A program made the position numbers and the translations under genes. Shown here in pieces: positions 1 to 47,676 of a stretch of 47,676 nt of DNA. The notes below the pieces were generated by a model. That model saw nothing but the letters and a program-made list of their open reading frames with translations. It made no database searches and was not told where the DNA came from. Source of the DNA: Candidatus Hydrogenedentota bacterium. Its GTDB lineage: Bacteria > Hydrogenedentota > Hydrogenedentia > Hydrogenedentales > JAGMZX01. The stretch is taken from assembly GCA_029556545.1 (NCBI GenBank), contig JAKQEQ010000039.1, forward strand, positions 1-47,676, in the 5' to 3' direction. Every line of letters starts with the position of its first letter. The stretch's first letter is position 1.

Positions 1-159
1 GAAGGAGAGGGTGAAGGTGAAGGTGAAGGAGAGGGTGAAGGTGAAGGAGAGGGTGAAGGTGAAGGTGAAGGTGAAGGCGAAGGCGAGGGTGAAGGCGAGG
101 GTGAAGGTGAAGGTGAAGGCGAAGGTGAAGGCGAGGGTGAAGGTGAAGGAGAGGGTGAG
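1..159 (+). repeat. Gly-Glu-coding hexamer minisatellite (window start)
   Basis: Degenerate tandem GARGGN hexamers encode (Glu-Gly)n in frame 1. The unit matches the repeats at 46344-46523, 46806-46969 and 47445-47676. Confidence 0.95.
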
Positions 160-489
160 GACGAACCCTGTGTTGACGAAGGGCACACGGCTGACCAGGA
201 TCGAAGCAATGCAATAGACCTGACCGAATTGCTGCGCGTCATCCAATTCTTCAACAGTGGCGGGTTCTCGTGCGCAGACGACCCCGGCAGCACGGAAGAC
301 GGCTACCTCCCCGGCCCGGGCGCTGACCACTCCTGTTGTCCGCACGACAGTGATTACGTGAACGGCGGACCGGATTGGAGGATTTCACTGACGGAGTTAC
401 TCCGTGTAATCCAATTCTTCAATTCGGGCGGCTATCGCCCATGTCCGCTGGATGGCACGGAAGATGGGTTCTGCCCAGGCGCTCTGTGA
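1..489 (+). CDS. C-terminal fragment of a secreted Gly-Glu-linker protein with paired LLRVIQFF modules
   Basis: The reading frame is open from base 1, so the N-terminus lies outside the window. About 53 residues of alternating Gly-Glu are followed by DEPCVDEGHTADQDRSN and then two related modules, each carrying TELLRVIQFFNSGG, a Cys-containing segment and an EDG(Y/F)xPG ending. The Asp/Asn-rich lead-in followed by an amphipathic helix looks dockerin-like (xDxxxxIxLxELLxVIxFFN). The tandem pair sits at the extreme C-terminus, where a cell-surface anchoring or sorting module would be expected. I know this motif from large exported Hydrogenedentes proteins, but no function is established for it as far as I know. 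The stop is TGA at 487-489. The catalytic or binding part of the protein is not in this window. Confidence 0.75.
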   Translation, partial: EGEGEGEGEGEGEGEGEGEGEGEGEGEGEGEGEGEGEGEGEGEGEGEGEGEGEDEPCVDEGHTADQDRSNAIDLTELLRVIQFFNSGGFSCADDPGSTEDGYLPGPGADHSCCPHDSDYVNGGPDWRISLTELLRVIQFFNSGGYRPCPLDGTEDGFCPGAL

Positions 490-826
490 GCGCAATCAAG
501 GATGGCGCCCGAGGCAATTGATCCGGGCGCCCAAGTGTGCCGCAGGGCAGGCGGAGGATGGTCTCGAAGCGATCCGGGGAGCGCGATCGGTCCCTAGGTC
601 GAGAGGGGCTGGCCGCCGCGTGCAAGTCACGATTCCCCGAGCCTGCACTGCTGGGCCGGGGCCGCGTCCATCCGGCCACAGCGTTCGGCACGGCGTCCAT
701 CGGGAAGACGAAGTACCCGAGCGGGGCCACAACGGTGCCCGCGTTTTTTGACACGGTGTTCGCGGGGCGCATAGGATAAGCGGTCGAACCCCAACGTGCG
801 AAGCGCACAAGAGAGGAGTAACTCCC
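490..826. other. Intergenic region with one promoter and no gene
   Basis: No open frame here has a credible start and composition; the long minus-strand frame crossing it is an antisense shadow. The only supported signal is the promoter at 748-777 reading into the gene at 827. Confidence 0.6.
748..777 (+). promoter_or_regulatory. Sigma70-type promoter of the 827 gene
   Basis: TTGACA at 748-753 and TAGGAT at 772-777 are separated by 18 bp. The expected transcript start, near 784, lies about 43 nt upstream of the GTG start at 827. Confidence 0.55.
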
Positions 827-1918
827 GTGAACAAGGCAGTAGCGGTCCTTTGTGTCCTCGTGGCGGGCGCGGCGGTGGGCGGCGGCGTTTACTATTACGT
901 CACGGTCATGAGCGCGCCCGACCTCGGTCCCGCGCCGAAGCCGATCAAGGCGGACGAAGACGCGCCGCCGCCGGAACCCCAGTTGCCGCCGGCCTCGCCG
1001 CTGGTTTCGCATGAAACGGTGGCGACACCAAACACGGACGCCCGGCTCGTCGTCTCCCCGCGTAAGGCGGCGGATTTCCTGCATGCGCTCGTGCCGTGGG
1101 ACATGCTTCAGAAGTCGGACCTCCCCGTGAACATCAAAGTATTACTGGAAAAACATCTCGCCGAAATCATGCCCAATGAGATAGCGCTATTGGGCGGGCC
1201 GGATTTCGCCGCAAAGACGTATGGGTTCACGTTCTTCGTAAATCAACAGTATTTCGACGTCCTGCTTCCCGCGGGGACCGGCCTTCTCGGGTTGCCTGGA
1301 AGAGTCCCCCTGGTTGCCTGGAGCGAAGACGGCTTCCAACTCCGGGAGCCGGGCGTGCTCACCGCCAACGGAACGCTGCCGATTCCGGAGGGTCTAGAAG
1401 GAAAGCTGCAAGAACTGTGGGAGACGCTCGACGCGGCCGCGTCGCCGCTGACCGTCGGCGGCGACCACTTGATCGAGTTGGCGCTTGACAATCGGCGCGG
1501 CGAACTGCTGAGTCTCTACGCCGTTGCGGCGAGCCAGAGCGGTCAGACCGTCGAGGACCTCTTCGCGAACCCGATGTTCCGTTCCGTGCCCCAGGTGTTG
1601 GCCCAGTTGTCGCACGTGCGCGCCTGCGCGGACCTCGGGCCAGCGGAAGAACTCACGGTGGACGTGGCAGTCCAGGCGGCGGAATCGGCGGGCCCGGAGA
1701 TCGAGCCCTTCATCGCGTTCGCGGTGGACGCCATTCTGCCGGAATTGAAGGGCACGCTGGCCCAGTTCGGCTTGACGCTCGAGGGCAAGGCGCAGTGGGA
1801 AGGCAAGACTTATCACGGCGCGTTCGCGGTTCCCGAGTTCGGCGACGTCATTCGCGGGCTCGTGGCGGCCCAGTTGGCGGAAGCCCAGGAAGGACGTCGC
1901 GGCAAGTCCGACTCGTGA
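827..1918 (+). CDS. Membrane-anchored protein of unknown function, paralogue of its downstream neighbour
   Basis: 363 residues. The GTG start is supported by GAGAGGAG at 811-818. Residues about 4-24 form one hydrophobic segment, followed by a Pro-rich linker, so the protein is probably anchored in the inner membrane with the bulk outside. It shares ordered blocks with the gene at 2022: a MPNEIALLGG block, a DNRRGELLSLYA block, and a block around FANPMFRSVPQVL. The two therefore arose by tandem duplication. I recognise no catalytic motif. The architecture is loosely reminiscent of DUF3352-type exported proteins, but I would not assign it. The pair probably shares one transcript from the promoter at 748. 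Confidence 0.8.
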   Translation: MNKAVAVLCVLVAGAAVGGGVYYYVTVMSAPDLGPAPKPIKADEDAPPPEPQLPPASPLVSHETVATPNTDARLVVSPRKAADFLHALVPWDMLQKSDLPVNIKVLLEKHLAEIMPNEIALLGGPDFAAKTYGFTFFVNQQYFDVLLPAGTGLLGLPGRVPLVAWSEDGFQLREPGVLTANGTLPIPEGLEGKLQELWETLDAAASPLTVGGDHLIELALDNRRGELLSLYAVAASQSGQTVEDLFANPMFRSVPQVLAQLSHVRACADLGPAEELTVDVAVQAAESAGPEIEPFIAFAVDAILPELKGTLAQFGLTLEGKAQWEGKTYHGAFAVPEFGDVIRGLVAAQLAEAQEGRRGKSDS

Positions 1919-2021
1919 CCCGTCGAGGCGGCCATTCGCGGACGCGCGAGGCGCCGGCGTCCCGCCCGCATAGAACCGGCGCGCCGCGGAGGCGAGAATC
2001 AAACCGCAAGGAGTCTGTCGC

Positions 2022-3350
2022 GTGAAAAAGGGTTGTTTCATTGTCGCAATCGTCCTGTTGGCGCTCGCGCTGGCCGGTCTCGGAGGCGGCGCTTGGTATG
2101 CCAGCCGACTGGTGGGGCTGAGAGAGGCCCCCGCGGTGTCTCACGCGCACCTTGTCGACGCGGACACGCGACTCATCGCCGTCGCGCGGCCCCGGCAACT
2201 GCTGCCGTTCATCGAGCAGCACGTGCTTCCGCTGCTTGATAACGTTCAGGCGCCCGCCTTCCTGGTATCGCTTATCCGCAAGTACGCGACGGAAGCCCTC
2301 CCAAACGAGATCGCGGTCCTCGGCAGTCTCGCGCCCGACGAAGGCGCCTACCGCACGCGGCTTTTCATTAACGAGCGGCGTTTCGGGCCGCTGGTCGCAC
2401 AGTTCACCGCCGAGCCGGCGCGATTCGCAAACGTGATCGAGGTCGATTATGACTTGCCGGTGTTCGCCGCGCCGAAACGCGGCGTGTTGACGACCGAGCG
2501 CAGTTTCCCGCTTCTGCGAGGCCTCGACAATGTCGTGGACCAATTCTGGCCGCCAACGGCGGGCGATCCGTTTCGCGTCGAGGATGGCCGCTTGTTCGAG
2601 GCCGTGTTCGACAACCGCACCGGCGACTTGTTGCACCTGATCGGCGCCCGCGCCCGCGGTCTGACCTTGCCCGAATTCTTCAATGAACCCACAGTGGAGA
2701 ACGTGATTCCGCGGCTGCTGATACTCTTGACCGAGGGGCGCGCCGCACTGGACCTCACGCCGGATCAGGCGCTGGAGGCGCGCGTTCAGGTGAACGGCGA
2801 AGAGTCAGACTCGCCGCTCGACGCGAACGCAGCCGTGCGGATAGGCCCCGCCGTCCTCGGGCAGTTGGGCGCGGACATCGAGGCGCGCCGCGTTATCGAC
2901 GCGCAGCGGCTGCCGGACCTGGTCGTGGCCGGGGCGGAGTCGTTCACGTTCGACATGCGCTTCGATAATCGCGCAAACGAATTCATGACGTTGCTCGAAG
3001 ACCTGGGCCTGTTCGACTCGCCCGAGATGCAGGCCGCGAACATCAAGCAGCAATTGGAAATCTTCCGTCTCATGACACAAGCGAGCCTCTCGGGCAAGAT
3101 GACGGCCAACGGCGACCTCGTCGTAACCTGGCGCGTCGACAGCGCGCCAGGCAACGAGGGCGCGGTCTACATCGCGCTGGGGTTCCTGCCATTCGACTCC
3201 GAAGTCATGCCGCTCATCGAGGAATACCTGCGTTATTACGGTATGACGCTCCGCGCGGACCCGCCCACCATGGAAGACGGCGCGGCGTATCTCCGCAAGT
3301 TCACCATAGGGGGCTTCAAGCAGAACGTCCTGAACTTCCTCCGCAAGTAG
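2022..3350 (+). CDS. Membrane-anchored protein of unknown function, second tandem paralogue
   Basis: 442 residues. The GTG start is preceded by AAGGAG about 8 nt upstream. A single N-terminal hydrophobic segment (about residues 5-25, with a Gly-rich stretch) is followed by a large soluble domain. The blocks LPNEIAVLGSL, LFINERRFGPL and DNRTGDLLHLI match the equivalent blocks of the upstream paralogue, and about 80 extra residues lie towards the C-terminus. The gap to the upstream stop is about 100 bp, with no clear promoter, so co-transcription is likely. No enzymatic motif or Cys/His metal site is visible. Paralogy is well supported; function is unknown. Confidence 0.8.
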   Translation: MKKGCFIVAIVLLALALAGLGGGAWYASRLVGLREAPAVSHAHLVDADTRLIAVARPRQLLPFIEQHVLPLLDNVQAPAFLVSLIRKYATEALPNEIAVLGSLAPDEGAYRTRLFINERRFGPLVAQFTAEPARFANVIEVDYDLPVFAAPKRGVLTTERSFPLLRGLDNVVDQFWPPTAGDPFRVEDGRLFEAVFDNRTGDLLHLIGARARGLTLPEFFNEPTVENVIPRLLILLTEGRAALDLTPDQALEARVQVNGEESDSPLDANAAVRIGPAVLGQLGADIEARRVIDAQRLPDLVVAGAESFTFDMRFDNRANEFMTLLEDLGLFDSPEMQAANIKQQLEIFRLMTQASLSGKMTANGDLVVTWRVDSAPGNEGAVYIALGFLPFDSEVMPLIEEYLRYYGMTLRADPPTMEDGAAYLRKFTIGGFKQNVLNFLRK

Positions 3351-3480
3351 CCTCGGCGAAGGACTTGCCGGGCGCCGATTCACGGAGGTTTGCGCGCAAT
3401 TCGCTTGTTGTGCCCGGTCTCCTGACCGCGCCACGGGGCCGACCGTAGGTCTCCCTCACCCGGGCGCGCGCGGGACGGCG

Positions 3481-4554
3481 CTACCGGATGGCAAGCATGC
3501 GGTCGATGGGCAGGCGGGCGCGCTCGATGATCTCGGGGGAGAGTTCGACTTCATACTGCATGTCGCGGAGCGCGGCCACCGTCTGTTCGAGGGTAATCTG
3601 GTTCATGTGCTGGCAGCGCAAGCTGCACGCGCGAACCATTTCGCGATGAGGAAATTCGGCCGCCAGATTGTCGCCCATCGAGCATTCCGTGAGCAGGGCG
3701 TAGCGGCGGCTGTCGTTCCCGCGAACGAAATCAACCATCGCCTTGGTGCTGCCGGCGATGTCCACCCCCTCGATGACCTCGGGCTGGCATTCGGGATGAG
3801 CCAGGATCACGGCGTCCGGGTATTGCCTGCGGATATTCTCGACGTCGCGAACGGTGAAGAGTTCGTGGACCTCACAGCGCGCGTGCCAGCCAATGACCGC
3901 CGGTTCGTCCTTCGGCGCGGCGGTAATCGCGGCCTCGTCATCGGCGGAAAGAAAACGCACGCCCAGCTCCTTCGCCGTGTTGTGGGCGAGGTACTCGTCC
4001 GGCAGGAAGATAATGCGCTTGTGCCCCTGGCGCAACAGGTGTGCGACCACCTTGTCCGCATTGCCGGACGTGCAGCAATAATCCGACTCGGCCTTCACAT
4101 CGGCATAGGTGTTGACGTAGGTGACCACCGGCGCGCCGGGAAAGCGTTCTTTCAGCCGGACAACATCGGCCCGCTCGATGCCCGCCGCCAGCGAACAGCC
4201 GGCCTGCCGCGACGGCACCAACACCGTCTTCTCGGGATTCAGCACCTTCGCGGTCTCGCCCATGAACCACACGCCGCAGAAGACAATAACGTCGGCGTCG
4301 GTCTCGGCGGATATCGCCGCAAGTTGCAGCGAATCCCCGGTGTAATCCGGCACCGAGTGGTAGAGGGCTGGCTCCATATAGTTGTGGCCCAGGATGACGG
4401 CGTTCCGCTCGATCTTCAATTCGAGAACTTCGTGCGCGAGTTCCGCCTTGAAATCGATTTCGAAGTCGGGAATAACCCCCCGCAGCCGCTCGTGCATGCG
4501 CCGGCGTACTTCATCCAGCGAAAGCGCGTGCGCGGCCTTTAATGTCTGTGCCAT
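3481..4554 (-). CDS. nadA: Quinolinate synthase NadA
   Basis: 357 residues. It condenses iminoaspartate with dihydroxyacetone phosphate to quinolinate, for de novo NAD, using a [4Fe-4S] cluster. The three cluster ligands of the family are visible: Cys93 in FCGVWFMGETAK, Cys160/161 in ESDYCCTSGNAD and Cys291 in LLTECSMGDN. HNYMEP near residue 58 is also typical. An in-frame ATG at 4647 would add 31 residues, but the promoter at 4638-4667 overlaps that codon, so it would not be transcribed. The start at 4554 has AAGGA upstream and suits the family length. The gene lies just downstream of the SUF operon, a plausible source of its cluster, but has its own promoter. No nadB or nadC is present. Confidence 0.96.
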   Translation of the reverse strand: MAQTLKAAHALSLDEVRRRMHERLRGVIPDFEIDFKAELAHEVLELKIERNAVILGHNYMEPALYHSVPDYTGDSLQLAAISAETDADVIVFCGVWFMGETAKVLNPEKTVLVPSRQAGCSLAAGIERADVVRLKERFPGAPVVTYVNTYADVKAESDYCCTSGNADKVVAHLLRQGHKRIIFLPDEYLAHNTAKELGVRFLSADDEAAITAAPKDEPAVIGWHARCEVHELFTVRDVENIRRQYPDAVILAHPECQPEVIEGVDIAGSTKAMVDFVRGNDSRRYALLTECSMGDNLAAEFPHREMVRACSLRCQHMNQITLEQTVAALRDMQYEVELSPEIIERARLPIDRMLAIR

Positions 4555-4637
4555 GCCCTTGAAATCCTTGCAGTTACAACAAATCCGTTCCGGAAATACA
4601 GGAACAGCCAGATTCAAGTTTTTCTGGTTTCTATGTA

Positions 4638-4667
4638 ATTCTAGCATATTTCCGCGCCAAGATACAA
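4638..4667 (-). promoter_or_regulatory. Extended -10 promoter of nadA
   Basis: Reading the minus strand, TTGTAT (4667-4662) and TAGAAT (4643-4638) are 18 bp apart, and the -10 is preceded by TGC, giving an extended -10 element. Transcription would start near 4631. This excludes the ATG at 4647 and supports the nadA start at 4554. Confidence 0.55.
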
Positions 4668-4691
4668 TTTCGCCCCGAGTGGAGCCCCGGC

Positions 4692-5144
4692 CTACTCCGT
4701 CGAGACCTGCTGATTCTCACCCTGTAACGCCGCGAGCAGCGCGTGCCAGGCGAGGGTGGCGCACTTGATGCGGATGGGATACTCGCGGACGCCGCTGAAC
4801 ACGGCCAGCTTGCCGAGGGCGGCTTCATCGAGCGGCGCGTCGGGGGCGGAGGTGACCATGGCGTGGAAGCGGTCGAAGAGTTCCTTTGCCTCGTCCACGG
4901 ATTTTCCCTTGAGGATGCTGGACATGATGGAGGCGGAGGACTTCGCGATCGCGCAACCCGCGCCCTGGATGCCGATGTCGCTGATGGTTGTGCCATCGAG
5001 CTTGAGGAAGACCGTGAAGTGGTCGCCGCACAGCGGATTGAAGCCTTCGATCTTGCGGTCCGCGTCCTCGATGACCTTGAAGTTGCGCGGGTTCTTGTTG
5101 TGATCGAGGATGACCTGCTCGTACAGCGCGCGGGAACCGGACAT
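4692..5144 (-). CDS. sufU: SufU Fe-S cluster scaffold / sulfur-transfer protein
   Basis: 150 residues, IscU/SufU fold. It accepts persulfide sulfur from SufS and passes it to cluster assembly. The three conserved Cys and the conserved Asp are present: Cys39-Gly-Asp41 in NPLCGDH, Cys64 in GAGCAIAKSS and Cys128 in IKCATLAWHA. The insertion between the second and third Cys is typical of SufU rather than IscU. The start codon overlaps the sufS stop (TAATG), indicating translational coupling. It is the last gene of sufBCDSU; no sufE or sufA lies in the window. The product acts in the cytoplasm. Confidence 0.93.
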   Translation of the reverse strand: MSGSRALYEQVILDHNKNPRNFKVIEDADRKIEGFNPLCGDHFTVFLKLDGTTISDIGIQGAGCAIAKSSASIMSSILKGKSVDEAKELFDRFHAMVTSAPDAPLDEAALGKLAVFSGVREYPIRIKCATLAWHALLAALQGENQQVSTE

Positions 5145-6409
5145 TACGCGAACACCTTTTGCACGCGCCGTATGCCGGCGGCAAGCGTGTCCAGTTCCTC
5201 CTTCGTGTTATAGAACGCCAGCGAGGCGCGCGCGGTCGCGGGGACGCCGAAGCGCTGCATGACCGGCTGCGCGCAGTGGTGGCCTACGCGGATGGCGACG
5301 CCGTCCTCATCCAGAAGCTGCCCGATATCATGCGGGTGAACGCCGTCGAGCGTGAAGCTAAGGATGCCGGCCTTGTCGCGCGCGGTGCCGATAAGGCGCA
5401 ATCCCGGAATCTCCTCGAGCAGTTGCGTTCCGTGGCGCGTCAGGTTCTGTTCGTATTCGGCGATGGCGTCCATGCCGATATCGTTCAGGTAATCGACGGT
5501 GGCGCCAAGGCCGATGACGCCCTCGATGTGCGGCGTACCGGCCTCATACTTGTGTGGCAGAATGTTAAAGGTTGTCTTTTCGAAAGTGACCGAAAGGACC
5601 ATGTCGCCACCGCCCTGATACGGCGGCATCTTCTCGAGGTGTTCCACCTTGCCGTAGAGCACGCCGATCCCGGTGGGACCGTACATCTTGTGTCCGGAAC
5701 AGACGAAGAAATCACACCCCATTGCGTGGATGTTGACGGGCATGTGCGGCGCGGACTGCGCCCCGTCCACCACCGCGATCGCGCCCGCGGCGTGGGCCGC
5801 GTCGATAATGGCGCGGACCGGATTAACCGTGCCCAGCGCGTTCGACACGTGCCCTATCGAGACAATCTTCGTGCGCGCGTTCAGGAGCCGCCCGAACGCG
5901 TCCATGTCCAATTCGCCGTCGTCCGTGATCGGGACCACGCGCAGTTTAGACCCCTTCTCTTCGCAGAGCATTTGCCACGGTACGATATTCGAGTGGTGCT
6001 CCATGTGCGAGATGAGAATCTCGTCGCCGGGGCCGATGAATTTGCGCCCGTAGGTCTGGGCAATCAGGTTGATGCCCTCCGTGGCGCCGCGCGTGAACAC
6101 GATCTCGCAGCCGACGGTCGCGCCGAGGAACCGCGCAATCTGCTCGCGAGCCCGCTCGTAGTGGTCCGTCGCCACCTGGCTGAGATAATGGACGCCCCGG
6201 TGGATGTTCGCGTTTTCACGGGTGTAATAGCGCTGGATGGTCTCGATGACGTGGCGGGGCTTCTGCGTGGTCGCGGCGTTGTCGAGGTAGACAATCGGCC
6301 GGCCACCGTGGCGCACCTCGAGAATTGGGAAGTCCCGGCGCACCCGTTCCACGTCGAACGCGCGCCGGACCGTCGCCGGTTCCATGCTGGGAGTGTGGAC
6401 TGTCGCCAT
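5144..6409 (-). CDS. sufS: Cysteine desulfurase SufS
   Basis: 421 residues, class II PLP-dependent cysteine desulfurase. It removes sulfur from L-cysteine, leaving a persulfide on its catalytic Cys for transfer to SufU. The PLP Schiff-base lysine is Lys241 in CSGHKMYGPTG. The nucleophile is Cys379 in RVGHHCAQP, in the short type II loop. Other family blocks are YLDNAATTQKP, HMEHHSNIVPW and VDGAQSAPHMP. The start lies 10 nt after the sufD stop with only a weak GGCGG Shine-Dalgarno sequence, so translation probably depends on coupling. The first 12 residues before VRRAFDVERVRRDFP are variable, so Met9 is a possible alternative start. Confidence 0.96.
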   Translation of the reverse strand: MATVHTPSMEPATVRRAFDVERVRRDFPILEVRHGGRPIVYLDNAATTQKPRHVIETIQRYYTRENANIHRGVHYLSQVATDHYERAREQIARFLGATVGCEIVFTRGATEGINLIAQTYGRKFIGPGDEILISHMEHHSNIVPWQMLCEEKGSKLRVVPITDDGELDMDAFGRLLNARTKIVSIGHVSNALGTVNPVRAIIDAAHAAGAIAVVDGAQSAPHMPVNIHAMGCDFFVCSGHKMYGPTGIGVLYGKVEHLEKMPPYQGGGDMVLSVTFEKTTFNILPHKYEAGTPHIEGVIGLGATVDYLNDIGMDAIAEYEQNLTRHGTQLLEEIPGLRLIGTARDKAGILSFTLDGVHPHDIGQLLDEDGVAIRVGHHCAQPVMQRFGVPATARASLAFYNTKEELDTLAAGIRRVQKVFA

Positions 6410-6419
6410 ACCGCCGCCG

Positions 6420-7754
6420 TTATCGCCTTGGGCTGTATTTCTCGAACACGTACGCCTCGAGACGTTCCCGGAGCGCCGCGACCGACACCTCGCTTACCAC
6501 TTCATCCGCAAACCCGTAGGTTAACATGCCGCGCGCGGTCCGTTCATCCATGCCCCGGGACCGAAAATAGAAAATGACCGGTTCCGGCGGCGCGCCGACG
6601 GTCGCGCCGTGGGTGCACTTGACGTCGTCCGCGTAGATTTCGAGTTGCGGCTTGGTGTTGATCGTCGCGTGATCGGAAAGAAGCATGTAATTACTGAGTT
6701 GGTTCGAGTCGGTCTGTTGCGCCTCGGGCAGCACGTGCACCTTGCCGAGGAACACACCCTTGCTCCGGTCGCCCAGTATGCCCTTGTACGCGATGCGGCT
6801 GCGGCAATGCGGCCGCAGATGCGTGATGTTGACGGCGTTGTCGATGAGGCGCTCGCCGTCATCAAGCATCAATCCGTGGAGTTCACATTCCGCGCCCTCG
6901 CCGTCCAGCGCCACACACATCTGATTCCGCACAATCGCGCCCTCGAGTGTGAACGCGAAGGAACGGAAGCGGCTGTCGCGCGCCTGGCGCACTTCTGTGG
7001 TGGCGAGCAGGTTGCCCCGAGCGCCCTCGCGCACGACCTTGTAGCGCTCGACCGAGGCGTTGGCCTCGACGGCAATCTCGACGACGAGGTTGTTGAAATA
7101 CGGCGTATCGCCAGCCAGATGCACGTGGCTCTCAACGAGGGTGACCTGCGATCCGGCGTCCGCCACGAACAGGTTGCGCGGATGCGCCGCAGTCTCGGGC
7201 CCGCGTTGCGCCGTGCTGAGAAACACGAGATGAACCGGGGTCTCGAGGGCCGCGTTCTTGGGCGCGTATACAAACGCGCCGTCCTGCAGCATGGCATTAT
7301 TCAGGTGCGTGAACGTGTTCCGCGGACCAAGATAATGATTCAGGTGCGCCTCGGCAAGACCCGAGTCGCTCAGGAGCGCCTCCCAAAGGCTGCCCGCGAA
7401 CGCGCCGCGCGGCAACGCGCCCTTGACCGACAGATCGTCCGCGAAGTAACCGTTCACAAAGACCAGTTCCGTCCACGCGCCGTCGCCGAGCAGGAACGGC
7501 GCAACGTCGGACAACGTCAATCCGTGCTCCGTGGGGGCGACGAGGCTCTGGTACGGCGTGCCGACAATGGGCGCGATATTGGTGTGGCGCCACTCCTCCA
7601 TGCGCGTATTCGGGTAGTCCGTCGTCTGGAACGCCGCGACGCCCGCCGCGCGGATGGCGCGGACGCGCTCCGGAGCGCTTGACGTGTCCAGGCGGGCAAT
7701 GTCCCGGATGTAGTGGCTCTTGGGCGCGCGGGATTTGGGGGAATGCGCAGGCAT
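6420..7754 (-). CDS. sufD: SUF complex subunit SufD
   Basis: 444 residues, SufB/SufD beta-helix family. With SufB and SufC it forms the SufBC2D scaffold that builds Fe-S clusters. The C-terminal family signature is clear: SDHATINTKPQLEIYADDV, then KCTHGATVG containing the cluster-associated His, then FYFRSRGMDE. The open frame extends 29 codons upstream, but the ATG at 7754 has GAGGAG about 8 nt before it and sits 19 nt after the sufC stop, so I use that start. The order sufB-C-D-S-U is the common bacterial arrangement with SufU. Confidence 0.95.
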   Translation of the reverse strand: MPAHSPKSRAPKSHYIRDIARLDTSSAPERVRAIRAAGVAAFQTTDYPNTRMEEWRHTNIAPIVGTPYQSLVAPTEHGLTLSDVAPFLLGDGAWTELVFVNGYFADDLSVKGALPRGAFAGSLWEALLSDSGLAEAHLNHYLGPRNTFTHLNNAMLQDGAFVYAPKNAALETPVHLVFLSTAQRGPETAAHPRNLFVADAGSQVTLVESHVHLAGDTPYFNNLVVEIAVEANASVERYKVVREGARGNLLATTEVRQARDSRFRSFAFTLEGAIVRNQMCVALDGEGAECELHGLMLDDGERLIDNAVNITHLRPHCRSRIAYKGILGDRSKGVFLGKVHVLPEAQQTDSNQLSNYMLLSDHATINTKPQLEIYADDVKCTHGATVGAPPEPVIFYFRSRGMDERTARGMLTYGFADEVVSEVSVAALRERLEAYVFEKYSPRR

Positions 7755-7773
7755 AGTCACCACTCCTCGGTCT

Positions 7774-8541
7774 TCACGCGGTCGCACCCGCGAATGTTTC
7801 CTTGACCCAGTCATAGCCCTTTTCTTCGAGTTCGAGGGCAAGGTTCTTGTCGCCCGACTTCACAATGCGCCCGTTCACGAGCACGTGCACGAAATCCGGC
7901 ACGATGTAGTTCAACAGCCGCTGGTAGTGGGTCACGACGATGAACGCCCGGTTCGGCGATCGAAGCTTGTTTACGCCCTCGCTCACAATCCGCAACGCGT
8001 CAATGTCCAATCCCGAGTCGGTCTCGTCAAGGATGGCGAGCCGCGGTTCGAGCACTGCAAGCTGCAAGATTTCGTTGCGCTTCTTCTCGCCGCCGGAGAA
8101 GCCGTGGTTGACGAAGCGCTCCGCAAAGCCCGGATCGATATTGATGTGGGCCATCTTTTCTTGCAGCAGTTCGCGGAAGTCCATGGCGTCGAATTCCTCG
8201 AGGCCGCGGCTCTTCCGCGTCTCGTTCAGCGCCGCCCGCAGGAAATACTCGTTCGTGATGCCGGGGATTTCGACCGGATACTGAAACGCGAGGAAGAGAC
8301 CCAGCCGCGCCCGCTCTTCGGCGGGCATCTCCAGCAGATTCTCGCCGAGAAACGTCACCGTGCTCTGGTCCTCGGGCACTTCGTACACCTCATGGCCCGC
8401 GAGCACCTGCGCCAGCGTACTCTTGCCCGAACCGTTCGGGCCCATGATCGCGTGGACTTCTCCCGGGTTCACATCCAGATCGATCCCGCGTAGAATCTCC
8501 TTGCCGTCGACCGACGCGTGTAGATTGCGAATTTGCAGCAT
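7774..8541 (-). CDS. sufC: Fe-S assembly ATPase SufC
   Basis: 255 residues, ABC-type ATPase that drives conformational change in SufBC2D. Walker A is GPNGSGKS at about residues 34-41. The ABC signature is FSGGEKKRNEILQ, Walker B is LAILDETDSGLDID, and the switch His is in VVTHYQRLL. The SufC-specific DETDSGLDID form separates it from transporter ATPases. The open frame runs further upstream, but the ATG at 8541 overlaps the sufB stop (TAATG), which fixes the start and implies coupling. There is no transmembrane segment, as expected for a cytoplasmic ATPase. Confidence 0.97.
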   Translation of the reverse strand: MLQIRNLHASVDGKEILRGIDLDVNPGEVHAIMGPNGSGKSTLAQVLAGHEVYEVPEDQSTVTFLGENLLEMPAEERARLGLFLAFQYPVEIPGITNEYFLRAALNETRKSRGLEEFDAMDFRELLQEKMAHINIDPGFAERFVNHGFSGGEKKRNEILQLAVLEPRLAILDETDSGLDIDALRIVSEGVNKLRSPNRAFIVVTHYQRLLNYIVPDFVHVLVNGRIVKSGDKNLALELEEKGYDWVKETFAGATA

Positions 8542-10037
8542 TAACCGACACTCCCTTCCAGGCTCACGCCCAACAGCTTGGTCGCCTCGACCGCGAACTC
8601 CATGGGCAAATGATCGAACACTTCCTTGCAGAAGCCGTTGACGACCATCGAGATCGCGTCCTCGGGCCGGATGGCGCGGGTCTGGCAATAAAACAATTGG
8701 TCTTCACTGATTTTCGAAGTGGACGCCTCGTGCTCGACCGAGGCGGTGCGATTGCGCACGTCGATATAGGGGAACGTGTGCGCGCCGCATGTGCTCCCGA
8801 GCAGCAACGAGTCGCACTGTGTGTAGTTCCGGGCATTCGCCGCTTTCGGCATGACGCGCACCAGGCCGCGGTAGCTGTTGTCGCTGCGGCCCGCCGAGAT
8901 CGTCTTCGAGATGATCGTGCTGCGCGTGTTCTTGCCGAGGTGCAGCATTTTCGTGCCCGTATCGGCCTGCTGCCGGCCCGTCGTCATCGCGACCGAGTAG
9001 AACTCGCCAACGCTGTTGTCGCCCTTGAGGATACAGCTCGGGTACTTCCACGTGATGGCCGATCCGGTCTCGACTTGGGTCCACGAGATGCGCGCGTTCG
9101 CGCCGAGGCACGCGCCGCGCTTCGTCACAAAATTGAAGATGCCGCCGCGACCCTCTTCGTCGCCGGCGTACCAGTTCTGCACCGTCGCGTAGCGTATGGT
9201 GGCGTTCTTGTGGGCGACGAGTTCGACGACCGCCGCGTGCAACTGGTTCTCGTCGCGCATGGGCGCCGTGCAGCCCTCGAGATAACTCACCTCGGCGCCT
9301 TCCTCCGCGATGATCAGCGTGCGCTCAAACTGGCCCGTGTTCTGCGCGTTGATGCGGAAATACGTGCTCAGGTCCATCGGGCACTTGACGCCCCTGGGAA
9401 TATAGACAAACGAACCGTCGCTGAACACCGCCGAATTCAGCGCCGCGTAGAAGTTGTCGTTCGCGGGCACCACCGACCCGAGATACCGCCGCACGAGCTC
9501 GCCGTGCTCGCGCAAGGCCTCCGAGATCGAGCAGAAGATAATGCCCTTCTTCGCCAGAATGTCCTTATGCGTCGTGGCGACGGACACGCTGTCGAAGACG
9601 GCGTCCACGGCCACACCCGCGAGTCGCTTCTGCTCGCCAAGCGGGATGCCCAGCTTCTCGAACGTCTCGAGCAGCTTCGGGTCCACTTCGTCAAGACTCT
9701 TCTTCTCGGGCGCCTTCTTCGGCGCGGAGTAGTAGCTGATGTCCTGGAAGTCCGGCGTCTCGTACCGGACCTTCGCCCACGTCGGCGGGTCCATTCCTCG
9801 CCAGTGGCGATAGGCCTTGAGCCGCCACGCAAGCATCCATTCCGGCTCGCCCTTCTTCTCGCTGATCTGCCGGATGACTTCCTCGTTTAAGCCCTTCTCG
9901 AGGGTCTCGGACTCGATTTCCGTCGTCCAACCGTATTTGTACGCGCGGTTCGCGAGGTCGGCCACTTCCTGGTTGCTGCGCTCGACCCGCGTCCCCGTGT
10001 ACTTTGCGGTCTCCAGATTGTCTGTATGCGTTGTCAT
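8541..10037 (-). CDS. sufB: SUF complex subunit SufB
   Basis: 498 residues, the core scaffold on which the nascent cluster forms. Family blocks include [38 protein letters not shown], a [12 protein letters not shown] block and the C-terminal region around FYCQTRAI, where the conserved Cys acts in cluster formation. The start at 10037 has GGAGG 8 nt upstream; the frame is open 7 codons further but without a better site. It is the first gene of the operon, and its control region must lie in 10038-10450. No SufR or IscR regulator gene is in the window. Confidence 0.96.
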
Positions 10038-10238
10038 CGAATCGCCTCCGGGGCCCAATTACGTCGCCCCCCGGCTGTAAGACATGCCGCCGCGCCGTTC
10101 AGGCGCGCCGTCCGCGGCTACGTTGTCCGAACACACGACAGCCCACTCTCTGACACGCGGGAAGGCTGCCTGCGCGAACAAACACCCGCCACCGTCCCCG
10201 GCGTCCGCACGCCCCGATGGAGCCTTGCTCCTGTCGAG

Positions 10239-10321
10239 CTGACGTCACAGCGGCGTATTCTTTACCCGTGTATCAGAAGCAACAGCAACGCTTGCTGCGT
10301 TTATTCCCCGCTTATTCCCGC
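10239..10321 (-). promoter_or_regulatory. Candidate control region of the suf operon
   Basis: The 413-bp gap 10038-10450 has no gene but contains ordered symmetry. TGACGTCA is a palindrome at 10240-10247. CAGCAA-CGC-TTGCTG is a perfect inverted repeat at 10283-10297. A direct repeat TTATTCCCCGC/TTATTCCCGC lies at 10301-10321. These could be operators for sufB expression. I could not place a convincing -35/-10 pair, and no site matches an IscR or SufR box that I can recall. Confidence 0.3.
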
Positions 10322-10450
10322 GCGAGCCCCCCAACCATCCTTCACTTCCACTATTCTACCTACTTTTCGGCACGCGCGCCACATTCCGAGCCGGAACGCT
10401 GATTCCACCGAAGGATAAGGCTGCGTAGACGGCCGCCCAGCGTGCCGCGG

Positions 10451-11485
10451 TTATGCCTGGTCCAGCGTCACAACAGCCTGCCGCTCCGCGGAGACGTATA
10501 CGGCCTGAATGACTTGCATGTAGCGCAGACCGTCCTCGAAATTCGGGTGATACTCGTTCCCCTCGCGGACCGCGTCGATAAAATCGCGCTCGACGCGCCA
10601 GTTCGTCACGTCGTAGGCGTCTTCCGGACGAATGGGCACTTCGTCGGCGGGCCGTCCCGCGTCAAGCCGGCAAAGCCGGTCTTCGGCCACGTCGTAATGC
10701 AGCGACGCTTTCGATCCGTAGATTTCGATGGCGTCGCGTCCGTCGCGCACGGCCCCGCTGAAGACGTATTGCACCTGCAAACCGGACTGCATCGTCGCGT
10801 TGATGAGGAATTGGTCGGGAATGCGCACCGGCGCCATTCGGCCTTCCGCGTCCTCGCGCTCGGTCACGAACGTTTGTGTGAGCGCCGAGACCACATGGGT
10901 CCAACCGAACCAGCGATGCACCACCTCGATGAACATGCCCAGCGTCAGTGCGTTCAGGCCGCTGAGCCGATGGTCCTTCCGCCACGAGATCGGCGCGTCG
11001 GAATCTGCGAACACATCGGAAAAACTCTGCACGCGGACGAGTCGCACATCGCCCAGGACGCCCTCGCGGATGAGACGCAGCATGGTCCGGTCGACCGTAA
11101 GGCCGAACGGCACGGGGCACAACATCGCTACGCGACTCGAACGCCGGGCGGCATCGCGCATCTCGCGGGCCTCCGCGTAGTCCATCGCCATGCGCGCCTG
11201 GCAGAACACGTGCTTGCCCGCGTTGAGCGCCGCGATGCTCACCTCGCGATGCATATATGGCCACGTGCCGATGAGCACGGCATCGATATCTTCCCGGGCG
11301 ACAACGTCCCGCCAGGATTCCGCGACTTCGGGGATGTCAAACTCGCGCGCGGCGCGCTCGCCCGACTCCCGCGAACGGTTCGCCACGACCACGATCTCGA
11401 CGCCGTCAATCTTGCGTAGGCCGGGCACGTGCCGCGTTCGGCAGATGCCGCCAAGGCCGACAATCCCAATTCGTATCTGTTGCAT
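10451..11485 (-). CDS. Gfo/Idh/MocA-family oxidoreductase lacking the EKP lysine
   Basis: 344 residues. An N-terminal Rossmann domain (IRIGIVGLGGICRTRHVPG) is followed by the C-terminal alpha/beta dimerisation domain of this NAD(P)-dependent sugar or cyclitol oxidoreductase family. The usual EKP motif after GKHV is replaced by FCQARMAM, so the conserved lysine that assists hydride transfer is missing. The protein may use another residue or may not be a classical dehydrogenase. There is no signal peptide, so it is cytoplasmic. It is the last gene of a minus-strand operon and starts 8 nt after the GDPD-like gene ends. The substrate is unknown. Confidence 0.9.
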   Translation of the reverse strand: MQQIRIGIVGLGGICRTRHVPGLRKIDGVEIVVVANRSRESGERAAREFDIPEVAESWRDVVAREDIDAVLIGTWPYMHREVSIAALNAGKHVFCQARMAMDYAEAREMRDAARRSSRVAMLCPVPFGLTVDRTMLRLIREGVLGDVRLVRVQSFSDVFADSDAPISWRKDHRLSGLNALTLGMFIEVVHRWFGWTHVVSALTQTFVTEREDAEGRMAPVRIPDQFLINATMQSGLQVQYVFSGAVRDGRDAIEIYGSKASLHYDVAEDRLCRLDAGRPADEVPIRPEDAYDVTNWRVERDFIDAVREGNEYHPNFEDGLRYMQVIQAVYVSAERQAVVTLDQA

Positions 11486-11493
11486 AGCGTCAC

Positions 11494-12333
11494 CTATTCC
11501 TTCGTTGCGGTTTCCGCGCGCATGCGTTCGAGAAGAAACGTTCGCATGGCGCCCAAGTCGTCCGTATTCAGCAGGTCCACGCCCATCTCATACAATACCG
11601 GCAACGTGCCCGGGCCGTCCGGCAGGTTCCAGAACCGAATCCGCTGCCCCGCCGCATGCGCCTTTGCGATCATCCGCTTGAGGTTCGAGGCGTCGGGCTC
11701 GGCGGGCGCGCCGTGGCCGCGCCATCGAAACAGCTTCGTCCAGCTTTCACTGACCAGCGGCACTTCATGTGGCGATTCGCCCAGTTGCGGGATGCGCCCG
11801 TCGATGGCGGCCAGGCGCGGCGACCGTTCGCGCAGTACGTCGTAGGGATAGAAGCCGGAGACAATCACGGTGACGGCCCCCGGCTGCGTCGCATCCTTGC
11901 TGAAGACGGTTAACATCTCCCGGTACGGTTCAAGCGCGTCGAGCAGCGCGAGAGCGGTCTCGCGGCCCGTGTTCTTGATGTCGATCAGCAGCGTGACGCT
12001 TGGCCCGCCGGGATACACGCGTCCGCCGTTGTTGCGCACCTGTTCCAGAAGCGGATCGAGGTACAAGGATTCGAGCGTGCGGTCGGGCCGCACGTCCTCG
12101 ATGTCGTGCGCGACCAGCAGTTTGCCGTCGATGAAAAAGATGTCCGCCTCGACACCGCAGAAGCCGTGGTCAAGCGCGTCGATCAGGGGCCGCTCATGTT
12201 CATAATCATTATGTGCGTGCGCGCGGGGCAGCGGCGTCGGCGATGGCGGTGTCCCGACTTGCGCGGAGATGGGACCGGCTACGATCGAGGCCATGACCGC
12301 CAAGAGGCCAAGACATGCAACAAATCGAATCAT
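11494..12333 (-). CDS. Exported GDPD/PI-PLC-like phosphodiesterase
   Basis: 279 residues with a signal peptide (MIRFVACLGLLAVMASIVAG, cleaved near Ala25). The mature protein begins RAHAHNDYEHERPLIDAL, then VEADIFFIDGKLLVAHD, the metal-binding His/Glu/Asp pattern of the glycerophosphodiester phosphodiesterase / PI-PLC TIM-barrel superfamily, AIM6-like branch. Later blocks are LLIDIKNTG, IRFWNLPDGP and GVDLLNTDD, which fit beta-strand ends of the barrel. The likely role is extracytoplasmic cleavage of phosphodiester headgroups; the substrate is not predictable. I chose the ATG at 12333 (GGGAG upstream) because it places the signal peptide at the N-terminus; the open frame extends 15 codons further. 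Confidence 0.85.
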   Translation of the reverse strand: MIRFVACLGLLAVMASIVAGPISAQVGTPPSPTPLPRAHAHNDYEHERPLIDALDHGFCGVEADIFFIDGKLLVAHDIEDVRPDRTLESLYLDPLLEQVRNNGGRVYPGGPSVTLLIDIKNTGRETALALLDALEPYREMLTVFSKDATQPGAVTVIVSGFYPYDVLRERSPRLAAIDGRIPQLGESPHEVPLVSESWTKLFRWRGHGAPAEPDASNLKRMIAKAHAAGQRIRFWNLPDGPGTLPVLYEMGVDLLNTDDLGAMRTFLLERMRAETATKE

Positions 12334-12364
12334 GGGCGCGTCTCCCGCAATTGCCGTTGTTCGT

Positions 12365-14623
12365 TCATGGCGCGTCACCGCTCAACACGGGACGCAACGC
12401 GTCGCGTGTGACGCCGATGCCCGCCATACCGTCGTCCGGCATGGCTTGGGCCTCGAGGTCGATAGGCGCGCCCTGGCGGTCCGTCAAACGGATACCGTAG
12501 CCCCACGGCCCGGCGTCCTGCAAGACGCGCACGAGGAAGCAGTTCCAACCCGTTTCGAGCGTGATGTGGACGCGCTCTTGGGGCGCATCGAGCCCGCGAG
12601 ACCCGCCGGATTCGTATACCTGCTTTCCGTTCACCCAAATGGTGATCGGGTCGTCGCGCACGAGGTGGATCACCGCCGAACACCGTTGCGCTTGCGCCAC
12701 TTTCGCGAAGCCGTAAGCCGCCGCCTGTGTGTAAGGACCGAAAACGGCCTCGATGTCCACCACGGCGGGCAGGCCGGCGGCGTGAACGTCGCGCCAGACG
12801 AACTCCGCGCCCTCGTGCGACACCGTTGCGGGCGGATCGGCGGGCCTGGCGACTCGCGGAACCGCCGCCGTGCGCGGCGGGGCATGGCCCAACGCGGCAT
12901 CCAGCGCCGCCAGCGCCGCCGCGTCGTTGGGAAACGGCCCGAGGACCCGCCAGTCCGTGATGTAGCCCTGCTGCCGCACAAGCGGCGCCACGTCCGCGCC
13001 CCGGGCCGCTAGCGCGGTCACGGCCGCCGACGCGGCGGCCTCGTGGGGCGTAGTCCGCGCCAGTTCAAGCAACTCCCCGCGCGCTTCCTCGTCATCCGGC
13101 GCGACGCTGATGATCGCCACGAGCGCGCAGGTCGCGGCCTCGGCCACGTCCGGGTCTCGAGCCCACCGCTCCAACACCGGGCGCGTCGCCGCGTCGGCAA
13201 GGCGTTCGAGGCCGTTCAGCGCCTCGCGGCGCGCCTCGGGCGGAAAACGCCCCTGCAACACGGCGATGAATTGCTCCCGTGCGACGTCCTTTTGTCCCGC
13301 CGCCGCGCGCCGCCACGCCAGTTCGAGAAAAAGCCGCAACGCGTCATGGCGAATCCACGGCGCGCCTCGCTCGGCCAGCGGCCACAGATCGGCCTCGACC
13401 GGATCGAGCCCCTGGAGCCGCGCCGCGGCGACGCGCACCTCGGCGTGGGAGGCGTTCAGCGCCTGTTGGAGCAAGCCCGGCGCCCGCGGCGACTGCCTGC
13501 GCGTCAGTACTTCGAGAATCGCCGCCTGCATTGATGGGTCCGTCACGGGGTACGCCTTGATCAACGTATCCTCGACGCCCGGCGCGCAGTCGGCCACGAT
13601 CACGTCGATGGCGGTGGCGCGCACGCCCGGCGTGCCGATGAACCCGAGGGCGTGCCGCGTCACGGCGGTCGAACCCAGCCGCGACAACCCGAGCAGCGCA
13701 GCGCAGATCTGATGCCGCCGCGCGTTCAGGTCCACGAAACGCTCGATCAGGCGTTCCGCGTCGCGCCGCTCACCGCGATCGCCCAGCACCAACGCCGCGC
13801 GCAGGCAGGACGCGGCATAGCGCGCCGCCAGCGACGGCGGCGTTCGAGGATCAAGCGGAAAAACAGCGGTGCCCGGCACGCCCAGCACGCTCAGTGCGTC
13901 CACGGCGCACCAGCGCGCTTCGCCGTCTTCCCCGCGCGCGATGGTCGTAAGCGCCGGGACGGCATCCCGGATGCCGCAGGTTCCCAGGGTGCGAATCACG
14001 CTCAAACGCAAGGGGGCCGGCGCGGTCTTCAAGGCTTCGATCAGTACGCGCCCGGCGGATTCGCCGCCGACACGCGCCAACGCCGAGATCGTCTCCTCGC
14101 CTAATGCGGAATCGTTCAAGTGAGGCGCCAGCGCGGCTGCCCGGCCCTCATCGATCACGAGACTGATCCAGAACATCAGATCGCGACGGGCCTGGTCGAT
14201 GCGCGCGCGTGCGGCGGCCTGCCGCGCCGCCTCGGGAAACGCGAATATCGATAGGAGCGGGGGCATCTTGCCCCCGTATGGAGCGGACCGCAGCGCCTCG
14301 TCCTCAAGCGGAACGTCCACCGCGCGCGCCTCATCCGTGAGAGACTCAAGCAGACGCATCAACGCGTCACACAGCGTGCCCGGATCGCTGGCGGCGTCCC
14401 GCGCGCCCGCCGCGAAAACCAGCGCCTCCATCTCGCGGCGCGCGTCGCGTACGCGGGCGGGCTCGGCATCCAGCAGGGCGCGCCCAAATTCGGCGACGCA
14501 ATCGTCCAGAGATGGCGCGGCTTCCTGCGCCGCTGGAGACAAAACCACCAGCGCCAACAAGACCGCCAGGAAGCATGTTTGGCGTGCACCCTTCAGGACG
14601 CATCTTTTCAACCGGCGGCTCAT
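12365..14623 (-). CDS. Exported HEAT-repeat protein with a C-terminal beta domain
   Basis: 752 residues. A cleavable signal lies at about 12-32 (ACFLAVLLALVVLSPAAQ-like). The middle is a long series of HEAT-type helical pairs (for example ISALARVGGESAGRVLIEAL and VRVAAARLQGLDP) that normally mediate protein-protein contacts. From about residue 560 comes a beta-rich domain: WRVLGPFPNDA, then ITIWVNGKQVYES, then ETGWNCFLVRV. A similar domain ends the lipoprotein at 38086-39996. Residues about 114-124 (YGGKMPPLL) come from a palindromic repeat inserted in frame. The start overlaps the upstream Gfo/Idh stop (ATGA). No enzyme motif is visible; a scaffold or carbohydrate-associated role is a guess. 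Confidence 0.85.
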   Translation of the reverse strand: MSRRLKRCVLKGARQTCFLAVLLALVVLSPAAQEAAPSLDDCVAEFGRALLDAEPARVRDARREMEALVFAAGARDAASDPGTLCDALMRLLESLTDEARAVDVPLEDEALRSAPYGGKMPPLLSIFAFPEAARQAAARARIDQARRDLMFWISLVIDEGRAAALAPHLNDSALGEETISALARVGGESAGRVLIEALKTAPAPLRLSVIRTLGTCGIRDAVPALTTIARGEDGEARWCAVDALSVLGVPGTAVFPLDPRTPPSLAARYAASCLRAALVLGDRGERRDAERLIERFVDLNARRHQICAALLGLSRLGSTAVTRHALGFIGTPGVRATAIDVIVADCAPGVEDTLIKAYPVTDPSMQAAILEVLTRRQSPRAPGLLQQALNASHAEVRVAAARLQGLDPVEADLWPLAERGAPWIRHDALRLFLELAWRRAAAGQKDVAREQFIAVLQGRFPPEARREALNGLERLADAATRPVLERWARDPDVAEAATCALVAIISVAPDDEEARGELLELARTTPHEAAASAAVTALAARGADVAPLVRQQGYITDWRVLGPFPNDAAALAALDAALGHAPPRTAAVPRVARPADPPATVSHEGAEFVWRDVHAAGLPAVVDIEAVFGPYTQAAAYGFAKVAQAQRCSAVIHLVRDDPITIWVNGKQVYESGGSRGLDAPQERVHITLETGWNCFLVRVLQDAGPWGYGIRLTDRQGAPIDLEAQAMPDDGMAGIGVTRDALRPVLSGDAP
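14251..14286. repeat. In-frame palindromic repeat inside the HEAT gene
   Basis: CGGGGGC-ATCTT-GCCCCCG (14259-14277) forms a perfect 7-bp hairpin flanked by GATAGGAG and TATGGAGC. It is translated as GGKMPPL in a region otherwise made of helical repeats. It resembles REP-like intergenic hairpins more than coding sequence. Confidence 0.55.
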
Positions 14624-15870
14624 AGCCTGTACGGCCCCCGGCCTGGCGCGCGCATCAGACGCTCCGCCTGCGTATCGCCCCCGTATCCGCCCGTATCCAG
14701 GTCATACGTGACGGGCCTCCCCAGCCGCCAGGCGACATTGGCCAGCGTGGCCAACGCGGCGGCGCGACACGCGGTTTCGAGTTCCGCATCCGCGCCGCGA
14801 CGGCCCGCGCGCACCGCATCGAGCCAGCGACCCACGGGGTCCGCGTCTTCGTGCGCGCCGTCGTCTTGTCCCTCGACGCGCCACTGGTCGCCGCATCTGT
14901 CCAGACGCAATGTCTCGATTTCCCCTTCAGACAGCAGACCCGCCGTGCTGGCATCATCCGGCCCCGGCTGGCGCCAATGAATGGTCGATGCGCCTGCTTG
15001 CTCCGCCGCGCCCCCGGAGAACGACCAGGTTGCTTCCAGCGTGGTCGGGCAGTCCCAGAACCCTGCGGACGGCGCGGCGCCCTGTGCGGAGACGGTCACC
15101 TTGCCGGTATGCGGCGCGCCAAGCGCCTCAAGCGCCGTCTGAAGCAATTCCGCGCCCTGTTGGCGCGCGTTCCCGCCGCCAATGTCGAAGAGCCAGCGCC
15201 AGTTTCCGTGCGAGCGGTCCGGGTTGTACGGCATCCATCGACTCGGCCCGATCCAGCGATCCCAATCCAAGGTCGCGGGCGCCCGGCGATTCCCTGCCGG
15301 GTCGCCGCCTTCGGGATTCGCCGCGCCCCAACAGGACACGCGCCGCAAGGGCCCGAGCGCGCCGTCCCGCATTCGTTTTCGCAGGAACGCCGCCGCCGCC
15401 GAGCGCGGCCCGCTCGCGCCGACGTGCGCCACCCGGCCATACCACGCGGCCGCGCGCAGGATCGCCTCGGCCTCCTCGAAGACCCGACACGCGGGCGTCT
15501 CGATGTACACGTCTTTTCCCGCCTCGCAGGCATGGACCGCCTGGAGGGCGTGCCAGTGGTCCGGCGTGGCGATGATGACGGCGTCTATGTCCGGTTGTTC
15601 CAGCAGTTCCCGGTAGTCCCGGTACACGCGCACGCCCGCCCCCACCAGCGCCGCCCCCTCCGCCAAGTGGTCCTCGTCCACGTCGCACACCGCCGCCGCG
15701 CCGTGGCGCACGCGTTCGAGCAGGGCGCGGCCCCGCGCGCCGACGCCGATATGCCCCGTGACCACGCGGTCGCCCGCGCCGCGCCGCCCCGGCTGGGCGA
15801 ACACGCCCGGCGCGAGAAGCAGCGGCGCGGCGAGAAACGTGCGCCGAGTCAGGGTGTTTTGCTTATGCAT
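14620..15870 (-). CDS. TAT-exported Gfo/Idh/MocA-family protein
   Basis: 416 residues. The N-terminus MHKQNTLTRRTFLAAPLLLA is a twin-arginine signal, so the protein is exported folded, probably with its nucleotide bound. A Rossmann-like domain follows, with DIDAVIIATPDHWHALQAV and GKDVYIETPACRVFEEAEAI. The usual EKP is changed to ETP, losing the lysine. The C-terminal part has DWDRWIGPSRWMPYNP and NWRWLFDIGGG, typical of the large group of exported Gfo/Idh proteins in Planctomycetes-like bacteria. The start at 15870 is chosen because it exposes the TAT signal; the frame is open 59 codons upstream. It is the first gene of a four-gene operon with ATGA coupling to the HEAT gene. Confidence 0.88.
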   Translation of the reverse strand: MHKQNTLTRRTFLAAPLLLAPGVFAQPGRRGAGDRVVTGHIGVGARGRALLERVRHGAAAVCDVDEDHLAEGAALVGAGVRVYRDYRELLEQPDIDAVIIATPDHWHALQAVHACEAGKDVYIETPACRVFEEAEAILRAAAWYGRVAHVGASGPRSAAAAFLRKRMRDGALGPLRRVSCWGAANPEGGDPAGNRRAPATLDWDRWIGPSRWMPYNPDRSHGNWRWLFDIGGGNARQQGAELLQTALEALGAPHTGKVTVSAQGAAPSAGFWDCPTTLEATWSFSGGAAEQAGASTIHWRQPGPDDASTAGLLSEGEIETLRLDRCGDQWRVEGQDDGAHEDADPVGRWLDAVRAGRRGADAELETACRAAALATLANVAWRLGRPVTYDLDTGGYGGDTQAERLMRAPGRGPYRL

Positions 15871-15967
15871 GGGAAGACACCGGCCCCTTGCCGTGAATTG
15901 TCGCTTCGCAACGGCCACAGGGTAAGCCAAACGCGCGGCGTGTTCAACCGTGCCGCACCGCGAGCGT

Positions 15968-17425
15968 TCAGTCGCGATGCAGTTCCTCGAGTAGCCGGCC
16001 CGCGCTGTCGCGGATGCGCACAAGCAGGGGGGTCTGCCCGAGGGCATGGGTGGCGCAGGCGTGGCACGGATCGTATGCGCGGAAGGCCATCTCGACCTTG
16101 TTCAGGAGACCGTCGTCGACGCGGCCCTTCTTGATGAGACCCTTCGCGGCCTTCTCGACGGACATGGCAATCGGCGCCGCGTTGTGGTTCGTGGCCACGA
16201 GCAGGTTCACCCGCGTCAGGAGACCGTTGTCGTCGGTCCAATAGTGATGGATGAGCGTGCCGCGCGGCGCCTCGACCACCCCAACGCCCTCCTCAGGCGT
16301 CTCCGTCGGCACGCTGCGGATGTCCGCGCTGGTAATCTCGGGGTCTTCGAGCAATTCCTTCATGCGTTCCGCCGCGTAGAGCGCCTCGACAAGCCGCGCC
16401 CAGTGAAACGCGAGCGTATGGTGCGCGGGCTTGCCGCCGAGCGTGTCGAAGAGCTGTTCGTAAGCATCCTGGGCAAGCGGCGTGGCCATGCAGTCGGCGG
16501 CGTTAAGCCGCGCCAGCGGCGCCACGCGGTAGACGCCGCTCTCGGGACCGTCGGTGAACCCTTTCCAGCCGACCTGCTTGAGAAACGGGAACGTGACGTA
16601 ACTCCACGGCTCGACATGTTCCGCGATGAAATCGGCGTAATGCCGGGCAGGGAACTTGGCGGTCTCGCGGCCTTCCGGGTCGACCACTCGGATCATGCCG
16701 TCATAGAAGTTAACGTGGTTGTTCTCATCCACGAGCCCCATGTAATGGGTCTTGTGGACATAGGCGTCGTTCAGGACGAGGTCGAGGCGCGCCTGGTCCT
16801 GGAGCACGATGTCGTCGAACAGCTGCAAGGCGTACTGCGCGAATTCGATGGCGAACTCGGCCGTCCCGAGGAACTGCTCGCGCTCCTCCTCGGTAATCCC
16901 GCGCGATACGCCGCCTGGCAGTCCGAACAACGGATGGATGACCTTGCCCATCATGGTCTCCATCATGTGGCGACACTCGCGGCGCACGCGGATGACCTTT
17001 CCGGCTATTTCGAGACCTACCTTGCCGATCACGCCGAGAATGTTGCGCTCGGCGGCAGGCGCATCCGGTCCGACGACAAAATCCGGCCCCGCAAGGAAGA
17101 AGAAATGAATGTAGTGGTCCTCGACCATGAACGCGCTGTACGCGAGTTCGCGCAGTTTCTTAGCGGTCTCCGTCGGCGCGACTTTCCACAGGTCGTCGAG
17201 GCATTTCGTCGAGGCCATGTGATGCGCCGTCGGGCAGACACCGCAGATGCGCGGCGTGATACGCGGCATCTCCTCGGCGGGCCGCCCGATGCAGAAGGTT
17301 TCAAAGCCGCGCAACTCCGGCACTTGAAGAAACGCATGGGCCACGTCGCCTTCGTCGTTGAGAAAAATCTCGATCTTGCCGTGTCCCTCGAGCCGCGTGA
17401 TCGGGTTTATCGTGATCTTTCGCAT
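15968..17425 (-). CDS. mvhA: [NiFe]-hydrogenase large subunit, group 3 (MvhA-like)
   Basis: 485 residues. It binds the NiFe(CN)2CO site that activates H2. The two Cys pairs are present: RICGVCPTAHH with Cys61/Cys64, and DPCHACATH with Cys454/Cys457. The family start ITINPITRLEGHGKIEI is intact. After the last ligand His460 come 25 residues, consistent with a C-terminal peptide removed by a maturation protease. No transmembrane or export signal exists, fitting a cytoplasmic group 3 enzyme. It is last in hdrCBA-mvhDGA, and this gene order argues for a group 3c hydrogenase feeding a heterodisulfide-reductase complex. No hyp maturation genes are in the window. Confidence 0.93.
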   Translation of the reverse strand: MRKITINPITRLEGHGKIEIFLNDEGDVAHAFLQVPELRGFETFCIGRPAEEMPRITPRICGVCPTAHHMASTKCLDDLWKVAPTETAKKLRELAYSAFMVEDHYIHFFFLAGPDFVVGPDAPAAERNILGVIGKVGLEIAGKVIRVRRECRHMMETMMGKVIHPLFGLPGGVSRGITEEEREQFLGTAEFAIEFAQYALQLFDDIVLQDQARLDLVLNDAYVHKTHYMGLVDENNHVNFYDGMIRVVDPEGRETAKFPARHYADFIAEHVEPWSYVTFPFLKQVGWKGFTDGPESGVYRVAPLARLNAADCMATPLAQDAYEQLFDTLGGKPAHHTLAFHWARLVEALYAAERMKELLEDPEITSADIRSVPTETPEEGVGVVEAPRGTLIHHYWTDDNGLLTRVNLLVATNHNAAPIAMSVEKAAKGLIKKGRVDDGLLNKVEMAFRAYDPCHACATHALGQTPLLVRIRDSAGRLLEELHRD

Positions 17426-17441
17426 GGGTCATCCTTCGTTT

Positions 17442-17495
17442 GTGGCATGGGCATCCTACCCATGTCCTACATCACGGGCGGGACGCCCGTGCCAC
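17442..17495. repeat. Double-hairpin interspersed repeat at the end of mvhG
   Basis: The ends are GTGGCA (17442-17447) and TGCCAC (17490-17495), an inverted pair. Inside are two hairpins: CATGGG...CCCATG at 17446-17464 and CACGGGCG...CGCCCGTG at 17473-17491. It fills most of the mvhG-mvhA gap and supplies the last codons of mvhG. A partial copy with CGGGCGGGACGCCTG lies at 41117-41131. Confidence 0.65.
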
Positions 17496-18456
17496 TTGTA
17501 TATTGACGCTTCAATAACGACGCGGGCAGGTTGAAGCGATACAGCGTGCCGACGAGGTCCACCAACGTGTCCGCCAACACCATTGAGGTCTCCTCCGTGT
17601 CCGCCGCCCCGAGCGAGCCGAGCGCACCCAACATCTTGCCGCCGATGTCGCGCGCGCCGGGCGCGGGACCGAAACACCCGCGACACGGCATGTTGGCGCG
17701 GATGCAGCGCTCGCCGCAGCCCGCGCGGGTCGCGGGCCCCATGCAGATGTAACCCTGCGCCAGGAAGCACTGCCCCGGATCGGGCGTGCTCGTGGCCACC
17801 CGTTTGAATTCGGAGATCGAGAGCGTCTCCGGTTTCGTGTTATTGAGGGGGCAGGCCTCGCACAGCGCCTTCGCGGGCGAGAGCACCGCGCCCTTCGGCG
17901 GCAGCGTGCCTTCGAGGATGGCGGTCACGGCGCTCATGACGGTCTTCGCGGGTGGCGGACAACCCGGCAGGTAATAGTCAACCTCGATCACCTCGTCGAG
18001 GGGCTTCACGTCCTTCCAGAACTCGGGCAGTTCGAGGTCGCAGCCGTAGACGGTGCACGCGGTCAACGGTTGCAGGCCGTCCGGGTTGTCCAGCGTCGGC
18101 GCATTGAAATACTTGTTCTCGAGGATGCGCTCGCGCGTGGTCGCATTCGCCAAGCCCGGGATACCGCCCAGATGCGCGCAAGCGCCAAACGCGACCACGA
18201 TCGGGCACTTCTCGCGCAGCAGCCGCACCCATTCGAGTTGCTCGGAAAGGCGCACCGACCCATTGATAAACGCGACCGTCACTTCGCCCGGCGCCCACGC
18301 CTCGACGTCTTTCTTCTTGAAATCGAGCGCGACGGGCCACAGCGCAATGTCCACCGCGTCGACGACCTTGAGAATGTCCTCCGCAAGGTCAACTACCGTC
18401 TCCTCGCAGCCGCCGCACGACGCGCACCAGTAGAATGCCACCTTCGGCTTGCTCAT
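17467..18456 (-). CDS. mvhG: [NiFe]-hydrogenase small subunit (MvhG-like)
   Basis: 329 residues. It relays electrons from the NiFe site through Fe-S clusters. The proximal cluster motif WCASCGGCEE (Cys11, Cys14, Cys17) and later FGACAHLGG and LPGCPPP are typical of small subunits related to the 20-kDa complex I subunit. A second Cys-rich region (CEACPLN, then CFLAQGYICMGPATRAGCG, then CRGCFGP) matches the extra clusters of group 3 small subunits. The start at 18456 precedes the first cluster motif directly; the open frame extends 23 codons upstream. The C-terminal SGTGVPPVM is encoded by the double-hairpin repeat, so the original terminus was replaced. The gene lies 13 nt after mvhD. Confidence 0.92.
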   Translation of the reverse strand: MSKPKVAFYWCASCGGCEETVVDLAEDILKVVDAVDIALWPVALDFKKKDVEAWAPGEVTVAFINGSVRLSEQLEWVRLLREKCPIVVAFGACAHLGGIPGLANATTRERILENKYFNAPTLDNPDGLQPLTACTVYGCDLELPEFWKDVKPLDEVIEVDYYLPGCPPPAKTVMSAVTAILEGTLPPKGAVLSPAKALCEACPLNNTKPETLSISEFKRVATSTPDPGQCFLAQGYICMGPATRAGCGERCIRANMPCRGCFGPAPGARDIGGKMLGALGSLGAADTEETSMVLADTLVDLVGTLYRFNLPASLLKRQYTSGTGVPPVM

Positions 18457-18469
18457 GATCGGCCTCCGT

Positions 18470-18943
18470 CTATACCGTCGCCGCCTGGGAGCGTGCGATG
18501 TCCACGCTTTCACAGAGCGGCGCAATGCGCTGCTTCCACCGCAACGGCCCGAGCGCGCGCACTTCTTCGGAGAACGACTTCACCAAGTCTGCGTAGAGGT
18601 GGCCCTCGGACGCGGATATCCACTCGAGGCGAAGCCGCGCGCGCTCGATACCGAATTGATCAAGGAGTTTCGCCAGCATGGGAAACCGCCGCATGGCCTT
18701 GTAATTCCCGACCGAGTAGTGGCAGTCCCCCGGATGGCACCCGGCAATCAGCACGCCGTCGGCGCCGTCGGCGAACGCCGTGATCACGAACGTCGGGTCC
18801 ACGCGGCCCGAGCACATGACCTTGATGGGCGCGATGTTCGACGGATACTGGATACGACTGGTGCCGGCAAGGTCCGCGCCGGTGTACGAGCACCAGCGGC
18901 ACAGGAATCCCACGATCTTTGGCTCGAATTGCTGGTCCGGCAT
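18470..18943 (-). CDS. mvhD: Hydrogenase iron-sulfur subunit MvhD
   Basis: 157 residues. In methanogens MvhD is the [2Fe-2S] protein that passes electrons from hydrogenase to HdrA. The conserved Cys are FLCRWCSYTGAD (Cys15, Cys18), VMCSGRVDP (Cys44) and AGCHPGDCHY (Cys69, Cys73). A much longer frame is open upstream, but it runs through hdrA in another frame; the ATG at 18943 has GGAAGGGA just upstream and gives the full family length. The gene is separate from hdrA here rather than fused to it, and lies 17 nt downstream of the hdrA stop. Confidence 0.93.
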   Translation of the reverse strand: MPDQQFEPKIVGFLCRWCSYTGADLAGTSRIQYPSNIAPIKVMCSGRVDPTFVITAFADGADGVLIAGCHPGDCHYSVGNYKAMRRFPMLAKLLDQFGIERARLRLEWISASEGHLYADLVKSFSEEVRALGPLRWKQRIAPLCESVDIARSQAATV

Positions 18944-18960
18944 GGTAATGTCCCTTCCTG

Positions 18961-20931
18961 CTACGCCAATACGCCTTCGATCTCGGCGTAAATCTGCGAA
19001 TCTTCGTAGCTCTTCTGCCGCGCCGCGCCGCTCGGGCACCCCGCCACGCACGTGCCACAGCCTTTGCATAACTCCTCGGTGATGACCGACACGTTGCGCT
19101 CGGAATCGAAATGAATAGCGGTGTACGGACACGTCATGATGCAGAGTTGGCAACCCGCGCACACCTCGGGGTTGATCTCGGACGTGATCGGTTCGATGAT
19201 GACGCGGCCCTTGTCGATGAGCGAGAGCGCGCCCGCCGCCGCCGCCGCGCCTTGCGCCACGGCGTCGGGGATGTCCTTCGGGCCGGTACACGCGCCGGCG
19301 AGAAAGATGCCGTCCGACGGGCTGTCCACCGGGGCCAGCTTGACGTGCTTTTCGAGGTAGAAGCCGTCGCGGGTGCAGCCGAGCGAGAGGATGCGCGCGA
19401 GTTTTTCCGTGCCCTCGGCGGGCCGCATGCCCGAGGCAAGAATCACCATGTCCACCGGGATGCGGCGCGTCACGCCGAGCAAGGTGTCTTCGCCGACGAC
19501 GATGAGCTTGCCCTCTTCTTCCGGCGTTTCCGCCACGGTGCTGACTTCCGCCGCCTTTCCGCGGATAAAGTGGACCCCTTCGCTCATGACGCGCCGGTAG
19601 AATTCCTCGTAGCCTTTGCCGAAGGCGCGCATGTCGATATAAAAGTTGTAGACCTCGGCGTGGGTCTTCTCGCGCACAAGGTGGGCGAACTTGAGCGAGT
19701 ACATGCAGCACACCCGCGAGCAGTATTTGAGATGGTTCTCGTCGCGGCTGCCGATGCAGTGCAGGATCGCCACGGCGCCGGGCCGCTCGCCCGACTTCGT
19801 GAGGATTTCGCCGCCCGTCGGACCGCTCGCGTGGCTGAGCCGCTCGAATTGGAGGGCCGTGAGCACATTGTCCAGCCGTCCGTAGCCGTAACGCGCCAGT
19901 TCTCCCGCGTCGAACAGCGTGAACCCCGTGGCCACGATGATGGCGCCGACCTCCAGGTCCAGTATCTCGTCCTGAATATCGAAATCGATCGCGTCCGCGG
20001 GACAGGTCTTCTGGCAGATGCCGCACTTCCCCCTCGTGAAGTGCAGACAGTGTTCGCGGTCGATAACCGGCTTGTTCGGCACGGCCTGCGCGAACGGAAC
20101 ATAGATGGCGGTGCGCATGGACATGCCCGCGTCGAATTCGCTGGGCACCTTCTTGACCGCGCACTTCTCCCAGCAGAGGCCGCAACCGACGCACTTTGTC
20201 GGGTCGATGCTCGTCGCGCGCCGCCGCACCCGCACGCGGAAATTGCCCACGTAGCCCGTGATCGCCTCGACCTCGGAGTAGGTCAGCAGTTCGATATTCG
20301 GGTGCTGGCCGACGGAAACCATTTTCGGCGTCAGGATGCACGCCGCGCAATCGAGGGTCGGAAACGTCTTGTCGAACTGGGCCATGTGCCCGCCGATGGA
20401 CGGCAGGCGCTCGACGAGATACACCTTGCGGCCCGCGTCCGCAAGGCGCACCGCCGCCTCGATGCCGGCGATGCCCGCGCCGATGACGAGCGTCTCGGGC
20501 CGCACCGGCACAATCCGCTCCTCCATCGCCACCTGCTGCCCGACGCGCAGCACCGCCGCCGCGAGCAATTGCTTCGCCTTCGCCGTGGCGCGCTCGCGGT
20601 CATCATGAACCCACGAGCATTGCTCGCGGATATTCGACATCTGAAAAAGGAACCCGTTGAGCCCCGCGTCGTTGCACGCCTTGCGGAACGTCACCTCGTG
20701 CATCAGCGGCGAACAAGACGACACGACGACCCGGGTCAGGTTCAACTCCTCGATATCCTTGCGGATGAGGTCCTGACCAGGTTCCGAGCACATGTACTTG
20801 TACTCGCGGACAATCGCCACGCCGGGCAGCGTCCGTGCGTACTCGGCCACCGCCGATACGTCCACTGTTCCTGAAATGTTCGTGCCGCAGTGACACACGT
20901 ATACACCGATTTTCTCGTCTTGGGCTATCAT
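18961..20931 (-). CDS. hdrA: Heterodisulfide reductase subunit A (HdrA), FAD and multi-Fe-S protein
   Basis: 656 residues, near the usual HdrA length. It carries the FAD thought to bifurcate electrons from H2 between ferredoxin and the HdrB site. The N-terminal Cys region (YVCHCGTN, then YMCSEPGQ, then SSCSPLMHE) is followed by a flavin-binding Rossmann motif (VIGAGIAGIEAAVRLADAG, about 150-170) and an LDCAACILTPKM motif. Ferredoxin-like motifs CVGCGLCWEKC and CGICQKTC lie in the middle, and two C-terminal [4Fe-4S] motifs are CAGCQLCIMTCP and CKGCGTCVAGCP. The start at 20931 overlaps the hdrB stop (ATGA). The product is cytoplasmic. Confidence 0.94.
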   Translation of the reverse strand: MIAQDEKIGVYVCHCGTNISGTVDVSAVAEYARTLPGVAIVREYKYMCSEPGQDLIRKDIEELNLTRVVVSSCSPLMHEVTFRKACNDAGLNGFLFQMSNIREQCSWVHDDRERATAKAKQLLAAAVLRVGQQVAMEERIVPVRPETLVIGAGIAGIEAAVRLADAGRKVYLVERLPSIGGHMAQFDKTFPTLDCAACILTPKMVSVGQHPNIELLTYSEVEAITGYVGNFRVRVRRRATSIDPTKCVGCGLCWEKCAVKKVPSEFDAGMSMRTAIYVPFAQAVPNKPVIDREHCLHFTRGKCGICQKTCPADAIDFDIQDEILDLEVGAIIVATGFTLFDAGELARYGYGRLDNVLTALQFERLSHASGPTGGEILTKSGERPGAVAILHCIGSRDENHLKYCSRVCCMYSLKFAHLVREKTHAEVYNFYIDMRAFGKGYEEFYRRVMSEGVHFIRGKAAEVSTVAETPEEEGKLIVVGEDTLLGVTRRIPVDMVILASGMRPAEGTEKLARILSLGCTRDGFYLEKHVKLAPVDSPSDGIFLAGACTGPKDIPDAVAQGAAAAAGALSLIDKGRVIIEPITSEINPEVCAGCQLCIMTCPYTAIHFDSERNVSVITEELCKGCGTCVAGCPSGAARQKSYEDSQIYAEIEGVLA

Positions 20932-21875
20932 GAATGGACCGCCTCCCTGTGCAGCAGTTCCGCGACGGGCGTCAGCGAGTCGCCCAATGCAAGGGCCCGC
21001 GCGTCCAGGCCGAACGCGTGTCCCATGAGTTGCGTGAAGTACAACACCGGCAGCGCGCAGTCGCAGCCGACTGCCGCGCCCACGCGGCGCTGGAACCCCT
21101 CGAGATTGAACTGGCAAAGCGGACAGCACGTGATTACGCAGTCGGCGCCCGCTTCCTTCGCCGCTTTCAGAATCTTGCCCGTGAGCGCGCGCCCTACGTC
21201 CGGCTGGGTCGTCATCATAAGGCCGCCGCAGCACTTCGCCTTCAGCGCAAAAGGCACGGTTTCCCCTCCCAGCCAGTTAACGAGCCGGTCCATCGTGTCC
21301 GGGAACTCCGGGTCCGCCCGTTCGCCGAAGGGCCGGCTGAACTGGCAGCCGTGGTAGGCGGCCACCTTCAAACCCGTCAACGGGCGCGTTACCTGGGCGC
21401 GAACCGTTTCTTCGCCGACGTCGTTCACCACGACATCGAGAAAATGCCGGACCGCCACCGTGCCCCGGTACCGCATACTGCCCGCCGCCAGCGCGCGCGT
21501 AATGTCGGACCGAAGTTCCGGGTCCTCAGCCATGTACTTGTTCGCCTTGTTCAGGACGACGAAACAGCCGCTGCACGCCGTGACCAGAGGCCGGCCCGCC
21601 TGCTCCGCCAGCGCCAGGTTCCGCGCCGACAAGACAAACGCCTGCTCCTCGCGGATGGCCACGTAAGCCGTCGCGCCGCAACAGTTCCAGTCCTCAAGTT
21701 CCACCAGTTCGAGGCCCAGCCGCGCCGCGACACTCCGGGTCGAGACGTCGTAGGCCCGGTTCATCGCCATCTGCGAGCAGCCCGGATAGTAAGAAAAGAC
21801 GCGCCCATCGCTTCCTCTCGTACTCGTACTCGCGCTCGCACTCGCCCCCGCATTGCTATTCACGGTCGTGCTCAT
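20928..21875 (-). CDS. hdrB: Heterodisulfide reductase subunit B (HdrB), two CCG domains
   Basis: 315 residues. HdrB holds the non-cubane Fe-S clusters that reduce the disulfide substrate. Both CCG domains are complete: PGCSQ, WNCCGATAY, ACSGCF in the first, and HGCQFSRP, KCCGGLMM, CCPLCQFNL in the second. The start at 21875 has GAGGAG upstream and overlaps the hdrC stop (ATGA). The first 20 residues (NSNAGASASASTSTRG) are a low-complexity extension coded by a CTCGYR-type simple repeat at about 21816-21846, absent from ordinary HdrB. The natural substrate is unknown in an organism without coenzyme M/B; a small thiol or protein disulfide is possible. Confidence 0.93.
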   Translation of the reverse strand: MSTTVNSNAGASASASTSTRGSDGRVFSYYPGCSQMAMNRAYDVSTRSVAARLGLELVELEDWNCCGATAYVAIREEQAFVLSARNLALAEQAGRPLVTACSGCFVVLNKANKYMAEDPELRSDITRALAAGSMRYRGTVAVRHFLDVVVNDVGEETVRAQVTRPLTGLKVAAYHGCQFSRPFGERADPEFPDTMDRLVNWLGGETVPFALKAKCCGGLMMTTQPDVGRALTGKILKAAKEAGADCVITCCPLCQFNLEGFQRRVGAAVGCDCALPVLYFTQLMGHAFGLDARALALGDSLTPVAELLHREAVHS

Positions 21876-22438
21876 TTTGACCCGTTCTCCTCGATGGCGG
21901 CCATCATGCGCCGCAAACCGGCCGCGCCTTTGATCGTATGGCCCCGAAGCGGCATGCGCCCGCGCCACCACAGCCGCAGCGCCAGCGGAAACTGCCGCAG
22001 CGCCCGCAACGGGTTGGTATGGAGAAAGTACTGCCGGATTAACGCCGGCTCGTGGTTACGCCCCCGCCGGTCCACCAGATGAACGAACTCGCGCGCCATC
22101 ACGGTGTTCGGCGCGCCCTTGTCCCCGATCCGGTGCTTGACGCCCAGACGTTTCAATTCGTACATCACGTCCGTGAACGGGATGCCCGCCGGGCAGCGCA
22201 CGGAACAGGAATAGCACGACGAACACAACCACACCGTGTTCGAGCGCAACACGCGGTCGAGCATGCCCGCCCGCAACGCCGCGATAATCTCGCGGGGGCT
22301 GTAGTCCATGGCGTGGCTGGTCGGGCAGGAGGCGGAACAGGTGCCGCACTGGATGCACTCATTAACCTTCCTACCGTTAGGTATACTGTAGAGCTTTTGT
22401 AAGAAGACCTCGCGTAAGTCCAAGCTAGCTACGGCCAT
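21872..22438 (-). CDS. hdrC: Heterodisulfide reductase subunit C (HdrC)
   Basis: 188 residues. It carries two [4Fe-4S] clusters linking HdrA to HdrB. The motifs are CIQCGTCSASCP near residue 28 and CSSCYSCSVRCP near residue 73. The start at 22438 has GAGGAG about 8 nt upstream; the frame is open 27 codons further but without a better site. It is the first gene of the six-gene operon hdrC-hdrB-hdrA-mvhD-mvhG-mvhA. The soluble form without a membrane cytochrome fits the cytoplasmic HdrABC type rather than HdrDE. Confidence 0.93.
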   Translation of the reverse strand: MAVASLDLREVFLQKLYSIPNGRKVNECIQCGTCSASCPTSHAMDYSPREIIAALRAGMLDRVLRSNTVWLCSSCYSCSVRCPAGIPFTDVMYELKRLGVKHRIGDKGAPNTVMAREFVHLVDRRGRNHEPALIRQYFLHTNPLRALRQFPLALRLWWRGRMPLRGHTIKGAAGLRRMMAAIEENGSK

Positions 22439-22791
22439 AGATGCTCTCCTCGCGCGCGGCGACGGCCGCGCCGCGCGCTGTTGCGGTGAAACGCGAAGAC
22501 AGTCGCCGAATGGGCGCAAGGGAGCGTTGTCGAACGTAACTCAGAGGATGGACGGGGATGAGGCGTAACGACGGGGAACAAGCAAGCAAAATATCCCCCC
22601 TCCCTCTCGCGGGCCGGAAACCACGCGCAGCCCGTGGATTGATGCATCCACCACTGGAAGTGATACGGGGCACGATGTTTCTCCTTCTCCCCCGCCGCAT
22701 GTACTACAGCGGACAGAAGGAACCAGTCGTACCCAGGCACCGCCTCTCTCACGAAGAGTATCGGCGGTACTTCCGCCTGGAATCCATCATT

Positions 22792-22820
22792 AACTTAGCA
22801 CAGGACCACGAGATTTGCAA
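22792..22820 (-). promoter_or_regulatory. Possible hdr operon promoter; leader region 22439-22791
   Basis: On the minus strand TTGCAA (22820-22815) and TAAGTT (22797-22792) are 17 bp apart with a TGC before the -10. That leaves a leader of about 350 nt before hdrC. Within the leader I see no convincing gene; the open frames there have random-looking composition. Confidence 0.35.
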
Positions 22821-22893
22821 TAGCGCGTGAATTTGTCCGAATTTGGCTTAGGAAAATCACGCAAACGGCGAAACGCTCCTCATATCCGCGTGC

Positions 22894-23877
22894 TCACGCG
22901 CGCGTGTCGATGACCACTTTGCCAAAGGGGCCGGCATGGAGGCGGCCAAAGGCGTCCTGCACCTCCGTCATGGCATATGCGCGGTCGATGAGGGGCCGCG
23001 CGCCGTTCGCATCGAGACGCCGCACAATCTCGGCCCAGGCTTCTTGTGCTTCCTCGGGGCGGTACGCGCTGACGCTCAAACCTTCGATGCGCAGGCACTT
23101 GTGGATCAGCAGTCCGACGGCCACCTCCGCGTTCAGACCCGCCAACAGCCCCACCACCATGATGCGCCCGCCGAAACCCGCCATGCGCACGCATTGATTC
23201 AGACAGGGCCCGCCCAGGTTCTCGACTACCAGGTCGACGCGCCCCGTCCCGAGCGCGGCCTTCACCTGCTTCTCGACATCCGCCGCACCCGCGTCGATCA
23301 CGATGTCCGCGCCGACTTCTTCGAGCCGCGCGCGCTTGGCCGCGTCGCGCGACAGCGCGATGACGCGGGCATCGAGTGATTTCGCAAGCATTACCGCCGC
23401 CGTGCCGACGCCGCCCGATGCGCCCGTCACCAGGACGGTCTCGCCCGCCCGCAGCCCGCCGCAAATCACCAGCGCGCGCCACGCGGTCAGGAACACGAGC
23501 GGCCCGGCGGCGCCCTCCCGCATCGTCCAACCTTCCGGCAGCGGCGCGAGCCACGCCTCGGGCACGGCGGCGTATTCGGCGAGCATGCCCTGCTCCGAAA
23601 TGCCCGTCAGGCCGCCCAGCAATACTACGCGGTCGCCCTCCCGGAACCGGCCGCCCGCGCAAGGCCGCTCGACCACGCCCGCGCCGTCGCGGCCCGGCGT
23701 GAACGGCGGCGCCCCCGCGCGGGGGTACTGTCCCTGCACCAGGTAGCGGTCCGCCGGGTTCAGCGCCGCAGCCTCGACGCGGACGAGAACCTCTCCGACG
23801 CGCGGCTCGGGCGCCGGCGTCTCCTCGAGTCGCAGATTCGCGATGTCGCCGGCCTCATGAAATCGCCATGCACGCAT
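22894..23877 (-). CDS. Zinc-independent MDR-family quinone oxidoreductase-like protein
   Basis: 327 residues, medium-chain dehydrogenase/reductase family, zeta-crystallin/quinone oxidoreductase branch. The N-terminal GroES-like domain has ALNPADRYLVQGQYP and PGRDGAGVV. The NADPH-binding Rossmann motif is VTGASGGVGTAAVMLAK at about residue 150. The structural zinc Cys cluster and catalytic Cys/His of alcohol dehydrogenases are absent, so it is zinc-independent. It probably uses NADPH to reduce a quinone or an enone; the substrate is unknown. It is transcribed away from the PsiE-like gene. Confidence 0.9.
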   Translation of the reverse strand: MRAWRFHEAGDIANLRLEETPAPEPRVGEVLVRVEAAALNPADRYLVQGQYPRAGAPPFTPGRDGAGVVERPCAGGRFREGDRVVLLGGLTGISEQGMLAEYAAVPEAWLAPLPEGWTMREGAAGPLVFLTAWRALVICGGLRAGETVLVTGASGGVGTAAVMLAKSLDARVIALSRDAAKRARLEEVGADIVIDAGAADVEKQVKAALGTGRVDLVVENLGGPCLNQCVRMAGFGGRIMVVGLLAGLNAEVAVGLLIHKCLRIEGLSVSAYRPEEAQEAWAEIVRRLDANGARPLIDRAYAMTEVQDAFGRLHAGPFGKVVIDTRA

Positions 23878-23931
23878 GTGGTCGCCTCCTGTCAGCTACG
23901 CACTCTTGTCCGAACTTATCGCCCGCTTCGC

Positions 23932-23959
23932 GAGGCAAAGTCGGGATTCTACTTGCCTC
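23932..23959. promoter_or_regulatory. Inverted repeat in the divergent intergenic region
   Basis: GAGGCAA (23932-23938) and TTGCCTC (23953-23959) form a perfect 7-bp inverted pair between the divergent MDR and PsiE-like genes. This is a suitable place for a shared operator. No regulator gene lies beside it. Confidence 0.3.
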
Positions 23960-24085
23960 TTGCGGCGGCGCACAATCCGGGGTTCTCTCGTTCCACAAGT
24001 TGAGCCGGACCGTTACCGACACGTACACTCACCGGGAGAACGGACGCGCGGGACACGGCGATCGGCTCGCCGGGGAGTATCCTTG

Positions 24086-24574
24086 ATGAGTGACTCGATA
24101 CACCACAACACAACGACCGACGGACCCCTGCTGCGCCGGTTGCGCGGCGTCATCCGATTTGCCGTGCGCGTACTCGCCGTGTTGATGACCATCGTCATCC
24201 TGTTCGGCGTAGCCGACGTGGTCTGGGTGTTGTATCAACGGCTCCTGAAAGCGCCCGTGGGTCTGCTCCAGATCAGCGACATTCTGGCGACGTTCGGCGC
24301 CTTTATCGCGGTCCTGATCGCCATCGAGATCTTCGAGAACATCACGGTCTACCTGCGCGACGACGTCATCCACGTCAAGATCGTTCTGGCCACGGCGCTG
24401 ATGGCCATTGCGCGGAAGATCATCATCCTCGACCTTCAGGAGACCGAGCCGCTTCACGTGTTCGGCATTGCCGCCGTCGCGCTTGCCATGAGCATCGGCT
24501 ACTGGCTCGTCGTGCTCTACGAGAAGCAACGCGCCAAAGCCGCATCCCCGCACGGCGGCCCGAGCACGCCGTAA
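24086..24574 (+). CDS. PsiE-like (phosphate-starvation-inducible E) membrane protein
   Basis: 162 residues with four hydrophobic segments at about 23-50, 65-85, 97-115 and 125-145. The second half, with IEIFENITVYLRDDVIHVKIVL-type sequence and the ALMAIARKIIILDL block, matches the PsiE family of small inner-membrane proteins. Their biochemical role is not established. The ATG at 24086 is supported by GGGGAG 8 nt upstream; the frame is open about 70 codons earlier without a start site of similar quality. No pho box was recognised. Confidence 0.82.
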   Translation: MSDSIHHNTTTDGPLLRRLRGVIRFAVRVLAVLMTIVILFGVADVVWVLYQRLLKAPVGLLQISDILATFGAFIAVLIAIEIFENITVYLRDDVIHVKIVLATALMAIARKIIILDLQETEPLHVFGIAAVALAMSIGYWLVVLYEKQRAKAASPHGGPSTP

Positions 24575-24773
24575 GGCCGAACGCTCCGATTCCTGGACTC
24601 GCGTTCCGGGCCTGTTCTACTATCGCCATGCGCGGGCGGGGCGTCCCGCTTCGCAACACGAGTCATGAGGCCATGCAAAAATCCATCGTCAACGCACCGG
24701 AACACGCCCGCCGTTGCCTTCACGGCGCGCCCGTCGCCAACCCCGCCTCTGACGAGTACGGGAAAAACAAGCG

Positions 24774-25730
24774 GTGAAACACCTCGTGATATACCTGCTC
24801 GTGCTGGCCGCGCTGCTTTGCGGCGCGGCAGCCCGTGGCGCCGTGCTCGAACGAGGCATCCTGTCTATTCACTATCACGAGAGCGATCGCGCCACGGCCG
24901 ATCGCGCCTTGCGCATCCTCGAGGAGGCGCTTGCGGAATTCGGCGAAGAATTGCCCCACGGCGACGCGTCCATCCGCGTCATTATCGCCCACGACATCCC
25001 CACCTTCGCGGTATACGCCCGTTCCTTCGGCTCCGTCGAGGTCGCGGGCCTCGCGCGCCCGGAGGAGGGCCTCATCGTGGTGAAATCGCCGCGCCTTCGC
25101 CGGGCGCGCCAGGATTTTCGCGGCACGCTGCGCCACGAACTGGTCCACATACTCCTCGCGCGCAACACCCACCCCGATTACCTGCCCCGCTGGCTCAACG
25201 AAGGCATCTGCATGAGCCTCGCGAACGAATACTATTGGAACAGCCTCTTCCACGTCGCCCGCATGTACGTCAACAACCGCATCATCGACTACGAAGACCT
25301 CGACCTCCGGTTCCGCGCGCCCGGCGACGAAATGGCCTTCGGCGACGCCTACGCCCAGGCGCTCTCGATGACCCGCTTCATGCGCGACCGCTTCGGCGAC
25401 GACGTGTTCTGGGCGATTGTGCGCGGCACGCGCACCGACGTGCTCGGCGCGCCCCTGCGCAAATACACCGGCATGACCGTGCTCGACTTCTGGAACGCCT
25501 ACCGCGCCTCCCTGTGGAAGATCGCCCTCATCGGCATGATCGGGTCCGGATCCGTCTTCGGCATTCCCGCCATATTGCTCATCATCGCCTACTTCCGCAA
25601 GCGCTACACGAATCGCAAAGTCCTGGACCGCTGGGCCGTCGAGGAAGGCGACGAGGACCTCATCATTTCGCTCGACGACCTCGCCGAGGGCCCCTACGAC
25701 TGGGAAGAAGACGACGAGGACCGCCCTTGA
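24774..25730 (+). CDS. Membrane-anchored gluzincin-type metalloprotease (peptidase MA-like)
   Basis: 318 residues. A signal peptide at about 1-23 is followed by an extracytoplasmic domain holding the zinc motif RHELVHILLARN (His121-Glu122-x-x-His125) and the third ligand region WLNEGICMSLAN with Glu143, the gluzincin pattern of the peptidase MA family. One transmembrane helix lies at about 247-274, and a strongly acidic tail ends the protein on the cytoplasmic side. The catalytic domain therefore faces outward. The GTG start has only a weak Shine-Dalgarno sequence. The substrate is unknown. Confidence 0.85.
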   Translation: MKHLVIYLLVLAALLCGAAARGAVLERGILSIHYHESDRATADRALRILEEALAEFGEELPHGDASIRVIIAHDIPTFAVYARSFGSVEVAGLARPEEGLIVVKSPRLRRARQDFRGTLRHELVHILLARNTHPDYLPRWLNEGICMSLANEYYWNSLFHVARMYVNNRIIDYEDLDLRFRAPGDEMAFGDAYAQALSMTRFMRDRFGDDVFWAIVRGTRTDVLGAPLRKYTGMTVLDFWNAYRASLWKIALIGMIGSGSVFGIPAILLIIAYFRKRYTNRKVLDRWAVEEGDEDLIISLDDLAEGPYDWEEDDEDRP

Positions 25731-25749
25731 TTCGTGGCGGCGACGCATT

Positions 25750-25791
25750 GTCCGATCCGTCCAATCCGCCCAATCCGCCCGATCCGCCCGA
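25750..25791 (+). repeat. 9-bp GATCCGYCC-type tandem repeat, block A
   Basis: Degenerate 9-bp units (GATCCGTCC, AATCCGCCC) lie between the protease gene and the four-helix gene. The same unit recurs at 26225-26293, 26525-26597 and 26726-26774. Confidence 0.8.
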
Positions 25792-25871
25792 CTTGCACCA
25801 CCCCGCCGCGCCGCAGTACATTCAGGATCACGTGCCGCTGAACCCGTTTGCGGCGTGAAGAGAGAGGGACC

Positions 25872-26912
25872 ATGGGGAAAATCAGGAATAGCGGGGGCTA
25901 CCGTGATCTGCGCACCTTCCAGACGGCCACGGTCATCTACGACGCGACGCACCGCTTCTGCGAGCGGTTCCTCGACCCCCGCTCGCGTACCGTGGACCAG
26001 ATGATGCAGGCCGCGCGCAGCGGACGCCAGAATATCGCCGAAGGCAGTCGCGCCGCCGCGACTTCATCCCAGACCGAGCTTCGCCTCGTCAACGTAGCCC
26101 GCTCCAGCCTCGAAGAACTGCTCCTCGACTACGAGGATTTTCTGCGCCACCGCCGCCTTCCCCAGTGGCATCCCGACAGCGCCGAGGCTATGGCCGTGCG
26201 CGCCATCGCGCGGCACCACCCCCCCGATGATCCGCCCGATCCGTCCGATCCGCCCGATCCGTCCGATCCGTCCGATCTGCCCGATTCGCCCCATCAGGCG
26301 CCCACCCGCCTCGCGGACGACCGTCGCTACGACGCCTACGCGCAATGGCTCGACCATCCCGACCCGGCCATCCGCGCCAATGCGCTCCTCTGCCTCATCC
26401 ACCAGGCCAACACCCTGCTCGACCGCCAGATCGCCGCGCTCGAGCGCCAGTTTGTCGAGGAGGGCGGCTACAGCGAACAGCTCGCCGTCGCACGCCTCGC
26501 CTATCGGCGGCGAAACCGCCCTGGTCCGTCCGATCCGCCCGATCGGTCCGATCCGTCCAATCTGTCCGATCCGTCCGCTCCGTCCAATCCGTCCGACCAC
26601 ATTCCCGACTGCCCCCAGTGCGCCAAGCCCATGACACTGCGCACCGCACAGAAAGGCAAAAACGCCGGCAAACAATTCTGGGGCTGCACCGGCTACCCCG
26701 ACTGCAAAGGAATTGTCGACATCTGCCCAATCCGCCCGATCCGTCCAATCCGTCCAATCCGTCCAATCCGCCCGGTTCTCGCGACCAGCCCACCCGATTG
26801 GCCGCTCGTCCCCGGTCACTGGGCGCCGCTCCCGCCGCGCACTTGTGCCTTGCGTATCGGGCCTCCTGTGATATACTACGCGTCGGAGGAAGCAAGCGGG
26901 TGTATGGCATGA
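25872..26912 (+). CDS. Four-helix-bundle 'suffix' protein with C-terminal topoisomerase-type zinc finger
   Basis: 346 residues. Residues about 5-105 are a four-helix-bundle domain of the 23S rRNA intervening-sequence-protein type (YRDLRTFQTATVIYDATHRF, then AARSGRQNIAEGSRAAATS). A Pro/Asp/Ser linker follows, then a second helical 'suffix' domain (about 145-215, with DHPDPAIRANALLCLIHQAN), another linker, and a topoisomerase-type C4 zinc finger (CPQCAKPM ... FWGCTGYPDCKG). Nucleic-acid binding is likely. Both linkers and the IRPIRP tail are coded by the same 9-bp DNA repeat. The ATG at 25872 has a GA-rich Shine-Dalgarno sequence (GAGAGGGA). The last 45 residues look like read-through into non-coding DNA. 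Confidence 0.8.
   Translation: MGKIRNSGGYRDLRTFQTATVIYDATHRFCERFLDPRSRTVDQMMQAARSGRQNIAEGSRAAATSSQTELRLVNVARSSLEELLLDYEDFLRHRRLPQWHPDSAEAMAVRAIARHHPPDDPPDPSDPPDPSDPSDLPDSPHQAPTRLADDRRYDAYAQWLDHPDPAIRANALLCLIHQANTLLDRQIAALERQFVEEGGYSEQLAVARLAYRRRNRPGPSDPPDRSDPSNLSDPSAPSNPSDHIPDCPQCAKPMTLRTAQKGKNAGKQFWGCTGYPDCKGIVDICPIRPIRPIRPIRPIRPVLATSPPDWPLVPGHWAPLPPRTCALRIGPPVIYYASEEASGCMA
26225..26293 (+). repeat. 9-bp GATCCGYCC tandem repeat, block B (in CDS)
   Basis: About seven units translated in the Asp-Pro-Ser/Pro phase form the first linker of the four-helix protein. Confidence 0.85.
26525..26597 (+). repeat. 9-bp GATCCGYCC tandem repeat, block C (in CDS)
   Basis: About eight units, again in the Asp-Pro-Ser phase, form the linker before the zinc finger. 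Confidence 0.85.
26726..26774 (+). repeat. 9-bp GATCCGYCC tandem repeat, block D (in CDS, shifted phase)
   Basis: About five units are read one base out of phase relative to blocks B and C, giving Ile-Arg-Pro repeats after the zinc finger. Confidence 0.85.
26850..26877 (+). promoter_or_regulatory. Possible promoter reading into the cassette array
   Basis: TTGCGT (26850-26855) and TATACT (26872-26877) are 16 bp apart, with TGA before the -10 (extended -10). It lies inside the doubtful tail of the four-helix gene, about 240 bp before the first cassette border, where a cassette promoter would be useful. Confidence 0.35.
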
Positions 26913-27005
26913 GCACTCGCGGATGCACCGGGCTTGTACCCCGATCCTTGCATTACGCGGCCAAGCCATGCAGACGGTCTTGAACGAGAACACAACGCAT
27001 TGCCC

Positions 27006-27119
27006 GCGTAACGGCGGCACGCAGCCCGATGTCGGTATGCGAGCATTGCCGGAGGGGTCCTAGGCCGCGATGTTTCGCCCCAAAGGTGTTATGAAGAAAT
27101 AGCATGACCGTTGTTAGAC
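27006..27119 (+). other. attC-like site 0 (left border of the array)
   Basis: R'' GCGTAAC (27006-27012) and L'' CGGCACGC are matched by L' GCATGACCG and R' GTTAGAC (27113-27119). The site is 114 bp, within the usual size range. Pairing is imperfect, and no cassette gene lies immediately upstream. Confidence 0.5.
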
Positions 27120-27147
27120 GGCAGAGGACCGGAGGCTCAAGGGCAGA

Positions 27148-28248
27148 ATGGCATACTATCTGGACCTTTTCTCACCTGAGACCTACGAAGCGTTCGCGCG
27201 TTCGGATCGCAACATCTCCGGCTTCCGGATGCGCCACAGGAACGTCGCCAGACGGATCAATCCAGGCGACAAGTTGATCTGCTACTTGACGAGACTGTCG
27301 CGGTGGATGGGGGTTCTGGAAGTGCTCGAGGGCCCTTTTGTCGACGAGACGCCAGTCTTCTATCCTGAGAACGATCCGTTCGTTGTTCGGTTCCGCGTTC
27401 GACCTTTGGTATGGTTATCGGTGGAGAAGGCGATCCCGATCCACGAGGAGCGCGTTTGGAACGAGCTGTCGTTTACCCGCGGGCAGTCCAAGCGTTCGTC
27501 AACCTGGACTGGCAAGCTGCGGGGAAGTCTCGTTCAACTCGATGATTCGGACGGCGCCTTTCTCGAAGGTCTAGTACAGAAACAGATCGACGGTGGTGAA
27601 GCTTACCCGGTGGACCCGAACGAGTTCAGGAGGCTGGCGACGCACCGTATCCGTCGAGCGGACAAGGATGTGACGGTCACGGTCCCTGACGGGACCGGGA
27701 CAGAGGAAGAAGAGATCGGCCGGCCCGAGGTCAGGGAGTCGGCAAAGGTCCAGGCGCTCTTGGCTGAGATAGGCTCGCGGATGGGCATGCAGATCTGGGT
27801 TCCCCGGAGCGATCGCGCCACGGTGCTCGCCGAGTGGCCCGGGGATCATCCGCCCGTCCTGGAGAGGTTGCCGCTAAACTACGATGAGACCACCCTGAAG
27901 ACTATCGAGCAGATCGATGTCCTATGGCTCAAAGGCCGTGCAATCAGGCGAGCTTTCGAGGTGGAACATACAACGTCCGTGTACTCAGGAATCTTACGGA
28001 TGGCCGACCTTCTGGCTCTCCAGCCGAACATGGATATTCGGCTACACATCGTTGCCCCGACGGCTCGGCGAGAAAAGGTCTTCCAAGAACTCATGCGGCC
28101 GGTGTTCTCCCTGCTGGACCGTGGGGCACTCTCCGAAATCTGCACCTATCTTTCATATGACAGCGTGCACGAGCTCGCCGAACAGGAGCACTTGTCCCAC
28201 CTGTCGGACAGCGTGATAGAAGAATATGAGGAAACGGCCGAAACGTAA
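27148..28248 (+). CDS. EVE-domain protein with C-terminal restriction-endonuclease-like domain (cassette 1)
   Basis: 366 residues. Residues about 1-140 resemble the EVE/PUA-like fold that reads modified bases (YYLDLFSPETYEAF, then INPGDKLICYLT, then RWMGVLEVLEGPF). The C-terminal region has QIDVLWLKGRAIRRAFEVEH followed by SGILRMADLL, a PD-(D/E)XK-like core with Asp257 and Glu271-x-Glu273, where the usual Lys is replaced by Glu. Fusions of this kind occur in modification-dependent restriction, so a type IV-like defence role is possible. AAGG precedes the ATG, which lies 35 nt after the cassette border. The nuclease assignment is by pattern only, and the EVE call is the firmer half. Confidence 0.7.
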   Translation: MAYYLDLFSPETYEAFARSDRNISGFRMRHRNVARRINPGDKLICYLTRLSRWMGVLEVLEGPFVDETPVFYPENDPFVVRFRVRPLVWLSVEKAIPIHEERVWNELSFTRGQSKRSSTWTGKLRGSLVQLDDSDGAFLEGLVQKQIDGGEAYPVDPNEFRRLATHRIRRADKDVTVTVPDGTGTEEEEIGRPEVRESAKVQALLAEIGSRMGMQIWVPRSDRATVLAEWPGDHPPVLERLPLNYDETTLKTIEQIDVLWLKGRAIRRAFEVEHTTSVYSGILRMADLLALQPNMDIRLHIVAPTARREKVFQELMRPVFSLLDRGALSEICTYLSYDSVHELAEQEHLSHLSDSVIEEYEETAET

Positions 28249-28254
28249 TCTGCT

Positions 28255-28314
28255 GTCTAACAACGGCATGCAGCGAACAGCGCTGAGTGCCGCCGCTGAT
28301 GTGGAGCGTTAGCC
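28255..28314 (+). other. attC site 1 (60 bp)
   Basis: R'' GTCTAAC is at 28255-28261 and R' GTTAGCC at 28308-28314. L'' CATGCAGCG pairs with L' CGCTGATG, leaving one unpaired G, the extrahelical base expected in attC. Confidence 0.75.
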
Positions 28315-28354
28315 AGCAACGAGGGTTCTGGTGCACAGCGACAGGAGCGGGAAG

Positions 28355-29275
28355 ATGGGGCAAGAAGCCCGCATACAGCAGTCAGTAAACTCGATTCGGG
28401 CACGGCGGTCTTCGCTTGATGCCCTTTCGCGGCAGTTGCGTACCCCGAGCATCCTCGCAAGCTTTGACAAATGGCAACACACCTCCTGGTGCATTTCAGT
28501 GGCTGGTGATTCGCTCGTGCGTCTTCGGCTGTTCACGGAGCAGAACTTTAACATCGTCGAGACGATAGGCGTTGTCGCCGTTGCCAGGTACACGTTCGAA
28601 GTCTCGGTATGGCTCCGCCTATTCGCGCTGGACGGCCGCTATGGCCTTGTGTATTTTGATCAACTACTCGCGACTCAGCAACGTTTCTATGAGGACACGC
28701 TCGCTCAGCTACAACGGGAAGTGGCCTGGCTCAGGTCGTTGGGACAGAAGGAGGGCGGGGCTCATCAAAAGGTACTGAGGGACTTCGGTCCCACCGCTGC
28801 CAATGCCGGCGAAACCCAGAAGCTCGTCTCTGCTTTATCGAGCATTTCGGCAGAGATCGACGCGGAGGCAGGACGACGCTTCTCCATGTACGCAGAAGCC
28901 GCCCGAATTAACGGATACGATTTCCAGGCTTATCTGGTCGAGACCAAGGCGATCCCACCTGTGCGGCAGGCACTCGCGGACATTGCGGCTGAAAGGGACA
29001 GGTTCGACTCGAGGGTTGCACACGAGATCAAGGCCCTCCGACCGGATCGCTGGCAATGGCGGCAGATGGCACAGAAGGTGGGTCGAGCCGACGAGTACGA
29101 CTACCTGTACTCGTTCGCAAGCAAGCTGCTCCACGCGACGCCTGCGAGCATCACGACGGATCAAAAGAACTTGGAATTGCAGGAGATGGAACTCTTCCTA
29201 AAATACATCGACGTCACGATCGGTGATGTCCTGGCACTTGCTGGGGACTATCGGCCAGGAGCCGCTGCTGGCTAA
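28355..29275 (+). CDS. Helical protein of unknown function (cassette 2)
   Basis: 306 residues, predominantly helical by eye. The central VARYTFEVSVWLRLFAL segment and the C-terminal FASKLLHATPAS segment recall DUF5677-type proteins often found in mobile or defence settings; I give this as resemblance only. No transmembrane segment or nucleotide-binding motif is visible. The ATG at 28355 has AGGAG 8 nt upstream; an in-frame GTG at 28331 lacks one. The TAA stop lies inside the R'' box of attC site 2, the tight packing typical of cassettes. Confidence 0.65.
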   Translation: MGQEARIQQSVNSIRARRSSLDALSRQLRTPSILASFDKWQHTSWCISVAGDSLVRLRLFTEQNFNIVETIGVVAVARYTFEVSVWLRLFALDGRYGLVYFDQLLATQQRFYEDTLAQLQREVAWLRSLGQKEGGAHQKVLRDFGPTAANAGETQKLVSALSSISAEIDAEAGRRFSMYAEAARINGYDFQAYLVETKAIPPVRQALADIAAERDRFDSRVAHEIKALRPDRWQWRQMAQKVGRADEYDYLYSFASKLLHATPASITTDQKNLELQEMELFLKYIDVTIGDVLALAGDYRPGAAAG

Positions 29276-29335
29276 CAGGTGCGTGCACCTTCCGATCCTC
29301 TCCGCAGCCCGCAGGTGACGTGCATGATGTTAGGC
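29270..29335 (+). other. attC site 2 (66 bp)
   Basis: R'' GGCTAAC is at 29270-29276 and R' GTTAGGC at 29329-29335. L'' GTGCACCT pairs with L' AGGTGAC, again leaving one extrahelical G. The cassette 2 stop codon is inside R''. Confidence 0.75.
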
Positions 29336-29360
29336 CGATTGAACGGTGAGGAGATATGTG

Positions 29361-29849
29361 ATGCCCTACGACGTACCCCCAGACTGGCTTGATCGAGAAC
29401 TTGTTCTTGCCTTTTTCTGGAAATTCTCCGTATTTGAGTGTGCGCTGAAGCGGGAAGGATTCCTGCGGTCGGGTCGGGATGACGTTGCGCAGCCCGATTG
29501 GACTGCCTTCGGAAACTCGATCCGCGGTCGGTTCAAGACAATCAGCGATAGTCGCTTTCAGGACGCACTTGGGAACTTGAAGAGCGCCTCACCACGCCGC
29601 CAAGTCGTGCGGGATGGCCGTCTCGCATGGGAGCAGATTGGGCGCGGCAACGCGGAGTGCGAGGAGGAGTTCGTGCTTCGACTGGTCAGGACGGCCAGAA
29701 ACAATCTCTTCCACGGCGGCAAGTATCCTGACGGGCCGATCGACGAAGTGGCACGCGACAAGGCAATCCTGCGGGCCGCACTCGGTGTGCTCGACGGCTG
29801 CTACAGACTGCACCCAGGAGTTGCTCGTTGGGTCAGGGAGGCGGCATAA
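29361..29849 (+). CDS. HEPN-like protein with an RX4H motif (cassette 3)
   Basis: 162 residues. Near the C-terminus the helix RTARNNLFHGGKYPDG contains Arg113-x4-His118, the catalytic signature of HEPN ribonucleases used in toxin-antitoxin and abortive-infection systems. The N-terminal helix (ELVLAFFWKFSVFECALKRE) fits a HEPN helix 1. A metal-independent RNase acting during stress or phage infection is therefore plausible, though many HEPN proteins are inactive. No antitoxin gene lies beside it in this cassette. The ATG at 29361 has AGGAG 7 nt upstream; the GTG at 29346 overlaps that site. The stop is inside the truncated attC. Confidence 0.65.
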   Translation: MPYDVPPDWLDRELVLAFFWKFSVFECALKREGFLRSGRDDVAQPDWTAFGNSIRGRFKTISDSRFQDALGNLKSASPRRQVVRDGRLAWEQIGRGNAECEEEFVLRLVRTARNNLFHGGKYPDGPIDEVARDKAILRAALGVLDGCYRLHPGVARWVREAA

Positions 29850-29870
29850 CAAGCCGCTGCAGCCGACCGT
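29844..29870 (+). other. Truncated attC site 3 (5' half only)
   Basis: R'' GCATAAC, then AAGCCGCTGCAGCCGACCG, is a normal attC left half. No matching CGGCTG...GTTRRRY half follows within 200 bp, so the site is cut here. Confidence 0.55.
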
Positions 29871-30127
29871 TGCGGTAAATTGGGGATAACTGTTTTCTTG
29901 GAATTCCTTCCCGCGGGTATCCCTGCGTTCCCGCCGAGACAGGCGGGTGTAGCCATACCCGGGGCTGGCGCATCCTATCACCCGGCGGGGCAACAAGCGG
30001 CGGGACGTGTTTCTTGTTTCGCCCTCGTTATACCGCTTGCGGGTCCGACGATTTGGTCCAATGCGGCGGCGAGCAAGAACTGAGCGCGACTGTCCCGCAA
30101 TCGCGTCCGAGTACGTGCAATCTGTTT

Positions 30128-30353
30128 AGCCCGCCTTGGCGGGCTCTTCTTTGCACCCGCATTTATGCGGGGTGATGCGGAAACCTGCTGTAAAGCGAAG
30201 CGCGCTTCAGCGCGGCTTTACCACGGCTTCAGCATTGTTTCCATGCTGAAGGAGTTCGCCAAGCGGCGCTGAAGCGGCCTGCGCGCGGAAGAAACAGCCC
30301 CTTACACCCCGCGTGAACGCGGGTGCAAAGAGGAGCCGCGCTAAAGCGCGCTG
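30128..30353. repeat. Inverted hairpin-cluster element
   Basis: Two hairpins on the left (stem AGCCCGCC/GGCGGGCT at 30128-30145, then CCCGCAT/ATGCGGG at 30156-30171) reappear inverted on the right (at about 30305-30325 and 30334-30352), joined by the same CTTTGCACC linker. The stems keep pairing although bases differ. Between them are TAAAGC...GCTTTA enclosing CGCGC/GCGCG (30191-30220) and TTCAGCAT/ATGCTGAA (30228-30250). The left hairpin, followed by CTTCTTT, could also act as a terminator. The rest of the gap 29871-30525 holds no gene that I can support. Confidence 0.6.
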
Positions 30354-30497
30354 ACAAGTCCGGCATGCGTCTCGACAAGAAGACCCACAGCGGACCATGG
30401 CGCCCATTTGCGGATTCTTGGGCCGGTTTCCGATTAAATCGACAGACCCGCAAGCGGTGTAACGAGAAGAACGCGGGCGTATGACTTTGGTGGGGCG

Positions 30498-30529
30498 GGC
30501 GGGAGACCGGCAATAACCGGCGGGCCTAC
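30498..30529 (+). repeat. GGAGACCGG-family repeat beside the DUF2442 gene
   Basis: GCGGGAGACCGGCAATAAC resembles the copy after vapC at 35069-35087 (GCGGGAGACCGGCCATAAC). Related copies lie at 34270-34295 and 35148-35173. Confidence 0.5.
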
Positions 30530-30810
30530 TTGCGCGCCGATTCGGTCTCTTCCATCCAGGCGGGCGTGAGGCCGTAGTAGAGGACGTCCGGGTCGATGTC
30601 GGCGCCGTTTTCCCAGGCAACGGTCCCGCCCCTGACCTTGACCGCCCGGAATAGGGCCGGATCGTTCCGCAGGGGCTCGAAAATCGGGCCGTGCAGATAG
30701 GGGTCGAGGTCGATTTCCCGTGTGGTCTCGTCTTCAAAGGTGATACGCACCCTGAACGCCCGCAACGGCTCCACCGCGGCGACACGAACGCGCGGCCCAA
30801 GATTCTTCAT
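30526..30810 (-). CDS. DUF2442 protein
   Basis: 94 residues. The core RVRITFEDETTREIDLDPYL followed by GPIFEPLRNDPALFRAVKV and NGADIDPDVLYYG is characteristic of DUF2442. It starts 14 nt after the DUF4160 stop with GGGAG upstream; an alternative ATG at 30825 overlaps that stop but lacks a Shine-Dalgarno sequence. DUF4160-DUF2442 pairs are common in bacteria and have been suggested to be toxin-antitoxin-like, but the activity is unproven as far as I know. Confidence 0.85.
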   Translation of the reverse strand: MKNLGPRVRVAAVEPLRAFRVRITFEDETTREIDLDPYLHGPIFEPLRNDPALFRAVKVRGGTVAWENGADIDPDVLYYGLTPAWMEETESARK

Positions 30811-30824
30811 GGCCGGGACTCCCA

Positions 30825-31076
30825 TTATTCGAGCGGCGCAATTGCTTCCAACGGCAATTGGTCTCTCGCTCTTTCCCAATTGTCTCTCAACTCGGGCCGA
30901 TGCTCAAGCGCCCATTCGATGACCATGCCATGAGCCCGTCGAGGCAACCGGCCTCGTAGAATATCCAAGGTGTCTATGGTGTATGCGGCCTCAAATTCAC
31001 CGTATTCAGCGTGAAAATGAGGCGGCGCGTGGTCGTTGAAGTACATATAGATGGCCACGCCAAAGAACTCGCTCAC
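30825..31076 (-). CDS. DUF4160 protein
   Basis: 83 residues from the GTG at 31076. The signature IYMYFNDHAPPHFHAEYGEF, then ILRGRLPRRAHGMVIEWA, then ELRDNWERA is DUF4160. Family members usually begin MPxVSxFFG. Here an in-frame CTG at 31085 would give (M)PQVSEFFG and has AGAGG 7 nt upstream, so a CTG start is possible. It lies directly upstream of DUF2442 in a two-gene unit next to a transposase remnant. Confidence 0.85.
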   Translation of the reverse strand: MSEFFGVAIYMYFNDHAPPHFHAEYGEFEAAYTIDTLDILRGRLPRRAHGMVIEWALEHRPELRDNWERARDQLPLEAIAPLE

Positions 31077-31198
31077 TTGCGGCAGAATCGCGCCTCTGCC
31101 TGATTGAACCCATCATAACACATCGGCTTCGTAACGCTCCGCGTCACAGGCTCATCGAGACCAGCCCACGCGACGGGTACGTCCGCGTGGTGGATTAG

Positions 31199-31507
31199 TC
31201 CGGGGAAGACTATCTCTATCGGGAATCGCATTTCGTTTCCGTGCGCCTTCCGCGGACGGCGCAGCGCATCGTCGTGGAAATACTCTCCGGGATTCAAGCA
31301 TCGGGCTCGGTGCTGTTGACGGAGGTGGCGCGCGCGTTGCAGGAATCGATCGCCCTGCGCAAGACCCATATGCGGCTATCGCGCAATCTCCAGCGGCCGG
31401 AGGTCGAAGGGGTGGTTCAGGACAATGTGTTGCGCCTGGCGGCGCCGCAGGTGCTTGAGCGGCGTCGCGCGGGTATGCATGCCCGTGTGGAATCGCGGGG
31501 TCCGTAG
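31199..31507 (+). pseudogene. N-terminal remnant of an IS4-like transposase
   Basis: The open frame from 31199, with no clear start, reads VRLPRTAQRIVVEILSGIQA, then LTEVARALQESIALRKT, then RLSRNLQRP. This matches my memory of the N-terminal helical part of DDE transposases with a YGIQASGDVKL ... LSRNL pattern. It ends at a stop about 100 codons in, long before any DDE residue, so it is a decayed fragment. No terminal inverted repeats were found. The rest of 31077-31714 shows no supported gene. Confidence 0.45.
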
Positions 31508-31714
31508 CCCGTATACTACGGCTCAGTTGCATGGTTTGCGGAGAAAAGGTGATGCCGAGCGATCGTCCAGAGGCTTGTCGATGGCGTCACCCCCATTCCG
31601 CCTGATCGACGGCGCTCACCGCGCCGAATGATTCCTTTCTTTGAATCCAGGCGCCATTTCCCCCGTGAAGTCCGCGTTGTGGGGCGCAAGCAAGAAGAAG
31701 TAGGAGCGTATTGC

Positions 31715-32080
31715 GTGGAATTGGATGATTTGCTCAAATTCGACGACAAGGGCCTCGTCTGCGCCGTGGTCCAGCACTTCGAGACCGGCCAGGTGTTGAT
31801 GGTCGGCTACATGAACCGGGAGTCGCTGGATATCACGCTGCGGGAGCGGAAGGCGTGCTTCTGGTCGCGGTCGCGGCAGACGCTCTGGCTGAAGGGCGAG
31901 ACTTCGGGGCATGTGTTGCAGGTGAAGGAAATCCGCGTGGATTGCGACGGCGACGCCCTGCTCGTGAAGTGCGACCCCATCGGGCCGACGTGCCACACGA
32001 ATGAAACGAGTTGTTTCTATCGGCGCGTCGGCGATGACGGGACCGTCACCCTCGACGGGGACGGCGTTGCCCGGGAGTAG
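31715..32080 (+). CDS. hisI: Phosphoribosyl-AMP cyclohydrolase HisI
   Basis: 121 residues. It opens the adenine ring of phosphoribosyl-AMP in histidine synthesis (third step). The family motifs are complete: VGYMNRESLD, then CFWSRSRQTLWLKGETSGH, then VDCDGDALLVKCD with metal-binding Asp residues, then GPTCHTNETSCFYR. The GTG at 31715 has AGGAG upstream and starts just before the domain. The ATG at 31628 would add a basic, non-family extension with no ribosome-binding site. No HisE domain is fused. The gene is 6 nt before trpE, probably in the same transcript. Confidence 0.93.
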   Translation: MELDDLLKFDDKGLVCAVVQHFETGQVLMVGYMNRESLDITLRERKACFWSRSRQTLWLKGETSGHVLQVKEIRVDCDGDALLVKCDPIGPTCHTNETSCFYRRVGDDGTVTLDGDGVARE

Positions 32081-32086
32081 AGCATC

Positions 32087-33571
32087 ATGATTCATCCGAA
32101 CCTCGAAACATTCAGGAAACTCGCGCGTCCGGGCGCGCTCGTGCCGATCTACCGCGAGATTCTGGGCGACCTGGAGACGCCGGTGACGGCGTACCTGAAG
32201 GCGTCGCGGGGGCAGCAGTATTCGTTTCTTCTGGAGAGCGTCGAGAAGGCGGACCAGATCGGGCAATATTCGTTTCTTGGCGCGAACCCGACGATTATCT
32301 TCAAGAGCCGGGGCCGCGAGGTCTCGATAGTGCGGCGGGGCGTCGAGGAACGCTTCGAGTCGGACAACCCGCTGCGCGAACTCGAGAAGCTCATGGCGGG
32401 TTATGACCCGGTGGCGGTGGACGGCCTGCCGCCGTTCCACGGCGGCGCGGTGGGCTATATGAGTTACGACCAGGTGCGGTTCTTCGAGCGGCTGCCGGAC
32501 AAGAACCCGGACCTGCTCGGCCTGCCGGACCTGTACTTCATGATCACGGACACGATCGTCGTCTTCAATCACGTGAAGAACAAGATACAGATCGTGTCGA
32601 ACGTGCACGTGGGCGATGACCCGGAAGCGGCCTACAACGACGGGGCGCGCAAGATTCATGAACTCGAGGCGCGGCTGCGCGGGCCGCTTACCGTGACCAC
32701 CGAGCGCGTGCATTCGGGCGAAGAACCGCCGCTCACGTCGAACTTTTCCCGCGAGGAGTTTTGCGCGGCGGTGCGCGCGGCGAAGGAGTACATTTGCGCG
32801 GGCGACATCTTCCAGGTCGTGCTTTCGCAGCGGTTCGCGCGGCCCGTGAGCGCGAGTCCCGCGAACCTGTACCGGGCGCTGCGCTGCATCAACCCGTCGC
32901 CGTACATGCTCCTGCTCCAGTATCCCGAGGCGGCGATAGTCGGTTCGAGCCCCGAGGTCATGACCCAGGTGATGGGCAAGACCTGCATGGTCCGCCCGAT
33001 CGCCGGCACGCGCCCGCGCGGCGCGAACGCCGCCGAGGACCTCGCGCTCGAGCACGACCTGATGCAGGACGAAAAGGAGCGGGCCGAACACATCATGCTC
33101 GTGGACCTCGGGCGCAACGACGTGGGCCGGGTGAGCGCGCCGGGGTCGGTCGCGCCGGTGGCGAACCGGTTCATGGTCGTGGAGCGGTACTCCCACGTGA
33201 TGCATATCGTGACGGAGGTCGCCGGGGTCATGAAGGACGGGTGCAACGCCTTCGACGCCCTCGAGGCGACGTTCCCGATGGGCACGGTGAGCGGCGCGCC
33301 GAAGATTCGCGCCATGGAAATCATAGACGAACTGGAGAACGTGCGCCGGGGGCCGTACTCGGGCGGCGCGGGCTACGTAAGTTTCGGGGGCGACATGGAC
33401 ACGTGCATCCTCATCCGCACGATGGTCGTCAAGGACGGCGTGGCCCACCTGCAGGCGGGGGCGGGCATCGTCTACGACAGCGACCCCGATCGCGAATACG
33501 ACGAAACGGTCAACAAGGCGAAGGCGCTGTTCCGCGCCGTCGAGTTTGCCGAGAGAGGGCTCGAATCATGA
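32087..33571 (+). CDS. trpE: Anthranilate synthase component I TrpE
   Basis: 494 residues. It converts chorismate, with ammonia supplied by TrpG, to anthranilate, the first committed step of tryptophan synthesis. The N-terminal FLLESVEK (48-51 LLES) is the tryptophan-binding motif, implying feedback inhibition. The C-terminal chorismate-binding domain has GDIFQVVLSQRF, then PIAGTRPRG, then LVDLGRNDVGRV, then FPMGTVSGAPK, then YSGGAGYVSF. The stop overlaps the trpG start (ATGA). Confidence 0.97.
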   Translation: MIHPNLETFRKLARPGALVPIYREILGDLETPVTAYLKASRGQQYSFLLESVEKADQIGQYSFLGANPTIIFKSRGREVSIVRRGVEERFESDNPLRELEKLMAGYDPVAVDGLPPFHGGAVGYMSYDQVRFFERLPDKNPDLLGLPDLYFMITDTIVVFNHVKNKIQIVSNVHVGDDPEAAYNDGARKIHELEARLRGPLTVTTERVHSGEEPPLTSNFSREEFCAAVRAAKEYICAGDIFQVVLSQRFARPVSASPANLYRALRCINPSPYMLLLQYPEAAIVGSSPEVMTQVMGKTCMVRPIAGTRPRGANAAEDLALEHDLMQDEKERAEHIMLVDLGRNDVGRVSAPGSVAPVANRFMVVERYSHVMHIVTEVAGVMKDGCNAFDALEATFPMGTVSGAPKIRAMEIIDELENVRRGPYSGGAGYVSFGGDMDTCILIRTMVVKDGVAHLQAGAGIVYDSDPDREYDETVNKAKALFRAVEFAERGLES

Positions 33572-34158
33572 TCGTGCTTATCGACAACTACGACTCGTTC
33601 ACCTATAACCTCGTGCAGTATTTCGGCGAAATCGAGGCGGACATCCGCGTGTTCCGCAACGACGCCATCGACGTGGCGGGCGTGCGCGCCCTGGACCCGG
33701 ACCACATCGTCATTTCGCCGGGGCCGTGTACGCCGAACGAGGCGGGCATCTCGGTAGCGCTCATCCAGGAACTCGGTCCGCGGTATCCGATCCTGGGCGT
33801 GTGCCTCGGGCACCAGAGCATCGGCGCGGCCTACGGCGGCGATATCGTGCGTGCGGACCGCATCATGCACGGGAAGGTCAGCGCGATCCGCCACACCGGC
33901 GACCGGCTCTTCGCGGACGTGCCGTCGCCGTTTACCGCCACGCGGTATCACTCGCTCATCATCAAGCGCGACACGTGCCCCGACTGCCTCGAAATCACGG
34001 CCGAAACCGCGGACCAGGGCGAGATCATGGCCGTCGCGCACAAGGAGCACCCGGTCTGGGGCGTCCAGTTCCATCCGGAGAGCATCCTGACCGAGTGCGG
34101 GAAGCGGATTATTCGGAATTTTCTGGCGGTGAAGCGGGCGGATCTCGACCACGAATGA
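33568..34158 (+). CDS. trpG: Anthranilate synthase component II TrpG (glutamine amidotransferase)
   Basis: 196 residues, class I glutamine amidotransferase supplying ammonia to TrpE. The catalytic triad is Cys79 in GVCLGHQ, with His169 and Glu171 in VQFHPES. The oxyanion region SPGPCTPNEAG is present. In many bacteria this subunit also serves para-aminobenzoate synthesis (PabA). The ATG overlaps the trpE stop. No other trp genes follow, so the rest of the pathway lies elsewhere. Confidence 0.96.
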   Translation: MIVLIDNYDSFTYNLVQYFGEIEADIRVFRNDAIDVAGVRALDPDHIVISPGPCTPNEAGISVALIQELGPRYPILGVCLGHQSIGAAYGGDIVRADRIMHGKVSAIRHTGDRLFADVPSPFTATRYHSLIIKRDTCPDCLEITAETADQGEIMAVAHKEHPVWGVQFHPESILTECGKRIIRNFLAVKRADLDHE

Positions 34159-34269
34159 CACGAATCTAACGAATCTGACTTGAACGGGGCCTACCGGCAA
34201 GCACAGATGAACTTCGTCGATCATCGTCCTCACGCGATCCCAGATTCTCTTGCCGCGACGGATTTCGCG

Positions 34270-34295
34270 GGCAAGAAGGAGACCGGTCATGGGAG
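34270..34295 (+). repeat. 26-bp direct repeat, left of vapBC
   Basis: GGCAAGAAGGAGACCGG plus the following 9 bp matches 35148-35173 at 22 of 26 positions in the same orientation. Confidence 0.6.
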
Positions 34296-34335
34296 TGCGG
34301 TGACATCGGCGCCCCACCAAGGCCTTTCCTTGATA

Positions 34336-34364
34336 TTGACGACGCGAGCGGAAAGTAGTACAAT
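34336..34364 (+). promoter_or_regulatory. Near-consensus sigma70 promoter of vapBC
   Basis: TTGACG (34336-34341) and TACAAT (34359-34364) are exactly 17 bp apart. The start of transcription would be near 34371, about 36 nt before vapB. Confidence 0.75.
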
Positions 34365-34406
34365 CATCATAGGTAATGCATAGTCTGAATGTAAGGACTC
34401 AGGGCA

Positions 34407-34661
34407 ATGACCTCTGCAGCGGTCAAGATTACACGCAAAGGGCAGGTAACCATTCCGAAGGCAATCCGGGAAACACTGAACGCCAACGCGGTCTATTTCG
34501 AGGTAGAGCACGACGTGGTGATGGTAAGGCCTGTGCGAGACGCCGCCGGTTCTTTGCGCGAATACGCGCGGAATGCCGGGCGGGGCGCCTCCATGAAACA
34601 GATGAGGGACAAGGCGTGGCGGGAGGCGGTGCGTGAGAAAGCCGGAAAGAAGCGTTCCTGA
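34407..34661 (+). CDS. AbrB/MazE-fold antitoxin (VapB-like)
   Basis: 84 residues. The N-terminal half, VKITRKGQVTIPKAIRETL, is the SpoVT/AbrB swapped-hairpin DNA-binding fold. The basic C-terminal half (residues 45-84) would wrap the toxin. It probably represses its own promoter at 34336 alone or with the toxin, as usual for the family. AAGGA lies just upstream of the ATG. It overlaps the toxin gene by 29 bp, so the pair is co-translated. Confidence 0.9.
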   Translation: MTSAAVKITRKGQVTIPKAIRETLNANAVYFEVEHDVVMVRPVRDAAGSLREYARNAGRGASMKQMRDKAWREAVREKAGKKRS

Positions 34662-35034
34662 CACGAACACCATCGTTCGTTACTTGGTGGGAGACGATCC
34701 GACCCTCGCCGCGGAGGCGGTGTCATTCTTCGACGACGTAAGAAAGGGCGATCTGAAGGCCCTCATCCTCGAGAGCGTGATCGCGGAATGCGTTTACGTG
34801 CTCACCAAAATTTACCGGGCGCCGAGGGCCCGCGTCGCCGCAAGCCTCATCGATATGCTTCGCTACAAGGGCGTCGTCAATGAGGACCGCGAGGAACTCA
34901 TCCGGGCGTTGACGTTGTTCTCGGAGAAGCGTCTCGACATTGTAGACTGTGTCCTGCTCGCCAAGGCCGCGGCAAGGGGCGACCGCCTGTTCACTTTCGA
35001 CGCGGACCTGCGCAAGCTCGCGGAGCGCGCCTGA
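34633..35034 (+). CDS. PIN-domain toxin (VapC-like ribonuclease)
   Basis: 133 residues. The PIN acidic residues are Asp10 (PDTNTIVRYL), Glu52 (AECVYVL), Asp105 (DIVDCVLLA) and Asp123 (FTFDADL). VapC toxins cleave tRNA or rRNA in a Mg-dependent manner; the target here cannot be predicted. The GTG start has GGGAGG 6 nt upstream inside the antitoxin gene. The fold and gene order make the toxin-antitoxin assignment secure. Confidence 0.92.
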   Translation: MRKPERSVPDTNTIVRYLVGDDPTLAAEAVSFFDDVRKGDLKALILESVIAECVYVLTKIYRAPRARVAASLIDMLRYKGVVNEDREELIRALTLFSEKRLDIVDCVLLAKAAARGDRLFTFDADLRKLAERA

Positions 35035-35147
35035 CGCGCCCGCCCGCAACTATCGTTCCTTGGAGACCGCGGGAGACCGGCCATAACGGTGGAGACCTAC
35101 GGTCGGGCCGGTGGCGCGGTCCCAGCCTTCGCGAAACGCTTCGGCGT

Positions 35148-35173
35148 GGCAAGCAGGAGACCGGCCAATGGAG
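35148..35173 (+). repeat. 26-bp direct repeat, right of vapBC
   Basis: GGCAAGCAGGAGACCGG plus the following 9 bp is the partner of 34270-34295. A further GGAGACCGG copy of the second subtype is at 35069-35087. The gap 35035-35230 has no gene. Confidence 0.6.
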
Positions 35174-35230
35174 ACGCATGGAGCCGAAGCTTACCCTCGG
35201 CCCCATGCGACAAGGCAAGTAGCGTACGGA

Positions 35231-36199
35231 TTAGAATAGCGAGATCAGACCCGCGAACGCCCGCGTCACGGGGAAGTCCGTGGGGTACCGCAGGAACCTT
35301 ACGTGTCCGTCCAGGTACAGGACATTTGACCCGCCCGGAATGTGGTTGAAATCGCCCACGTCCGTGCTGACCAAATCGAGAAACACCGGCAGGGTGCTTT
35401 GCGCTTCGACCGACGCCGCAGGGTTGTTGATGTCGGTGATAAAGAAACGCTCGATACCCTCGCGGAACCGATACAGAATGCGGTCCTGTCCGCTGCTGTT
35501 CGTGAATTCGATGTCCTCGTCATAGCGATTCAGCAACGGGCCGGTCGCCACCTGGCTCATGATGACTTGCGTGAGCTTCGTCAGGAAGCCGCCATCAATG
35601 TAACTGGTGACATTCGTGGCCGTAATCGCTATGTTGTTCTCGTCCACGCCGAGGCGCAGATAGTCCTGGCCGGGTCGCCCGTTCAGCGCCCAACCGAGAT
35701 ACAGGTACGACTCCGCGGTGAACGCGCAGGGGTCGGGTTCTGCCAACTCAATGTTCTGATTGACAAACCACCGGCCTTCTACGTCCACGTTGGTTGCGGC
35801 ACTCGAGTCCGACGGACACTTGAGGATGTTGTAATCGTTCAAGTACTCGGGGTATACGCTTTTCCCGTCCCACACGAACTCCGCGTCGCCGGTGCCCAAC
35901 GGCGCGGGGTTGGCCGCCGGATTGGTGTAATTGCACGGAATCGTCTGGGAGTAGTCAATCTGCGCGGGGAACACCACGTTGTGGGAGATGCGACAGGCCA
36001 TGGGCGGGAATCGTTCTCCCGGATCCTCGTTGGAGTACATCTTACAGACGAGTCCGAGTTCCTTGAGGTTGTTGGCGCACGAGGAACGGCGCGCGGATTC
36101 GCGTGCGCGCGCCAAGGCGGGGAGCAGAATCGCCGCCAGGATGCCGATGATCGCAATCACCACCAACAGTTCAATGAGTGTAAAGCCTTGTTTTCGCAC
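35231..36199 (-). CDS. Type II pseudopilin-like protein with H-X9-DG C-terminus (DUF1559-like)
   Basis: 322 residues. The N-terminus [19 protein letters not shown] is a class III prepilin signal: cleavage after Gly5, methylation of Phe6, Glu10 at the +5 position. The mature helix is followed by the [20 protein letters not shown] block and a secreted C-terminal domain ending [18 protein letters not shown], the H-x-G-G...DGHV signature of the large pseudopilin-like families in Planctomycetes, Lentisphaerae and Hydrogenedentes. The GTG start has GAGGAGG upstream. These proteins occur in large paralogous sets; a role in type II-like secretion or surface structures is assumed, not shown. Confidence 0.88.
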
Positions 36200-36408
36200 G
36201 TCAGTTTCCTCCTCTCTGAGGTTATGATTTCACTTGCGCTATGGGAACCCGCTTCCCCCCGGCACGATGAGTTCACGTGTTCTGTTCGTGTGGTGGTTAG
36301 GTGCGTCCTCCTCTTTTGTGGACAGGTCGTTCCGCCCCCCCGGCCACACCCGTCCTTACCTTGGTTCACAGGCCGCGACACCCTTATTGATGTCGCGCCC
36401 ATCATGCC

Positions 36409-36425
36409 CGGTGAAACCGCCACCG
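36409..36425 (-). promoter_or_regulatory. Hairpin at the start of the pseudopilin leader
   Basis: CGGTG-GCGGTTT-CACCG on the minus strand forms a 5-bp stem at the predicted 5' end of the transcript. The same 17-mer with one change occurs at 36669-36685. Confidence 0.35.
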
Positions 36426-36432
36426 TGAAGCC

Positions 36433-36461
36433 AGTATAGCTGTCCCTCGTGAACCTGTCAA
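36433..36461 (-). promoter_or_regulatory. Near-consensus sigma70 promoter of the pseudopilin gene
   Basis: On the minus strand TTGACA (36461-36456) and TATACT (36438-36433) are exactly 17 bp apart. The leader would be about 225 nt. The remaining gap 36462-36806 is A+T-rich, contains a CGCAC-TTCG-GTGCG hairpin (36550-36563) and holds no gene. Confidence 0.8.
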
Positions 36462-36806
36462 GAAGAATTTCCGAGATACTGTTGTTATTACGAAATTCTT
36501 ACTGCGCACAATGCTCAAATCTCTTTTGATTTCATCTTTTTTCATATATCGCACTTCGGTGCGGAACTCGGGAGACGCGCTATCGCGTAATCGGCCAATG
36601 ATACTGCAATTTTCCGCTTTTCTACTATCTCTACGAGAATCTCGCCGGGGCCGGACTGCGCGCCGCATCGGTGAAACCTCCACCGGCGACAAGGGGTCGA
36701 ATGGGTATCTCGCCGGGCGTGGGAGTCTCCAGGTGTCCCCGGGGCGCGGTGCTATCGGCGGGACGGAAGCAGCGGCAATATGCGAAAACTCAAAGGAGAA
36801 CCTCAG

Positions 36807-37589
36807 ATGAAGCGCGCTTTTCTAGTAGTTGCTATGGTATCCGCGACACTTGTCGGTGGCGCGGCGTCGGCGCAGGGCGACCAGGCGTTGCTGCACAAGG
36901 CGTTGGTGTTGGGACTGGCGGAGGACCTTGGTCTGGACGCGGCGCAGACGGTGCGGTTCTACGCCGCTTACAACGACTATGCGGCTCAGGCGGCGGCCCT
37001 CGACGGGACGCGGGCTGAGGCCGCGGATTTGAACAAGCTGGCGGAGTTGGACAAGCAGCTACTCGATTTACGGGTCAAGGGAGCGGAGCGGATGAGCGCG
37101 GGACTCCCGGGCGACCCGAAAACCAAGGTGTATGAATTCCTCGGCGAATTGCCGGTCCTGGCGGCCGCGGCATGGTCCCCGGCCCCGGCGAGTTGCCCGA
37201 TGGCGGCGGCGGCCATGGCCGAGGCGGCGGCGCCGGCAAGCGCCGCCAGCGATGAGGAACTCATCAAGACGACGGTCGCGGCGCTAAAGAAGGCGCTGGA
37301 GGACCTCGACCTGGATGCGCTGCTGGCGACGTTTTCGGACAACTTCCACCATCGGGAGGTGGGCGGCAAGGAAGAGGCGAAGTACATGCTGCAGATGGGC
37401 ATCGACATGGGCTACGCCGACGATGGCGAGGTCTTCGTCGACGATATGGAAATCGAGATTGACGGCGATGAAGCGACGGTGTATCCGATCGAGTTGAGTT
37501 CGCCGGCCGGTGCCATCTCGGTCGAATTGGTCCTCGCCAAGGAAGGCGACAAGTGGCTGATCACGACGTTGAATCCCGACGGGCTGTGA
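36807..37589 (+). CDS. Secreted protein of unknown function with NTF2-like C-terminal domain
   Basis: 260 residues. A signal peptide (MKRAFLVVAMVSATLVGGAASA) is followed by a helical domain (about 25-110), an Ala/Pro-rich linker and a C-terminal alpha+beta domain. The latter starts with a long helix (LIKTTVAALKKALEDLDLDA), then LLATFSDNFHH, and ends ISVELVLAKEGDKWLITTL, the cone-shaped NTF2/SnoaL-like pattern. No catalytic residues can be named, so a binding or periplasmic role is a guess. The ATG at 36807 has AAGGAG 8 nt upstream. A terminator-like hairpin follows directly. Confidence 0.8.
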   Translation: MKRAFLVVAMVSATLVGGAASAQGDQALLHKALVLGLAEDLGLDAAQTVRFYAAYNDYAAQAAALDGTRAEAADLNKLAELDKQLLDLRVKGAERMSAGLPGDPKTKVYEFLGELPVLAAAAWSPAPASCPMAAAAMAEAAAPASAASDEELIKTTVAALKKALEDLDLDALLATFSDNFHHREVGGKEEAKYMLQMGIDMGYADDGEVFVDDMEIEIDGDEATVYPIELSSPAGAISVELVLAKEGDKWLITTLNPDGL

Positions 37590-37593
37590 AAGC

Positions 37594-37610
37594 GGCCTGA
37601 CGGCCTTTTT
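37594..37610 (+). terminator. Rho-independent-type terminator after the 36807 gene
   Basis: GGCC-TGAC-GGCC is followed by TTTTT at 37606-37610, and upstream AAAGC can extend the stem with mismatches. It starts 5 nt after the stop codon. Confidence 0.5.
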
Positions 37611-37733
37611 CGATACATTACCGCCCCGGAGTCGCGCCCGCGACGCGGGGCGGCTGCTCTTGCGCGGCGGTGAGGCGTCCCGCCCCGATCCAGTTTCGGG
37701 AGCAAGATGCTCCGAAGGCGGCAATTCGGCGCA

Positions 37734-37763
37734 TTGACGCACCTGACCCGCATTTGGTAGAGT
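37734..37763 (+). promoter_or_regulatory. tRNA-Val promoter
   Basis: TTGACG (37734-37739) and TAGAGT (37758-37763) are 18 bp apart. The expected start, near 37770, lies about 10 nt before the tRNA 5' end. Confidence 0.65.
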
Positions 37764-37779
37764 GAACGCGGCAAACCGT

Positions 37780-37857
37780 GGGCGGTTAGCTCAGCTTGGT
37801 TAGAGTGCCACGTTGACATCGTGGAGGTCGCTGGTTCGATCCCAGTACCGCCCACCA
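37780..37857 (+). tRNA. tRNA-Val (anticodon GAC)
   Basis: The acceptor stem GGGCGGT pairs with ACCGCCC (37847-37853), followed by discriminator A and an encoded CCA. The D arm contains AGCTCAG...GGTTAGAG. The anticodon stem CCACG/CGTGG (37808-37812, 37820-37824) encloses loop TTGACAT with anticodon GAC at 37815-37817, reading GUC/GUU. The T arm is CTGG-TTCGATC-CCAG. No tRNA-integrated element is seen after it; 37858-38085 appears empty. Confidence 0.96.
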
Positions 37858-38085
37858 ATCCGTTCTCTGTAATCCTCTGCTGTGCGAGCATTTCCGTATT
37901 CTTGCCGGAGCCATCCCTTTTCGTGCGGGGGAGGGGGTGGTTCCCGGGTAACCGCAGTGTCTGCTCCGTGGCCGGTGAGAACGCAATTGGCGCGACGATA
38001 CCGGCTCCGATGGGATTCTTGGTTGGCTTGACAGGACGTCTCGTCGCCATCCTCGCGGGTGTCATCGTAATCGCCTCGACCCCTC

Positions 38086-39996
38086 TTATGGCCGATCGAC
38101 ATCCCTCACCGCCGCGCGCAGCGGCGCGCCGTCCTCGCCGTAGGCTTCGAACACGAACTCCCACTTCGCGCCGCCGCCGTCCTCGACCTTCACGAGCACC
38201 GGATTCCAGCCGGGGGCGAGGCTCGCGTTGAAGACGTCGATGCCAGGTTGGCATTGGACGCCGTTGGACGAGAACCGGCGGTATGCTTCCCCGCCGTTCA
38301 CGAAGACCTTGCCGCCGTCGTTGAAGCCCGCGTCGAAATACGCGGTCTGGGCCCGGTCGGAGTACAGGTACGTGAACGCATAGGCCACGCGACGTCCGAC
38401 GCCGTACAGGTCGCGGAGGTCGAGGAAATGCCGTTTGTTGCCGCGGAGAGGCCGCGCGGTCGCCGTACGCGCGCCGCCGTCCGCGTCCGTGTAGCCGACG
38501 CGCGTATCGGGGGTGATGACGGCCCTTGCCTCGCCGCCGAGTTCGCGGAGGTAATCGATATCAATACCCGCGCGGGTCGCTCCGTCCGGCGTCGCGGGCG
38601 CGACCTCGGGATTCGGGAACGGCCCGAGCGACAGCCACTCGGAGACGTAGTGGGGCTTCGGGCCGACGGCGTTGAACCCGATCTGGATATCGGCGTGCTT
38701 CCATGCGTTGTTGATGATGTTCACGCCGCCGGGCATCGTGTTGCCCAGGACCACCGCGGCACGGACGCGCGGCCCCAGGCGCAGGACCTGGTGATCGTCC
38801 CGCGTGGTTGGGAAATCGCACGCGGAAACGATAAGGCGGCTGTTGTTCGCGTCGATGCACGGCGCGCCGGCGCCCGCGCGGTCCCAATCATTGAACTGGC
38901 ACCCGTTGAAGATGACCGCGCCGCGTCCGTCGAGCGTCGCGTGCGAGGCCAACTCCCGCGTTGCCCAGAAGCCGCACCCCACGAACTTGACGGGGCCGCG
39001 ATTCTTCGGCCCGACCACGACGTTCGACATGATGCTGCCGTTCACGAAACTGACGCCCGCCGTGTCCATCACGGCATCCACCTTGATTGCGCACGGCGAC
39101 ACGTCGAGGTAGCAGTTCGTGTACATACCCGAACCGGCGGCATAGCCCGTCACGTTGCCCGCCGCGTCGTATATCGGGCCGTCGATGAAGTGCATCCCGA
39201 CGTTGTAGAAGATGCAGAACAAGCCGTTGGCCATCTCGCCGTCCGTCTTACCCAGTATGAACGCCGTGGCGCGCTCTCGTGTGAATTCCCAGAGCGGGCT
39301 GTTCGGGTCCAGGTCCCAGAACGGCCAGAAATGGATGTTCTCCAGCCGCCCCACGTCGTAGCACTGATTTACGTAGAGGCCCTTGAACAAGGCGTAGGCG
39401 TGCAGGTTGCGCACGAGATGCCGCCCGCACGGCTTCGTGCCGAGATCGACCGCCTGATACGAGTTGATCATCGTCACGTCGATGATCGCGATGTTGTCCT
39501 TCCCGTTGCCCCGCACCGTCCAAGGATACGGAATCGGCGGGTTCGCCCGGACTTGTTCCGGGTAATAGACGGTCACGCCTTTGAGCACGCTGTTCTCGTT
39601 CATCGTGAGGAACGGGGGGCCGTCGGGGTCGCCCTTGCCCGCGAAGGCCAGCAACACGCTGCCGTGTTGGTCCGGCGGCTCGCCCCGGACCGGTGCGCGC
39701 CAGACGCCTTCGAGGCACACGTGGTCGGGCACGTTCAGCACGCCCTCGACGCGGTAGCGCCCTGTGGGCACGTGCACCACCCCGCCCCCGCCCGCCGCGA
39801 CGGCATCGAGCGCGCGCTGAAACGCGCCGGTGCAGTCCGCCGACCCGTCCGGCGCGGCACCGAAATCCCGCACGCTCACGGAATACGCGCGCGGCGTCGT
39901 CCCGGGGAACGACACGCACCCGGCGAGAGGGATCAGCGCCGCGAGAAGAAGAAGCGAGAGCCCGGGTATCGCGTCGAGAAGTGAGGGAAAACGCAT
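38086..39996 (-). CDS. Pectate-lyase-superfamily lipoprotein (GH28-related right-handed beta-helix)
   Basis: 636 residues. The lipobox LAGC puts the acylated Cys at residue 27, so it is anchored to a membrane. VSVRDFGAAPDGSADCTGAF, then GGGVVHVPTGRYRVEGVLNV is the standard opening of the Pectate_lyase_3 beta-helix domain. Successive coils (NSVLKGVTVYYPEQ, then IAIIDVTMINSYQAVDLG) continue to about 440. From about 455 a separate beta domain (WLSLGPFPNPE, then KVFVNGGEAYRRF, then LAPGWNPVLVKVEDG) resembles the C-terminus of the HEAT protein at 12365-14623. A carbohydrate-active role is likely, with substrate and catalytic residues unknown. Confidence 0.85.
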   Translation of the reverse strand: MRFPSLLDAIPGLSLLLLAALIPLAGCVSFPGTTPRAYSVSVRDFGAAPDGSADCTGAFQRALDAVAAGGGGVVHVPTGRYRVEGVLNVPDHVCLEGVWRAPVRGEPPDQHGSVLLAFAGKGDPDGPPFLTMNENSVLKGVTVYYPEQVRANPPIPYPWTVRGNGKDNIAIIDVTMINSYQAVDLGTKPCGRHLVRNLHAYALFKGLYVNQCYDVGRLENIHFWPFWDLDPNSPLWEFTRERATAFILGKTDGEMANGLFCIFYNVGMHFIDGPIYDAAGNVTGYAAGSGMYTNCYLDVSPCAIKVDAVMDTAGVSFVNGSIMSNVVVGPKNRGPVKFVGCGFWATRELASHATLDGRGAVIFNGCQFNDWDRAGAGAPCIDANNSRLIVSACDFPTTRDDHQVLRLGPRVRAAVVLGNTMPGGVNIINNAWKHADIQIGFNAVGPKPHYVSEWLSLGPFPNPEVAPATPDGATRAGIDIDYLRELGGEARAVITPDTRVGYTDADGGARTATARPLRGNKRHFLDLRDLYGVGRRVAYAFTYLYSDRAQTAYFDAGFNDGGKVFVNGGEAYRRFSSNGVQCQPGIDVFNASLAPGWNPVLVKVEDGGGAKWEFVFEAYGEDGAPLRAAVRDVDRP

Positions 39997-40223
39997 GTTG
40001 AAACCCTGTATTTGGCGGCTACACGCCTACCGCGTACTTGAACAGAAAGACACACGCTTGTCCAAGATAGTCTCTCCTGAACGGGATTCAATCTATCACA
40101 ACCGCGGACTCAGCGGAAGTGGAAGTGATTGTTCAATCCGAACACTCGATGCGGCACAAGAACAAACTCGCCGTAGCGCCGCCGGTGTCGTCTTTCGCTT
40201 CCGGAACGAGCGCGCGGGATTTG

Positions 40224-41093
40224 TCAGCGCGTTGCGCGCAGTCGGGTGGATATGAGGCCCACTTGACCGAATTGGACGCCCATGTGGCGCGCCACGACTT
40301 CGCACTTGGCTTTGAGGATGAGGAAGACGTCGCCGTCGAAGTCGTCGATGGTTTCGTAGTGCCCCTGCCCCTTGCCGACGATCACGTCGGCGCGGCGCAT
40401 GCGTTCGAGGAATGCCGGGGGCGTCTGATCGAGCGGCGCACCGACGAAGGGCCCGCCGACGTCGATGACGTCGCAGACCGCCGTGAGCCCGACGGCCTTG
40501 GCGTCCTCGAAGAGGGCGTCGTTGAGGATCGGGGCGGCCTTTACGACGGCGGTGACGCGCGTATGACGGGCGAGTTCCTCGATGAGTATCTTGTCGAAGA
40601 CGATTTCGCCGGCGTTGTCCAGGAGATACAGGAGGTCGCGGCATTTCGCGAGCGATTTGCGGAACGCCTCGGAGTGGTCCACGGCGAAGCGCTCGCGCAG
40701 TACGGCGTCGAGCGCGGCGCGCACGTCGATGTCGTCCTCGTGCTGCGTGCCGAGGTCGATGACGTTGCCCGCCGCTGCCACGTGCAGCGCCGTGTCGAGC
40801 GGGTCGGCGCTCTCGCTCACCAGGCGGCGCAACTCGGGTTCGAGCGCGAGCGCCAGCGCATTCTGCGCCCGCTTGTGTTCGCAATACGGGTCGGGCCTGC
40901 CCGAGAAGAGCGCGGTCAGCTCGTAGATCACCTGGGATAAAACAGCGGGCGACTTCGCAAGGTCCATCTCCGGGATGCGCCGCGCCGTCTCGTCGAGGAT
41001 GCGCCGGTGCACCGCGGGGTCGTCGCTCGCGATGCGGGCGGCGCGCAGCGCCTGCCTGAGAAAACATTCGAGGCAATCCAACGTCGCCTTCAC
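40224..41093 (-). CDS. DUF89 family damage-control phosphatase-like protein
   Basis: 289 residues. DUF89/ARMT1-like proteins are metal-dependent phosphatases thought to remove damaged phospho-metabolites. The N-terminal CLECFLRQALRAARIA and the central LLYLLDNAGEIVFDKILIEE, with the DNxGE metal motif, are diagnostic. VIVGKGQGHYETIDD, then LILKAKCEVVARHMG ends the active-site region. ATG codons lie upstream (for example 41102), but GGAAGGA sits directly against that codon; the GTG at 41093 is 9 nt from it and gives the usual MKxxLxCxxCF start, so I use it. Confidence 0.88.
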   Translation of the reverse strand: MKATLDCLECFLRQALRAARIASDDPAVHRRILDETARRIPEMDLAKSPAVLSQVIYELTALFSGRPDPYCEHKRAQNALALALEPELRRLVSESADPLDTALHVAAAGNVIDLGTQHEDDIDVRAALDAVLRERFAVDHSEAFRKSLAKCRDLLYLLDNAGEIVFDKILIEELARHTRVTAVVKAAPILNDALFEDAKAVGLTAVCDVIDVGGPFVGAPLDQTPPAFLERMRRADVIVGKGQGHYETIDDFDGDVFLILKAKCEVVARHMGVQFGQVGLISTRLRATR

Positions 41094-41116
41094 TTCATGC
41101 ATTCCTTCCGCTGTCC

Positions 41117-41131
41117 CGGGCGGGACGCCTG
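41117..41131. repeat. Partial copy of the GGGCGGGACGCC repeat
   Basis: CGGGCGGGACGCCTG, followed by TGGTACG, matches one arm of the double-hairpin repeat at 17442-17495. It lies just upstream of the DUF89 gene. Confidence 0.45.
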
Positions 41132-41268
41132 TGGTACGTTGCCGCAACCTTTAGCACAGCGGGGGCAACCGGGTCCAGCCCGCGTCGCGCGGGTCCGCCG
41201 CTGCCGGCATTTCGGCTAGACACCTCTTCGCCCCATTGACTACACTGCGGCCACATCAAGGATGGACG

Positions 41269-42966
41269 ATGAAGCACGTGTTTCTGATCATCGCGTTGGG
41301 CCTTGCCGCGCTGAGTCTTGTCGCCTGGCGATGGCGGCCGCCGCAGGCGCCCGACTACCGCCTCGCGATGATCGAGGCGGTCCTCGATGCCGCCGGCGCG
41401 GAGGGGCAACGCGGCCTTGCGTGGTCGCAGTTTCAGTCGTTCATGCGCGAGGCGGACGCGAACGGCGACGGGGTCATCACGTTGATGGAGCTTGCTCACC
41501 GGCCCGGCGAACCCTTGTGGCGCACGCGGCTGCGGGTCGCCTTTGATCGGATAGACGCCAATGCGGACGGGGGGATCGACGCGGCGGAACAGCGGCGCTT
41601 GTTCGATAGTCTGGACGCGACGGGCGACGGCGTGCTTACCCCGCATGACCGCCCGGCGCCGCCCACGACGCTGCTGTGGGCCACGGACGACAACCCGGTG
41701 CGGCGCGAGCAGATGGACCTTTTCAACGCCTACCACCCCGAGTATCGGGTGGTGCTTGACCCGATTGTGGGGACGATGGAAAAGGTGATAGTGCAGTGCA
41801 TCGCGGGCGTGGGTCCGGACATCTTCGACTGCTACTCGGGCGCGCAACTGGCCGCGTTCGTACGTTCCGGGATCGCCTACGACGCGACGGAGGCCCTCGC
41901 CGCGCGCGGCGTCGATGTCAACGAGGTCTGGCCGGCGGTGCATCCGCTGACCCTGCTTGACGACCGCCTCTACGGGCATCCGGGCAACACGAGCGCCGAC
42001 GCCGTGTGGTACAACAAGCGGCTCTTCGATGAAGCGCGCATGCCGTATCCGCCAGACGACTGGACGTGGGACGAGTGCATCGCCATCGCGAAGCGCCTGA
42101 CGAGGCGCGACGCGCGAGGGCGGCCGGTCCAGTTCGGACTCATGACGGGACGCTTCGCGTGGCGCACGACGTTCGTGCCGCAGTGGGGCGGGAGCCTCTA
42201 CAACGAGGAAGGCACGCGCTGCGCGCTCGATGCGCCCGAGGCGCGCGCGGGCGCGGAGTTCCATTGCGACCTGATCTACAGGCACGGGGTGTGTCCTTCC
42301 GCGACGGAAGAGATCGCGATGGCGAACCAGGGCGGCTGGGGCCTCGGCGAGCAGAATTGGTTCGCGACCGAACGGACCGCGATGGCGGTGGGCGGGCGGT
42401 GGTGGCTCTGCACCCTGCGGCGGCCCGCGTTCAAGCACCTGCGCTACGGCGTCGCGCCGCTTCCGCGCGGCCCGTTGCGGCGCGGCGTGGGCGGCGGTCG
42501 CGCGAGCCTCGTCAACAGAAACAGCCCTCACCTCGAGGGGGCGCTTGCCTTCGTTGCATTTATGCACGGCAAGGAATGGAACCAGTTGATGAACCGGCAG
42601 GCGGACGCGCTCGCGCCCGTGTTGAAATACCATTACGGCGACTACGCGGATGCGTTCCTGCGCGACCCGCGGCATCCGGACGAAGATTTCAACGCGGTCT
42701 GGCTCGAAACCCTCGAAAACGCCATTCCCGAGCGGCCGAGTCCCTTTGTCATCGGTCAGCGCGTCGAGCGCATCATTCTGAACGAGTCCGACTTAATGGC
42801 GGGCGGGCTCAAGACCGGGGATCAGGCCATGCGCGACGTCGCCCGCGACATAAACGAGGCCATCGTCGAAATGCTTCGGCTCGATCCCGAATTGCGCGCG
42901 CGGTACGACGCTTTGCTCGCGCAAGGCGCCGCGCCGGCGTGGAACAGCGAGGCGGACGCGCCATGA
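41269..42966 (+). CDS. Extracellular sugar-binding protein (family 1 SBP) with N-terminal EF-hand loops
   Basis: 565 residues. A hydrophobic signal or anchor at 1-20 is followed by three EF-hand loops: DANGDGVITLME (63-74), DANADGGIDAAE (96-107) and DATGDGVLTPHD (116-127). The solute-binding fold begins near residue 135 (TLLWATDDNP, then YHPEYRVVLDPI), with typical blocks GVGPDIFDCYSGAQLAAF, DAVWYNKRLFDEARMPYPP and WTWDECIAIAKRLT. It should deliver a sugar to the two permeases encoded next. Fusion to calcium-binding loops is unusual. AAGGA precedes the ATG at 41269; the open frame starts 11 codons earlier. The stop overlaps the permease start (ATGA). Confidence 0.9.
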   Translation: MKHVFLIIALGLAALSLVAWRWRPPQAPDYRLAMIEAVLDAAGAEGQRGLAWSQFQSFMREADANGDGVITLMELAHRPGEPLWRTRLRVAFDRIDANADGGIDAAEQRRLFDSLDATGDGVLTPHDRPAPPTTLLWATDDNPVRREQMDLFNAYHPEYRVVLDPIVGTMEKVIVQCIAGVGPDIFDCYSGAQLAAFVRSGIAYDATEALAARGVDVNEVWPAVHPLTLLDDRLYGHPGNTSADAVWYNKRLFDEARMPYPPDDWTWDECIAIAKRLTRRDARGRPVQFGLMTGRFAWRTTFVPQWGGSLYNEEGTRCALDAPEARAGAEFHCDLIYRHGVCPSATEEIAMANQGGWGLGEQNWFATERTAMAVGGRWWLCTLRRPAFKHLRYGVAPLPRGPLRRGVGGGRASLVNRNSPHLEGALAFVAFMHGKEWNQLMNRQADALAPVLKYHYGDYADAFLRDPRHPDEDFNAVWLETLENAIPERPSPFVIGQRVERIILNESDLMAGGLKTGDQAMRDVARDINEAIVEMLRLDPELRARYDALLAQGAAPAWNSEADAP

Positions 42967-44018
42967 AACAGCGTTCCGATCTTCGCGTTGCCTTGTTTTT
43001 CCTGATCCCGAATTTCGTCGGATTTTCGGTCTTCATGCTCGGTCCCGTAATGTTCTCGTTGGGCGCATCCTTCACGAACTGGAACCTGGTGAAGTCCGTG
43101 CCGTTTCGTTTTGTGGGCCTGGAAAACTTCGGCACATTGTTTCAATCGCAGGACTTCTGGCTGTACAGCATCAATACGCTGTATTTCATGCTCGGCATGC
43201 CGGTCGCCATCGCCGGGTCGCTATTTCTCGCGGTCCTGCTGAGCCAGCGCCTGCGCGGGGTCGTCCTGTACCGCACGCTATTCTATCTGCCCAGCTTTAC
43301 CGCGGGGGTCGCGCTGCTCATCCTTTGGAAAGCGCTCTACAACCCCTCTTTCGGTCCCATAAACGAATTGCTGAATGTGCTCCTTGAACCGGTGCGCGCC
43401 TTCGCCGACGCGGTATCCGCCGCGGCCTTGTTGCGGGAACGCGGGCCGTTCGGCTGGATCGCCGCATCGGGCGACGCCTTGCCGTTCCTCGCGGGTCTGG
43501 CCGAGGCGCAGCCGCCGGAATGGCTCGCCTCGACGCGGAACCTGTTCGCGCTGCGACCGAACGCGGTGGGCGTGGACGCCGCGCAATGGGGGTTGGGCGC
43601 GCGCGACGCCATCATCTTCATGGGCGTCTGGACGGCGGTCGGCGGCGGCAACATGCTCTTGTATCTCGCGGGCATCTCGAACATCGCGCCCGAACTCTAC
43701 GAGGCGGCCGAGATTGACGGGGCGGGCCGCTGGGCGAAATTCCGCCACGTTACGTGGCCGCAATTGGCGCCGACTACGTTCTTCATCGTGATCATGAGCT
43801 TCATCGCGGGACTCCAGGGGGGCTTCGAGCAGGCGCGCGTCATGACGCTCGGCGGGCCCGCGGGCACGACGACGACGCTTGCGTACTACATCTATATCAA
43901 GGCCTTCGAGGAGTTCCAGATCGGCTACGCCTCGGCGGTGGCGTGGGTCCTGTTCAGCATCGTGTTCGCGATCACGCTCGTCAATTGGCGTTTCGGGAGC
44001 CGCTATGTCAACTACTAG
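42963..44018 (+). CDS. Sugar ABC transporter permease (MalF/UgpA type)
   Basis: 351 residues with about six membrane helices starting at FFLIPNFVGFSVFMLGPV. The EAA loop that contacts the ATPase is YEAAEIDGAGRWAKFRHVTW. A stretch of about 60-80 residues between helices (FADAVSAAALLRERG to NAVGVDAAQW) makes it longer than the usual 290-300. The start overlaps the binding-protein stop, and the end overlaps the next permease by 14 bp. The cognate ATPase is not in the window; a shared MsmK-type ATPase would serve. Confidence 0.93.
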   Translation: MKQRSDLRVALFFLIPNFVGFSVFMLGPVMFSLGASFTNWNLVKSVPFRFVGLENFGTLFQSQDFWLYSINTLYFMLGMPVAIAGSLFLAVLLSQRLRGVVLYRTLFYLPSFTAGVALLILWKALYNPSFGPINELLNVLLEPVRAFADAVSAAALLRERGPFGWIAASGDALPFLAGLAEAQPPEWLASTRNLFALRPNAVGVDAAQWGLGARDAIIFMGVWTAVGGGNMLLYLAGISNIAPELYEAAEIDGAGRWAKFRHVTWPQLAPTTFFIVIMSFIAGLQGGFEQARVMTLGGPAGTTTTLAYYIYIKAFEEFQIGYASAVAWVLFSIVFAITLVNWRFGSRYVNY

Positions 44019-44865
44019 CGCACAGCGGACTTTCGCCGCGTGGTGGTTCCGCGCGGGGCGGTTCCATGTCTCGCACGCCTTCCTGGTCGTCTTTTCGCTG
44101 ACGATGCTGCTTCCCTTCCTGTGGATGCTGCTGGCCAGCGTGAAGCCGCAGAACGAAGTCGAACTGCTCAATCCGTTTCCCACGGTCTGGCAATGGGAAA
44201 ACTACCTCGAGGTGCTCACGCACAAGGACATATCGTTCGGGCGCTACTACTTCAACAGCCTTTTCGTCGCCGCGTGGGTTACGTTTCTCGCGTGCTTCAC
44301 CAGTTCCTTGGCGGGCTACGCCTTCGCGCGGCTGCGCTGGCCGGGCCGCGACCACGTTTTCAAGTTGTACCTCGCGACGATGATGGTGCCCGGCGTCGTC
44401 ACGATGATCCCGAACTATACGCTCATGGTGAAGCTGCACCTGCTCGATTCGTATCTCGGGCTCGTCATTCCGGCGTCGTTCACCGCCTTCGGCACCTTCC
44501 TCCTGCGGCAGTTCATGCTAACCATTCCGCCGTCGCTTGACGAGGCCGCGCGGATCGACGGCGCGTCGCACTGGCGCATTTTCTGGGATATTATCCTTCC
44601 GCTGTCGCGGCCCGGGTTGATTGTCCTCGCCATTTTCACGTTCATGGGCAACTACGGGAGCTTCTTCTGGCCCCTCGTCCTCATCAAGAGCGAGCACCTG
44701 CGCACGCTGCCCATCGGCATGCTCTTCTTCGACACCATCTACGGCAAACAGACCAACCTGATCATGGCGGCCTCGGTCATGAACATATTTCCCCTTATCC
44801 TGCTCTTCATTGTCTTGCAGAAGTACCTTGTGCGCGGCATCCAACTTGGCGCCGTCAAAGGGTGA
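44005..44865 (+). CDS. Sugar ABC transporter permease (MalG/UgpE type)
   Basis: 286 residues, six membrane helices. The first helix is FLVVFSLTMLLPFLWMLLAS. The family block FGTFLLRQFMLTIPPSLDEA leads into the EAA motif DEAARIDGASHWRIFWDIILP. The C-terminus FIVLQKYLVRGIQLGAVKG is standard for this subunit. CGGGAG lies upstream of the ATG. It forms the heterodimeric channel with the preceding permease. An inverted pair CGCGCCG/CGGCGCG (44880-44886, 44901-44907) without a T-run follows the stop. Confidence 0.94.
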   Translation: MSTTSAQRTFAAWWFRAGRFHVSHAFLVVFSLTMLLPFLWMLLASVKPQNEVELLNPFPTVWQWENYLEVLTHKDISFGRYYFNSLFVAAWVTFLACFTSSLAGYAFARLRWPGRDHVFKLYLATMMVPGVVTMIPNYTLMVKLHLLDSYLGLVIPASFTAFGTFLLRQFMLTIPPSLDEAARIDGASHWRIFWDIILPLSRPGLIVLAIFTFMGNYGSFFWPLVLIKSEHLRTLPIGMLFFDTIYGKQTNLIMAASVMNIFPLILLFIVLQKYLVRGIQLGAVKG

Positions 44866-44929
44866 GCCGCGTCGCCAGTCGCGCCGTGTTGCCGGCCTGT
44901 CGGCGCGTCGCGGAAACGGGGCGGGGAAA

Positions 44930-44938
44930 TGATATAAT
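44930..44938 (+). promoter_or_regulatory. Extended -10 promoter of the terminal gene
   Basis: TGA-TATAAT is a perfect -10 with TG extension. No good -35 lies 17 bp upstream, as is common for extended -10 promoters. Transcription would start near 44945. Confidence 0.5.
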
Positions 44939-44975
44939 ATCGCCGGGGGACAAAGGGTCCCGAGAGGATGCGCAC

Positions 44976-47676
44976 ATGAAGATTCGGTTTGCCTGGCCGC
45001 TGTCCGTGTGCTTGATCGCGTGGCTGTGCGCGGGGGCGCTTGCGATTCCCGCCGCGGCGACGCCGCTGGACGATTACGTGGCGGTGCCGGATGCGTCGTA
45101 TTCGTACAGCATCCAGAGCAGCGCGCACGTGGGCGCGGCCCCGAACGGGTACACGCGCTACGTCGTGCGGCTGAATTCGCAGACCTGGCGGTCGTCGTCC
45201 GAGTTGAACCGCACGCTTTGGCAGCACTGGCTGACCATCGTGGTGCCGGATACGCTGCTGTTGGACACGGCTATGCTGGTAATCAACGGCGGCAGCAACG
45301 GCGACGGCGCGACGGACCTCGAACCGTACCTTGGCTACATCGTATCCGTGACGGGCAGCGTCATGGCCTTTCTCGAACAGGTGCCGAACCAGCCGCTGCG
45401 GAGTCTGGAGGACAATATCAGCCGTTCGGAAGACCACCTCATCGCGTGGAGCTTCGACAAATACCTGAGCACCGGCGACGCGACGTGGCCCGTGCTGCTG
45501 CCTATGGTCAAGAGTGCCGTCCGCGCCATGGACACCATCGCGGCCATCGCGGCCGGCCACGGCGTCACCGCGGACAAGTTCGTTGTGGGCGGCGGATCGA
45601 AGCGCGGCTGGACCACGTGGCTCACGACGGCGGTGGACCCGCGCATCGTCGCGTGCGCGCCCGTTGTGATCGACGTGCTGAACATGCAGCCGTCGATGGA
45701 GCACCACTGGAAGTGCTACGGCGCGTATTCGAGCGCGGTACACGACTACGTGGACTACAACATCTTCGACCGCATGGACACGCCCGAGGGCGCGGCGTTG
45801 CGGGCAATCGTCGATCCCTATGTCTATCGCGAGCGATTCACCATGCCCAAGTTCATGGTCAATGCGACGGGCGACGAGTTCTTCGTGCTCGATTCGGCGC
45901 AGTTCTATTTCCATGACCTGCCGGGCGTGAAGCATCTCTATTACGCGCCCAACAGCGGCCACGGCATGGACGTCGACATCAGTTCCATCGCCAGCCTCAT
46001 CGTGTACTACATGGCGATTGCGCGGAACGACCCGCTGCCGCGGTTTTCGTGGACCTTCGAGGGCAACAACAGCATCCGCGTCGAAACCGAGGACCCGGTC
46101 GACCTCGCGAGGCTCTGGCAGGCCACGAATCCCGATGCGCGCGACTTCCGCTGGTACAGCGGCGCGGGACCGCATTGGACCGGCACGACGCTCACCGAGC
46201 AGACGCCCGGCAGCGGTGTCTACGTCGCCCAAGTGGCCATGCCGCCCGTGGGATGGACGGCGTTCTTCGTGGAATTGAGCTTCGAGAGTAATCTCCGTTT
46301 TGCCACGGAGGTGCGCGTGATCCCGCGTTGGCTGCCGTTCGGCGGCGAGGGTGAAGGCGAAGGCGAGGGCGAGGGCGAGGGTGAAGGTGAAGGGGAAAGG
46401 GAAGGGGAAGGCGAAGGGGAAGGCGAAGGGGAAGGCGAAGGTGAAGGCGAAGGGGAAGGGGAAGGCGAAGGCGAAGGGGAAGGCGAAGGGGAAGGCGAAG
46501 GGGAAGGGGAAGGCGAAGGAGAGACTGTGTCTGAACTCGTGCTTGAAAGTTCGCTCTGGCCCGACTTCAGTATGTTTGTTCTGGATCCCCCGCCGGTATG
46601 GACCGTCCCTGTTCTCGACGGCAAGCTCCACGCAATCTATTACGGCAATACTCCCGTTAGCGTTTTCGCCAATACGCCTCACAATGGCTATCAATTCGCA
46701 TATTGGACGGGGACGGACATTCCTGACCCGGAAAGCACAGAGAGTAATCCGCTAAGTGTGGTTATGGATAAAGATCGTTCGTACACCGCCCATTATTTCG
46801 GGATAGGCGAGGGCGAGGGCGAAGGCGAAGGCGAAGGAGAAGGGGAAGGGGAAGGGGAAGGGGAAGGGGAAGGCGAAGGGGAAGGCGAAGGGGAAGGCGA
46901 AGGGGAAGGCGAAGGGGAAGGCGAAGGAGAAGGAGAAGGTGAGGGTGAGGGCGAGTGGGAAGGAGAGGACGACTGCGTCGGCAATCTGTTGCTGGATCCC
47001 GGCTTCGAGTCAGGCGACCCCACACTGTTCTGGAATGACTCGCCGTCATCGCCGACGAATTTGATTTGCTCGCTGGCCGCCTGTGACGAGGGCGCGCCGC
47101 GTTCCGGCGATTACTGGCTGCGTTTCTACGACCGTTTTACGGATGATGTGCTGGCTATCGGCCAGGCCGTGGCGATCCCTCTCGCGGAAAGCGCCACGCT
47201 GCGGTTCTATCTGCGCGTTCCCCCGGCGGCCATGGGCTCGTTATACATCGCCGTCGATGGCGAAGACGTCCGTATCCTGGAACTCGCCGGTTCGGTGTCC
47301 TCGGACGACTATGAGGAGGTTACCGTTGATCTGACCGCCTTCGCGGATGGACTCGAACATCTGGTGGAGTTCGTGAATCCGAGCCTATGGGGCGCGGACA
47401 TCAACATCGATGATGTGTGCCTGACCGTCGTGGGCACGGGGCCGGGCGAGGGAGAAGGCGAGAGCGAGGGTGAGGGTGAGGGTGAGGGCGAGGGTGAGGG
47501 TGAGGGTGAAGGCGAAGGCGAAGGCGAAGGCGAAGGCGAAGGCGGAGGTGAGGGTGAAGGCGAGGGTGAGGGTGAAGGTGAAGGTGAAGGTGAGGGTGAG
47601 GGTGAGGGTGAAGGTGAAGGTGAAGGTGAAGGTGAAGGTGAAGGTGAAGGTGAAGGTGAAGGTGAAGGTGAAGGTG
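44976..47676 (+). CDS. Secreted PhoPQ-related alpha/beta hydrolase with Gly-Glu linkers (3' end missing)
   Basis: At least 900 residues, open to the window end. A signal peptide (about 1-27) is followed by a PhoPQ-activated pathogenicity-related domain (about 28-450). [14 protein letters not shown] holds the nucleophile Ser, [15 protein letters not shown] the acidic residue, and [11 protein letters not shown] the His of an alpha/beta-hydrolase triad. Gly-Glu linker 1 (457-516) leads to a domain with [12 protein letters not shown] and [12 protein letters not shown], like an InlB B-repeat-type bacterial repeat. Linker 2 (611-665) leads to a jellyroll-like domain ([13 protein letters not shown], then [13 protein letters not shown], then [10 protein letters not shown]), then linker 3. 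A cell-surface hydrolase acting on an extracellular polymer is likely. Confidence 0.85.
46344..46523 (+). repeat. Gly-Glu-coding minisatellite 1 of the terminal gene
   Basis: About 60 codons of alternating Gly/Glu; units vary at third positions (GGC/GGG/GGT, GAA/GAG). Confidence 0.95.
46806..46969 (+). repeat. Gly-Glu-coding minisatellite 2 of the terminal gene
   Basis: About 55 codons of Gly/Glu, ending GEWEGEDDC before the jellyroll-like domain. Confidence 0.95.
47445..47676 (+). repeat. Gly-Glu-coding minisatellite 3, running off the window
   Basis: At least 77 codons of Gly/Glu continue to the last base. The 3' part becomes nearly uniform GAAGGT, the form that would stop an assembler. 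Confidence 0.95.

Follow-up and report, generated by a model that had tools for sequence, protein, structure and literature searches.

An integron cassette array without an integrase, and its attI-like site, in a Hydrogenedentota genome

How does a row of gene cassettes come to stand in a chromosome without an integrase? The question is raised by positions 27006–29870 of the window, i.e., the whole 47,676-nucleotide stretch analysed here, which corresponds to contig C34 of a draft genome of 6.1 Mb. The host phylum, Hydrogenedentota, is represented by 68 genomes of a single order, including that of the window. (G, C and L numbers denote genomes, contigs and loci.) A preliminary description had read this interval as an integron cassette array lacking an integrase, with three plus-strand genes set among four attC-like sites. 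That reading is supported by two attC sites found with an independent model, by the cassette borders and by the lack of intI. We consider it very probable that the array is what remains of a chromosomal integron that once carried intI, attI and cassettes on a single strand and has since lost intI.

attC sites of the array

Eighty integron-integrase loci from many phyla (908 kb) served as reference set, and the arrays within them as reference for attC. A simple scanner, which looks for R'' and R' boxes together with an eight-pair L stem carrying one extra base in L'', yields 70 sites in these loci on the cassette strand and 19 on the opposite one; a Markov shuffle of the same sequence gives 1. 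Two covariance models were made for the present analysis (they are not those of IntegronFinder). R1 is based on 44 reference attC sites; R2 is based on 103 reference matches with natural loops, and the window was excluded from the training of both.

In the window, the scanner returns exactly two sites, 28255–28314 and 29270–29335, where Markov shuffles give 0.025 per strand. R2 has no match in the window besides these two, and an Rfam scan at gathering thresholds reports a tRNA alone. Both sites are complete and on the plus strand. The attC of cassette 1 (28255–28314, 60 bp) scores 35.3 bits with R1 (E 6.5e-6) and 44.5 bits with R2 (E 3.1e-8), and the attC of cassette 2 (29270–29335, 66 bp) scores 21.6 bits with R2 (E 0.0051), all E-values being rough owing to a short calibration. 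The former is the top covariance-model match in the whole 6.1 Mb genome. The latter is divergent in sequence and modest in score, with its paired structure intact; R1 does not match it, probably because the R1 training sequences lacked the natural loop and had short spacers. In both sites the L''/L' stem pairs at 8 of 8 positions and leaves a single unpaired extra G in L'', as the preliminary description had claimed; the arms are CAT[G]CAGCG / CGCTGATG and CGT[G]CACCT / AGGTGACG, with the extra base in brackets. As R2 matches on one strand and less than 4 kb apart, the two sites make up a CALIN element, which is defined by at least two such attC. Thermodynamic folding of single sites was significant for attC1 and not for attC2 (z 0.93), and was therefore left out of the evidence.

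At the right end, only the left half (R''-L'') of the cassette 3 attC is present, at 29844–29868 on the plus strand; L' and R' are missing. Among 95,306 window positions on both strands, a left-half PSSM ranks 29844 first (17.9) and attC1 second (16.8), followed by a next-best score of 9.8. The whole-site model gives this site 8.9 bits only. It is a true attC left half whose other half is missing. About 150 bp to its right, at 30024–30466, lies a MITE-like element with 31-nt inverted ends that are 90% complementary and with many copies in the genome.

Thus, of the four sites proposed, two are complete attC by R2 and a third stands as a left half by PSSM, while the leftmost is not an attC. The outcome that would have told against the array, no hit at any site, did not arise, because the model matched two sites and the PSSM one left half.

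Cassettes and their genes

The borders follow from the R boxes: each cassette begins with the T that follows the G in its left R' box and ends with the G in its own attC. Cassette 1 (27114–28308) is bounded by the left R' box GTTAGAC (27113–27119) and its own R'' box GTCTAAC (starting at 28255), which are complementary at 7/7 positions. In cassette 2 (28309–29329), GTTAGCC (28308–28314) and GGCTAAC (29270) likewise match at 7/7; in cassette 3 (29330–29868, its right end truncated and approximate), GTTAGGC (29329–29335) and GCATAAC (29844) match at 6/7. All three cassettes are on the plus strand, and the recomputed values equal those first given. The self-match had been taken as a signature of integration that is unlikely by chance. 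Of 38 cassettes from real reference arrays, 36 indeed reach at least 6/7; R'' and R' inside one site also agree at 6/7 or better in 23 of 38, so that the self-match alone is supportive and not decisive.

Between successive sites there is one open reading frame per cassette, always on the plus strand. The gene of cassette 1 (27148–28248) encodes 366 residues, with an EVE-like domain at the N terminus (Pfam EVE 3.3e-4, below the cut-off; PDB UPF0310/EVE PH1033 3.8e-6) and a PD-(D/E)XK-type restriction nuclease domain at the C terminus (residues 195–343, PADLOC REase_II 2.3e-13). That of cassette 2 (28331–29275, 314 residues) encodes a DUF5677 protein (Pfam 8.1e-7), with relatives of 35–41% identity on plasmids of Pantoea, Enterobacter, Vibrio and Acinetobacter. 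On five plasmids with such relatives, the neighbours include ImmA/IrrE peptidase, methyltransferase or antirestriction genes. The cassette 2 gene was found in none of the 67 other genomes of the host phylum; i.e., the same three genes do not recur in the same order in relatives, a pattern that would have counted against a cassette array. The gene of cassette 3 (29346–29849, 167 residues) has no Pfam match and has distant relatives on plasmids; its RNNLFHG motif resembles, by eye, the R-x4-6-H motif of HEPN nucleases. We infer that the cassettes are expressed.

The left-end element and the relics of integrases

As an attC, the left-end stretch 27006–27119 was rejected: its left half ranks 1108 of 95,306 and no attC model matches it. 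The attC model matches on contig C39 of the same genome led to the same left-end sequence beside another cassette, and a DNA search of the phylum led to further copies. When aligned, the copies share about 85 bp ending at a GTTRRRY box, with a different gene after each; that is, their homology does not extend past the point of cassette insertion. A sequence-only model of the element, R3, was built from 8 copies at other loci with the window copy omitted. It finds the window copy at 27036–27119 (84 bp, plus strand) with 55.4 bits and E 2.7e-14 per genome, as does an HMM likewise made without that copy (nhmmer E 4.5e-15), and the last seven bases, GTTAGAC (27113–27119), are the insertion point of cassette 1. 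The family comprises 20 copies in 15 of the 68 phylum genomes, with three in G044 and two each in the window's own genome and in G052. Among the 80 reference intI loci, all from other bacteria, there was no convincing copy (best 13.7 bits). An attC follows the copies in C39, G052, G007 and G044 (two). Downstream of about 14 of the 20 copies no attC could be recognised; the element might thus serve some other purpose, as promoter or leader, or many copies may have decayed. A promoter scan of the attI region gave no match to a sigma-70-like promoter.

In at least five copies, the element follows the stop codon of a truncated integron-integrase gene on its strand at a distance of about 85–95 bp; the relics in C39, G007, G044 and G001 end 83–94 bp upstream of it. 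The distance from stop to GTT is 165 bp in C39 and 166 bp in G007; in L015 and L019, same-strand integrons of other phyla, the first insertion point lies 201 and 193 bp, respectively, beyond the intI stop. Because of this resemblance in spacing, the element can be said to stand where attI stands. In two other reference integrons the first insertion point is about 1 kb from intI. Copies in C39, G007, G044, G001 and G041 have the two features that define an attI, a place beside intI and a GTTRRRY insertion point; the window copy does not have both. Given the position behind truncated intI genes and the end of homology at the insertion point, the element at 27036–27119 is most likely an attI, as judged from position and sequence conservation.

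The end of the element (window 27095–27119, GCATGACCGTTGTTAGAC) repeats, in inverted orientation, the start of attC1 (28255–28271, GTCTAACAACGGCATGC). The likeness runs past the R box with one base inserted, and perhaps reflects a shared integrase preference. At L192 (G044:C160), two attI-like elements, 5335–5422 and 8211–8295, are separated by 2.9 kb, and each has an attC behind it; they are possibly nested or cassette-borne attI.

Integrase profile and tblastn searches confirmed that the window holds no integrase. Across the genome, the integron-integrase profile reaches 85 bits at best, the cut-off being 265 bits, and the search gave no intact intI; when aligned, the two closest recombinases are without the integron-specific insert. 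Since the draft consists of 195 contigs and is 96% complete, the sequence that it lacks could include an intact intI. No scrap of intI was found beside the window copy of the element, and homology with the other copies begins only at about 27033, which indicates that intI is entirely gone there. The window locus therefore has an attI-like element, yet no intI beside it.

Elsewhere, relics remain. Searches by tblastn with ten reference integrases and the integrase of G064 revealed C-terminal pieces upstream of the element, on the same strand, in G007 (75% identity over 59 residues), G044 (81% over 32) and G001 (64% over 56). In G041 the terminal SPVDDL is left upstream of the element. The relic in C39 consists of DIRTIQELLGR and VFNRSRKGVKSPADDL, split by a repeat, and that in C175 of the window genome (MIYTHVLNWRRSGVRSAMDGL) precedes an FRG-domain gene ending in an attC. 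In a search with the C-terminal 59 residues, integron relics match to the end, unlike ordinary Xer-like enzymes. Besides G064, this search places relics in G000, G001, G007, G044 and G048 only, to which tblastn adds the G041 tail. Usually just the last 15–60 codons of intI are left, in several genera of the phylum.

A search of the rest of the genome, as the preliminary description had advised, thus gave no intact intI and two further wrecks with intI scraps. The wreck on C39 (L152, C39:16000–30000) spans 5777–7441 of that locus and contains an attC (5777–5836), the repeat-interrupted integrase relic, the attI element (6337–6422) and an Mrr-type restriction cassette (6443–7372; PADLOC 5e-96) with its attC (7367–7441). 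The wreck on C175 (L153, 2600–4089) contains the integrase C-terminal relic, the FRG-domain gene and an attC (4030–4089, 23.5 bits).

Within the phylum, 12 of the 68 genomes have attC matches at E 0.1 or better. An intact intI is found in one genome, G064 (446.7 bits), of the same order as the window genome, where a 4.8 kb contig (C186) carries a complete same-strand integron with two attC. The closest reference integrase, from a groundwater deltaproteobacterium, is 81% identical to it, so that recent transfer or contamination is possible. G048, of the same order, has 20 attC matches; it is cassette-rich, with attC on several contigs (L137, L138, L139, L140 and L154) and intI relics, and no intact intI was found in it. 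In the same-genus genome G040, one attC (L148, G040:C38, 4981–5051, 42.1 bits) is followed by a repeat and by small genes that look, by eye, like DUF4160/DUF2442 toxin-antitoxin pairs.

Origin of the array and its place among known integrons

In the course of events that we propose, an integron integrase would have inserted three cassettes in succession at the attI site 27036–27119; they encode the EVE-restriction nuclease, the DUF5677 protein and the small HEPN-like protein. Each insertion would have fallen behind the initial G of GTTRRRY, ahead of the TT, in a reaction between a folded single-stranded attC and a double-stranded attI. Later, presumably, a deletion removed the intI gene that had lain upstream of attI, and the third attC lost its right half, leaving the array frozen. 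It would now be immobile unless an integrase were to arrive in trans.

Loss of intI is one of the proposed origins of CALIN elements (PMC8618304). Off-target insertion is another (PMC8618304); i.e., a trans-acting integrase might have put the cassettes into a secondary, non-attI site, at a locus that never had its own intI. The lack of an intI relic at the window locus is in line with that, but the left flank is homologous to sequence directly behind intI elsewhere, and this homology ends exactly at the insertion point, which makes such an origin quite unlikely. Because an attI is most likely still present, loss of intI, and not off-target insertion, is the probable explanation for the missing integrase. 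We give equally little credence to the idea that the left element is a mobile leader or promoter travelling with cassettes, e.g., a delta-attI-type cassette or a small repeat with an insertion point. Such an element might well occur in several copies per genome, without attC downstream, and twice on one contig, as at L192; however, in five copies its distance to the IntI stop codon is constant, as expected of attI in same-strand integrons.

That the array belongs to another organism, through a binning or assembly artefact, is highly improbable. The assembly is a draft of metagenome type in 195 contigs, but the array lies inside a contig whose flanks on both sides match same-genus G040 at 69–90% identity (their counterparts there sit on different contigs), and the attI element family is present in 15 genomes of the phylum and in 0 of 80 intI loci of other bacteria. 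Chance palindromes or terminators in place of attC are barely conceivable: the folding of attC2 is not significant, whereas the model E-values (3e-8 and 0.005), the 0.025 sites per strand in shuffles and the matching cassette borders all speak for true sites. It is also conceivable, if doubtful, that in this phylum, with its 20 element copies and 1 intact intI among 68 genomes, attI platforms outlive and outnumber integrases as stand-alone docks, several per genome, which are occasionally served in trans or kept for an attI promoter.

The array, read as the remnant of a same-strand integron, is of a kind already known; its phylum, its attI family and the attI retained in an integrase-less array are the additions. 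It resembles CALIN elements, and especially Treponema phagedenis, where attC are kept and intI is lost (PMC3607928), in having attC and cassettes without intI. Unlike these, the window keeps a probable attI, identifiable by homology with sites beside intI relics. With same-strand integrons, i.e., those of the Treponema denticola type, G064:C186 and the Acidobacteria and Rokubacteria loci L015 and L019, it shares a single direction from intI toward attI toward cassettes, the order described for Treponema integrons (PMC3607928). It differs from them in having no intI and in its attI family, found only in the host phylum among the sequences searched. About one third of the intI genes in a 2008 survey were pseudogenes (PMC2426708); compared with such pseudogenes and pseudo-integrons, mostly the last 15–60 codons are left here, across several genera of one phylum. 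The host phylum is absent from a list of integron-bearing phyla published in 2021 (PMC8618304), and no paper on its integrons was found in the literature searched, in agreement with the earlier remark that they are not well described.

The host phylum would thus be added to those with integrons. Judged by homology, the cargo, an EVE-nuclease here and Mrr-type and FRG-domain proteins in the sister wrecks, would fit the idea that sedentary integrons store defence-like genes. Sites of the attI type are usually recognised just by their place beside intI. The probable attI family described here can be found without intI, so that integrase-less wrecks may be recognised by sequence and the loss of integrons may be counted across the phylum.

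Follow-up and report, generated by a model that had tools for sequence, protein, structure and literature searches.

The contig analysed here raises the question of whether a complete, single-protein restriction enzyme directed against modified DNA can be carried as one integron gene cassette. The whole stretch, 47,676 nt long and referred to below as the window, belongs to a draft Hydrogenedentota genome (6.1 Mb, 96% complete, 195 contigs), and a sequence-only reading had described one of its genes as an EVE domain fused to a nuclease-like domain within such a cassette. Our analysis makes it probable that this gene encodes a modification-dependent (type IV-like) restriction enzyme complete in one protein and carried on a mobile integron cassette. 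The computed basis for this prediction is an EVE domain, a linker and a nuclease domain with invariant D257, E271 and E273, together with purifying selection, a cassette structure, cassette-borne relatives in other phyla and the absence of a conserved partner gene. Close copies lie in cassettes of other bacterial phyla, which suggests a mobile, single-gene defence against phages, of a general type known before, in which one half of the protein probably recognises chemically modified DNA and the other half cuts it.

Table 1. Features of the cassette region, numbered from the first letter of the window
Feature	Positions	Strand	Basis
R''-like core site GTTAGAC, 5' cassette junction	27113..27119	+	sequence
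Integron gene cassette 1 (1,195 bp), starting with the TT of the R'' upstream and ending with the G of the R'' downstream	27114..28308	+	18-nt inverted repeat; end of L014 homology
GGAGG, candidate ribosome-binding site, 12 nt ahead of the start codon	27131..27135	+	sequence; putative
EVE-PD-(D/E)XK nuclease gene	27148..28248	+	366 aa, ATG start
EVE domain, residues 1-150	27148..27597	+	Z 16.5 to PH1033; profile E 2.1e-10
Disordered linker, residues 167-191	27646..27720	+	pLDDT < 50
PD-(D/E)XK-like nuclease domain, residues 191-345	27718..28182	+	PADLOC, model pLDDT 90.9, fold matches
attC of cassette 1	28253..28316	+	R1 78 bits, R2 68.8 bits; both models built partly on it
Cassette 2 gene, 314 aa, DUF5677	28331..29275	+	Pfam E 8.1e-7
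attC of cassette 2	29268..29337	+	R1 62.2 bits, R2 51.2 bits; also a model-building site
Cassette 3 gene, 167 aa, then an apparent half attC site	29346..29849	+	no Pfam or PADLOC match

Domain architecture and active site

The open reading frame proposed from the sequence was recovered exactly (Table 1), and the gene is present as a single copy in its genome. For the N-terminal half, the proposed modified-base-reader fold was borne out both by profile comparison and by predicted structure. Taken singly, the window protein matched Pfam EVE (PF01878) at E 3.3e-4 and 21.1 bits, below the gathering score of 23, the NCBIfam EVE-like model PRK00809 at E 1.8e-9, below its cut-off, and the solved EVE protein PH1033 at E 3.8e-6, while a profile of the 55-protein family reached PH1033 and a second solved EVE protein, MJECL36, with the same E-value (Table 1). 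The full AlphaFold2 model (mean pLDDT 87.6) showed the PUA-like EVE fold, superposing on PH1033 over 132 residues with an rmsd of 2.1. The chain of VcaM4I, an EVE enzyme discussed below, was reached by no profile, and no alignment placed its pocket residues on the EVE domain of the window protein. VIA-align comparison of the whole model returned almost exclusively EVE and YTH folds, and the nuclease half was therefore folded separately.

Modelled alone with 64 aligned sequences, the nuclease domain reached the pLDDT given in Table 1 and a pTM of 0.89, with the same elements as in the full model: a helix at 191-211, strands at 258-262 and 265-272, a helix at 278-291 and a strand at 298-303. D257 lies at the start of one predicted hairpin strand, and E271 and E273 lie at the end of the other, an element order and placement of D257 and E271 that match the PD-(D/E)XK nuclease arrangement. 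The core that the sequence-only reading had assigned to these three residues is thus found where it was placed, in canonical positions of a predicted alpha-beta fold with a restriction-endonuclease-like core, and the acidic residues cluster on its hairpin strands, as read from strand order and not from coordinates.

Each of the three residues is invariant across all 55 aligned full-length proteins and is kept in 64 of 64 nuclease-domain rows, nine of which carry another N-terminus. The catalytic lysine of the PD-(D/E)XK superfamily is missing throughout, since E273 occupies its position in all 55 proteins. The observation of Glu in place of Lys therefore stands; its oddity does not, as this is a documented variant, and a review of type II enzymes describes replacement of the lysine by E in some of them, BamHI among them (PMC4081073). 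We had entertained this substitution as the mark of a dead enzyme, and that idea was dropped in view of the BamHI precedent, which leaves E273 as no argument against activity. It is the feature that would favour a protein inactive as a nuclease, either a DNA- or RNA-binding regulator or an enzyme with a degenerate active site; the invariance of D, E and E, the low dN/dS and the same Glu in BamHI all speak against this, and we regard it as very unlikely. A catalytically competent modification-dependent enzyme accounts better for these observations.

Several comparisons bear on how close the nuclease half stands to known restriction enzymes. The PADLOC model REase_II (PDLC03534) matched the C-terminal half at E 2.3e-13 through its positions 175-323 of 351, with the EVE half lying outside the match. 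The best VIA-align match of the nuclease half alone was the small subunit of R.BspD6I (Z 8.1, rmsd 4.2, 143 residues), and lower rows held the nickase N.BspD6I, BstEII, Bse634I, FokI, SgrAI, Cfr10I, BamHI and OkrAI. By a manual count of titles, 35 of the 50 matches listed were restriction enzymes or other nucleases, seven were clearly unrelated proteins and eight were other or uncharacterised proteins. In Foldseek the best match was BsaWI at E 0.016, with none at or below 0.001. The modelled nuclease half would accordingly resemble restriction enzymes at modest scores. Sequence profiles of this half reached no convincing solved structure, a comparison of the 64 nuclease-domain members with Pfam and NCBIfam gave no convincing family match, and an HNH domain was matched by no Pfam model in the window protein at E up to 10.

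These matches also bear on whether the target is DNA. In an RNA-directed defence nuclease, the EVE domain would recognise RNA that is modified or foreign, and RNA cleavage or cell arrest would fall to the C-terminal domain; published accounts propose that EVE domains of other families bind modified RNA and predict that some type IV relatives (CoCoNuTs) target RNA, and CRISPR ancillary nucleases are also among the VIA-align matches listed. Most fold matches, however, are DNA restriction enzymes, and some plasmid records label the nuclease half a restriction endonuclease; we regard an RNA-directed role as unlikely.

Cassette boundaries, attC sites and integrases

Two arms of an 18-nt inverted repeat, 94% complementary, lie on either side of the open reading frame (27108-27125 and 28249-28266) and form an R''/R' pair as expected of one cassette. 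The attC site of cassette 1 starts 5 nt past the stop codon, giving the arrangement that defines a cassette, one open reading frame followed by an attC with matching R''/R' ends. Its bottom strand (28253-28316) folded better than shuffled sequences (z -3.15). BLASTN homology to the relative at locus L014 spans the gene and its attC and ends at 28319, at the recombination point.

Bacterial and archaeal genomes were scanned for the protein, and 80 of the 176 relatives found were retained. Five attC sites, of which two belong to the window, two to L012 and one to L014, served to build a covariance model, R1, with which we scanned the window and 82 loci, namely the 80 retained relatives plus L002 and L003. 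Since the window site is among the five model-building sites, its R1 score arises partly by construction. Beyond those five sites, the two best matches lay no more than 20 nt ahead of the gene at L048 (E 0.01) and no more than 3 nt past the stop codon at L087 (E 0.045), and these unseen sites lend independent support to the attC assignment. A wider model, R2, was built partly from R1 matches, so that R2 scores at those sites arise by construction while the R1 values there are independent. Over the window's own genome, R2 recovered both window sites together with a further pair on contig C39 (E 3.7e-4 and 0.084).

The 5' side and the integrase are less clear. No convincing attC was seen by eye on the 5' side of cassette 1, where the fold of 27005-27121 was no better than shuffles (z -0.81), which leaves an attI or a decayed attC as possible identities of the 5' junction. 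No integron integrase in the genome exceeded the TIGR02249 cut-off, the best match scoring 85 against 265 bits. This result fits the pattern of an attC cluster without an integrase (CALIN). Among the five genomes of attC-flanked relatives, all five had R2 attC matches and two had an integron integrase over the cut-off, one of these two matches starting at a contig edge and containing a stop. Across the 68 genomes of the phylum, attC matches at E 0.001 (R2) occurred in ten and an integrase over the cut-off in one.

The proposed cassette carriage was thus upheld by the inverted repeat, the attC and the end of the L014 homology, while an integrase over the cut-off and a convincing 5' attC did not appear. 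Both gaps would be expected if the attC-like sites were chance or non-integron repeats beside an ordinary chromosomal defence gene, and two of the five folded attC sites, the second window site (29268-29337) and that of L014, were indeed no better than shuffles. Against this, such sites were found independently beside relatives, homology to L014 stops at the recombination point, integrases occur in two of the five genomes of attC-flanked relatives, and attC sites recur within the phylum. We consider chance repeats highly improbable and retain the integron cassette.

Other features of the region and genome were noted in passing. On contig C39, a gene with Mrr_N and Mrr_cat domains (G000:C39:21774-23442, equivalent to L097:2275-3943; Mrr_cat E 4.8e-37) is flanked by the two attC-like sites mentioned above, and it may be a second type IV enzyme carried as a cassette in this genome. 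Directly past the cassette array, positions 30024-30466 hold nested inverted repeats with arms of 31-33 nt that are 88-90% complementary. The window open reading frame at 25848-26912 encodes long Asp-Pro-Ser-type repeats between a part resembling the 23S rRNA intervening-sequence type and a topoisomerase-type zinc ribbon. An Rfam scan of positions 24000-33000 found nothing above any family threshold.

Relatives, spread and neighbouring genes

Relatives occur across many phyla and in one archaeon (L079). Focusing on the window's own phylum, the protein was matched in four of 68 genomes, its own included; two of the others hold full-length matches (G058, 45% identical, and G005, 40%), and in G048 the match is confined to the nuclease half. 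The protein of G058, a genome of the same order, is identical to that of L085, and the gene is absent from one other genome of the same genus that was searched. Near relatives adjoining an attC come from Armatimonadota (L014, 81% identical to the window protein), Binatota (L012, 79%) and bacterium HR30 (L048). In a tree of 67 proteins, the window protein pairs with L014 (support 99/86) within a five-member set (99/93) that also holds L012, L048 and L013. Four of these five, the window included, are attC-flanked; L013, from Gemmataceae, is not. The attC-flanked label required four changes on the tree, a number equalled or beaten by five of 500 shuffles. Pairwise divergence was dN 0.107 and dS 0.98 against L014, and dN 0.14 and dS about 1.7 against L012; judged by these substitution rates, the cassette copies are old transfers under purifying selection.

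An attC stands beside the gene in only five of the 82 loci scanned (L012, L014, L048 and L087 by covariance model, and L018 by script only), which led us to abandon the idea that cassette carriage is universal for this gene. At L048:4720-5433, in bacterium HR30, a cassette copy in a three-attC array is shortened to 237 aa and has lost the nuclease core, a case of cassette decay. No viral copies were found in IMG/VR or among GenBank phages. The plasmid search returned 174 records, 64 of them from Enterococcus; none covered 80% of the protein, and in the 30 matches listed the nuclease half alone was aligned.

The nuclease is also found behind other N-termini. At nine loci (L054, L057, L058, L060, L062, L066, L071, L072 and L081) a nuclease 60-69% identical to that of the window follows a different N-terminus, and the four of these N-termini compared with Pfam gave no convincing match. 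A third architecture, 31-36% identical and with yet another N-terminus in which a stretch resembles a helix-hairpin-helix by eye, occurs in Hydrogenedentota (L004) and on two Proteobacterial plasmids (L010 and L011). Since one nuclease stands behind at least three N-terminal types, we regard it as a re-used module. The nuclease adjoins type I restriction genes at L057 and L071, and a DruE-like helicase at L054.

For the immediate neighbours of the 80 relatives, 148 of 154 open reading frames were scanned, six being omitted. No PADLOC model was matched by more than three of the 148, and none of the 25 Pfam families listed, out of 113, was matched by more than two; among them are two DNA methyltransferase families with one match each. 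A methyltransferase partner is accordingly not conserved among the neighbours of the EVE-nuclease relatives, and the two downstream cassette genes in the window had no PADLOC match, so that no cognate methyltransferase was seen alongside, as in type IV systems. Defence genes were scattered among the neighbours, including GajA, BrxL, type I and type III restriction genes and MmeI, a pattern that fits a stand-alone enzyme in defence surroundings.

The neighbourhoods also weigh on a sequence-specific, type II-like enzyme, whose host would be protected by a methyltransferase encoded elsewhere and whose EVE domain would merely aid DNA binding. Both PADLOC and the plasmid annotation name the nuclease 'type II', relatives with another N-terminus adjoin type I methyltransferase or restriction genes, and two C5-methyltransferase-like matches lie elsewhere in the window's own genome. 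The EVE form itself, however, has no conserved methyltransferase adjoining it, and travel as a lone cassette would presumably be lethal if a cognate methyltransferase were required. We give such a type II-like enzyme only a small chance, and the modification-dependent enzyme remains the preferred reading.

Proposed mechanism and comparison with known systems

In the mechanism we envisage for this modification-dependent enzyme, the EVE domain would read incoming DNA by flipping out a modified base, in the manner of the EVE-HNH enzyme VcaM4I, and the nuclease domains would pair and cut both strands nearby with Mg2+, with E273 standing where BamHI, too, has Glu instead of the usual lysine. The enzyme would then destroy phage or plasmid DNA whose bases are modified and spare host DNA that lacks the mark. 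Cleavage of modified DNA by the cassette enzyme is what we infer from its domains. An enzyme of this kind can do without a methyltransferase to protect the host, and it therefore fits a single-gene cassette.

A plausible but tentative extension, to which we give slightly less than an even chance, is that integrons spread a one-gene type IV family between phyla and serve as a store of modified-base readers, with the D...ExE module placed behind different sensors. Type IV enzymes would lend themselves to such spread because each is complete in one cassette, unlike a restriction-modification pair. The same extension includes two separate integrase-less attC clusters in this genome, each with a type IV enzyme (the EVE-nuclease and Mrr). 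Phages can conceal their DNA by modifying its bases, and type IV enzymes are a defence against such phages. A one-cassette version, 79-81% identical across phyla, would join the defence stores of integrons to EVE-guided restriction, and a single nuclease with at least three N-terminal types offers a compact family for asking how the sensor sets the target. What is new here is a nuclease module that is absent from Pfam and NCBIfam and fused to at least three N-termini, along with its cassette carriage in several phyla.

Among the papers listed by our literature search, none described this nuclease family or its carriage on cassettes, and none reported that one of its enzymes restricts phage. 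Where 'EVE domain' and 'integron' came up together, the source was a review whose EVE passages leave integrons out. Integrons as stores of phage-defence cassettes have themselves been reviewed for Vibrio and for mobile integrons (PMC12409362), and the window shares with them the presence of defence genes as cassettes beside attC sites; it differs in its Hydrogenedentota host without an integrase, and in an EVE enzyme that goes unnamed in the review's passages on such cassettes.

Among characterised enzymes, BamHI and similar PD-(D/E)XK enzymes with E for K share the D...ExE core and the core topology with the window protein (BamHI and OkrAI at Z 5.7-5.9 to its nuclease half), whereas they are type II, paired with a methyltransferase and without a reader domain. 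VcaM4I, described as an EVE-HNH modification-dependent endonuclease in which the EVE domain performs base flipping (PMC7897488), has the same plan of N-terminal EVE reader, linker and C-terminal nuclease; its nuclease is HNH, whereas that of the window protein is PD-(D/E)XK-like, with no HNH, which places it outside the EVE-HNH group. A further close counterpart is the EVE-PD(D/E)XK class of predicted type IV enzymes reported by Bell, Wolf and Koonin in 2020 (PMC7641849), so the architecture was already known before this locus. The two-domain plan and the predicted modification-dependent restriction are shared with that class, which may already include this nuclease family; cassette carriage is a difference, as the paper names none and the word 'integron' occurs 0 times in its main text.
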